The notes beneath the pieces were generated by a model. It was not told the origin of the DNA. It made no database searches and saw only the letters and a list, made by a program, of their open reading frames with translations. Position numbers and translations under genes: made by a program. A stretch of DNA of 64,000 nt, from positions 248,001 through 312,000 of the forward strand of contig NW_001799000.1 in the NCBI RefSeq assembly GCF_000165425.1. The letters are read 5' to 3'. This document shows, piece by piece, positions 1 to 64,000 of this stretch; positions within the stretch are counted from its first letter, which is position 1; each line of letters opens with the position of its first letter. The stretch is from Paramecium tetraurelia (taxonomy: Eukaryota; Ciliophora; Oligohymenophorea; Peniculida; Parameciidae).

Positions 1-719
1 ATTCATAAAGCAAAATGTCAATTCAATAAAGAATAGTTTTGTTAAGATCTATATCAAGACATTTTGACAGAAACCAATTTAGATGGAACTTATGAATACA
101 ATCCATATAATATTTATGGAACTTGTTTCTAACCTCCAGTGGAAACACCTCAAGGGGAAAGAATTCCATATGCTAAAAATAAATTCGATCCCTTTGATAT
201 AATATAAGGGCACATTCCCCCATGTTCAGATGCTGTTGGATTATATCATTATCTACGTGATGATGAATTTAGAAAAGTAATAGATATCTCAATTTTAGTA
301 TTTAAATATTCATCCTTAAAGTGATTAATGGGCCAAATGTCAATCTCTCAATTACACAAAAGATCCCAGGGCTACTTATCATTTGTATCCAAAAATAATG
401 GCTAAAGGAATCAAAATACTCAAATTTAGTGGTGATGTCGACGGCGTAGTACCAATAACAGGAACAATATATTGGATTGAAAAACTCTAAAAAGAATTAA
501 GTAATTCTAATAATTTAAATAATAGATTTACCAACCATTTAATAATGGAGACCATGGTTCAAATCAAACAAATAAAATGCTGGTAATCTCTGGGAAATTG
601 ATGGTCTATTATTTGTGAGTGTTAGAAATGCTGGACACATGGTACCTGCTGATCAAAAAGAAGCTGCATTCATTATGGCCCATAATTTCATTTTTGATGT
701 ACCATTTTCTGAAGAATGA
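1..719 (+). CDS. Serine carboxypeptidase (S10), 3' part
   Basis: This is the C-terminal 223 residues of a family S10 serine carboxypeptidase, a lysosomal or secreted exopeptidase that trims C-terminal residues; the 5' part lies outside the window. The frame opens at base 1 and ends at TGA 717-719. Two introns (277-298, 22 nt; 501-525, 25 nt) must be removed, and TAA/TAG must be read as Gln. Seen directly: the catalytic Asp block FSGDVDGVVPITGT around 430-465 and the catalytic His block RNAGHMVPADQ around 625-660, both diagnostic of S10. The catalytic Ser would lie upstream, outside the window. Reading is unbroken to the stop, so the visible part looks functional. Assignment to the family is firm; location in the cell is inferred from the family. 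Confidence 0.93.
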
Positions 720-1052
720 TTTCGCTTTCATTTAAATGAATTATACATATTACTAATTATTATCCTCCTTTTCATTTAAAATTAATAGATTTTCCGAATA
801 CCTAAACGCAAAATATCCAATCCTCCAATATTCTCTTTTATTTTATTCTAATTTAAAATTTTTACATATATAATTTATAATTAAATGATGATATTATTAA
901 TTTTCCTATAAGATATCAAACCTTATTTTAATGATTAAGAGCTTTTTTTCTAATTATGAAACATGAGACACTAATTGTTGTAATTTGAATAAAAATGATT
1001 CGTTTATAATTCAAAAACTGTCAATTATAATAAAATAATATATAGAAAGAGC
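720..1052. other. AT-rich intergenic stretch
   Basis: This is convergent intergenic DNA between the carboxypeptidase stop and the stop of the minus-strand Myb-like gene. It is very AT-rich with short homopolymer runs. I see no reading frame with protein-like composition and no RNA gene. Confidence 0.6.
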
Positions 1053-1673
1053 TCATATATTTTTCATTAAATTTGCAAATATTTAAGTAAATCCTTATAA
1101 TAATAGTTAAATCTTTTCCTTAGCTTCTGGGAAAAGATCACTATTATCAATTAAGGCTGAAATCCTTTATTCTTCAGGCCAGGTTTTGATGATTTTTTTC
1201 CCCATAATTCTTTTTTTTTTGTCTTTTACCGCAAGCTCCTCCTCAATCTCTTTTGGGATTATTGAGGCTTCTGAGTTTTTGAGATTTTTATAATATCGAT
1301 TCTTCAGCATATTCATTGTTTTTCCAGGGAAGTACTTTGTGATCTTTGAAAACTTGGGTCCTAATTTTTTGACAAGAAGCAACAGTATTCGATCTTCCTC
1401 TGGATAAAATATCGAGTTTGAAGCTTTCCCATTTGAATCCAAATAACTTCTTTGCTTCTCTTTTATGTATTTGTAAAGTGCACTGCTTCTGTCTTTGTCT
1501 CCATAAATAATGCATTTTCTTCTTTAATGAGTTTTTTTCTGATTACTTTTTGAGATAGTGGCATTCGTTTCTTAGCTTTAAGTAACTTGGTTGAAAAAGA
1601 GAAAGGAATTTGATAATTAGTCACAATCATTCAGTACTAATGAGTCTTCATATTAGTGTTTGAGAGAGATCAT
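1053..1673 (-). CDS. Single-repeat Myb/SANT-like protein, copy A
   Basis: Uninterrupted minus-strand frame of 206 residues (ATG at 1671-1673, TGA at 1053-1055) once TAA/TAG are read as Gln; no intron is needed. Around residues 100-140 it carries a Myb/SANT-like helix-turn-helix, starting FYPEEDRILLLLVKKLGP and continuing KFSKITKYFPGKTMNMLKNRYYKNL, with the spaced aromatic/hydrophobic positions and the basic third helix typical of DNA-binding Myb repeats. Only one repeat is visible. It aligns along its length, including the N-terminal RRK..YG.KDR block and the C-terminal LFPEAKE block, with the gene at 3758-4351. That shared frame decided the reading and the start over a competing frame. A transcription or chromatin role is inferred; the target is unknown. 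Confidence 0.75.
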
Positions 1674-2413
1674 GTTAATTTAATTAATATATCCCACCAC
1701 AAAAATCTTATTTATATAGCATTAAAAGATAATTGGAGCAGTTTAAATTGGTTGAAAACGTTTATATACTCAAATTTATCTATAACACCATTTGCTTATA
1801 TAAGGCTTAAATCATAATTTTATAGGTTTTCTAATTCAATCATTGTTGTATTTTTTTAATTCGGTAATCTAAAATGGTACATTAAACACTCAAATATAAA
1901 GTTAAATTATTTAGTGATGTAACGAATTAGGTCTCAAGCAAATATTTGAATTTCACAACTAAATTTAAATTTAAAAAGTCTTTATATTATTATATAACCC
2001 TATATTGTGGTAAAAAAATGATTCCTGCTCTAATATATTAATAATATTGTTTTATCTCATTATAATTATTGAAGATTATTGAATATTATTTAATTATGAA
2101 TTAATTCACCTTTTTTATAATATAAGGTTGATAATATTTAGTGGATGGCATACTTTAATGTAATGTCTATTTTTAGAATGAAATTATTTACAAAAACCCT
2201 AAATTAATTGTTGTTATAATTTATTTATTTCGTCAAAAAATACTTCTAATTCATATCCAGAGCATTTTAATATAATATATTAATTGAGAAGTTGATCATT
2301 AGGTTATAATTCATTTTGGAAAACATCAATTAGATTTATATCTGATATAGAAGTTTTTAATATATTTCATATTATTTATTTTTTTTATTTAACAATTCTT
2401 AATTTATTTATTA
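1674..2413. other. AT-rich spacer left of the assembly gap
   Basis: This 740-bp stretch is upstream of the first Myb-like gene and runs into the N block. It is low-complexity AT-rich sequence with many short inverted AT words. No frame reads as protein on either strand with the ciliate code. It may hold the promoter of the gene at 1053-1673. Confidence 0.5.
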
Positions 2414-2683
2414 NNNNNNNNNNNNNNNNNNNNNNNNNNNNNNNNNNNNNNNNNNNNNNNNNNNNNNNNNNNNNNNNNNNNNNNNNNNNNNNNNNNNNNN
2501 NNNNNNNNNNNNNNNNNNNNNNNNNNNNNNNNNNNNNNNNNNNNNNNNNNNNNNNNNNNNNNNNNNNNNNNNNNNNNNNNNNNNNNNNNNNNNNNNNNNN
2601 NNNNNNNNNNNNNNNNNNNNNNNNNNNNNNNNNNNNNNNNNNNNNNNNNNNNNNNNNNNNNNNNNNNNNNNNNNNNNNNNNNN
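2414..2683. other. Assembly gap (270 N)
   Basis: A run of 270 undetermined bases. It lies between two tandem Myb-like paralogs, so a collapsed or unassembled repeat is a likely reason for the gap, but the true length and content are unknown. Reading frames reported across it are artefacts. Confidence 0.99.
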
Positions 2684-3757
2684 GGTGCACAATGAGCTTT
2701 CTAAAAATTCCCGTTAGGCGTCGGATACATTTTGTTTTCAAATTATTTCTAGTCTCATAAAAATAAACATAAACAAAAAGAATTTGACTATTAATTTTTT
2801 TTGGGTCTAGTTTTTTGTTTAATTTATTATAATGATTTCATTTTGTAGCTCAGTTTAAGCTTGATGTTATCAAAACGAAACAAAACTTATAGTAAATAAT
2901 TTAAAAAAAGTTTCGGTGCTTTTATTATAATTATCAATTAGAGAATACTTTAAAATTTAACTAAGTGTATGAATTTTGGTTTAAGAAACAGTTTAAATCG
3001 TTTCAAATAAATTTTACATCATAGAATAGTCAGTTGATAAAAAAACTGTGAAAAATCAATCTTAATATTTAGAATGATTCCCTTCTATTAAACATACACC
3101 TTGAGAAATAGTAATTCAATTAAATATTAGAATTTGACATAATATGAGTTTTAGTTACATTTAATCACATAATTTTCGAATAAGAAAGGATTTTATTTTT
3201 TATATAGGATCTATCATTGAGCCGAAAATAATTGATAGCCTAAAATTATCTAATTTTGAGTAGATGTAATAAATTATAAAAAAGAATGTTAATTATTCTT
3301 AAATAATTCTACGATATAACACTTTATCAATTCAATATGAACTTTATCGAATAGTATCAGCTATTTTCTCTTCCTAATATACTTTAGTATAATCATATAG
3401 AGTATATCACAGATTTAGAATAGCGTCATTAAATCCACTAATTTAATAGACAAATTTTATACCATATTAACGGAACTTTATTTTACTAAATCTATTTATG
3501 CTGTATATCACATCTACAATGTTAACTCACAATATCAAACCTTTTTTAACTGTCAATATATATATTTTTAATTATAGATATTTCATTAATTTCATGTCAA
3601 TTTTTATGTTTTTTTTTATATTTTTGAATGTTAGCTTGATAAATATTAATACTCAGAAAATCAGGCATGAAATACTTATAGCCAATAAAGTAAAGACAAA
3701 TAATAACATATAAAAATGAAATTTTTAGGTGTCTATTATAAATATAAAATTCATTTA
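2684..3757. other. Spacer right of the gap
   Basis: About 1.07 kb of AT-rich sequence. The first 60 bases after the gap are less AT-rich than their surroundings and open on the minus strand, possibly a piece of something lost in the gap. The rest shows only low-complexity frames rich in Phe, Ile and Asn, such as the plus-strand frame at 3498-3713, which I do not accept as a gene. Confidence 0.5.
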
Positions 3758-4351
3758 TCATTTTTGCATATTTCCAATAAGTTATTAAAATGAACTCAAA
3801 AATGTGTGTAGAATTTCCTTGGCTTCTGGAAAGAGAGGGCTATTCTCTATCACAGAGCTCATTTATTTATGTTGAGGCCATAAATTTAGAATTTTTCTAC
3901 CTATAATTCTTGATTCATTTTTATTTTAAAGAAGTTCCTCTTCTAACTCTTTTGGAATTTCTTAAGATTCAATATATCGTAAAGACTTGTAGTATCTGTT
4001 CTTAATCATATTGACAGTTTTTCCAGAGAAGTACTTTGTTATTTTGTTAAACTTGGGTCCTAATTTTTTAACAAGCAAAATTAGAATTCGGTCTTCTTCT
4101 GCAGAGAATTAAGAAATTTATGCTCTAGGTTTGTAATTAAGAAAAGCCATCTATTTCTCTTTGAGGTATTTATAAATAGCGCTACCTCTATCTTTCTAGC
4201 CATATTAGATTGTTTTTCTTCTTTGTCTGATTTATTTAGATTAAAAAATTCCCTCTTCGGTAGATTGATGACGAAATTAAGTTTAGTAAGAGTTATCATC
4301 TTAGTTAGAGGTTAGAATAGAATTAGATTATTAAGAGATTCCAGAATTCAT
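3758..4351 (-). CDS. Single-repeat Myb/SANT-like protein, copy B
   Basis: Tandem paralog of the gene at 1053-1673. The minus-strand frame is uninterrupted, 197 residues, ATG at 4349-4351 and TGA at 3758-3760. The Myb-like segment reads FSAEEDRILILLVKKLGP and continues KFNKITKYFSGKTVNMIKNRYYKSL, clearly homologous to copy A. The N-terminal basic RRKTIQYGQKDRGSAIYKY block and the C-terminal LFPEAKE block are conserved too. N-terminal residues 1-40 are diverged and Gln/Ser-rich. Only one Myb repeat is visible. The pair arose by local duplication or by gene conversion across the gap; both copies look intact. DNA binding is inferred from the fold. Confidence 0.75.
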
Positions 4352-4634
4352 TTTGATTAGAAATTATTAAATCAATACTAATAATAGTATACCATTTAAA
4401 ATGCAAACTGTATTCGATGTTTTATTTAATTAATTACGGAAATCTTGATATTATTGCTAATAAACCGACAATTTCCGAATGAATTTACAACAGCATAAAT
4501 GTTTTTGATCAATTTTTCAATTTTTCATAGCTTATTGTATCAAAAACATAATTTACAAGGAAGTAAGGCTAATAAAGCCAAAAAAGAAATATATATAAAG
4601 GTTGCGACCTCATAAATTAAATTTTAAAAAGAAA

Positions 4635-5990
4635 ATGAAAGTCTATTATTTATATCAAGAGAATCAATTTACAAATGCCTTTTTCCTTCGAAATACTTAA
4701 TCTAACATTCTAGATTATGAAATTCCTTAAAATTTAAATTTCTTAGGAAATTTAACATTTACTCAAAAGTCAAGAGGAGCGCCTCTAAATCATAAATAAT
4801 CTTCAAATGCAATAGAGAAAAAACATGTACATTTGTGTAAATCAAGTTATTGTTTTGTATATATATATTTCACATATTAGAACTTTTTTAGAATACTGAG
4901 ATTCTAGAACTGAAAAGTAAGTATTTAAGTCCAGTCTAAGAGGAATTGATTGAGAAGATCAAAATCTGCAAAGAAGTGAACTTAGAGTGGCTGTTACCAT
5001 TGATTCAGACCGAATATATTTTATTTAAGAAGAAGTTCTTGAAAATATTTAATTGATTGATACAAGAGATGCTTGGGATTTGGGGCTAAACAGATAAAGA
5101 TTAAATTCTGTAGAATTTAATTAAAGCATTATTGGACCATAGAGTTTATCAAATTACTTAATAAGGTAATTCTTTGTATTTTTATGGAAGTTAATATAAT
5201 AGTTGGAGGTAATCCTGTATATTCAAAATAGTTTATATTCAAGAGATAAGACTGTTAAATGGAGGTGATTTGAATTATTCTACATTGAATATAATAAAGA
5301 AAGGAAATATAAAATACTAATTTAAAAAATAAGTTTTATGAACTGAATAAGAAACTGCACAAAACCTAAAATGAATATATTCATTTGGGGCAGCCTAAAT
5401 CCAATAGAAAGTTAATAGAAAAATTAAAGAATTAAAGCTTTACTTAAGCTATTCCTTTTAGCAACATAAATAATGCAAGCTAATAAACCACTAAATTGCC
5501 AAAGGAATTATCAGTAAAATATTTAATTGAAATTGAAGAACTTCAAATCAGAGCAATGATAAAAAGTACTAATGTGATATTGATAATTGGTCTTATGAAG
5601 GTTTAATGATTTATACTAGAGGAAATCAGTAGTTTTAATGATGGCTTTCAATAAACTAACTTTTATTTGGTAATGAATATCGAACAACTCCTTATATAAA
5701 AAATAGATAATAGATTCAAATTTTCAACTATGTTCATTACCTAGAAAACTCATATTGTTTTTTGATCTTGAGGAAAGTTTAGAAGAAATTAAATGGCAAA
5801 ATTTAGAAATTTTAAATATGAATTTACAAATAATGGAGATTATTATGATATTATTTTTTTATACAAATGGAATGGTATTCAGAGTGATAGTATTAGATGA
5901 GTAGAAATACAATAAAAATATGGTTCGAATATAGATAAATATTTGACAAACTATATGTTGGAATAAAACAACTTTGAATAATAATGAATA
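4635..5990 (+). pseudogene. Scrambled gene, probably a pseudogene
   Basis: A plus-strand region where protein-like reading is clear but jumps frame several times. It opens with ATG 4635 and a good first exon. A 20-nt intron (GTACATTTGTGTAAATCAAG) and a 25-nt intron near 5165 can be proposed. After that, in-frame TGAs or frame shifts occur near 5050, 5270-5335, 5605, 5640, 5760 and 5900. Some shifts sit at A or T homopolymers. Between the breaks, stretches such as YELNKKLHKTQNEYIH, LLFGNEYRTTPYIKNR and NNGDYYDIIFLYKWNG look like former coding sequence. I do not recognise the family. Alternatives are unusual introns or sequencing errors; the number of breaks favours decay. No transposase or other mobile-element signature is seen. 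Confidence 0.45.
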
Positions 5991-6029
5991 ACTATTAATT
6001 ATTTTTATTTTTATATAAATATAAATTAG

Positions 6030-6487
6030 ATGGACTCTGGAGGTGCAAATACATTTGTGGTAGAACCTAAAGATGAAGAAAAGTGATTATTAAATTGATA
6101 TAATTAGATTTTATCCATCAAAAGTGAGAAAATTAATCCAAGAAATCATGGATGATAAATTAAAAACCGAAACTTATGATGCTAACAACACTCCTAATTT
6201 AGCAGAAGAATTAGTAAAAAGAATAAGAAGTAAAGTTAGAGAAAGTAAATGACTTATTTCATTTAATTTTAAGCTATAAAAATGCCAAGATTTAAAATTG
6301 CAGTTTAGGTTGTAATAGGTGAAGTCAAGGGATAGGGATGCAAAGTAACTTCAAAAAATCTATGGGATCCAACTTGGGACAATTATGCATCATACGCATT
6401 TTAAAATGTAACTAATCTTTCTGATCATTAAATAATTAGGAAAGTATTTACGGTGTAGCAATCGTATTTGGAGTCTATTATGAATGA
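6030..6487 (+). CDS. Tctex1-type dynein light chain
   Basis: Encodes a 123-residue Tctex1/DYNLT-family protein. These light chains dimerise at the base of cytoplasmic and axonemal dyneins or in ciliary transport complexes. Three introns (6083-6107, 25 nt, GTG donor; 6245-6273, 29 nt; 6408-6439, 32 nt) are removed to give one frame from ATG 6030 to TGA 6485-6487. Seen: the Tctex1 core KIAVQVVIGEVKGQG, then NLWDPTWDNYASYAFQN, and the terminal beta-strand AIVFGVYYE at the very C-terminus, as in the family. The N-terminal 18 residues are short and non-conserved, so it is closer to the Tctex1-domain (TCTEX1D) group than to one named light chain. It fits a ciliated cell; the exact complex is not decided. 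Confidence 0.9.
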
Positions 6488-6519
6488 GTTGAATTTTGAG
6501 TATAAGATAGTAATAGATA

Positions 6520-7430
6520 TCATTTATTATAAATTTTGTTATAATCAATTATAAATTTATCACCATAATAGGGTTTAAGTAAGTCATAATTCTAATAGAA
6601 CTAACATCTATCATTCTTTGGACACTCAATAAATCTAGACTTTCGAGTATTTTTTGAATATTGATTTGGTTTGGCATATTATTTTTGAACCTATTCATCT
6701 AAATAGACAGGTTATCCTATCAATTTAAGATTCTCAAAATAGTCTTCTGGAAACAAGAGTGATCTAAAGTGTCTACATTTATATTTTTCATCTTTAAAGC
6801 AATTTCTTTACATGTAATTAAGTCTCCTCCAAATTCTGTTTATATCATCATCAGTGAAATCGAATTAAGATAGCTATTCCTTTATTATATATTTATGTTC
6901 GCATAGAGGATGTACCAATAATCTGTGTTCAAAATCCCTGAATAGCTCTTTCTTAGACCTTTCAACCTCGAAATGATAATGAACTTCAGCATAAAATAAA
7001 TCGAATAAAGCTTGGCTTGTCTACAAACTAAAGATGGTTCTTGCCCCTCCTAAGTGTTCCTTATTTTTTGTTATTGTATAAAGATCTTCATCTTCGCAAG
7101 GCATAATGAAATTCAGAAACCTTGTATAAACCAGTTTAATACTCTTCATAATCCATTTCAAATTTTTTCAAACCAGTGTGTCGATATAAAAAACTTTTAA
7201 CAAATTGATCATCATGCTCAATTTCATAATGACTCCATTTAAGATATCAAATACATTAAAAATTAGTTTAGACATTTGAAATTCAGAGTAGGCATAGCGA
7301 TTGATTCAAATATTTGCTTTGTGTCAATTCCCTTTTAGCTTACGAGATTCATCCTTTTCGAATCTACATTCTATTCTTCCTTAGCTATCAGTTAAAGATG
7401 TTTATTTATTCGTGTTATTAAATTTTGCAT
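6520..7430 (-). CDS. EF-hand-like protein of unknown function
   Basis: Minus-strand gene of 288 residues; ATG 7428-7430, TGA 6520-6522. Two 22-nt introns (GTATTTGATATCTTAAATGGAG and GTATTAAACTGGTTTATACAAG) restore a single frame, and the total is an exact multiple of three. Residues around 100-120 (KKFEMDYEEFLNFIMPCED) resemble the second half of an EF-hand followed by the FIMP-like motif common in ciliate EF-hand proteins, but a full calcium loop is not seen. The second half is rich in charged and aromatic residues, has several spaced Cys, and belongs to no family I recognise. The gene ends 32 bp past the stop of the Tctex1 gene, convergent to it. Confidence 0.6.
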
Positions 7431-7941
7431 TATAAATAATATAAGTAATTATTATAAAAAGTATGTATTAAGAATAATGTGATAATATACTATTTTAAGT
7501 TGAGAAATATTTAAAAAAACTATTTTAAGTCAATTGGTGATGTGGTGGATTTATTTTTAAATTAATTTTTATTATATTATGAAGTTGACATGTAGAATAT
7601 AATTATATTAAAATTTAATAATGATCAACTCGTTCTTATATCATGATTAAATTGATTTTCTTTTAGATCTAAGAGCTTAAATATTTTAAGAAATAAAAGA
7701 TATAGAAACAAGTGGTTTATTTAAAGATAGAGGAGTAATAAATATTTAAGAAAAAGTAAATTAGTCGTTATTGCTGGTTTCATATATTATTTACCTAAAA
7801 TTTGAATATATTAAGCTCAAAAAAGATTTAGAAAGTAGTTATTCTGATAAAATTTAACGTAAGGTTACAAATTGACCTGATATAAATTGTTCTTAGAATC
7901 TTAAAATATTTTCATTAATAATTTAAGAGAAAGTATTTAAA
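7431..7941. other. Intergenic region between divergent genes
   Basis: About 510 bp separating the divergent starts of the EF-hand-like gene and the CHCHD gene. AT-rich, with no convincing reading frame. It probably contains both promoters; no distinct motif stands out. Confidence 0.5.
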
Positions 7942-8388
7942 ATGCCAAGAAGAAGTGGATCATCATCAAGATCAAGACCTAGCCCATCAAGAAGCACAGC
8001 AACAGCTGCAAGACCAGCTCCATAGACTTAAGCTCCTGCTTAAACTCCAGTAAAATCAGGAGGAATGTTTTCTGGGCTTGGATCAACTTTGATGACAGGT
8101 ATGGCATTTGGAGCAGGTTCAGAAGTAGCTCATTAGGCAATCAGATCTGTTATGGGTGGATCAAGTAGATTTAAATATAATTTAAATAGGTCAATCTTAA
8201 CCAGTTGAATAATAATCCCAGCAATAGGCTCCTCAATAACAATAATAAGCTTGTTAGAATGAAAGCCAAATGATCACTAATGTAAATTTAGAATATTTAT
8301 TTAGTGCTTACAAATGAACTCAGAAATCACAAGATGCCAACCATATATGGACATTTTCAAAGAATGCTAAAAGAAATACAACTTATGA
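7942..8388 (+). CDS. CHCHD2/CHCHD10-like twin-CX9C mitochondrial protein
   Basis: A 132-residue protein. CHCHD2/10 (yeast Mix17) family members lie in the mitochondrial intermembrane space, influence cristae and respiratory complexes, and are imported by the Mia40 disulfide relay. Introns 8165-8189 (25 nt) and 8282-8304 (23 nt) are removed. Seen: a basic Ser/Arg-rich N-terminus (MPRRSGSSSRSRPSPSRS) like a presequence, the family's Gly-rich hydrophobic segment FSGLGSTLMTGMAFGAGSEVAHQA, a Gln-rich linker, and a C-terminal CHCH fold with two exact CX9C pairs (CQNESQMITNC and CQPYMDIFKEC). All four cysteines are present. Frame runs ATG 7942 to TGA 8386-8388. Confidence 0.93.
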
Positions 8389-8430
8389 TTGATTTATGAT
8401 AGATTGAAATAGCAATTATATAATATATTT

Positions 8431-9398
<968 letters not shown>

Positions 9399-9539
9399 TT
9401 ATATATTTTTATATATTTATTATTCAAAATAAAATGACGATTGATTTTGATTATGTATTTTTACATCTTCCAAACATATGTTTAATATCTATTTAGATAT
9501 TTAAATCATCATTCAAATGATTTACCATATTTAATAATT

Positions 9540-10671
9540 ATGTTATTATTTGCAATTCTCAGCGTAACTCTGGCAGCATTTACATTCGATGATGGCTAAT
9601 GTAAATGCAATCAATTAGTGGTTGAAACAGAATGTAAATTCAACACCCAATGCACATGGGATGGAGTGGCTAAAACCTGTTCTAGAAAATCATGTGCTGA
9701 TTTGAAAGATCAATGTTCTTCAACTCAAGGGTGTGCGTTGGATTCCGATGGAAATTGCAAAGACTTCACCAAGTGTGCTGATTACAAGGTCACTGGATTA
9801 GGATAATGCTAATACAAGGATAAAACATGCACTGAAGATTAGACTACTTCAGGTGGATACGCTTGCAAAGCTGGTACTTATGTGCCTGAATGTCAAAAGA
9901 TTACTATTAAGGCAGACTGCAAAGGATATCAAAGCTCAACACAAGTCTGCTTTTGGACAACAAATCCTATGACTAAAGCATAAGAATGCATGCCCGTCAA
10001 ATACACCTCCTGTGAAGATGGATAATCAGATCCCAACCTATGTACATTAAATTCATCCTGTAAATACACACTTGAAAAGAAATGTGTCCCTAAGACTTGT
10101 GCTGATGTTACTACAGAATTTTATTGCACTTCTATTCCTTAATGGAATAATTCCAAATTGACATTGTGTCAATGGAATGGAAATTGTTAGGATGCTTCAG
10201 GAGTTGAGGTCTTAACACAAGCTAAGTGCTACTCAAGTACATTAAAAAACTATCATTGGGTTACTTCCACTAACAAATGTACGTTATGCGCTGCTCCAGC
10301 TACATCAACTACAACACCTACAGGAACAAGCACTGGAACATCCACAGGTACAAGCACTGGTACATCTACAGGAACAAACACTGGTACATCTACAGGCACA
10401 AGTACTGGAACATCTACAGGAACAAGTACTGGTACATCTACAGGTACAAGTACTGGAACATCTACTGGAACAACAACAACTACAGGAACAGGTACATCTG
10501 CCGGAACTACAACCACTACAGGAACTGGAACTGGTACAACCACAACAACAGGAACCAATACTGGAAGTAATTAATATTATTATTATAATAGCCAAACCTA
10601 ACGATGCTTATACCTAGAGTAAATTTGCTTAGCTCATTGTAGTTTCATTATTTATGGCGTTTATTCAATGA
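9540..10671 (+). CDS. Cys-rich GPI-anchored surface antigen-like protein
   Basis: A 368-residue secreted surface protein. It has a signal peptide (MLLFAILSVTLAAFTF), then a Cys-rich ectodomain with the periodic C.....C....C spacing of the Paramecium surface-antigen domain (about residues 18-245). A Thr/Gly/Ser repeat stalk follows (residues about 255-340), and the C-terminal tail is hydrophobic (FAQLIVVSLFMAFIQ), as expected of a GPI-attachment signal. The tail appears only after splicing a 25-nt intron at 10567-10591; unspliced, the frame runs on for a further 200 bp. It is far shorter than the classical immobilization antigens, so it fits the small 'mini-antigen' type. Role at the cell or ciliary surface is inferred. 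Confidence 0.85.
10315..10560 (+). repeat. Coding 12/24-bp tandem repeat (TGTS stalk)
   Basis: About 20 imperfect copies of a 12-bp unit, best seen as a 24-bp pair (ACAGGTACAAGTACTGGAAC and variants), encoding Thr-Gly-Thr-Ser. The codons vary at third positions while the peptide is conserved, so the repeat is under protein-level constraint. Towards the 3' end it changes to TGTTTTT-type units. Confidence 0.9.
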
Positions 10672-10915
10672 TAACATTATTTTTAGAGAGAAATATCATT
10701 AAATAGCAATTCTTTTTCTTTACTTTTTTCTATTAGTATTCTACATTCTCACCCTTTCGAAAATTTGATAATTTGTCGTTATTTAATAAATTGTTTACCA
10801 GAAAAATGAAATTTGTGATTTTTTTTGATTATTAATTCCTTTATTTAGTATTAGATATTTTGGAATTCTTTTATAATTAAGTTTGAATTTGTATAGTTAT
10901 ATATATTTAATTAAG

Positions 10916-13900
10916 ATGAATCCTTCTATTGAGTATTATAATCTCCAGTAACACAAGCTTTACGAATACATGGTTGGGTTAACCTAGAACGTAACAGGAG
11001 TTGAAAAGATAGTAATTATATCAAATAATTCAAGTTCGCAGAATTAATAACATGCCTCCAAGATTTTAGTTCAGCAATTTCAAGTATTGGAAGAAAGTTT
11101 CACTCTTAAATAAGCAGTGGGAATGAACCAGATATTTTAGTTTGCTTATATTAATAAGTGAGCAATTACTTATTAAGATTGTCATAAAATTGGGATAATA
11201 CAGCTCAAAAAATTAGGAGTGAAATTGCTGAACCTTACTCTTAATTTGTAGTGAATTTCAGATAAACAAATAGAAGTTTGAATAGCGATTCCAAAAAGCA
11301 AGTAGCAGAAATAGTAGAAACTAGAAAAGAAATGTGTAAAACTTAAGAGGAATATTGGAAATTAATGAAATTATTTGAATAGAAATCTGAATAGGCACAA
11401 TAAATGATAGATCATATTGAAAAAGGAAATGCAACAAAAGAGGATTTTTAAAGATAATTTAATAATTCTCTAAGAATATAAGAATTGGCAGATGGAATGG
11501 AAAAGGACTATAAAAAATTACTATAGATAACAAATGAAAGGTGGAAACTATTTCATTAAGAATGGGATACTATATTTGCAAATGTTGGTTTGAATGAATA
11601 GAGTAGGTACAAAATATAATATAAAATAGGATTATGTTTACGAAGCAAACTGTTAGTGCATTATTGAAATTGCTGCCATTTGATTAAGATTAATCATAAT
11701 TTGAAGAAAAAATATCTGATTTAGAACTTAAATTGAAATAAGACCCCAAGATACCAATTAGGAAGTTGATTGAAAAAAGAATGCAAATTTAAGAGGGGTG
11801 TAAGAAATATAATGATAATCAAAGCCTTTAAATTTTCATTCGAAGAGTTCATAAGTTATGAATAATGGAAAAAGAATCCCCAAAGTCATGATTAAGCCCA
11901 TCCTGTATAATAGGTTTAAAATTAATGGACTCTTGTTGGCGATAAGATCTTAGAGGAGGAGAAAAAGCTTATAGATAGATATCTATATTCTTTATTTTAA
12001 ATAGATCTATCAGATAAATGCGAATAAATAATAAAAATAAAGTAAATTCTTTAGAAACCAGTGGGCAGAAATTATTTTATAACTTCTTTGAATAAATTAC
12101 ACACTAAATCATATCAAGACAAATAAGCAAGTAAATTGAAATATTATCATAGAATTCTATTTAACATTAACAACTGAATAGTTTATGGAATTGTTATAAT
12201 TAATTAGACACTGGTTAAATTATGTTGATTTGAATGAAATCTATGAATCTGAGGATATTTATGATTTATTATTAAAAGCAATTCGAATAGTCAGAATGGA
12301 TGGAAAAGAGAGAGTTAATTTAGCCTCTTAATTATCAGATATTCCTCTTTGGACTAAAGTTGATAGATGGATAGAATTATTTCAATTTATAAGTGCCAAG
12401 AAAGTAGATGAAAAGAGAAAGTAAGCTCAATCAATCATGCAATAAACCTAAAGCACTATTTTGAAAAAAGGAGTAAGAATAATTGGAAAGGGATTATCGA
12501 TTATCAAGAATTTTGGTGCCTAGTAATCTAATATGATAGAAGTAAACGAAAGTGAAATCTGCTATATGATATTAGATGAAATTAATCTATTTATATATTC
12601 CTTAAAATTGCCATCAGAATTATCTGCAGAAATAATCATTCAAATTGCATCATAATAATAACATATTGATAAGGATCATGTTGTTAAGTTATTGGAGAAA
12701 TAGGAAGATTTGCATAACACTCAATGGAAGAAGCTTTTCAAATCAGGTAAAGTGCTTTTAACTCATAAAACTGAAAAGTACGAAAGAAACAAGTTATACA
12801 TTTATGAAAATAAAGTAATTTAAGGATGTGGAGCTTGTTTAAAGTAAGAATTTCTATTTTAAATTAGATTTTTATCTATTTAGGATTAACCATAAAAGTT
12901 ACTGACTCTCAATAGCAATTTTAATAAACAGTTGAAACACAAAATTAAGAAGTTCTATTTGGGAAACTCTTAAGTTCTCTCAGATGAATCTACTCACTAA
13001 TTGAGATTGAGATTGATGTCTTAAGCTTTGAAATTGAAATAATTGAACATTGATTATGTTGAAATGAAAACTAAAGTAGGAATAGAGATGGATGTTAATA
13101 ATCTCTATGAAGAAACAATTAAATTGGATGTTTAGAGAAGTCTTCACATTCACAAAGATAAAATTAATTCAAATGTTCTATAAAGTTTGTTAAGAATTTA
13201 TGCATTTTACAATTAAGAGGTTGGATATTGTTAAGGCATGAATTACATTGCAGGATACCTTTATTTAACTTATTAAGATTAAGAGGTAGCATATAAGGCT
13301 TTTGATAGAATGATGAATCTCTATTTTAAGGAATTATACATCAATGATTTTTCTAAATTGGTAAAATTGATAATATATTTCAGAAAACTGGATTTTATGC
13401 TTTTGAAAGATTGCTCTGTATTTTCTTACCTGAATTATCTTAACATTTGAAGGACTAGAAGATAGATGCCTCTTATTATGTTGCTTCTTGGTTCATTACT
13501 TTATATTCTAATGTGTTTCAATATAGTTAAAGATCAGCCCTATTGAATGTGATATGGGACTTATTTTTAGCAGAAGAATGGAAAGGTAATATATGAAATA
13601 GTAAAATAGGATTCTATAAAGCCACATTTTATATATTTTCATTGATTCAATAGCATATTCTAAATCTTGAATTTGATGAAATCCTTCATTTTTTAGGATA
13701 GCTGATTAAATCAGAAATATTTAGTGTCAGTACAGAAAAAGAATTAATCTAATACATTTAGAAATTTGATAAATCTGTCAAAGATGATGTATCAATAAAG
13801 AAAACGATTCTATCAAAATTTAGAATAACTAATAAAATGTTAAAGAGTTTGGAATCAGAGTACCATAGCTTTTAATTGAAATTGAATAAAAAATTTAATT

Positions 13901-13917
13901 AATGCATGAAAAGATGA
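10916..13917 (+). CDS. Coiled-coil/PH-like/TBC Rab-GAP
   Basis: A 946-residue protein after removing seven introns (20-25 nt; total 161 nt; coding length divisible by three). Residues about 70-220 form long amphipathic helices that resemble an F-BAR/BAR-type domain. A middle region contains a PH/GRAM-like segment near 12760-12850 (GKVLLTHKTEKYERNKLYIY). Residues about 690-870 (bases ~13080-13620) are a TBC domain with the catalytic Arg finger IKLDVQR and Gln finger GYCQGMNY, followed by KIDASYYVASWF and the NVIWDLFLAEEWK helix. Both catalytic fingers are intact, so GTP hydrolysis on a Rab is expected. The TBC call is firm; the N-terminal BAR and PH calls are inference from pattern. Confidence 0.85.
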
Positions 13918-14609
13918 ATAATGATATCTATTATTTAGTATAAAAGTAATTTAAAATCAAAAATAACTCTATATTATCTAATTGTGATTTTCAAGAACAA
14001 TAGAAATCTGTTACTTTAATAATGATAATACATTATTTTAATGTTACTATTAAATCCTGAAATAAAATAAATTTGATTAAAATATATAAGTATCTTAAAT
14101 ATGCTTGTAAAGTTTCTAATAGATTTGTTAATGATTTTCAGGAATTTTCTGAGAATTAATATTTTTTTACATTTTTTTTGATTTTTTTATATAATTCAAT
14201 ATAATAAATGATTGTTACATTTACATTAATAACTATTCTCCACTGATATACGGATATTAAAGGTATTAATCAATATATGATTGTTGATTTATAAGTATAG
14301 TAATTCGAATTATTCAATCAAAAATAAACACGATATTGATTTATTTTTTAGATAAATCAAACCACTTTGATGATTATAAATATAAGTAATATTTGATTAA
14401 TGAGTCTCTCTATAAAATACAAAGAAATTATATTAGAAATGAAATACTTTTAGTTTTCTTCTTATTTTTCTCTATTTAATAGCAATTCAAAGAATAGGAC
14501 TACATAGTATTCATGCTTTAGTTCACATAAAATTTAATTCTTGATAATTGCATAAATACTAATGCGTATACGTATCATTTTTAAATTAAAATTAAATTAT
14601 TTTACAGAT
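13918..14609. other. AT-rich intergenic region
   Basis: Some 690 bp between the TBC gene and cytochrome c. Low-complexity, with many TTAAT/ATTAAT words; no protein-like frame and no RNA gene recognised. The last 100 bp presumably hold the cytochrome c promoter. Confidence 0.5.
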
Positions 14610-14987
14610 ATGCCTCCCAAGAAGACAATCCAAGAGCCAAATGTCAATGTTCCAAATGGAGATGCAGCAAAAGGAAGAGATATCTTTGATTAATAATGTG
14701 CTGCCTGCCACGCTTTTGAAGGAGATGATAAGACTGCATCAGCACCAACTTTAGGGTAAACTCTTTATTTAATGATTTTTAGAGGACTTTTAGGAAGAAA
14801 GGCAGGATCAACTCAATTCCCATATTCTAAGGGCATGAAGGGAGCAGGATTCAACTGGTCTGAAAAGCACTTGTTTGTGTTTTTGAAGAATCCTTCTAAG
14901 TATGTTGTTGGTACTAAGATGGCTTTCGCTGGTCTTGAAAATGAATAAGAAAGAGCTGACCTCATAGCATACCTTGCTAACAATTGA
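14610..14987 (+). CDS. Cytochrome c
   Basis: A 116-residue mitochondrial cytochrome c, the soluble electron carrier between complexes III and IV. One 27-nt intron at 14756-14782. Seen: heme attachment motif CAACH, the GRKAGSTQFPYS segment, and the axial Met in GTKMAF; C-terminal helix ERADLIAYLANN. The N-terminus is extended by about 15 residues (MPPKKTIQEPNVNVPNGD) relative to animal forms, as in several protists and plants. No break or missing key residue. Start ATG 14610 preceded by AT-rich leader; stop TGA 14985-14987. Confidence 0.97.
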
Positions 14988-15068
14988 GAAAATATATAAA
15001 TATAAGATAAAATAAAATTGTGGCTATAAGAGAACCAAATTTAGCAGCTCTTGTCATAATTATACATG

Positions 15069-20157
<5,089 letters not shown>

Positions 20158-20347
20158 TTATAAAATAATAAGGGACAAAAAGGTAAAAAAAAAACTATAT
20201 GATAAATTTTTCTTCTTTTTTTTGAATTTCAGATATATATGCTCACAAATCGGCGCGCATTTAATTTTTTCATATATACTATATATACGATATTCTCATT
20301 AGTTCAATTTTCACTATTCTTGTCACTCTTTTAATATTAATATTTTT

Positions 20348-23007
20348 ATGGATCCAAGTACACAATGGAAAGAATTAAATAAAAAATACTATAAGTTTCA
20401 TTAATTCAATCCCATAACAGGTGAACAAAAGTTCCTTGACTTTTACTATTAGCACATAGCTGTAGCCAAATGGGGTGGTCCTTTGGCAGCAACAAAAAAT
20501 TTTGATTAGGTTATACTCATGCGAACAGACGATATTCTCAAAGATTCCATAGTATTCTTTACCAACAGCGGTAAAATTATGTCAAGAACCCCATACAAAG
20601 AAGCCGATAAGGTAAATTGAAAAATAATCAAATTAGATTCCATTATTTGATTTTCTTGAAGATGAACATCTGATATTACTCAAAGCAAGTGGTGTCTACT
20701 ATATAATTGATCCTTTCAAAGGAACCAAAAAAAACCATGATTTAGGGGAATAATTCAAGCTAAATCAGATTTAAAGTGCTCTCATTGTGAATAATGGATT
20801 TGTATTGATGGCAATGAACTTTGAGTTTTATTATGTCCAAAATGCTCATGAGCCTGAAGTCTAGTAATTCAAACCATCCAATCTTACTTCATTCCCAGAG
20901 CATTGGTAAGTGATTCCTTCTGAGAAGTCATCAAGTGGTAAGGTAGAACTACTGATAGCCAATCCTGATGGAGGCATACTACATATAATTGAGAATGAGA
21001 AGTGGAAGATTTATTATAATAAAGACAAGATTACAAGTGAAATTGATAAGAAACTTCCTGATCTAAGAAATATTAAAATGTTAAGTCTATCACCAACATA
21101 CAAAAATTTAGCCTTGTTGTAATATTATGGTTAAAGGTGGATTATGGCATTTATTACTAACTATTTTGAATCTTCAGAGTATCGTTAGATGCCCATAGAT
21201 TTGAAAGAGGATGATGTAAAAAAAGATGAAACAGCAGAGAAAGATCTCAGCATTTTAGAACGACCAAAAAAGATGTTTTGGTGTGGAGATGATTGTGTAG
21301 TTCTATAATTGTAATAATACATTGTTTTAGTATCTTAAGATTCCTATACAAAAATAAAAATGAATAATTAGCATTTTGCTATGAAATCTGAGTATGATGG
21401 TTTAAGAGTGTTAACACAAAAAAAAGAATGAAATTTTAAGGAAATTGCCTGATTCGTATATTAATGTATTTGAACAACTCTCTGTTAAACCAGGGGCTTA
21501 ATTGTATTGCGCTTATGAGTCTTTTGAACAAAAGAATCCTATTGAGGATGATGAATTGAGAAATAGTAAAAGTCTGTTGAGCGAGGCAGTAAGTGATTGT
21601 GTAAGATGTGCATAATTTGAAATAAACCCTGAATATTAGATAAAATTATTAAAGTCAGGAAATTACGGCAAGATCTTTTTGGGAACTCAAAATTTAGACC
21701 CGAATATATTTAATGAAACAGCTAGATATTTGAGAGTCGTTAATTCCTTGAGAAGAGGTGGAGGAGTGGGAGGAAGAGTGGTAACATATGAATAAGTATT
21801 GCAATTGATTAAGATTCCAGATATTATGATAGGGTTGCTATTAAGATATAATTTACATTATCTAGCTGTTGAAGTTTCTAATTTTCTTAAATTTTAAATC
21901 AAATAAAGGGCCTCTATTTATACACATTGGGCGTGTCGCAAAGTTGAAGTTCAAGAAGACGATGATGTCCTATGTGAAATAATTAAGGAGAAAATAAAAG
22001 AAGAAAGAGGAGTCTCATTCACTTAGATTGCATAGAAATCAATTGAAATAGGAAAATAATAATTGGCTTTAAAACTATTGGATAACGAGTAGAGTCTATC
22101 TAAACGAATTCCAGTTTTGATTTGGATGGCCAATTTCCAATCAGCTAATAATAATAACTCTTATTATGAAAAAGCATTAGCTGATGCAATTATATCAAAA
22201 GATTCCAATCTACTATATTTTGTGATAATGAAATTCTTAAAAACTGAAATGAATGAGACTTATAAATTTAGCACTCTCGTCAGACAAGATCCAGTCTCAT
22301 AAGCATTGTTAGTCTATTATTGTAAGAAATTTTGATGATAAATATTTGTAAAAATATTTACAATATTACAAGAAATTTGATGAATGTGGCTTATTAGCAA
22401 TCAACTAAGCTTATCAACAAAACAATTTAGATGAGAAAATCAAATTCTTAGATCAAGCTTTAAAGTACTTTGCAGATGACGAAACCGACTAATTTTATAA
22501 GAGAATCATAGCTGAATAAATCATAATACTAAAAGATTTGAAATCCGAAGTAGAAAAAGGCAGAAAGAAGCCAAACCAAAACATCATGGAAGAAAGACCT
22601 ATTAATTCAATCATGGAAGCCTTTTTCGTTAAGGACAAACCAGATTTCGCTCATGAATTCGCTAAAACATACAAAATACCAGATCGTAGGTACTATTTTT
22701 ACTCATAAATAGAATTTACTTGACTAGAGTTAAAACCTTAATCAATAAGAAGAATTGGGATGAATTGGATAAGTTTATGTAGGAGAAGAACAAGAAATCT
22801 ATTATAATACCATACGAATTAGTGGCAGAACTACTGTTTAAAGCAGATCAAGAGGAAAGAGGTATTTCTATACTCATGAAAATGCCTGATGTTGAAGTAT
22901 TTCTTTAGTATATTCTAGGAATCCTGTAGAACCTTAATAAGGATTGGATAGCAGAGTTCTGCCGTTCAGGTTGCAATAAACAATAAAAAAATCTAATTAC
23001 TTTATGA
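20348..23007 (+). CDS. VPS16: VPS16, core HOPS/CORVET subunit (two frameshifts)
   Basis: About 869 residues if two single-base insertions are allowed for. VPS16 joins VPS11, 18, 33 and others in the HOPS/CORVET tethers for endosome-lysosome fusion. Introns of 25 nt (~20616-20640) and 23 nt (~22690) are clear. Seen: N-terminal beta-propeller features (AVAKWGGPLA, MFWCGDDCVVLQ) and the VPS16 C-terminal helical domain (LHYLAVEVSNFLKF, IYTHWACRKVE, AKTYKIPDRR.YLTRVKTL). Reading breaks at an A8 run (21418-21425) and a T4 run (22330-22333). Deleting one base at each restores the family alignment and makes the coding length divisible by three. Either these are homopolymer errors or the copy is inactivated. 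Confidence 0.9.
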
Positions 23008-23070
23008 TATCAGGGGGTTGATCTTTGATAATTCAGCCAAGGCATTGCTGGAAACTTATTTAAGCCAAAA

Positions 23071-23835
23071 TCAAAAATGAATAGCAAAATAAATAAATAA
23101 CAAATCATTGCATATCTGTGATTCTCCATAAAGCATTAGCCACTTCCGGCTTACAGACAGATACAATATGTTAATTTTCGATCTTACTTTAGTAAGGTTA
23201 GGTGTGTAAATAAAGTCCAGTACATATATGTTTAAGTTCTAATATACTAGAATAATAATACTAATAATAGAGTATTGTTTGATTTCTTCGTCATCTGCAA
23301 TGATTTCCCATTCATCCATATCATTTTACAAACAACCAACTTCCCCCATGTTATTTATGGTTTGTAAACATTTTAAATACGATTATGTAATAGGATGATA
23401 AACATAGGTTTTATTGTCCATCCATATAATTTGCCACCAGTCATATTCATAATTGCAATTATTGCAAGTGCTTACTTCATTTGATTTATTGTGTTCATGC
23501 TTAATAGCATGGGAGTGTAGGTATCTTTGAGTGTGTAGATTATATAACTTAATTTAGTGATGCTTTTCCATCTTAAGTCCCTATGGAAACCTAATCAGGT
23601 TTATGGTTGCACTCTACTCAATCTAAAATTAAGAATTTAGTTCAAAAGATGAATTTTGATCCTGCTCCGTTTCTGGGTCTTCTTTTATAACAATGCTTTA
23701 AACTTAGCTCAATAATCTTGACTTTTTTCTTCTATGGCATGCTTTTAGATTGGAGAAGTCTTATTCAAATATTTCTTTTCTTGGACAATCTTAAAGAGAG
23801 GAGTGATTATTATATTCTTTAATGCAATTTCCCAT
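23071..23835 (-). CDS. MIR-like domain protein with N-myristoylation signal
   Basis: Open minus-strand frame of 254 residues without introns (ATG 23833-23835; TGA 23071-23073). It starts MGNCIKEY, a good N-myristoylation/palmitoylation signal. Residues about 95-175 read KLYNLHTQRYLHSHAIKHEH...YEYDWWQIIW, resembling the beta-trefoil MIR motif of SDF2, IP3 receptors and protein O-mannosyltransferases. An acidic segment (WEIIADDEEIKQ) follows. The last 70 residues are Ile/Leu-rich and less protein-like; an unrecognised intron near 23270 could give a different C-terminus. The function is unknown, and its lipid anchor would place it on the cytosolic face of a membrane, unusual for a MIR domain. 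Confidence 0.6.
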
Positions 23836-23948
23836 TATGATATAATTATTGATGAACACATTTTAATAATATTACGTAGTATTTGGATGAAAATGTCAAA
23901 ATAGTAGGATTTCTGATTGCTATAATTTAATATCTAAATATGTATATA

Positions 23949-25728
<1,780 letters not shown>

Positions 25729-25772
25729 TAGTTAATTATTAATTATTAATTATTAATATTAATTATACGATT
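25729..25772. promoter_or_regulatory. 44-bp bidirectional promoter with TTAATTA repeats
   Basis: The whole space between two divergent ATGs. It consists almost entirely of four to five overlapping TTAATTAT units (25732-25767). Both promoters must lie here or within the coding sequences. That it acts as a shared promoter is inference. Confidence 0.5.
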
Positions 25773-26579
25773 ATGTACTTAGATAATTTTTTTTCTTAAG
25801 ATCATCCTTTTCAATAGAATAGTAGTCCTCAAAATCAAATGCTCATGAATTCACCTTCGTCACTAGACTTAAAAAAAGATTTCGAATAGTAAGAATTTCT
25901 AAGATCTCCACAAATCATCTATGATATCAATTCCTATGAGTAAATTCCATTAAATTGGAGTATAAAACCTTCTAATCTCAATTTTCCTGGTTAACAATCT
26001 TTGATTTTAAGATCTGGTAGGTCATATTGTTACAATTATTTTAAGTAAGACCTAACTCAAATATAAAACGAAAATAATTAAGGTTTGGAATAGTAAGTGG
26101 ATTTAGAATGCCTAATGTAAAAAAGTGATTAATTGGATGCTGTCAATATTACTTCCAAGAAAATAAGTACCAAATCCTAAGCATTTAAAATTTAAAAGAA
26201 AACGAAAATTTTAAATATTACTAGTTTAAAGTGTTAACAGCCTTGCAATTGTAAAAGTAGCGGGTGTATCAAACGCTATTGCCGTTGCTTTCATAGTGGA
26301 AAAACATGCTTGCCAGAGTGTTAATGTTAGGATGGATGTCTGAATAAGGAACATAATAATTGTGAAAGAAGTGAGGCAATAAAACACGTGAATGAAAAAT
26401 GTTATAGAAACAGAAAAATTCCAAAAGAGGCCCTCTTTAAATTGGACGTAATATATGGATGTTCTTGTACTAAGTCTAAATGCAGAAAAAGATACTGTGA
26501 ATGTTTTTTAAGAAATTAGAATTGCACTGAGAAATGTAAGTGTTTTGATTGCTGCAATCGATAAATTATAACGGAATGA
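25773..26579 (+). CDS. CRC (tesmin/TSO1/LIN54-type) DNA-binding protein
   Basis: A single-exon gene of 268 residues. The C-terminal 110 residues hold two Cys-rich CXC motifs (CNCKSSGCIKRYCRCF...CQC and CSCTKSKCRKRYCECF...CKCFDCC) joined by a conserved linker (NRKIPKEALF is the RNPxAF-like element). This is the CRC domain that binds CHR-type promoter elements in LIN54/MuvB and tesmin/TSO1 proteins. The N-terminal half is Ser/Gln/Asn-rich and disordered. All expected cysteines are present. A role in cell-cycle-linked transcription is known for the family and inferred here. Start ATG 25773 is the first in frame after the 44-bp divergent spacer. Confidence 0.93.
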
Positions 26580-26630
26580 CCTTATCGTAATTTGTTACAT
26601 CTATTATTTCTTAAATTTAATTATTTAATT

Positions 26631-27189
26631 ATGATGCGTCTATATTACTAAGCATTCAGCAAACTTATCAAAGTAGATCGTTTAGCACTGACTCCACATC
26701 AATATTGGATTGCAGCTGGTAAAGGAATGGAACGCCCTTATACAGGAGAATATTGGTTTGTAAATTTAATGATCTATCTCATCAGAATCAAGAAGTTGGA
26801 ACATATCACTGTTAGCATTGCGATAATCAATTGTTTTCTTTTGACTCTAAATACAAATCAACTACAGGATATGCATAATTTTGGAATCACATACCTAATA
26901 GCGTAAAATTAGAGGAATCAAACATTAAAGTATTAATACTCATTCATCTCTCTTTTAGGAAGAAAGGGATTTGTGTTGTGCTGGATGTGACAGTTTTGTT
27001 GGAAAGGTTTCCTTTGATGGACCTCCTCCAACATTCATTAAATATAGTATTAATTCAGCTGCATTAAATTTCAAACTGAAATCCTTTTAAGAAGACCCAT
27101 ACTTTAGAAAAATTGCTAGAAAAGAAAAAGAGGCTCAACGTTAGAAAAAAGTAGAACATAATTATTTAGAAAGCAATAGCAATTTGTGA
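26631..27189 (+). CDS. MsrB/SelR-fold protein lacking catalytic residues
   Basis: A 167-residue protein after removing introns of 26 nt (GTAAATTT...CATCAG) and 29 nt (GTATTAATACTC...TTTTAG). It aligns end to end with methionine-R-sulfoxide reductase B: LTPHQYWIAAGKGMERPYTGEYW at the N-terminus, then zinc cysteines in CQHC and CAGC, and the C-terminal INSAALNF strand. However, the catalytic Cys of the RYCINS motif is Ser (KYSINS, codon AGT), the GWPSF motif is GYAQF, and the HxGHVF His is absent (VGKVSF). The fold and zinc site are kept while the active site is gone, so it is probably a pseudoenzyme. A basic, coiled C-terminal tail of about 40 residues is added. The short N-terminus may be a mitochondrial signal. 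Confidence 0.85.
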
Positions 27190-27574
27190 TTTATTATATT
27201 AATAAAATTATATGTAGTGATGAAATAGTACAAGTGTCAGTGGATCTGTCTCATTATTATTATCTGTAATATAAGTATTTATAAATAATGTTAATTTATT
27301 TATATAAGACTCAACAAATTAGAAGGGAAGTTTATTGAATACATTTTATTTGTGATGGACAATAAATAATGTAACAATCAGAAAAATCATATAATATATT
27401 AATTATGATCTTTTTATTTACTTTCTCAGATTTATTATTGAATTGCTATTTGAAATGCTTAACTCACTTAATACAACATGTTAAGCTCTTATAAAGTCCA
27501 CCAAATACAAGTAAAATGATGTATAATTATTATTTCAAATTTATAAATTTAATTTAATAATGTCACTCTCTTTA
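27190..27574. other. AT-rich convergent intergenic region
   Basis: About 385 bp between two converging genes. No protein-like frame, RNA gene or repeat is visible. Confidence 0.5.
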
Positions 27575-27955
27575 TCATACCTATTATTTCAAATTTTATT
27601 TGTGTATCTCCAGTTATTCCACTAGGAATGTATATACCAAAGGAAAATACTCTTCTAGCTGAATATCTTGTACAACAATATCTACAAAATGAATAACTTT
27701 TGTAAGTTCATTTTCTAATTCTGTCAAGTGATAATGAGAGTATCGTTTCTGTAGACGAACGATACAATGTGCCAGCTTGCTCCTCAGTATAATTAATTGA
27801 TTTAAATTATAGCGAAGATCATCAGGAATATCGCTGGATAATTCCAATTATCCTATGATATTAATGAAATTCTCTGCAATCATAATAGGCAATTTGATTT
27901 CGTTGATTTTAGAATTGTGTGGCTTATGATTGCTGGAAGAACAAGCCAGTCCCAT
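27575..27955 (-). CDS. Small helical protein with N-myristoylation signal
   Basis: Minus-strand frame of 126 residues without introns (ATG 27953-27955; TGA 27575-27577). It begins MGLACSSSNH, a strong N-myristoylation plus palmitoylation signal of the kind found on calpain-like, phosphatase and kinase-adaptor proteins in protists. The rest is two or three amphipathic helices (DLRYNLNQLIILRSKLAHCIVRLQ; LENELTKVIHFVDIVVQDIQ) without a recognised domain. Likely a membrane-associated adaptor; nothing more specific is supported. Confidence 0.6.
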
Positions 27956-28448
27956 TTTAAATAAATTAAATTTATATAGATTATATCAATCAATATTAAG
28001 GGGAAACTAACCACCAAAAAACTAATTTATTCTAATATAGCAGCAACAAATTTCATTTTGCAATAACCATTTTTCACTTCCACAAACTGAATTTATTTTA
28101 AGCTTTGAACACCAAATTAGAAAGTTCCAAATGCTATTAAAATATTAAACAACAAATTTTGTAAGACTTTCCAGAATTTCTACTTTAAATTTCATATATA
28201 CTTTGAAAATGAATATTGCTATCTATTATTATCAAGCAATTGTGTATGATAACATTATAAGTTAAGAAGTAGTAATTTAATGAATAGATGTTATTTTGAT
28301 AACTTAAACAAATTATTTTAGAAGATTAAGAAATGCATGATAATTTAATGTGGTCTAGTAATTGTGTTATAAAATATATTGGAACTTAAATTGATTATAA
28401 ATGAATATGAGATACTTTGTGTATTATTCATTCGTTAATTAAAATATT
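27956..28448. other. Intergenic region between divergent genes
   Basis: About 490 bp of AT-rich sequence between divergent start codons. No convincing frame. Presumably contains both promoters. Confidence 0.5.
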
Positions 28449-28981
28449 ATGATTGAAGGGTAGATTATTGAATTCTTTTGGTTAATGAGTAGTTTAGTGT
28501 TATTTGGCTATGCAATATTGTCGAAATTCAAATGGAAAGAGAACATACATTAGAATCGCAAGATTAGAATGAATAGCTATAAATCGTAGAATTTACCTAG
28601 AAACTAATTTGTGATTGAAGGTGAGATATGCAATTATAAGTAGAGGCTGAGGAACAACAGTAATGCAAAAGCGAGGAGGATCTTTCTTAACAACAGTAAT
28701 AATAGCTGGAGGTAACGAATTGAAATGAATAGTGCAAGAATTAATCAATAGCATAAATAATAAGACCGAAAGTAAATTATTTGATTAATGTTCATTTGCT
28801 ATTATCATCAGTGGCAATAATAAATATACTAAATGGCGGAGACAATATATTTTTATTAGTCATGGTAATCTTATACCTGATTAGTACAATTGTAATTGTT
28901 TCTAAGTTAAGAATGAAATGGTTATTCATTCCATAACTGATGATTTTGGCCATGATGATAAACTACTTGATAGTTATATGA
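28449..28981 (+). CDS. Small multi-spanning membrane protein, unknown
   Basis: Plus-strand gene of 163 residues with two introns (20 nt, GTGAGATATGCAATTATAAG; 21 nt, GTAACGAATTGAAATGAATAG). It has an N-terminal hydrophobic segment (EFFWLMSSLVLFGYAIL), a basic then Gln-rich cytosolic-type linker (residues 25-80), and three further hydrophobic segments (VHLLLSSVAIINIL, IFLLVMVILYLISTIVIV, LFIPQLMILAMMINYLIV). No family is recognised. I end it at the TGA at 28979-28981; one more possible intron would extend it into the convergent Kelch gene, which I reject. It stops 11 bp before that gene's stop. Confidence 0.6.
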
Positions 28982-28992
28982 TTATAATATAT

Positions 28993-30690
28993 TCATTTAG
29001 TAAATTTTAACAATTCTATTAATATCTCTTTTGATAGCATATTAATATCTTATGTATTCAGTATCTTCTATTTATTATCGAGTAAAAAGATCATGGCATT
29101 GGCTTTCAATTCTTATGCCGAGAATTTATCAGCCAGATTGACAACATCAATCACATTTTTCAGTGAAATATTTTTAATCTATAATTAATGAAATCTGAAT
29201 AAATACTAAATGATCTTCACACAAATTCTTAAGTCTCTACAACATATACTTATCTGCCAATGCTAATAAATCGTATACAATATGGGAATCGATGAAGACT
29301 TCGTCAGTATAAATGTACTATAAGATTGCTATTGCGATTAAATTATTTAATGAATACCCTTGAAAACATTAATTGAAGTATCAGTGATAGCTAGTTTATC
29401 TCCTAAGTTGAATTATTCGTTTAAAAATAGAGTTTTGAAGTATTCGCAACGAGATGCCAGTATAATTTTATGTGCATGAATCTCTTGATTATCAATATAG
29501 AATGTGATGTCACTCAAAATAGGAGAAAATAGAATGCTTGAATAATCTTGTTTGAGTGTAGATTCTGCTAATTTGATGATTGACTATTGTTTGAGCATAT
29601 AGACATCATTATATGATTTCTCACTATCATTACCTCCGAAGATCACAATGGTATTCTTATAGGCAATAGCAGAATGTCGACATCTGGGTCTGGGAGGTGA
29701 TGATTATTATGATGTGCTATCTTTAGTTTATCCTCGGAAATTAGATTAATTGTCTAAAGTGTTGATGACTATATATTCCCATTGATTTTCAGTGATATTG
29801 TACATGAAGACATCATTTCTCCATTGTTATCCATCATATCCTCCAAACAAATAGATCTTATTATTCATCATAACAGCAGAGGCACTAACTCTTGGAGATG
29901 GTGTACTTCCCTTGGGTTACAAACGTGTCCATAGATTGTTTTCAATATCCAATTAATATAAGTCATTTAATTGATGAGATCTGTCAGGTTCACCACCAAA
30001 AACATAAATTTTATGGTCATAAATAACAGAACTATGTTATAATCTGCCTTATGGTTTCTGTCCTGTAGTTTCTACTTAAGTCCAGAAACATTTAACGAGA
30101 TCGAATTTGTATAGATCACTCAACCACATTTTACCATCTCCGCCTCCAAAAATATACATAAAGTCTCCACAAATATTGGCTGTATGAAACTGTCTCTTTG
30201 GAGGAGTATTCTCTGATTTAAGATGTTGCCAATCTATACAAACAATATTCATTTATTCGCTCGGAGTCATCATAATAATATCATCCAACACTGTGTACCC
30301 ATTCCATCCTCCATAATAGACAATTTTATCATAATAATTTTAAGCACTGTGTCCCATTCTTACATCTGGGATCTATCCATTTACTTTGATTTATGATGTC
30401 CAACTTGTCTTTTACTAGAAATTTATTACTTCAATCTTTTTAAATCCAAAATATGTATGTCATTACAGAACTTCTTCCTGCCTTCACCTTCTTTGCCACC
30501 AAAGATGATCATGTAGTGTTTAAATGTTGTGGCTGTGTGACAATTCCTACAAGTTGGCAATTACGATGCAGTTGTTGCCTTGATATTTTCCCATTCATAA
30601 CTAGCAAATGTAACTAATTATTTATCACCCATCCTTACCATCATCTTCTTTGTTGTCAGTCATTTCGGTCTTACGAATACAATAATCCAT
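28993..30690 (-). CDS. Kelch-repeat protein with C-terminal BTB-BACK
   Basis: About 530-540 residues. The N-terminal part is a beta-propeller of roughly six Kelch repeats, with motifs such as IIFGGKEGEG, YIFGGGDGKMWLSDLY, YVFGGEPDRSHQLNDLY, YLFGGYDGQQWRNDVF and VIFGGNDSEKSYNDVY. A BTB domain follows (SDITFYIDNQEIHAHKIILASRCEYFKTLF ... ILQYIYTDEVFID), then a short BACK-like tail. Introns: 25 nt near the start, 29 nt and 28 nt in the BTB part; one more is probably unplaced. The Kelch-then-BTB order is that of LZTR1-type proteins rather than KLHL proteins. A substrate-receptor role for a CUL3 ubiquitin ligase is known for the family and inferred here. Start ATG 30688-30690. Confidence 0.88.
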
Positions 30691-30722
30691 TTATAATTAA
30701 TTATTATTTTTATAATTAATAC

Positions 30723-31835
30723 TCATTTTACCTTCACTCTTTATACTCTCTTGTTCTTCACTCTCATTATTAAATACACCACTGAACTAATTACCATAGT
30801 GGCTATCCATGGAATTGATATATAATATGGGGTGTCAACATATTAAATATTTCCAGCATCCTTCAAAAATTTTATGCTTATAAATGTTTCCGCAAAGAGA
30901 GTCCACACAACCAAATATCTACATTAACCTGATTGATCTTAATTTCCCTTCAAATCATTCCATTACTCCTACCAACTCAGTACTCCCATTCCAAACCAGA
31001 CAAATAATCTATATGATACCATCCAACATTTAGGTGGCACCCACAATTAATTCATTAAGAAAAATCCAGTCAAGAAATTTATTGTCACTGCTAACCAAGT
31101 TCCAAATGCTGCTGCAAAATACTTATAGTCATGCCACACCAACCATTAAGTAAATGATTTGTCCTTCCTACCCAACCAATCAAATTATTCAATCCCTAAT
31201 TTCTTACTAACCCATAATCCCAAGAACACAAACAAAGTATTACCAATTAATACGTCTAGCAACACGTGATCCCACCAGCATTCTCGAAAATGAGGTAAAA
31301 TGTGTTGCCAAGACAGTTCAATTACTTCATCAAATATTTACCAGAAATTTAATAACCAAGCATCTCTGAGTAAAAATGCTAATAAAAACCAATTTAAACA
31401 ATGCAACAAGAAATAATGATCCAAATTATCCACTATGTTAACTAATTCAAAATCACAATTATCATCATAAGTGTGCATATCTTTTGTTACCGATCTTCCT
31501 AAGCTATCATCACCCAGTTTCATCAATTATCTCGCTTCACTCTCATTTTAAAATATCAGAAATATCAGAAAAGCATTGTAACATACTCCCAACCAAAACA
31601 TAAATCTCCAAAATCCTTAAAAACGCTTTATTGGACCATCATAGGATTTTAATGAACCCATCATACATATAAATATAATGCCTCCCCAAACTCCTCTGTA
31701 TCTATTTTTTATATTATCATAATCATTTTCATATGCGAAATAGATTAACGTGCAAGCACTTATAAAAAATAAAATTTATTCCTAATATCTCATTTAAATG
31801 AATAATTATTATTAATTTATCAACCAGATATCCAT
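30723..31835 (-). CDS. Phosphatidylserine synthase (PSS type)
   Basis: A 370-residue ER membrane enzyme that makes phosphatidylserine by base exchange with serine on existing phospholipids. Seen: the PSS core, with ENDYDNIKNRYRGVWGG and SYDGPIKRFQGFWRF, the hallmark FRECWWDHVLLDVLIGN (human: FAECWWDQVILDILLCN), and a C-terminal FAETFISIKF region. There are eight or more hydrophobic helices. The chosen start (ATG 31833-31835) gives a shorter N-terminus than human PSS1; an upstream exon is possible because hydrophobic frames continue to about 31990. The stop TGA at 30723 lies 33 bp from the next gene's start. The assignment is secure, only the N-terminus is uncertain. Confidence 0.9.
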
Positions 31836-32109
31836 CCCCAAATAAGAACTCCATATCAAAGCTATTCCTGAAGTCATCAATTTTAATGCCAACAGCAACA
31901 CATACATGAATAAAATCAAATGTTAAACTCAATTAACCAATGAAAACAAAATCGAATAAAATATTAAGGTATACAAAGACTAATCCACCTAATGTGAATT
32001 AATAACGTAGGATTAGACTACCTAATGTTCAGAACTATTTGAAAAAGAGTAATAATTCATCTAACTTGTACAATCTAAAGTCACCTACACAAATGATTTG
32101 CTCTCATAA

Positions 32110-32520
32110 ATGGAATCCGTTGATATCAATGATTTCCAACCAAGACAAGCAATCTCTATTTAATAATCAATATAATCTTCTTAGACATTGATGGCTTATG
32201 TTTAAGAAAATAATATTAAAATATATGAATAATTGTTAGCTAATCAAAATTAGAGTTTTCTAAATGTATTGTCCTAATTAACTAACAATAAATCATTCGA
32301 TGATTTAAAAATTCAAATATAGCAATATTTAGATGTGCTCATCTTAATTAACCAAGGGTTAGCTGTCTAAAATTTAAGAAAAAATTATAGCATTGTGGAT
32401 TAATTATCATTTAACGAAAACTGTTTTGAACAATAATCACCAGGATGGCTTTTAACACCTACAATCAAAGTTGCTGACAGTTAGAATTTCTCCACAGATT
32501 CGCTGATCATGAATAAATGA
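32110..32520 (+). CDS. Hypothetical protein, Gln/Asn-rich helical
   Basis: Intronless plus-strand frame of 136 residues (ATG 32110; TGA 32518-32520) that reads well only with TAA/TAG as Gln. Residues 25-95 are predicted helical with regular leucines (KIYEQLLANQNQSFLNVLSQL; IQQYLDVLILINQGLAVQNL). No family is recognised. It is divergent from the phosphatidylserine synthase gene and convergent with the FAM135-like gene, whose stop is 33 bp away. Confidence 0.55.
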
Positions 32521-32553
32521 TTTACTAACTAATTATAAAATAAAGATTAAAAA

Positions 32554-34632
32554 TCAATTGAAAACACCATCTACACAAGTTACCAGCATCCTTAATAGTT
32601 ATTAATTTTCTAGAAACATAATATGGGCAGACCTTCCAATCATATTATCAATGGTTCGATTTCTAATTAATAGTTTGTATATATACTTACTCATTTAAAA
32701 CGAAGTTAACATCTAATCTTCTCACTTATGTTGCTCTCATTCCTTTAAAAATGTTATCAACCATTTTCTCATATTTTCGAGAGTTCTTATCATATTTATG
32801 AATAAAGATACTTAATCACTTCTTTCAAAGTTCTTGGATATTCTAGCACTTTCAAAAGGAACATATGAATCTTAAGCTGAACTTACAACTAGAATGTTCT
32901 AGAACCAATTTAAACCCTCCTATCTTGATAACTGATAAAGAAATGTGTTTTCAATTTACTCAGCATCAGTCATAGCTAATTATTATAAGGAGACTGATTT
33001 TCTCATTCTTTTTAGGAACCATAATCCTGCATCAATAAGTAAACTGTTATTATAACCGTATCCTAGATGTGGACTTGATAATGATATATATGTATTCATA
33101 TTGACCTTGAATTCACTCAAATGCGGCAATGCTGCTCTAACAATAACTCCTCCCATGGAATGACCAAGAAAACTGATACGAAAAGGATTAGTTTTGATCC
33201 AATCTAAGAGGTATTATTTGACTTCCTAAGCTAGATTCTAACCCATATCAGCGAGATTTCCATCAGTCAGATCTTCATTTGCTCTACTCATTAAATAGTG
33301 ATGATTTGGATATTCTAATTAAAGATTATTCTTAATCAATCTCATATCCAAAGAATTTCCTTGAAATCCATGCACTAAAACAATTAAGTGCAAGAGTTAT
33401 TCCTATTAAACTAAGGGTTAACTAATCTGATAGATTTCTTCGAATAGCACAGTTGCCTACTTTTAATCAGAGAATAGATTCTCATCTATAATATCCAATT
33501 ATTATTCCATGATAATAGGTTTTTTTCTAATTTGATCACTAACATCTTGATGCTATTTCTGACATAAAGTGCCATTGGAAAAGGAATTACATTTAATAAC
33601 TTCTCTAAAATAGGTTTCTCCCCATTTATCTTTTATTTTAACTTGATAGTCTTATTGCAATAATATTCTATATTATTTTGAATTGTTTTAAATGATATTA
33701 ATGAGTATGTTTTGTAATTCAAAAAGAACAGAGGAATATTGATTTATATCATTTTCGATGAGAGTAGATAACAGGTTTTAATCTCTAATATTCTTTAAAT
33801 TTAGAACATCTGAAATTAGCATATTACCTTTTGTATTAATGTTCTCTTTTATAATGGAAGATTCCTGATATTGGATATACGAGAATTTAGGAATAGTAGG
33901 TAACTTAGATAATTCCTCATATAATTTTAATTAACCACAAAGCTTAGCCACTTATTATTACAGTGATTCACTAGTTAATCTCAATTATCCAATATAGTAA
34001 TCAAAGAATTCTTGACTCTTAGTAAATTTGCTAGTGTGTTTATGAAGGAACTCTGTAAATGTTTTTGGCTGAATTAATATTCTGGAGCTATTTGCCTTTT
34101 GAAATTCACTTAGTCTGAATTTAAAATCTTGAAGATTAGAATTCACAGTACAGTGAACCTAACAAAAATGATTGGTATCAAACATGATTGGAACATATTC
34201 ATGAACTCCCTTATAAGAATTACAGATTCGTCCTTAGAAAGTAGCTACGCACTTAAAAAGAGATTCTTCATTTGGAGGACCTCCAATTTTGGCTAAATCT
34301 GCACACATCAATTCACATACTAATTTGAATTCATGTTCATAATGTGGTGATGCGGATACTTCAATTTTAAAAATGCAGCTTTCATCTATCTCTACTTCCT
34401 CTTCTTGGAATCGTATCATAAATGTTCTAGTTTAAAAGTATTGTTCATCAATCTGACTTGGTTGCCAAGATTCTTTTTTCTTATTATTATTGGTTTCAAA
34501 ATAATTATAAGGAGTAGCTTATTCTCCATTTGATTTGATCATAAATCTTAAGTAATACAGTCCTTGATTGAAGAGATCAATATTTTTAAATGACTCTACA
34601 TGAATAATATGTTCATATGTTGCCCTAAGCAT
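32554..34632 (-). CDS. FAM135-like serine esterase/lipase
   Basis: A 674-residue protein with the FAM135 layout. The N-terminal domain (EHIIHVESFKNIDLFNQGLYYLR, HYEHEFKLVCELMCADLAKIG) matches the DUF3657 module. The C-terminal half is an alpha/beta-hydrolase of the DUF676 type with LIVLVHGFQGNSLDMRL (oxyanion region) and the nucleophile elbow LGHSMGG. A late conserved block follows (VRRLDVNF, then IGRSAHIMFLEN). Two introns (26 nt and 28 nt) near the 3' end are required for this last block. Catalytic Ser is present; the Asp/His are likely in SAQDSYVP and the IGRSAH block. Lipase or esterase activity is inferred. It is divergent from the next gene with only 79 bp between start codons. Confidence 0.9.
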
Positions 34633-34711
34633 TTAATAAATTAACTGTTAAAAATATAAATGGAATTGAAATACCTGAATAAATTTGTAGAAGATTTCAA
34701 CCTCATCAAGA

Positions 34712-35895
34712 ATGATAAATTAATTTAAATACCTTGTGATTCTTGGCATAGGGTTTGCAAAGCAAAAACTGGAAGATATAAATCAGGAAGCAATTAAATT
34801 ATTAGCGAGTAATTTTGATTATTATCTAGATTCATTCAAACAAAAGTCTATTCATTAAGAATTGAAAACTTTGAGGAATAAGGTTCTCTCTCTAGAGAAA
34901 CATATTCAACCAGAATAACAGATTAAATATCATAGTCAACCAAAATTAATACCTCCCAAAGTTACACCAAAAATCACTGAATAAATTCCACTTTAATAGA
35001 ATGTTAAAAAGGCAGTACCTTTTAAACATCACTTAGATGATTCAGAAATGTAAAATATATTGTGCTACTATTAAGCAAATCAATATTATGGAATCAATAT
35101 AATGAAAGTCATCACCATTAGAATACCAATAATGATTCTTAACATCAACCTCAAAGAAAGCTAACAATCGATTAGCAACCTATAATCCCTAAGTATTTAC
35201 CAAGAAACAACTCACAAACAGAAATTCATCCTTTATCATAGCGTGAAAACAGTGCCAGACAGGTTACTTAACGATCATCTCATCATTCAAGTCAATTTGA
35301 CAGTTTGCATAATCGAAATTCTCCAAAATTTAAAGGGGAAAAGAAAAAGAGCACACAAAAAGAGAATAAAACTTGCGGAGGCGTTGGAGTGCCTAAACAT
35401 CTGAGACAAGTGCAATCAAAAATAAAATCATAGATTCAGTATGACAAGGAACAATACAAATCGACTAACAGTTAGAAGGAAGAAGAATAAATTATTAATA
35501 TAGCCAATAGTTCCCTAAATCCATTCAATAATACTCCATAGAACAAATTGTTTTAGCCTTGCCAATCTACTCATTTTGGTAGTTGTTAAGTGTCAAGTGC
35601 TAAACTATAATAGTAGTAGATATAGATCTAGGATTTGAATAATATCACTGAAAGGAAAGCGTTTAATCTTGATTAAATAGCTTCTTCATTTTTGAATTCT
35701 CCATTCATGAAGAGTCAAATCTCATAAAGACTATTTGGGAAATAGGAATCAGCCTCATAATCATCATCATCTAGTACGTTCTCACTATTTAATCCAAATA
35801 ATGAACTAAAAAGTATTGATATTGTTTATATGTTATTAGACTTCTTTTAGTAATTAGACAAACAAGTAGGAAACTCTTTATCCTTTTAGTTTTGA
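34712..35895 (+). CDS. Gln/Ser-rich largely disordered protein
   Basis: A 385-residue protein after removing one 26-nt intron (GTAAAATATATTGTGCTACTATTAAG, ~35049-35074). The N-terminal 70 residues are helical (KQKLEDINQEAIKLLASNF; ELKTLRNKVLSLEKHIQ), and the rest is low-complexity and rich in Gln, Ser, Asn and His, with basic patches (GEKKKSTQKENK). A Gly-Gly-Val-Gly-Val-Pro turn sits in the middle. Start chosen at ATG 34712, the first Met in frame after an upstream TGA; the earlier ATG at 34663 is in another frame that no standard intron joins. No family recognised. Confidence 0.55.
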
Positions 35896-36012
35896 TTGAT
35901 TTATTTTAGACATGTTAATAATTGTTGTATTAATTAGATATTCGTTAAATCGATGACAGATGGTTGCCCATATTATAACATTTTTTAAGATATTTATATA
36001 GGAATTATAATT

Positions 36013-38900
36013 ATGAATCTTTTGAAGTTTCTTTATGGAGAATCGTCGAAGTAAGAAGCGAATTAGAAGATATAGAAACATATATTTTACTCAAATGATG
36101 ATGAATATCAAGGAGAGGTTATGAACGATAAACGTCATGGGAAAGGAACTTATAAATTTGCGTCAGGGAATCGTTACGAAGGGTAGTGGAAGAATCATCA
36201 GAAGCATGGAAAAGGCAAGCTCTACTATAAGAATGGGGAACTGTACATAGGGGATTGGGTTGAGAATAAGAAGTGCGGAGAAGGAATGCATTTTTATATA
36301 AATGGGGATAGATATGTTGGAGAATGGAAGGATGATTAGAGGGATGGTACAGGAACTTTATATTAGGCTGATTAAAATATATTCCATGGTATTAGAAGAT
36401 AGATTATGCAGGATAGTTTAGAATGAATAAAAAGTATGGAACTGGCTATTACTTTAACACTCGTGAGAAGAAATATTACAAATAGCATCACGAATCTGAC
36501 AATATCTTAGATAGTGTGTAGATTGAAGATGTTCCAACATATGTGCTTGAAAAATTCCATATAAAACCAGAAAGGCACCATGTTGAGAGTGAGAAGAGTG
36601 AAGATTGCACCATTAAAATAGAGGCTAGTCCTACAGTGTAGAATGATAGCGATAAACAAAAAGATCTACAACCAAGTGGTTAGAGCGGTTAAGGGGAATC
36701 TGATCCTTAATTAAAAGATGAAGGTAAATCTTAATTAAATTCTCTTGGCAACTCTTAATAACATGGATTTTTGAGTTTATAAGTATTGGAGAAGTTGGAA
36801 GAGTTTGAGAGTTAAAAACATAGTAAAATTATTGAAATATATTAAAAATATAGTGTAGGAATGGTAATTAGAAGAAGTTTGTACTTGGTTAGATACATTA
36901 TAATTAGGTGAATATAAAGATGAATTTATTAAGAACTAAATGACAGGCAAAACTCTCTATGCATTAAACGATAATGATTTAAAGTAAGACTTGGGAATAT
37001 CAGTATTGGGACATCGAAAGAAGATTTTGCAGTCAATAGAAGAATACAAGAAATACTATGTGAAATTTATGGGAGGGAGAGTTCGAATGAAGAAGCCATT
37101 GGAATCTTTGGAAGAAAGAAAAGGACTATACAATTCTATAGAGCATTAGAGATTCAAAAGCATCTTTTCATATATGGAGAAGATAGAAGAGGAGCAAAAT
37201 GAACATCATGACAACAATAAAAGTGAATCAAGTAGTGATTCCCCAAGTGCAAACAAGAGAAAGAGGAATGCCAAAGATATTCCTAAGTCTCCTACTAGAT
37301 CTATCTCAAATGATTCAGATTAAGGAAATTTGAGTGATAACAATATGTCTTTGAAATTAAAAAAACAAAAAAGTAAAAGGTAAAAAAAGCATTTGAGAAA
37401 ATAAACTACAGATTTATAGAAATCTGGAGAATCTGCAGATGATGAAGATGGTAAATAACATCTAAGCTCACCTATTTGTAATTGATATTTATAAATATTT
37501 TTAGAATCTCCAAATAAAGTTAGTAATAATGTAAGTGATTAAAAGATTGAGATTCTGGTGTTGAATGAATGTCCAAATGTTGGAGAAGAGAACAAGGAGA
37601 AAGATATTTATGGAGTGAATGAATTGTCTAGATAATCAACCAATAAACAACATGATATATCAGAATTCACATCATCTAAAAGTCCTCCTCAGATAATTAA
37701 TAATAATGATGAAAACATTACTTAATTGGATAGATTATAATCTATTAATTTATAATTGCAAAGACAGAGATCAGAAGCAAACGGTAGCAAATTCTAGGAA
37801 TAAGATTCATCCAGCCAAGAATCTGATGTATCTGGAAATGATTCAAGTTCAGAATCATCAGATGAAGAGAAATATAAAAATCAGAAGAAATCCAGAAGAT
37901 TAAGAGAAATTAATAAGAAAGAAAAGGAGAAGGATGATAGACAATAACATCATTTACCTAAAAAACTACTTGTGATGTTAAAAGAGTTTGGAATCAATGA
38001 AAGAGTCCTAATAGTATTCCACGAATTAATTATTGGATAAGTTATTGGTGAAGGCGGTTATGGTGTTGTGCATAAAGGTAAGTGGCTTGGTTAAGATGTG
38101 GCCATCAAATCTTATGGAAAAAGAAAGTCTCAAGGAAATTTGAAATACAAATTATAAATGGCTGATTTCTTGAAGGAAGTAGAAGTGATTTCAAATCTAC
38201 GTCATCCAAACATAGTCTTGTATATGGGAGTGTGCATAAGAAAATAGAATTATTATTTGATTACTGAGTATCTGGAAGAAGGGAGTCTTTTTGATCATTT
38301 ACATAAAAAGAAGACACATATAGATCAAAAGGCTTTGATGCAAATAGTAGAAGACATTGCCTTGGGAATGAATTATCTTCATGGCAGAAAGGTTATGCAT
38401 TGTGATCTCAAATCTTCCAATGTCCTTATAGATTAAAATTGGAATGTTAAGTTATGTGATTTTGGTTTGTCTAGAATCAATAAGAAAATAGATCATAAAG
38501 TAAACAAAGGAGCGAGAATAGGCACTCCTAATTGGATGGCTCCAGAAATCATGCGAGGAGAACCCTATCAAGAAAAAGCTGATGTCTATAGTTTCGGAAT
38601 GATTCTATGGGAAATCATTACTTAATAAATACCATATGAAGGTTTATCACAAACTTAAATTATTGGTACTGTTGGATATGGGCAGGATTAAGTTCTTATT
38701 CCTTCAAATAGCAATCCTTCAATTTTACTTTAACTAGCCAAAAAATGTTTGAAAAAGAGTCCTCACGAAAGGCCTACTTTTGCAGACATTGTTAATGAAA
38801 TTCAAATGGGATAAAAAACTGATGCTAAACTTAAAAGTAATTTCTATTTTATTTAATTATAGAACAAGCTATAAGATAGCTTATAGACTTTTTTGAATGA
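36013..38900 (+). CDS. MORN-SAM-TKL protein kinase
   Basis: A 926-residue protein (introns of 23, 31, 27 and 26 nt; coding length divisible by three). In order: four to five MORN repeats (residues about 30-135: [71 protein letters not shown]); an acidic linker; a SAM domain ([18 protein letters not shown]...[11 protein letters not shown]); a long disordered basic/acidic linker; then a TKL-type kinase. The kinase has the Gly loop [19 protein letters not shown] with the catalytic Lys, DFGLS, and GTPNWMAPE. The catalytic loop is HCDLKSSN: Cys replaces Arg of HRD, while the Asp and Asn are kept. MORN repeats suggest membrane or cortical binding; SAM suggests oligomerisation. Active kinase is likely. 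Confidence 0.92.
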
Positions 38901-39040
38901 TCAGAAGAATGAAAAACATTAATAATATTATTCAAATTTATTTGATAAGTATTTCCTTTAAATTTCTTTCCAAATACCCATCTCTCAAGAAAATTTGAAG
39001 TGGTATAAAGTACACAATCCGCTTTAACAGTTGATATTAA

Positions 39041-42000
39041 TCAAACAAATATTTTGGGTATAATAGTATTAAAGCTAAAATCGTAATGCTGCAAAACACC
39101 AAATAACATATTGAGACATTCTAAATTATAGAGAACATTTACATTCAGCTTTTTCAATGTTTCTTCTGTTATTTCCTTGAAGCTACTCTTAAAACTATTT
39201 GAGAGTGCAAAAAACGCTCTTGTGATTATTTAAGATCCCTCCAATTCATACTTATGCATTTCTACTCTTTTAGTAAAATTGTTTATTTGCTGCTGGGTTT
39301 TAACTTAATTGTAAAGATAACTTAGAGTAGGGACAATCCCTTTCGAGAGTATACCTTCAAAAGCCAAAATACAATATTGGTCCATTAATGGTTTAAATTT
39401 CTAATTTTTAATAGTTTATTATTTATACTTCATCAACTTATGAACACATCTCGTTAACTTAAACAAATTCTAATAAATCTATGAAATTTTAGGTTAGTAA
39501 ATAATCATCGTAATGAATTGTTTCAATCAAGGAATTAAACTCTTATAACACATTTTAAGATCTATTTAATAAAATATATAAATTGTCTTAATCTGATGTC
39601 GTTAGAAACGGATAGCTGGTGAAACGAAAAAATAATTCTCGATAAAGAAATCCATTGCCTCCTCGAAATTTCAAATCTTAAATCAACTTAAAGAAATCCA
39701 TTGTAACATTGTACTTGGTTAAATATTATTAAGCCAAGAAAAACACTATTATTCCATAAATTATTATTAAGAGCAAGAAAGTTATATTTGCTATGTTGTA
39801 TTTATATTATGGAAATCGCTAGCCATATTTATGATACATTAATTAATTCTATTTAGCATTTTCATTTAATGTTTATGCTTTGATTACCACAATATATTCC
39901 TTCTCTAAATGGAATTCTTCAAGCATATTTCCTGAAATGATATTTAATAATATCTTCTATCTTTATATTTCATGAAGAATAACCTCGTCTGTGTTATGTC
40001 TTAGTAATCCAATAATTAGATCATATGAAGCAAAGTATTTCTTTTGGTAATAAAATACAATCGATAACATCAAAATAAAAACAAAAACAAAGCAAGTCAA
40101 TAGAATAGACCACTTTATATAAATTTAATTGCATTTCTATTCAGAATATATTTTTATTTCATTCGTCAAACTTTCACAAGTATTTTACATTACCAAATAA
40201 TTTGCAATTAAAAATACTTAAAATGGTTGACCAGCAATGGCTCTATTGAACTAATAAGCAGCTAATTATTATTGTTAATATTAAAGCATAATGAATAGGT
40301 TATCTCTGAATGTAACTTCTTATGAATATATAACAGAAGAATTTTACCCCATGAACCAAACAGGGATGTTCACATCATTCAAAAATTAAGCCAAATAAGG
40401 ATTCGTTAATTGTGTGTAAAAATTATCCTGTAATTCTTAATAGCCTTAGGGTAGATACTATAGAAAAGGAGTGGAAAGAAGTTAAAGTTCTTTAGCATTA
40501 ATAAAGCCTTCTCTATATTGTATTTAATAGGATGTTACAGTTATTCTCATTGAAAAGAAGAGATCATGAGGACCCATAATACTTGCATGCAATTGCAACA
40601 TTTCAATTTATTCAATCAAGATATTCAAATCTTTATTGAATTCATCCATTATAAAAATTGGAATAACTAGAAAAGACATTAAAAGTAAGAAAGTGTAGAT
40701 TAAAAAATGAAATACGTATTTTGGTTTTGAATTTTACATAATTCTATGAACGATGTCATATTTTTTCCATAAAGTGTCTTTGGACATATCATTCAAAGTC
40801 TTAGTCTTTTATTATTTTACTTATTTTTTTGTAAATTAAGAAACTATTAATTCATACGAGGAACAGTCTTTCATTTGATCATCATGATAGAAATATTCTT
40901 ATTAGTTGTCTTTATTGGAGTGTAACAATTCTTTAAACTCATTGACTTCATGTTTATCTTAAATATTAGGATTTGTGATACAAATTCTACCTGGACTTAA
41001 GATGTCATCTTAAATTTGATCACTGATATAATTAGAGAATAACTTTAGGTTTCTTTACATTTATTTGGATGAGTCTTTGACTTATTTTTAAAATTCTTCA
41101 AATATTTGATTTCTGTTTTATAATTCTAATTCATTTATTTCACTATCGAAATCACCTTCATTAGGAATATTTGATCTCTACCTATTAGTTGTATTTTCTA
41201 ATAGGCTTTCAACATTTTATTATTTTTGAATATAGGATACATGCATTACATAATAGACATAATTAGAAATTTATCTTTTTCTGATGGTGAGATCACAAAA
41301 ATATTTAATATTTTAGATAGTGTTGGATCTAAAATAGCTATTTCGAATATTTTTGAGTGATTGAAAATCATACTGTTTTTATGATAATTTATCAGGAGGC
41401 TTAGGAAAGATTAATTCGATTTGACTAAGAGAGGTTTCTGTTAATTTTATAAGAGATTCAAGAATATCTAAGAAATCTGGCATTATACTTTCGATAGCAA
41501 TCTTATTGATATCATAATTAACTTTGAACCATTAAATCTATTCAGAAGTCCATCCAATCTAATTAAGGATACTCTTTGTAAATAAGCATTAATGTTTAAC
41601 CCCATCAACTAAAATAAACATTAAGTCTTCTGTTGGAGGTTAAAAAAAGGCTGAAAATGTTAGATTTGATTTAACAAATAATTCAGTTACGTCAACATTA
41701 AGATAGATGGCCTAAATAAATTAATCTTTAGCAACTATAAAATTAATATCGAATATTTTAAAGAATTTACATTATCCACTTTCTAAGAACTGACCAACAA
41801 AATGATGATGGTAATTAACCACTGCTAATGGAATCAGGTCTTCAAATTGATAGGTTTCTCCTTTATTTCTATATATGCCGAAGCGATCGAATAGTTAATT
41901 TGAATGAGTTTAAATATTAAAATGTTACATGTCGTCTTGCAACATCATGATTAAATAATAAATCTCCTTAGAATTTACATTGAAATTCTTAATCTTTAGA

Positions 42001-44033
42001 AATTTCAATTATCTTTCATCTAAGAATTTCTGACTCCTTGAAAATTGCATTGCCTTCTCATAATCATTTTAAATAAAACAATAAAATACATTCAAGGCTT
42101 GATGTAACACATAACTTGGATGAATATTGTACATTTCAATAATCTTTGATTCCCCCTAATTAAACTATTAACATTTATCCATCAAACCAATATAACTTTT
42201 TTGATTATCCCAAAAATTTATTTTTTTATCATCTGATTTAATTTTCATCATTTCTTCATAAAACTTTACCTTCTGTTTAGCTAAATTAATAATGATGGTA
42301 ATAGCCTATTAAACTTAAACTTCATTTAATAAATATTAAGTCACAAAATCTGAGGTAATTGATTGTTGCTAAACATATTCATCTGTTCCAAAATTCTTTT
42401 ATATTGTTCTTCTTGCTTCCTCTAAAGTTACTGATATAAAAATTGACTCAAGCATACTAAATTTAATTTAATTTAGCAAGATGTTGATTTAGAATTACAT
42501 GTTTGCATCAATATTTTAAGGTTGAGACAAATTTGTTTAATTGTCTCCAGTCACATAATGGCTATTTTTATCTGAATACGAATTGCTTTAAGGTAAAGTA
42601 CCTATATGGTTTTTCAATCCTTTCTAATTTGATTATTGTGCTTATTAAACATATTTTAATTAATGTAAATACTATAATGATTGCATTATCCATCCAAAGT
42701 CATATAATAGGAAAACATAATTAAGGAACCTTCTTTTTGATTTTTTGCAACTTTTTTAATCAGTAAAATTTAATTTTAAGGACTCCTTCAAAAGAATCAT
42801 CAATCTTGACTATATGAACTCCTTAAAAATGTCTATGGTAATCCCTTATGCCGATCTTGTGTCTAAAATAAATTGATGTCCACAAATTGAACATGATAGA
42901 TTTGAACATCTCTTATAATGATATTATTGAATAAGGGATCTTTAAACAATGCAAAATTCGAAATTTTATTCATTCAAAATACTTGTAATATGGTAAATGA
43001 ATCTTTTCGGTTATGGAATTTCATCATTGAATAATGTAACCAAATTTTACTTTTAGTCTATTTGATAATATTTATATAGTATTTAAAATACAATAGGAGT
43101 TAAAACAAGAGTCTAGAATATCACTCTTGACCCATATTTCTCTTACAATTCTATTATTTCTATTAAAAAATTAACCACAATAGAAAACGATATTCCACAG
43201 AGTAGCACTTTAATTAATTTTACATTCACAAAAACATAATTTGCGAATTGATCAAAAAGATCGAGACAGCATTTTAATATTGATAATCCTATTAGTAGAT
43301 GTAAAGTTGAAGGTTAATCCTTTTGAAATACATAAAGAAACTAAACAATAAATTCTATGATCAAAGATATGTATCTATAAGTGCTTATATTCTTTCTTTC
43401 CAATCCCTATATTTTCATAGTAATTGGTTTCTCCATCACCTTTATATGTAAAATATTATCTAAAACTACCAATATCAAAGTCAATAAAACTAAAAATATT
43501 AGAAACAAGTTTAAAAATTATTGATTAATAACAACCTCATCAAAAAGATTTTTAATACTGCATACACAAATTAATACACACCATTAATAGAGTATTAAGG
43601 ATATTATTTATTAGTAGAGGCTTAAAATGAAAATAGGAATCTTGATATAAAAATTATTTTGTAAATGTGCTAACAGATTGTCTTGGTTTAGAATATAATA
43701 ATACAATATAACTATGATTATGAGTTTTGCTTTTTAATACAACATTATCACAAGCACAATTATAAACAGTAGAGATTATTATTCATTTCCTTTCTCTATT
43801 AACCACATATCAGGTCTAATAAAACTCTTTACTATTTGAAAATGAATAGATTCTTTCTTAGTGTTTTCACTTAATCTCAAATCCAATGTCAAAATTAGTA
43901 GTTGAATGTAAGGTATCACTATTATAATAGCTGATGCTAATCTCGTTAACTAATGTTATTTCTTTAGTATAATCATCATTGTAATATATTATTCAATAAA
44001 TGTTAATCCTTTCTTCTGAGAAGCCAAAAACAT
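39041..44033 (-). CDS. Ciliate TmcB/TmcC-like multi-spanning protein
   Basis: A giant protein of about 1,654 residues read from one almost continuous frame; a single 28-nt intron (GTATAAATAATAAACTATTAAAAATTAG, ~39385) is needed near the 3' end. The N-terminal 330 residues hold about eight to ten hydrophobic helices. A Cys pair region (CSNLSCSICGHQF) follows, then a long TPR-like helical stretch, a PAS-like region (NKIAIESIMPDFLD near 41500), a charged linker, and two to three more transmembrane helices (WSILLTCFVFVFILMLSIVFYY; ITFLLLIIIYGIIVFFLA) flanking an extracellular-type loop. This layout matches the TmcB/TmcC-like family greatly expanded in ciliates. Sensory or mechanosensing roles are speculation. 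An upstream first exon cannot be excluded. Confidence 0.75.
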
Positions 44034-44981
44034 GTATATTTATTGAATTAAAAAGGCTCTTTAATTAAAAAAATATTTTATAAAAATTCTTTAGTCACAC
44101 AAAATAGACCCAAATAGGGTATGCATTTATATTTGTATTCATAAATAATATGTAATCTTAACTTGATTTATAAAAATTTCTATCTGAATATTAGAATTTA
44201 ATTTTATAAAAATATATGAAAAAAGTGGTTTTTTTTTATTTAAATTCTTGAATAACATCTTATTAAACACCTAATTTCTGAAATTTCAAATATAAAATAA
44301 TTATATATTGTATATTAGAATCTTCCTTTCTTATTTAATCAAAAATAGACTAAAAATATTAAGTAGAAATGCGTTTTGTAGATATTTTTTGAATTTAGAA
44401 TTCTTCAAATATCCTAATAATATTGTACATAATTGATGTAAATCAGTCCAAAATGAAAAACGAAAATCATATACTAATTTCTGATATTTTAAAAATATAT
44501 AGATAAATGAATTAAATAAAAGTAAATACTACTTAATGAATGACTATTAAATTTATTTATTCTATCAAATGACAAATGATTCCTAATTTAGTGATTAATT
44601 TTTGTGTCTTTGACTCCAATATTACTATTCTGTATTGTAATATGTTATACACAGTTGCCAATATTAGCAAATATTAAAAGTGATTGATTAATATTGTTTT
44701 ATCACATCAGTTTTAAAATCAAATTTATTATTTTGAATGGTTCAAAGAATAGTATTTATAAATAAGATATACCAATCATTAATTAGTAAAAGACAACAAT
44801 ATTAATTATTGATAATGAAGTAATAAAATAATTTAATCAAAATGTATTAAGTCATCTTGATTTTAAAAAGTACAGATAAAATATGAATGAGTAATTTTGA
44901 TTTAATTTATTTATAAAATTTTTGATTTTGTTCTAATACGAATGAGATAATATTTGAATAGATCATTTTATATTAAGAAGG
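44034..44981. other. Long AT-rich region between divergent genes
   Basis: Nearly 950 bp between the divergent TmcB-like and dynein genes, the longest uninterrupted non-coding stretch in the right half. It is extremely AT-rich with short open frames only; a minus frame starting near 44270 (MLFKNLNKKKPLF) is weak and could at most be an upstream exon. No repeat or RNA gene is visible. Confidence 0.5.
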
Positions 44982-47900
44982 ATGTATCAAAAGAAGAGAC
45001 CAGAAAGAAATAAGTAGTTAGATAAAAGTCAATGGCATGCCTTAGAGTTATCTGCTATTAAGATGCCACCTTTAACAAATAAAACAATTGCACTATCTGA
45101 TTAAAAATAGGAACCAAAATTTACAATTTCAAGATTTTCAAAAGCAAAATACTTGAGAAATGATCTTTTAGATACAACTTTCTAATAAATTTATGAGTAA
45201 GGAAGGGTGGAGGAAAAGATGAATTAGTTATTGACTATAGAGTAATACTTTATATCCTAAGGCTTTGATTTTTCAATTTAAATTCATAAGAATGTGTATT
45301 TGCCAATAGAAAAATTTGAGGATGAGACACTACAGAAATATTCTAATGAATAAGTTATCTAAATGCTGAAGACTTAAAAAATTTAAATATTTGTGATGGA
45401 GTAGAATTCTTTGGGGGATTGGTTCTGGTATAGAGCTGAATTAATTGGATATTCTAAATTATTTCATTATCAAAGAAAGAATAGAGAAGGTAGATGTGCT
45501 AGAATTCACTTTATAATGGATTTTGAAGACAAGTAATTGTATATTAAGAAGTTAAAATAAGCATTTTATCTCAGGGACTAGATGGATAGATATCTAAAAT
45601 TTAATTGTTATGTTGAGAATATGCCAACAAACGATTTAATTTAATTAAACTCTGAATAGAGAAAGAGAATTAAAAAAAGGTTAGGATTTGAATTTCCATC
45701 ATCATTAATAAAAAAAGAATTTATTGAAGTAAACATATTGAATTTGAAAACACAAAATGAAATCATTTTCATCCATTTCTTAAAAAATAGTGAAACTAAT
45801 AAAAAATTGAAAGATCTATTAGAAATATTTAACAATCAATACAAAAAACCTTAAATTTCTATTAGAAACATAATATAGAATTAGTTCATATATTCCGAAG
45901 GGATTATGATTTAATAGATAAAAACCTCATTTCAAATATTGAGACAATCCTACTTTTTGGCATCTATTTCTAATATTAAACCTATTTAAAAATGTTTATA
46001 ATATTTAAGCAATCAAATTGCTGATTTATTATAATTAGAACTATTTGTATATCAATAATAACCATTTGAAAAATATAAGTTTTCATAAGAAATGCATATG
46101 AAAACGGTCTTGTCGAGCATTAAAATTAAATGGGCTTAAGAAATCATTGAATTTTTTAGAATAAATTTATAAATCTAAAATAAAAAAAGCTTGATACTTA
46201 CATAAATTTAATTGGATAGATTATTTCAATTGATTAGAATGAGATTACAAGATGCATTGCATAATTTTTTGAAGATTAATTTTGAAAAATTCATTTATTA
46301 CTTAAATTAACATACTCCTGAAGATGTATAAATTTAATCCTATTCTTAAGTTCATAATATTTATACTAACTAATATGCAATATTAAAGCCCCTATATACT
46401 ATTTAAATTTAGTTTAAAGCTAATGAAATTTGTTATTCCATCAACCCCCTACAATTCAAAGATATAATTATTGGATTCTTTGAGCAAATCTATGAAGCTA
46501 TTGCAGATATACCTGATCCGGAAACTAGGTTAATTGAATATTTTCAGAAAGAGTTTTTATATGAAATGAATGGAAACTTAAAAGCCCCTGAAAAAGAATA
46601 ATCAGTAAATTTTATCATTCTATTCTTATTAGTATATTGATGCAATTGAAAATTTAGCTAATAAAGTGAGAAAGTCCCTTTTTGATTATTTGAAATAATT
46701 TTAAAGCTTATAAAAGTTATGGAACTCAAAGTCATTTGAAATAAATTTAGCTGAAACTCTCATTCTTGATAACAGAGAGGATATGAAATTAATTGACTAG
46801 ATTCCAGATTTTATTGAAGTAGGAGCATTTTTAATAATAATATCAGAAATGAAAAATTAATTTTATTAATTATTAAGGAAAAGAGAATAGAATTATATTG
46901 AGTAATTGTCATTGTATCATAAAGAAGATTGTATGAGATTACTAAATGAATTTGCTAATTTAGAATTGAAGATAATTGAAAAACCTTAAAATATTGAATA
47001 GTTAGTAGAGAAAAGAGAATTTCTTGAGGATGATTTCCCTTAAAAATTGGGGTTATTACAATAGGAAGTCTCAAAAAACAAATTCTATTTTGATCTGTTA
47101 AATTCAGTTATTGAATGTTAAAATATTGTTTATATAAACTTCTATCCTATAAGAAGAGAGGATACTCATAAATATTATCGACTGTTAATTTAAGAATAAT
47201 AGCTGCTGAAATTAGCAAAGAGTCAGAAGTAACTATTGGAAAATTAAAAAGAGGAGATATTTCAGATTTAAGCTCATGAATAATCAAAGTTCAAAAAGAA
47301 AATTAAATAACTTTAATAGTAAGTGTATAAATTCCAAGAATACTATTAATTGGAACAAAGTAAGATCGCAGAAGAAGAGATGATTACCATCAATAACTAA
47401 TTTTAATAGTACTCAGAGGAGGCATAAAGATTCAATAAGAGAGAATAATTGTTTGGTTTAGAATAAACTAATTATGAAATTCTGTTATAATTGCAATGCG
47501 AATATAAACCATTTGAAGTAGTTTGGAGAGTGAATTCAATTTGGTAATATTAGAATGTTAAATGGTTAAATGATTCTTTGAATATAGTAGATTATTAGGG
47601 ATGTGAATAGTTTTTTAATTAAGATTATAAGTAATTCATATAAGTAGTAGATAAAATATAAGGTTCAGAAATATTCACTTTGTGGAAAAACTTAAAAAAA
47701 GAAATAGATTTATTTTAAATGTATGTTCCAATATTGCTGTCGTTAACGAAGAATGGATTAAGGGATAGACACTTTAATTATTTGGGATAATTATTAAATA
47801 TTTAGGATGATTAATTTAAAAATTATATCTCTTTATAAAAATTGATTGATTTAAAAATAATTGATTATTCGGAGGAATGTATAGAATTAGGATTGAAAGC

Positions 47901-50900
47901 GTAGGAGGAGTTTGGTATTGAGCAAGTTTTAAAATAGATAACTGATATTTGGAGTGAATATAGATTTAATTCAATTTTAGTGAAGGGAGTATAAATTTTT
48001 AAGAAGATAGATGTAGTTTAAGCATTAGTTGATGATCACTTGATTTCATTGGAATTAATGATGAAACAGAAGAATAATAATTTTTTCATTTAGGAAATAA
48101 ATACTTTATACGAAGATTTGAGACGTATATCAACATACTTGGAAGAATGGAATAAGACTTAAACATAGATTGTGTATATGTAGCCAATTTTTGATTCTGG
48201 AGATATTTTGAAGCAACTTCCTGTTGAATATAAAAAGTATAGACAAATAGATAAGTTGTATAAGGAGACAATTGGGTTTTCTGATAAAGTGATTGAGTTT
48301 GGATAGCAAGATGTACATAAGGTGAAGTAGATTAATAATTTATTGGATCAAATACATAAGGAATTGGGGAATTATTTGGAAAGAAAGAAGGAGAAGTTTA
48401 GTAGATTCTACTTCATTTCAAACGAAGAAATCTTAGAAATTCTATCGAATGGATAGGATTTCGTATTTTTGTAGAAGTATCTTTACAAGTTGTTTGAGAA
48501 TGTAGTTAATTTGAAGATGAATAAAAATAATTATATTTATGCTCTTTAAACAAAGGATAGCGAACTGAAATTATAAGAGAAGGTAGACACAAATAATAAA
48601 TGTATAGAAGATTGGTTATTGGAGGTAGAATAACAAATGAAGTAGAATGTGAAGAACTGTATTTTGAACAGGAATAATGAGTGTGGTAACTAAGTCACGA
48701 TGATCAATTTTGAATTAGATCACACAAATAGAGTTGAAGAAGATATGAAATAAGGAAGAGATCTAAGGATATATTTAATGGAATTGAAGGATAAATTACA
48801 TAATAAAAATTTAGATGTTGCCAATATCATATTATTGGCTCATCATGTAGAAGTATTAAAACAACTAATAGATTACAATTAATAATTGATTCCATTCTAT
48901 TGGAGTTTATAATTGAGATATTATATTAAGAATACCAATTGTTAAATTAATTCCTTGGAGGCTTCAATACAATATGGGTATGAATATCAAGGAAATATAG
49001 AGAGAATTATTATAACTCCATTAACAGAGAGGAGTTTGGTAATATTTTTGAATGCCTTACATTATAAACGAGGGGGAGCGGCTGTTGGCTAAACAGGCAC
49101 AGGAAAAACAGAAACTATAAAAGATTTGTGTAAAGCTGTAGGATATCGATGTATTCTGTTTAATTGCTCAGAATTAGTAGACTATGTTCTCATTTCATAA
49201 TTTATCAAAGGAATTTACACAAGTTAATGTTGGAGTTGTTTTGATGAATTCAATAGAATAACAGCTGAAGTATTATCAGTGGCTGCATCTAAACTAATGC
49301 AATATTAACCAGATGGGATATTCGTTACCATAAATCCTAATTATAAAGGAAGACATGAATTTCCTGATAACTTGAAATCTTATTTCAGAATGGCATCCAT
49401 GATCTCACCTAATGTCTAAATTATTTTGTCAACCATCTTGTCAATTTTTGGATTCAATGAACCATAAAAACTGACTACATAACTAATGTAATTGATTTCC
49501 ATTTCTAAAGATTTATTATCAAATCAACATCACTACGATTACAGTTTAAGAGCTTTAAAGAGTGTGGTAATGTTAGCTGGTTAATTATATAAACAATCTA
49601 ATGATCAAGATAACAATCAATAAAATTATATTCTAAAGGCCTTAAAATATGTATTTGAGCCTAAACTAATATAAAATGATCTAAATTTATTCCATTAATT
49701 ACTATTACAGTTTTATCCAGCTTAAGAAATCAAGTCTGTAGAAAGAGATGATTTTGGTAGTTTTATTGTTACTAGTATTTTGCAATAAAAAGTATCAGAA
49801 CTTAAATAAATACTTAAACTAAGACATGGTATTATGATTGTAGGTCCTGCAGGTTCAGGAAAGAGCGCTTGTTTAGAAGTAACACTTAAATAAACAAGCA
49901 TGACTCATATTAGATTGTTTCCTAAAGCAATGAAGGTTTCTGAATTGTTTGGATGTCTAAATATAAGTACTTTAGAATGGGAAGAAGGAGTGTTACCAAG
50001 TCTCCTAAAATAGGAATAACAATAGGACATTTATATATTTGATGGGGCTGTAGAAACTGAATGGATTGAGACTATGAACTCCGCTTTAGATAATAGTAAG
50101 AGATTATGTTTAACGAATGGATGCATAATCAATCTGAATTGTTCTATGATTTTTGAAGTTGACAGTCTTAAAGGGGCAACTCCTTCAACTATATCCCGAT
50201 GTGGTATTCTATACATTTCAGATGATCCCTTGTTGGGATTGAAATAATTTATATCCAACAAATGCGATAAATAAGCATCCAAGTTTAATGAGATTATTGA
50301 AAAACTGAGATCTAAAATAATTCAATTAAAAATACCTTTGAGTTACTTTTCTAATCAATTGATTACAATTATAAAGGAAATATAAAATGAGTATCATAAT
50401 TTTAATCTTTAATTATTTGTGTATTGTTTAGCGTGGACCATATTGCCATAAGTAATAGAAAAGAATGAACGATCAAATATAAACCAATAGTTAATAAATC
50501 TAGGAAATATTATATGTGATAACTTATTAATTTATAATGAGTATAAAGAAGACATGAATAAATTTTAGCTTATTCATGTACCAACAATTTTAAAATTCAG
50601 TAATTTTGAAGATATTTATGTTCCGAAAATAGAGGATATGGCCTATTTAAAAATCTCATCATCTCTTTTAAATCAATCAAATATCAGATTTGAGGGTATA
50701 AGTGGGGCAGGTAAAACTAAACTTATAAATGAAATTCTACATAGCTTTTAATATATAAGGATCAACTGTTCTTCATCTACTAATTCATCAAACACATAAA
50801 TGACATTGGAATCAAACTTAGAAAGAAGAAGGAAAGGTGTATTTGGTCCTTAAATGGGTTAGAAATGCATAATAGTCTTGGATGATTTTCATATGCCTTA

Positions 50901-53900
50901 GGATGCAGAATTGGTTAGATAATTCTTACATTAAAAAGGATGGTACTCAAAAAGAGACACTCACTCAATTCTCCAAAAAGTTGAAGACACAACCATTTTA
51001 GCAGCCATGACTCAGTAACATTAGCATAGTGATAGAATGTTAAGATTATGGACAACATTTAAATTTTGTTAAGAAGAAACAATCTATTAAACAATATTTA
51101 ATTAGATGACTCAAGCATTTTAGATGTAACATATAGTCTAAAAGACTTTGTAAGCTTATAAATAAATAAAAGAATAAATAAAAGCAACTCCTTTTAAGGT
51201 GCATTATCAATTTACAATGAGAGATGTTTGGAGAGTGCTTTAGAGTATGTGTACTAAGAAAACACAAAATGAATATCAATGGAATTTCGAAATGGCTAGG
51301 GTGTTTATTGATAGATTGATTTCAAAACAAGATAAGATCTTAGCATAATCAATAATTGGAGTAGATGCAGTGTAATTTTGTGAGTTTTCTAGTGGATACA
51401 ATGATCACTCATATAAGGCAGTAAATGATTTGGATACTTTGTTATAATTAATGAAAGAACAATTTTAGAAATAAGGAATTACAATATATGAGGATGCATT
51501 GAAATCATTGATTGCAATATCGAGAGTATTAGGACTGCAATCAGGACACTTAGTAATATTAGGTTAGGTGGGCACAGGAGGAGTGCAATTATCCAAATTG
51601 GCAGCCTTAATTTAAGAGAATGAATCTCCTCAGATTGATAGATGGAAGGATGATTTGAGAAATATAATTAAGAAATGCATTATGGAGAATAAGAAGATGA
51701 CTATAATTATAGATGATTAAAGAAATACTCATAATTAACCATAAATTTATTAAGACATAAGTACTCTATTGAATTCAGGTGACCTTGACATATTTAATAG
51801 ACAAGAATTAGATGATCTTCATTCGATATTCTAAGAATAAGCAGTCTAAGAATAGAAGGATTCTAAAATTAACCTCAAAATTTTGCTACATAAACTCTAT
51901 GTTAATAGATTGGTTAGGAATTTGCATTGCATAGTTTGTATAACATCTACCATTAAATTCCGACATTATCCAAATCTTATCAATTGTTCTACAATTCTTG
52001 CTCTATAGTAATTGCCAGATCAGGCATTGCTTAGCATTGCCTAAATGTAATTAAAACATTTGGATATCAATCAAAAATAACTAAGTGAATTATTCAAATT
52101 TTTCCATTAATCTGCTTAACTTATTGACAACCATTAAAAAATTCAAACTGTTACTTCAATTCATTTTTCAGATCTCATTTTCACATTCAATAAACTATAT
52201 CAATAGAAAACAACTGAATTATAATCCAGGATTACTCGTATAAAAAATGGACTCTCCAAAATATTAATTGCCAACGAAACTATTACTGAATTAAAAAAAG
52301 AATTACTTGAAATTACCCCTGAGATTGAGAAATCATAATAAGAGAGTTCAAGAATGATGCAAAAATTAAAATAAGAAAAAGATTAAGCTTTTTATTAGGA
52401 ATCTTTATTAAGTGAAGATGAAACACAAGCCAATGTTTAATAAATCTAAGCAACTAAATTAGCCAATGAAGCTACCTAAGCAGTAAAGGAAGTTAATCTC
52501 TTATTAGATTAAACCCTATAGGATGTATCGAAATTGAAAAAAGAACATTTAATAGAAATCAAATCATTGGGAAAACCACCAAAACCAGTAGTGATTATCT
52601 TAACAGGAGTAGTCATTCTAAATTTAGATAACTTACGATAATACATTACTTAGCCACTTACTTAATTATCAAACCAAGAATACTTTGAAATTGCTAAGAA
52701 ATATTTGTTGAATGATCCCAAAGAATTATTGGAGTTAATAAGAAATTATGACAAAAATAATATCAATCCCTATAATATTAATAGACTTGAGAAGATTGTA
52801 CTGTCAGAAGCAGACTTTACATTCGAAAGAGCAAAACAATGTTCAGCTGCAGTTAAATATTTGTACTCTTGGGTCAAAGCCATGTATGAATATAATAAAG
52901 TTTACATTGAAACTAAACCACTGAGAGAAAGACTAATTGAAGCCTAAAAATAATTGAAAGACAAAACTGATATTTTAAATGAAAAGAAATCGCAATTAGC
53001 AATTGTATTTCAAAAAGTCAAGGTCCTATAAGAAAAATATGATTAATAAACATAGAAATGCGAAATTCTTAATAAATAACTTGAGGAATCATCAAGTAAA
53101 TTATAACGTGCCATAGGATTAACGTAAGGATTAGAATAGGAACAATAAAGATGGTCTCAATAAATTAATGTATTAGAGAATTCTCTAAAAAGTGTCCTGG
53201 GAGATTGTGCAATAGCAGCTGCATACTTGAATTACTGTGCTCCACTTTCAGAACAATTAAAATACTAATTATTACAGTAATGGTCCAAGTAAGTTAAAGC
53301 TAAAATTGGATATGAAAATCATCCTCTATAGTTTTTGAATCCTTCCTAAATCTAAGACCTGCATTAAATCAATTCAATATTTTTACAACATACAATTAAA
53401 CCTATTCTATGCATTGATCCACAATGTTAGGCAAATGAATATATTCGAAATAATAATTCAGTCATGGATGTCAATGATTAACATTAATTTGAAGTTGCGC
53501 TTTCATTAAAATAAAGTATTCTTATTGAAAATCTAAACACTATACCAGATTGGTTAACTGAATATGTTAATAACAATCCTCATCCAAAAGTTAAAATCTT
53601 TGTTACCACAATGCAATATAACTTTTAGATGACTTCATTGAATTATTCATAATTTTATGTTATCAATTTTTAGATTACTAAACTGAATGCTGAAGAATTG
53701 ATCTTGAATTAAATTGTTAATACTCAGAATCCAGAATTATATAAACAATAAGTAGAATTAAAGTAGATGGAATTCAAAAATGAATAGAAATTAAAGTAAA
53801 TAGAAGATACAATCCTTTCTATTTTAAATGTTGAAAACATCAAAGATTTACTCAATTAGGAAACATTAATAAATCAACTTTCTCATTCAAAGAAAACATT

Positions 53901-56094
53901 TAATGAAATACAATTGGCTCAATCGGAATTCCAATAAATATAAAAGGATCTGGTAACCACCAAACACTAATATAAATAGTTAGCATCTAAAATAACAGAC
54001 TTATATTTCATCTCTCAAGATATGTAATGTTTAGATCCTATGTATTAATTTTCATTAGAATGGTTCATTACTTAGCTTCTCTATACAATTTAAAATACTA
54101 ATAATCTAAAGCTTATTTTTTCTAATTTCCGTTTAAGATATTATTCTTGCTTGAGTAGAGTTCTAACTGAACGTCACAGATAGGTTTTAGCATTTCTATT
54201 GGCCAAATAATGTTTGGTATCTGTCGATCAGGATGATTGGTAAGCCTTTATTGGATATACCAAATTGAGAAATGAAGATTTTTAAGTTAAAATAAATCCA
54301 TTTTCATGGATAGACAATGCCAATTATCAAAGAATTTGTTCTGAATTAAATCATTTCTAATTGGTAACAGCAAAAATACTAATTAACAATTTTGAATAAA
54401 TTAAATAATTTTATTTAAGTAAGAAATTCTAAGAATCAGAAATACCTCATATCGAGAGATTAGATGAAATGCAAAGAATATTTATAGTCAAAGCGATTCG
54501 ACCTGATTACATTTAGATTATGGTCAAATAATTTATAATCCGAATGCTAGATTTCGACATAGACAAGGTCTAATAAATTCCACTTGACATTACATTTAAT
54601 GAAAGTTCACACACTAAGATATTGCTTTATGTGCTTTAAAATAATTAAGACCCAATTGAATAAATCAAAGATTATGCAGTTAGTAAAAATTTCATTAAAA
54701 AATTATGGACTTTATCTTTGGGTTAGGGTTAAGGAAATAAAGCAGAGAGACTTATAAGAGAGGCTGCAGAATAAGGATTATGGATTGTAATCTAGAATTG
54801 TCATTTACATTAACAATGGCTGAATGAATTAGATAAATTAATTATGATTGAATCACATGCAGATTACAGATTGTGGTTAACATCTAAATCGATAGTATCA
54901 TTTCCAGGAAGAATCTTACAAAAAAGTGTGAAATTAACATATAATACGAATGACGAGAAGTAAATAGAAATGACAGATATTGCTAAATTTCATTTTGGAT
55001 TATTAAATTTTTGCAAACTGGGATTGTTGGGTTTTAATAAAAAATATTAATTTACTTAATATGATTTAAATATCACTTAAGAATAAAGCAATAAGATAGA
55101 TGTAAGTGATTAATTAAAGCCAATAGCTTTGAGTTACATAACATCATAATTACATTACGGAGGTCATATTGTAGATGAATAAGATTAAATTATTCTCAAT
55201 AAATTATCATGCTATTATCTAATAGATAAAGTCAGCCCAGTAAATAGCAATCTTATATAAATATATGTTGGAGAATAAATGTGTCAAGAATTTGTGAATG
55301 ATCTCCTCTACAAAGAGTATGGACAAATAGATCAAATAAATGATGAAATCAACAAAACTATTTAATATTTAAACTCAAATTTACCAAAATAGATTATCTT
55401 TGAAAATTCTAGGAATCATAAACTAGATCCATTTTTAGTTTAAGAGATTTTACTCATAAATTAGCTGATTGAGATGATATAGGAATCTATCGCTTTGATC
55501 TAGAGAATTTTAGCAGGAGATTCGTCCCCTAATACAATGATAGCTGAAGACATAAAGTTTTAGAGAGTACCATAAGAGTGGATGGATATTGGATTCAGAA
55601 GTGATAAGAAACTTGGTTAATGGTTTTAAGAATTTTTGAAGAGAGTGAACTTTATTAATAATTGGAATGATTAAGGAATACCAAATGCAATATGGTTGGG
55701 AGGATTGATGAAACCTAATAGTTTTTTAATGTATGCAAAATATAGTGAGGAATGTTTAAACAAAAAATCAATATATACTATTTTGGATAGTATACAATTA
55801 GACCATATAACCAACTGTCCATCTAATGGTTATTATCTCTATGGATTAACTTTACAAGGAGCAAAATGGAATTAAAAACAACACATATTAGTAGAATCTA
55901 ATTCAATGTTAAATGAGTTTCCCATTTGTTATTTGAATTACAAAGAGGATGATGAATATTAATTATTCTATTCATGTCCATTGTATAGATTGATAGACAG
56001 GAAAGAGTTGATCGCATTCATTCCGATGCCTTGTGACACAAGCAGAGAATGGATATTGAGTGGAGTTGCAGCTTTTATTAATATTAATATATGA
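44982..56094 (+). CDS. Axonemal dynein heavy chain
   Basis: About 3,650 residues with few 25-28-nt introns. It is the motor subunit that moves axonemal microtubules for ciliary beating. In order: N-terminal tail; linker; AAA1 with Walker [11 protein letters not shown] (~49095) and Walker [12 protein letters not shown]2 GPAGSGKS (~49845); AAA3 GISGAGKT (~50700) with [11 protein letters not shown]4, whose Walker A is degenerate ([10 protein letters not shown] at 51562-51591, no Lys). The coiled-coil stalk and microtubule-binding domain follow (ILTGVVIL...[19 protein letters not shown], ~52230-53160), then AAA5-6 and a C-terminal domain ending [12 protein letters not shown]. The length and motif order are complete with no break. 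The tail suggests a single-headed inner-arm type, which is inference. The stop codon overlaps the next ATG. Confidence 0.95.
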
Positions 56095-56495
56095 ATAAAA
56101 CTTAAGTATTAAAATCTCTTGTGTTAAGACAACCAAAAGAAAATTTGAAAAGACTGCATCCAGTGGCATAATAAAAGAGAGAGCAATACTCTTAAGTCCC
56201 AGAACCATTGCAATATAAAACTAGGGAAGAGTCTCCATTCAGAGTATTGAGATCTTAAAATGGAAATCTTCCAGTATACAAAAAATATTTTGCGAGAAGT
56301 GAAGTACCGAGAACAGTAGTAAGACACATTGAAGGAGATGTGAATGAATTCATCAAAGAATTAAGAAAAGTGTGTTCAAATGCCGATGTAATTGAGAAGG
56401 TATAAGATGAAACATTAGATTAGGTTGGAAGAGTTGAAGTAAATGGAAGTCATACAATAAGTGTAAGGAAATGGTTGACATAAATAGGATTCTGA
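56091..56495 (+). CDS. Mitochondrial ribosomal protein mL49 (IMG2 family)
   Basis: A 134-residue intronless protein of the mL49/IMG2 family of the mitochondrial large ribosomal subunit. The C-terminal domain matches: LPVYKKYFARSEVPRTVVRHIEGDVNEFIKELRK, then DQVGRVEVNGSHTISVRKWLTQIGF ending at the stop, as in the family. The N-terminus is basic and lacks acidic residues for about 25 residues (MNKTQVLKSLVLRQPKENLKR), fitting mitochondrial import. The only Met in frame is at 56091, so its ATG overlaps the dynein stop as ATGA; any leader must lie inside the dynein coding sequence unless an upstream exon exists. The family assignment is firm. Confidence 0.88.
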
Positions 56496-56556
56496 GATTA
56501 ATATAAGACAAATATTATAATAAATTTATGGGTGTTTTTCTATTTTGATATAATTT

Positions 56557-57578
56557 TCAATTGCAATCTAAGCATTCCTATTCCTGCATTAACTATTGAA
56601 TATCAATGGATCGATTGATTCTAACAATTTGCTCTTTTTCTCCTTGAATTAGGTTGATCCACTCAGGATATATGAACATTAACTCATTTACGATACTCAA
56701 AATTCCATTATTGGAATTCAAATCAAATTTTTGTTTGATCAAGTACTTTTCCACATTCATCAAATACATATTTGATACATCTCTAAGTTGAAAATATTGC
56801 TATAATTATTTAGCAATCTATCTTAAACTATTGCTTTTTTAGCATTCCTACTGATCCTATCCTTAGAGTTTTGTACTTTACTAGATATTCTAAATATTGG
56901 GCAGAGGAAATAACTCAATACACTCTCCTTTTTTTTATATATAATTCAGCAATTTCTGTTGAAATGTGATATTCTTGTCTTCATTTTAATCAAATTACTA
57001 ATCATTAATTCCCACTTCTAAACTAACTTTATCATTCTTGCTATGTTTCCAAGATAAAAAAAAAGCATCGTTCCAAATTGTTAAAAGTTGCTGTAAAAAT
57101 TGGACTTTAAATTCTATTTGATAATCCTATTTAAATTAAATAACTATTTCTTAAAAGGCTAAAGTTTAATTGATTAATATTTTATTTAAATTCAGGAACA
57201 TCTTGCATAATAATTGGTATTTGGAAATGGTCAGCAATTATTAAATGGATTTAATACTATCAAGTCTCTCAAATCTTTATCTCAAAGGTCCTTTAAATAG
57301 TATTCTTGAAATTGCAATAGCCGATTCTCTCTTTTATTCTAGCTTTACCATCTTTTTATAATTTTCAAATTATTCTATGCTATTTATCGTTAGCGAGTCC
57401 TCTTATAAACCTTTGATTAATAATTATATAAAAATGTACTCTTATTTTTGGTCATACCTTTTTAAACCAAGCATTGCACACTGCTCTTTTCTTTTGCTTC
57501 TTTTTTCTCTTTTTTAGTGAACTGTTAAGCATAATCACTGTTTTCACTTTGATTTACTCCAATTCTCGACTAACTCAT
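56557..57578 (-). CDS. CDT1-like replication licensing factor (tentative)
   Basis: A 331-residue protein after removing one 26-nt intron (GTGAAAACAGTGATTATGCTTAACAG). It starts with a basic region (QKREKRSKRKEQ). The middle domain resembles the CDT1 geminin/MCM-contact winged helix: GPLRQRFERLDSIKSIQQLL, LLCKMFLNLNKILINQ, and FLQQLLTIWNDAFFLSWKHS, equivalent to the QIKTVYP strand-helix of CDT1. The C-terminus (LSIVNELMFIYPEWINLIQ...VRINRSIDIQQL) resembles the CDT1 C-terminal winged helix that binds MCM. CDT1 loads MCM2-7 at origins. Similarity is by pattern only and divergent; an unrelated helical protein is the alternative. Confidence 0.5.
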
Positions 57579-57660
57579 AAGATTATTTTAATATCTTATT
57601 TTAATATCTCTTCCACAAGACCCAACAAATAGTGAAAATTATAATGTGCATTTAAAAAAT

Positions 57661-58599
57661 TCAAAATCTAGGCTTGAAAATAGCATAATATTTCTGTTCA
57701 CCATAATACATTTCCTCCTTCTCTTCTATATTCATATATTTGCATTCATCTCCTGTTAGTCTCTCCTAAACCGATTTATAGAAGTTTATCACATGTGGTT
57801 TCTGATTCTCCTTCTTCATAAACTAAAAGATCATATACCAACAATTACATCTAAAATCCCATTAATGGGCACCCATCTATAATCCATCAACTCTTAATCA
57901 CATATCTTTATCTATTACTCGTCTAAACATTTCAATCTAAATGCAAAGTATAGGTCAGTCTTCCCGTATCTTGCATCATGCATCTCTCTAAAATACAATA
58001 CATCCTCCACTTTACACTAATATTATATATATTAATTCATACATCTAAATTAGTTTCCTCTTTGACTTCTCTTAACACTGCCTAAATTATTGATTCCTTT
58101 TGGTCCACTAATCCTCCTGGAGTTCCCCAAGCACCCTTTCTTTACCCATTCTTTTCTTGAACAAGTAATATGCTATCACCCTTTACAACTATTCCACCAA
58201 CTCCAACATAATGGGTTGATTAGTCAGGCAATCTGCTTTTGCAATCTGGCAGCCATTTTGAAAATTGCAAGATATTTGCAGATACTCTGTGCATCTTAAA
58301 TCCTTATTCAATTAAAGTCTATTGAATATGTATTTTATACAGGAGCTAATCGCAATTAATCCTTTTAAAGGTCAACCCAAATTGCTGTGTTATTATTAGA
58401 TTTGCTCTTTTTTATAAAGTCGATTAGATGCTATTTAAACAAAGTTGGATTATTTATGTATTAATTTAAATTGCTCTTTCTGATATGATTTGCTTATTTA
58501 CATATGACATCCTTTGTATGAATCAATTATCACGTTGTCAAAATTACTTATTTTTCCAAACGAATGGGCAAGCAGCATTGCACTCATAATTTTTTTCAT
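57661..58599 (-). CDS. Nudix hydrolase, NUDT6-like
   Basis: A 280-residue protein (four introns: 22, 22, 26 and 26 nt; coding length divisible by three). The N-terminal half matches the NUDT6/FGF2-antisense domain: TAIWVDLQKDQLRLAPTLIEQGFKMHR...FSKWLPD. The C-terminal half is a Nudix fold: YVGVGGIVVKGDSILLVQ, then GAWGTPGGLVDQKES and the full Nudix box G..(x5)E(x7)REVKEE with LREVKEETNLD. Family members hydrolyse nucleoside diphosphate derivatives; the substrate here is unknown. Two in-frame ATGs occur; I use the upstream one (58597-58599), with the next four codons later. All Nudix catalytic glutamates are present. Confidence 0.93.
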
Positions 58600-58893
58600 T
58601 TTTAATAATTATTTATTACAATAATACTCTGCACATCTGCATTTAAAAAGGTAGATACATTATTTGTTTAATAAGTTTGAATTCTTTTTCATTTAAACTT
58701 GCATTTTTAGTTTAGGATATACATTTTTAAATTGAGAATTACTTTTCAATTCATCAATCCTACTTGAATATTATCAAGTGATTCCTATATAAAATTTATA
58801 TGCATTATATTTAAAGGGGTATAAAATGAAGGAACAAAGTATGAATGTAAAATAATAAATAAAATAAGATCTTTATAAATAATAAATAAAATT

Positions 58894-59295
58894 ATGGAAG
58901 AATAACGCAAGAGATTAAACTCTTCAATGACTTATGAAGAATATGTTAGCACCTTTGATAAGGCACCAAAAAAACCTTGTTTGAAGCCAAAATAAGAACC
59001 AGATGTTGGAATGGAGGATCTAGATTTGCTTAGTGATGCCTAAACTGATATAGTAAGTAAAAGCTCTATAAGCTTTTAGCCTCAAATCAAAAATAAAATA
59101 TACTGCGACCCTAATACTGTTATTTAAGAAGTTGAGGAAGATGGCAAAACACCTGTAGTTTGGGTAGATTAATAACTTACTCCGAGCCCAATGAAAAAGG
59201 CAAGGTAAAGAACATAAAGCGAGAATATATAATTTACTTTTATAAGTTTTGTTGAAAGAGGAATTGAGAGAAAGGGATCACGAAAGTTTGAATGA
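58894..59295 (+). CDS. Hypothetical acidic/basic small protein
   Basis: Plus-strand frame of 133 residues (ATG 58894; TGA 59293-59295). It begins MEEQRKRLNSSMTYEEYVSTF, has a Lys/Pro-rich patch (KAPKKPCLKPK), an acidic patch (GMEDLDLLSDAQTD), and ends with basic residues. A possible 20-nt intron (GTAAGTAAAAGCTCTATAAG, ~59053) would shift the frame and seems unlikely because the unspliced frame stays protein-like. No domain is recognised; probably disordered. Confidence 0.55.
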
Positions 59296-59809
59296 ATAAA
59301 TTTTGTGCTTAAATATTTTTATTATTTATGAATAGTCCTTTTTAGGACAGATCAAATAAAATGATGAGCACTAAAACTCTCATGCGCCTATATTGATATT
59401 CAAATAAGTAAAAGTCAAGCAAAATATATAAAACAAGAATGAAATGCATTTTTAAATGAAATGTAAATATACTACATGTTGACTGAAAAAATAGTAAATT
59501 TAAAACTTTAAAATATCCACAAATCACGTTTTAACAATTATCTATATGATCTCTCTACAAATTTTATCAATAATATTTGTGTTGCATTGAAATCGACGAA
59601 ACCTAATTTATTTAAATACATATAACATTATTAAACTATATCTAGAATAGACTATTAATTAACAGTTAATAATAGCATATTTTTGTTATCAAAATGAATT
59701 ATTGAAAATAGGACTTCTTGTGACGAGAATCTTTGGGAAAATTAGAATACTTGAAGATCAATTTCAATTTTAACTCAAAAATTTTTATATTAAAGCTAAA
59801 ATAAATTAT
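59296..59809. other. AT-rich convergent intergenic region
   Basis: About 515 bp. The only open frames are low-complexity hydrophobic ones, such as minus 59342-59527, with no conserved pattern. Nothing else is visible. Confidence 0.5.
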
Positions 59810-60100
59810 TCATTGATAAGGTTTCATTCGAGACCTTTGGTTGCAATAAGGACAAATCTGTTTGTTGTCATTTGACAATTCTAACCATTAATTTAAGCAT
59901 TTTTTATGAAATTGATGTTATCCTGCACAAAAATACTAACCTATGTGATCTTTGAATTTGAATGAATCAGAACATATTAAACATTACACTTTGGTAATTT
60001 CAGTCTGCTCCTTGCATTAATAAATTTATAGCGATTGAAATTATTCCTCCTCTTTGATACATTTCTTTAGCCAATTATCTAAATATAATTTTATAATCAT
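59810..60100 (-). CDS. Small RING-H2 finger protein
   Basis: A 96-residue protein (ATG 60098-60100; TGA 59810-59812) that is little more than a C-terminal RING-H2 finger: CLICSDSF...CAGQHQFHKKCLNQWLE...ICPYC, with all eight zinc ligands in C3H2C3 order and the usual Trp after the third pair (NQWL). The N-terminal helix (DNWLKKCIKEEEQ) has no membrane segment. E3 ubiquitin ligase activity is inferred. An 18-nt GT...AG segment inside the finger could be mistaken for an intron, but the unspliced frame keeps the zinc ligands. A longer upstream exon is possible. Confidence 0.78.
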
Positions 60101-60710
60101 TTTAAAAAAGTGAATGGAAAACGAAATATTTAATGAATTTCTATTTAAAAATACAATATTTATTATACATAACAGCATGAAATTCTTAATTAGAACTAGT
60201 AAAGGAGTTCCAAACTACTAACCAAATTCCTAAAACTTATAGCATATTGATAAATTATTGTGTTGAGTTTAGATAGGCATTCAATTTTTATTTTTAAAAT
60301 GATTTCAATTAATTTTTACAATCTTTCCTGCTGCTATTTTTATTTAAAACTATCACTTAAGGTATAATGATAGCATAAAGAATCGATACAACTAAACTTA
60401 GAATAAAAATCAAAAATAAATATGAGCTTGGAAAACATGCAAATGTAAATAGTAAATTTCCATTTATCGTGTTATAAACATAATAAAAGCAAATGCATAA
60501 TCCATGCGTTAAATTTAAACTATGATGATATATCAAGTACAATCTATACTGTTTTGGGGCTTTTAAAAACTTTTCTATGTTTTACATAATCAATTATTAA
60601 AATTTTCATATACTTTATTTCTTAAAAATACAATCTATGACAATTTAACTATAAAAAATATTATTAATAAATAAATACTAATAGTTGTGATAAGTTTTAA
60701 AATATTTAAT
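60101..60710. other. Intergenic region with one doubtful hydrophobic frame
   Basis: About 610 bp. A minus-strand frame at 60357-60542 encodes hydrophobic segments (ICFYYVYNTI; YLFLIFILSLVVSILYAII) that could be a relic of a membrane protein, but no family pattern or partner exon was found. The rest is low-complexity AT. Confidence 0.4.
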
Positions 60711-62043
60711 TCAATTTTATATCTATAATTTTTGCAATTTAAGCTGACTAAAGTTTTATTAGATTTTTATCAGGTGGTATTTATTGCTTAAACCTAATTT
60801 TTAGAATTTCAGAGTTTTCGTTAAGGAAAGTGAAATTTATTCAACAGATTTGTCTTTAGAGGCATTACTAGTTTGATCTTTATTTTCAAATATATTACTA
60901 AAAATTCTTTTCTTCTCTATATCGTTAAAAGGGAATTTCATTGATTTACCACATAAGACTAATTGACTTTAAAACATGTCGTGTTCATTTCTAATTTAAC
61001 TTTCTCTAATTTTTTATTCCCTTGTTTTTGATGAGGTTAGTACAATGTTTTTAAGATGATTTAAGATTTCGCCTTAAGATTCCATACCAATTGAATTACC
61101 TATGTAAGGCTCTTTGTCAGTTTGAAATCCATCTTAAAATGTTCTTGAATTTCTACCTTCATTTTCTTATTTGCTAAATCTGATTTTATGAAATATATTT
61201 CTTTTGCTTTTCTTCGATTGTTTTCTCGAGGGTAAACGATGTACCGAACATATTATTTGCTTCTCAAAAGTAGATGATAGCTATTAGTAATTTTTGAAGT
61301 AGAATTTTGCAATTCTTTTGTAAAGAGCATAATTTTGGTCATTTAAGATTTTCCAAATTTTTTCATATCTAAATAAAGTAATTTCTTGAGTGCTTTCAAT
61401 TGGAATAAACACATTTTTGGTTTTTGTTAAACAACAAACGTAGCTTTTAAAACCTGATGTTAAATACTCTTTTGTTTATTCATCTAAATTCATGATATCA
61501 TATGGATCATTTTTTTAGGAAGGCTTATTTTACAAATAATAAGTTAAGTGTATATGATTTAAGTATTCCAAACTCTAGATTGGATCTTAACAAAACTTCT
61601 CGTTTCTATTTGTTATTAAATCGGTTCTAAATAATATAAATTAGAATACTATAATGCTTCATTTCTATTTATGGATTTAACTAAAGAATTAATCTAATGA
61701 ACAAGCCTTTCTTTCTACAAATTGATAATTATTTGTATGATTTCAGTTGAACTCATTGCAGTATTGCCAGCTATTTTAAATAATTAGTTCCTTTGCATTG
61801 GTAAAAATTATTTTCTTTAACTGAATATTGGAAAGTATAACTATTTACATGTCTTAATACTTGCAATTTTTAGTAATAATAACCTTGAATTTTTATATAT
61901 TTTTTCACTATTTTCATTAAGAATTTTCTGGGCTCAGAATAATTTAATAATGTTTGTGATTCTATTTAAATTCTCCTCTACTCCACTCTCAATATCCTGC
62001 ACTATAATTTTTACTCTAAATTCAATCGGTCATTACTAGACAT
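60711..62043 (-). CDS. Unknown 429-residue basic protein
   Basis: Minus-strand gene; introns of 20 nt (GTATTAAGACATGTAAATAG) and 23 nt (GTATTCTAATTTATATTATTTAG) restore one frame, exact multiple of three. The N-terminal third is Gln/Leu-rich and helical (MSSNDRLNLEQKLQCRILRVEQ; TEIIQIIINLQKERLVHQINSLV). The middle (YDIMNLDEQTKEYLTSGFKSYV, then RYEKIWKILNDQNYALYKRIAKFYF) looks globular. The C-terminal 200 residues are Lys/Ser-rich and probably disordered. No recognised domain. Start ATG 62041-62043; 239 bp divergent from SNU13. Confidence 0.65.
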
Positions 62044-62282
62044 TGAGTTTATCTGTGCCTCCAAAATTTAAAGGTGAAATATATATTCTTACCTGCTAGC
62101 TAATATTAAAATTATAGAATTCATTATATATTTTAATAATATTTCTGAATAATAATTACAAACAAGCACTCCAAAACTATTTATTAGAATGCTTATATTA
62201 GATTCACAAACTATTGATTATATATACCAAATATAAATTTAACTTTTAATTAACATTTAATATTTTGTTAACATAATAACTA

Positions 62283-62752
62283 ATGGTAATTTGAATGTCT
62301 ATATAATTAGCAAAGTGAATTCCCTGAGAGAGCCCAGCCCTTAGCTAATGAAGAAGTAGAACCTTAAATTCTAGAACTTGCATAATAAGCAGCTGCCTTA
62401 AAATAAGTAATATTCTTCACAATTAATAGTTAAAAAAAGGAGCCAATGAAACCACCAAAACATTAAATAGAGGTATTGCAGAATTAGTCATTATTGCTGC
62501 TGATACAACTCCATTAGAGATTGTTCTTCATTTACCATTATTATGCGAAGATAAGGTATTCAAAATTTTGACCCATAATAGAATGTCCCTTATGTTTTTG
62601 TCAAGAGCAAGGTAGATTTGGGTAGAATGTGTGGTACTAGTAGAAATGTTGTTGCATGCTCAATTATCAAGGATAAAAACTCAAGAATTAATTAAAATAT
62701 CACATACCTTAAGGATTTGTGCGAAAGACTCCAAATCAATCAGGAGGCATGA
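62283..62752 (+). CDS. SNU13: SNU13 / 15.5K, U4 snRNP and box C/D snoRNP protein
   Basis: A 131-residue L7Ae-family protein that binds kink-turns in U4 snRNA and box C/D snoRNAs. Three introns (25, 23 and 26 nt). The first, 62286-62310, follows directly after the ATG, so exon 1 codes for Met alone. Seen: [58 protein letters not shown] and [10 protein letters not shown], matching human NHP2L1 nearly residue for residue, including the RNA-contact GANE motif. The end TGA is at 62750-62752. No abnormality apart from the start exon. Confidence 0.96.
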
Positions 62753-63613
62753 TCATTATAAAATATGTACATTAAAAATCAATATAAATACTTTGTAGAT
62801 TGCAACAGAAATATCATTTTATTCTTTAACTATTGTTTAATTCTACTGCATTATTTTATACTTATGTTAATAACTTGGTTTAGAGTTCCTCTATCATGAT
62901 TTCAAGTCAAAAGTTTATTTATGTTTAAAACGTTAAGTTTTTGGTTTTTGTAATGGACATCTCCAAAAAATACTCCACTGTTTGGACTGAATAATTAATA
63001 TACCAACCTAATTCAGTTCCTGCTAAAACCATGACAATTATTATTCTGAAATATATGTAAATTTGATATTATTGTTTAAGATCTATATTTATTTCAATTA
63101 ATTCTATTATAGTAATTTGAAAACCACCCTTGTTAAGTTAAATTAAATAATCTAATTCAAGTAAAATATTTTTATTAAAATTCTTGAATTATTTTCTAGA
63201 ATAAATTATCTGTGGGTCAATTTATAAGTTATAGTTAAGACTATTCTTTTTATTTAATTAAATCTTCTGTCTTAACTTGGAAGTTCGACTTTTACTGTTT
63301 TATTTACATTTTGTATTTTTCATTACAGTAGCAATGTAATGCATTTTTGAATATTACTCACAGAATACAAATTTATTTTATGTTGTTCAGATTTCATTTT
63401 TCCTTAAACGCCTTTTTATATCTATAATTGTCATCTAAAAGAACTTTTTTTCCTTTTTTTCTCAGGTTATTTAATGCATTTCTGGTCGATAGCCTTAAAA
63501 ACGATGAGTAGATAAACATCCAACATTTAGAGAATGATTATAATAAAGTTTTAATTTATAATCTAGGATTGAACCTTAAATTCAATTATTTGCTTAGAAT
63601 TGAAGTATTCAAT
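62753..63613. other. AT-rich intergenic region
   Basis: About 860 bp between SNU13 and the tRNA terminator. No protein-like frame with the ciliate code, no repeat and no other RNA gene is seen. Confidence 0.5.
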
Positions 63614-63620
63614 AAAAAAA
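63614..63620 (-). terminator. Pol III T7 terminator of the tRNA
   Basis: Seven T residues on the minus strand directly after the tRNA 3' end, the expected RNA polymerase III termination signal. Confidence 0.8.
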
Positions 63621-63701
63621 TGTTGACGGCGAGGTTTCAACTCGCGCCCTTATCGGACTGGATCCTTAATCCAGCGCTTTAGACCACTCAGCCAATTCAA
63701 C
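63621..63701 (-). tRNA. tRNA-Leu (anticodon AAG)
   Basis: An 81-nt type II tRNA with discriminator A. The anticodon stem CTGGA/TCCAG closes the 7-base loop TTAAGGA, giving anticodon AAG for Leu codons CTT/CTC. The long variable arm, the T-arm GCGAG-TTGAAAC-CTCGC and an A-box TGGCTGAGTGG are present. No intron. The acceptor stem pairs well in its first five positions (GTTGA/TCAAC), but positions 6-67 and 7-66 mismatch (A/G and T/C), so function is likely but slightly uncertain. It is followed by a T7 terminator. Confidence 0.88.
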
Positions 63702-63862
63702 TTGTAATTTTAGGTTGATTGTGAATATAATTTAACCGTCAAAACTCAATAATTTATTTATTAATTGAATATAATGTTAACATAAAGTGTTCAGGGTTAA
63801 TTTTAAGGCCCAAGATTAAGTGCAGGAGTTGGTTAAAATTTGCAAATGGGATATGGGGTAAT

Positions 63863-64000
63863 TCAACCCAATTTTGGACTTTAATCATAAAATTCCTAAT
63901 AAACTTTTATGCCTTTAAGTACTCCATTGCCATACCCTGGTGTTGGGTAATTAAAAGGATCGATGCCTTTATAATATTCAATGCCAATTTAGGGGGTGAA
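63863..64000 (-). CDS. 3' end of an unrecognised gene (partial)
   Basis: The minus strand reads openly from the window edge (about 46 codons, to TGA 63863-63865), with the segment GIEYYKGIDPFNYPTPGYGNGVLKGI. A possible 26-nt intron (GTTTATTAGG...GATTAAAG) would extend it to a TGA near 63750. The Tyr-Pro-Thr-Pro-Gly-Tyr-Gly turn resembles Pro-Gly-rich repeats of ciliary SHIPPO-type proteins, but one copy is not enough to assign it. Confidence 0.35.

Follow-up and report, generated by a model that had tools for sequence, protein, structure and literature searches.

Around the fold of methionine-R-sulfoxide reductase B (MsrB), what function is left to a protein that has lost the catalytic cysteine? 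The question is raised by a gene in a window of 64,000 nucleotides of the Paramecium tetraurelia genome (contig NW_001799000.1, positions 248,001 to 312,000; C47 below). The original prediction, made from the letters alone, described an intact frame with two introns, a full-length likeness to MsrB with both zinc CxxC pairs, and a serine at the nucleophile site. A recruited, non-catalytic fold was proposed rather than simple decay, perhaps a binder of methionine sulfoxide or oxidised proteins. All of this was borne out in the analysis described here except the binder, and a structural role in the mitochondrial ribosome is proposed in its place.

The gene and its product

The frame is intact and interrupted by two introns, as predicted (Table 1). 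An upstream start was ruled out: an in-frame TGA lies at 26577 and is followed by no in-frame ATG before 26631. A cysteine-bearing isoform arising from intron retention was likewise ruled out, as either intron would shift the frame. The SelR profile PF01641 matches the protein over residues 20-130 (E 3.9e-33; 114.3 bits, above the gathering score of 24.9) and covers profile positions 1-115 of 116, so that the likeness to MsrB is indeed full-length. Among the first 20 residues, 4 are K/R and 1 is D/E, which is a weak hint of a mitochondrial location; the N-terminus of a catalytic-type MsrB of the same genome, C16, is similar (3 K/R, 1 D/E).

Table 1 Features of the mS81-like gene in the window (codon coordinates were counted manually on the sequence)
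Feature	Position	Strand	Basis
Three-exon gene, intact frame, 167 aa under ciliate code 6, ends in TGA	26631..27189	+	spliced translation
Exon 1: ATG start, basic N-terminus (MMRLYYQAFSKLIK...), then RLALTPHQYWIAAGKGMERPYTGEYWF	26631..26759	+	
Intron 1, 26 nt, phase 0, GTA...CAG	26760..26785	+	inferred from open frame and homology
Exon 2	26786..26929	+	
Zinc pair C52/C55, exon 2	26810-26812, 26819-26821	+	
Tyr72 replacing MsrB Trp of GWP, exon 2	26870-26872	+	alignment
Intron 2, 29 nt, phase 0, GTA...TAG	26930..26958	+	inferred from open frame and homology
Exon 3 including TGA stop; DGPPPTF; basic C-terminal tail	26959..27189	+	
Second zinc pair C98/C101, exon 3	26977-26979, 26986-26988	+	
Phe104 and Lys107 replacing both active-site His, exon 3	26995-26997, 27004-27006	+	alignment
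Ser121, codon AGT, at the MsrB catalytic Cys site (RYCINS to KYSINS)	27046..27048	+	alignment

Paralogues in the Paramecium genome

In the 69 Mb genome, whose code 6, very small introns, low G+C and duplicated collinear blocks fit a Paramecium of the aurelia type, a PF01641 search gave 9 exon matches at five loci, and the window protein as query led to the same five, with C121 scoring above C108. One locus, C16, is of the catalytic type (GWPAFW, HLGH, RYCINS) and is the sole one found among the best candidates, which were scored exon by exon. A genome without a catalytic MsrB was therefore rejected, and the second, catalytic MsrB for which the original prediction had suggested looking was found. 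Used as a genome query, C16 matches only itself and C169, and its intron phases differ from those of the four Ser-type genes.

These four genes form two twin pairs. C169 encodes a protein identical to the window protein at 155/167 residues, carries the same active-site substitutions and intron sites, and is collinear with the window across most of the 29.7 kb of DNA compared; it is the whole-genome-duplication twin of the window gene. The second pair, C121 and C108, is also collinear and shares 126 of 159 residues. Both intron sites of the window gene are identical in all three paralogues, and identity between the pairs is about 48%. A long basic tail at the C-terminus, alignable with Tetrahymena mS81 (see below), is confined to the C47/C169 proteins among the four.

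An older genome duplication is suggested to separate the two pairs, and a likely trace of it is seen around the window gene. For the window frames at 14397-14984 and 23074-23895, the next-best genome match after C169 lies on C108, at 368 kb and 374 kb respectively, and both matches adjoin the SelR gene at 377 kb (G000:C108:367821-377236). The order of the three genes is kept on C108 but their strands are mixed, so that the older duplication is supported rather than proven.

As a side observation, three of the four introns of C121 and C108 (L004, L006), inferred from open frames and homology, end in AAG. TAG is the usual intron end in Paramecium.

Kinship to a mitoribosomal protein of Tetrahymena

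When the window protein was compared with 177,635 distinct PDB sequences, the best match was the chain 6z1p_BL, "SelR domain protein" (E 1.4e-37, 132.7 bits). Human MSRB2 came next (E 2.5e-19), and the best MsrB enzyme reached 73.3 bits. The C121 protein also retrieved 6z1p_BL first (113.1 bits vs 74.9), whereas for the control C16 this chain ranked 20th of 22, its 52.7 bits lying below the 158.7 of the best enzyme. When the five non-catalytic proteins, namely the four of Paramecium and 6z1p_BL, were combined in a profile, 6z1p_BL, itself part of it, reached 267 bits and the next chain 99.

6Z1P is a model of the T. thermophila mitoribosome from a 2020 cryo-EM study, which lists SelR among new mitoribosomal proteins, most of which belong to the small subunit; its place in that sentence identifies it as mS81 (PMC7326499). 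The study names mS81/SelR a methionine-R-sulfoxide reductase. One passage locates SelR in the body extension, and another groups mS81 with the additional proteins of the head; no remark on a missing active site was found in its results section (PMC7326499). The aligned residues of the chain are nevertheless RFSISSAA at the nucleophile, NLGLVF for HLGHVF and GMTSF for GWPSF, which means that the active site is missing there too. The serine, whose conservation in other species the original prediction had left to be checked, thus occupies the same site in Tetrahymena.

Phylogenetic trees placed the four Paramecium proteins and Tetrahymena mS81 on one side of a branch supported at 100/99, and the same 100/99 branch was obtained without the six catalytic columns and without two long rows (L047, L058). 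These trees were built from 124 and 118 columns and have long branches, the references were picked near catalytic MsrB, Tetrahymena is represented by one partial sequence, and the bootstrap was unsettled in the tree with the catalytic columns. Within the clade, the four Paramecium proteins group together at 99/89 and 99/91. The two pairs therefore seem to have separated after the divergence from Tetrahymena.

The window protein shares with mS81 the SelR domain, both CxxC pairs, serine in place of cysteine, the motifs GMERP and DGPPPTF, and a basic tail. Identity to the aligned mS81 piece is, however, only 46%. The Tetrahymena protein has 310 residues, with more than 100 ahead of the aligned region and a longer central loop, both of which the window protein lacks, so that the ribosomal contacts may differ. 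Moreover, mS81 has methionine at the former Trp site, where the window protein has tyrosine, and keeps the Phe of HVF.

Loss of the active site

In the window protein, GWPSF has become GYAQF and RYCINS has become KYSINS, as the original prediction read them, and HLGHVF has become FVGKVS. In the last motif the prediction had named one lost histidine; both are gone. Six catalytic columns of the alignment hold W, H, H, R, C and N in 85/85 catalytic-type reference MsrBs; the corresponding residues of the window protein are Tyr, Phe, Lys, Lys, Ser and Asn. The references comprise 5 PDB chains and 80 loci, the latter being the best 80 of at least 550 relatives (at least 592 pattern matches) ranked by similarity to catalytic MsrBs; they consequently show the norm of enzymes, not that of every SelR protein.

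All five non-catalytic proteins have serine at the nucleophile column and lack the Trp and both His. At each of the former His positions three different residues occur among the five, and at the Trp position two. On the other hand, the four zinc cysteines are present in the window protein and in each of the other four, vs just 29/85 references with all of them kept. Agreement on serine at the 4/4 non-catalytic loci found in the genome and in the Tetrahymena chain excludes an error at one codon.

The MsrB equivalog model TIGR00357 has a cut-off of 113.05 bits: C16 passes (176.6), and the window protein (83.6), C169 (83.1), C121 (91.5) and C108 (91.1) all fall below. The window protein resembles catalytic MsrB (TIGR00357/PF01641; C16, human MSRB2 and MSRB3) in its SelR profile and zinc site and differs in having lost the W, H, H and C found in all references and in C16. 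A weak profile likeness to beta-tent domains (Mis18, Yippee, cereblon CULT) lies far below that to SelR, and the window protein is not a member of that group: a Mis18 chain was matched at E 0.0061 by the profile of the five, and the Yippee-Mis18 profile matched C121 at E 0.00063, below its cut-off. A fold relation between MsrB and beta-tent domains is stated in an earlier paper (PMC4287342).

Selection on the non-catalytic form

Substitution rates were estimated by the Nei-Gojobori method under code 6, with bootstrap. The window gene and C169, both of the Ser type, differ by a dS of 0.734 and a dN of 0.037, which gives a dN/dS of 0.050 (bootstrap 0.022-0.095) and indicates purifying selection. 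For C121 and C108 the ratio is 0.163 (0.094-0.284). Between the two pairs dS exceeds 1, and dN/dS was not relied on there. Since serine was already present in both twins, the low ratio argues that the non-catalytic form itself is maintained by selection. Sequencing error and decay were both rejected, as four loci and Tetrahymena agree and dN/dS is far below 1, and the view of a recruited fold rather than a decaying gene was upheld.

Serine is encoded by AGT in C47/C169 but by TCA in C121/C108, and no single base change leads from one codon to the other. Either serine itself is under selection and its codon switched, or the cysteine was lost more than once.

A probable structural protein of the mitoribosome

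Taken together, we regard the window gene with considerable confidence as a Paramecium-type co-orthologue of mS81, in which an MsrB fold has taken on a structural role within the small subunit of the mitoribosome. The protein would accordingly be imported into mitochondria, would be built into the Paramecium mitoribosome and would probably be devoid of reductase activity. An ordinary zinc-containing MsrB may have been the ancestor, one copy of which would have been recruited into the small subunit. The recruited copy would then have shed its nucleophile, the two histidines of the active site and the greater part of the pocket for methionine sulfoxide; in the simplest reading, this loss would predate the split between Paramecium and Tetrahymena. 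The zinc-clamped beta fold would have been retained for its structural value in a small subunit rich in protein, and repair would have been left to the catalytic-type gene C16. As Paramecium and Tetrahymena carry different residues at the Trp and His sites and the two pairs use different serine codons, several losses of catalysis are also possible. Furthermore, the C121/C108 pair is equally co-orthologous to mS81 in the tree, and the ribosomal copy may therefore be either pair or both.

A further reading concerns the two pairs. Two diverged mS81 subfamilies may have been kept through two whole-genome duplications, reflecting two kinds of mitoribosome or a separate mitochondrial role for the second subfamily, with serine selected structurally and possibly fixed repeatedly; this is speculative and rather unlikely. 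Still less probable, with a slim chance of being right, is that the mS81 relative is a mitochondrial assembly factor and not a resident subunit, or that such roles are split between the subfamilies. The two subfamilies are only about half alike and each is retained in duplicate, the long basic tail is confined to C47/C169, and dN/dS is higher in C121/C108, all of which would suit divided roles. No PDB enzyme, however, comes as near to either pair as mS81 does, and for the window gene the ribosome is the simple reading.

The function offered in the original prediction, free binding or sensing of oxidised methionine without catalysis, is very improbable. The MsrB fold and the zinc site are kept, and cereblon's related CULT domain, which has no catalytic residue at the corresponding site, binds thalidomide (PMC4287342). 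The pocket is a different matter. In X. campestris MsrB the methionine-sulfoxide pocket consists of W73, R97, H111 and F113 (3HCI numbering), as described in the same paper (PMC4287342). Mapped by spacing with a constant offset of four, these correspond to W77, R101, H115 and F117 of C16, and all four are kept in C16 and in 85/85 references. Each of the four non-catalytic Paramecium proteins keeps 0/4, the residues being replaced or missing, and Tetrahymena mS81 keeps 1/4, which makes binding of methionine sulfoxide unlikely; the nearest solved relative, moreover, belongs to a ribosome. A reductase still active through another residue is hardly credible: C97, beside the zinc set, is common to the window protein, C169 and mS81, but it is missing in C121/C108 and adjoins a zinc Cys instead of the old active site, all five proteins have no further Cys in common beyond the zinc set, and the catalytic Trp, His and Cys residues are gone from every one of them.

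Relation to published work

Two parts of this picture are already published: the Cys-to-Ser replacement in ciliate SelR (2017, PMC5371997) and the ribosomal place of Tetrahymena SelR (2020, PMC7326499). The former, a study of Euplotes, reported Ser-type "SelR" proteins of unknown function in Paramecium, Tetrahymena, Oxytricha and Stylonychia (PMC5371997). Like the window protein, they have a double CxxC and a replaced catalytic Cys (Ser, or Thr in Euplotes), and no ribosomal role is given in the Discussion of that study (PMC5371997). Judging from this description, they very probably belong to the same family as the window protein. A link between Ser-type ciliate SelR and mitoribosomal SelR was not found in searches of open-licence PMC papers.

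The orphan "SelR" proteins of ciliates would thus very probably be the mitoribosomal subunit mS81. As a modest correction, the label "reductase" for mS81 is called into question by a Tetrahymena chain without nucleophile, both His and Trp. The family neatly illustrates how an enzyme fold becomes a building block of the ribosome while the genome keeps an MsrB of the catalytic type. If the spirotrich proteins do belong to this family, the loss of catalysis would be older than the split between Paramecium and Tetrahymena.

Two short peptide patterns of the signature were used to scan viral contigs (11 pattern matches, 0 relatives) and genome contigs (42 pattern matches, 0 relatives). Phages searched at the protein level yielded 6 records; 2 carry an MsrB annotation and the other 4 carry none.

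Neighbouring genes

Upstream of the mS81-like gene, a gene at 25461-26579 (+) encodes two Tesmin/TSO1-like CXC stretches (PF03638, E 1.5e-17). Its TGA stop at 26577 lies 51 bases ahead of the mS81-like gene in the same frame, and a similar CXC gene also precedes the twin SelR gene on C169. A 1465-codon open frame at 15382-19776 (-) contains a chromodomain, an SNF2 helicase and a PHD-like finger; we label its product a putative CHD-type remodeller. A Kelch-repeat protein with a BTB domain is encoded at 28996-30459 (-), and 46570-56091 (+) is open under code 6 for 3174 codons.
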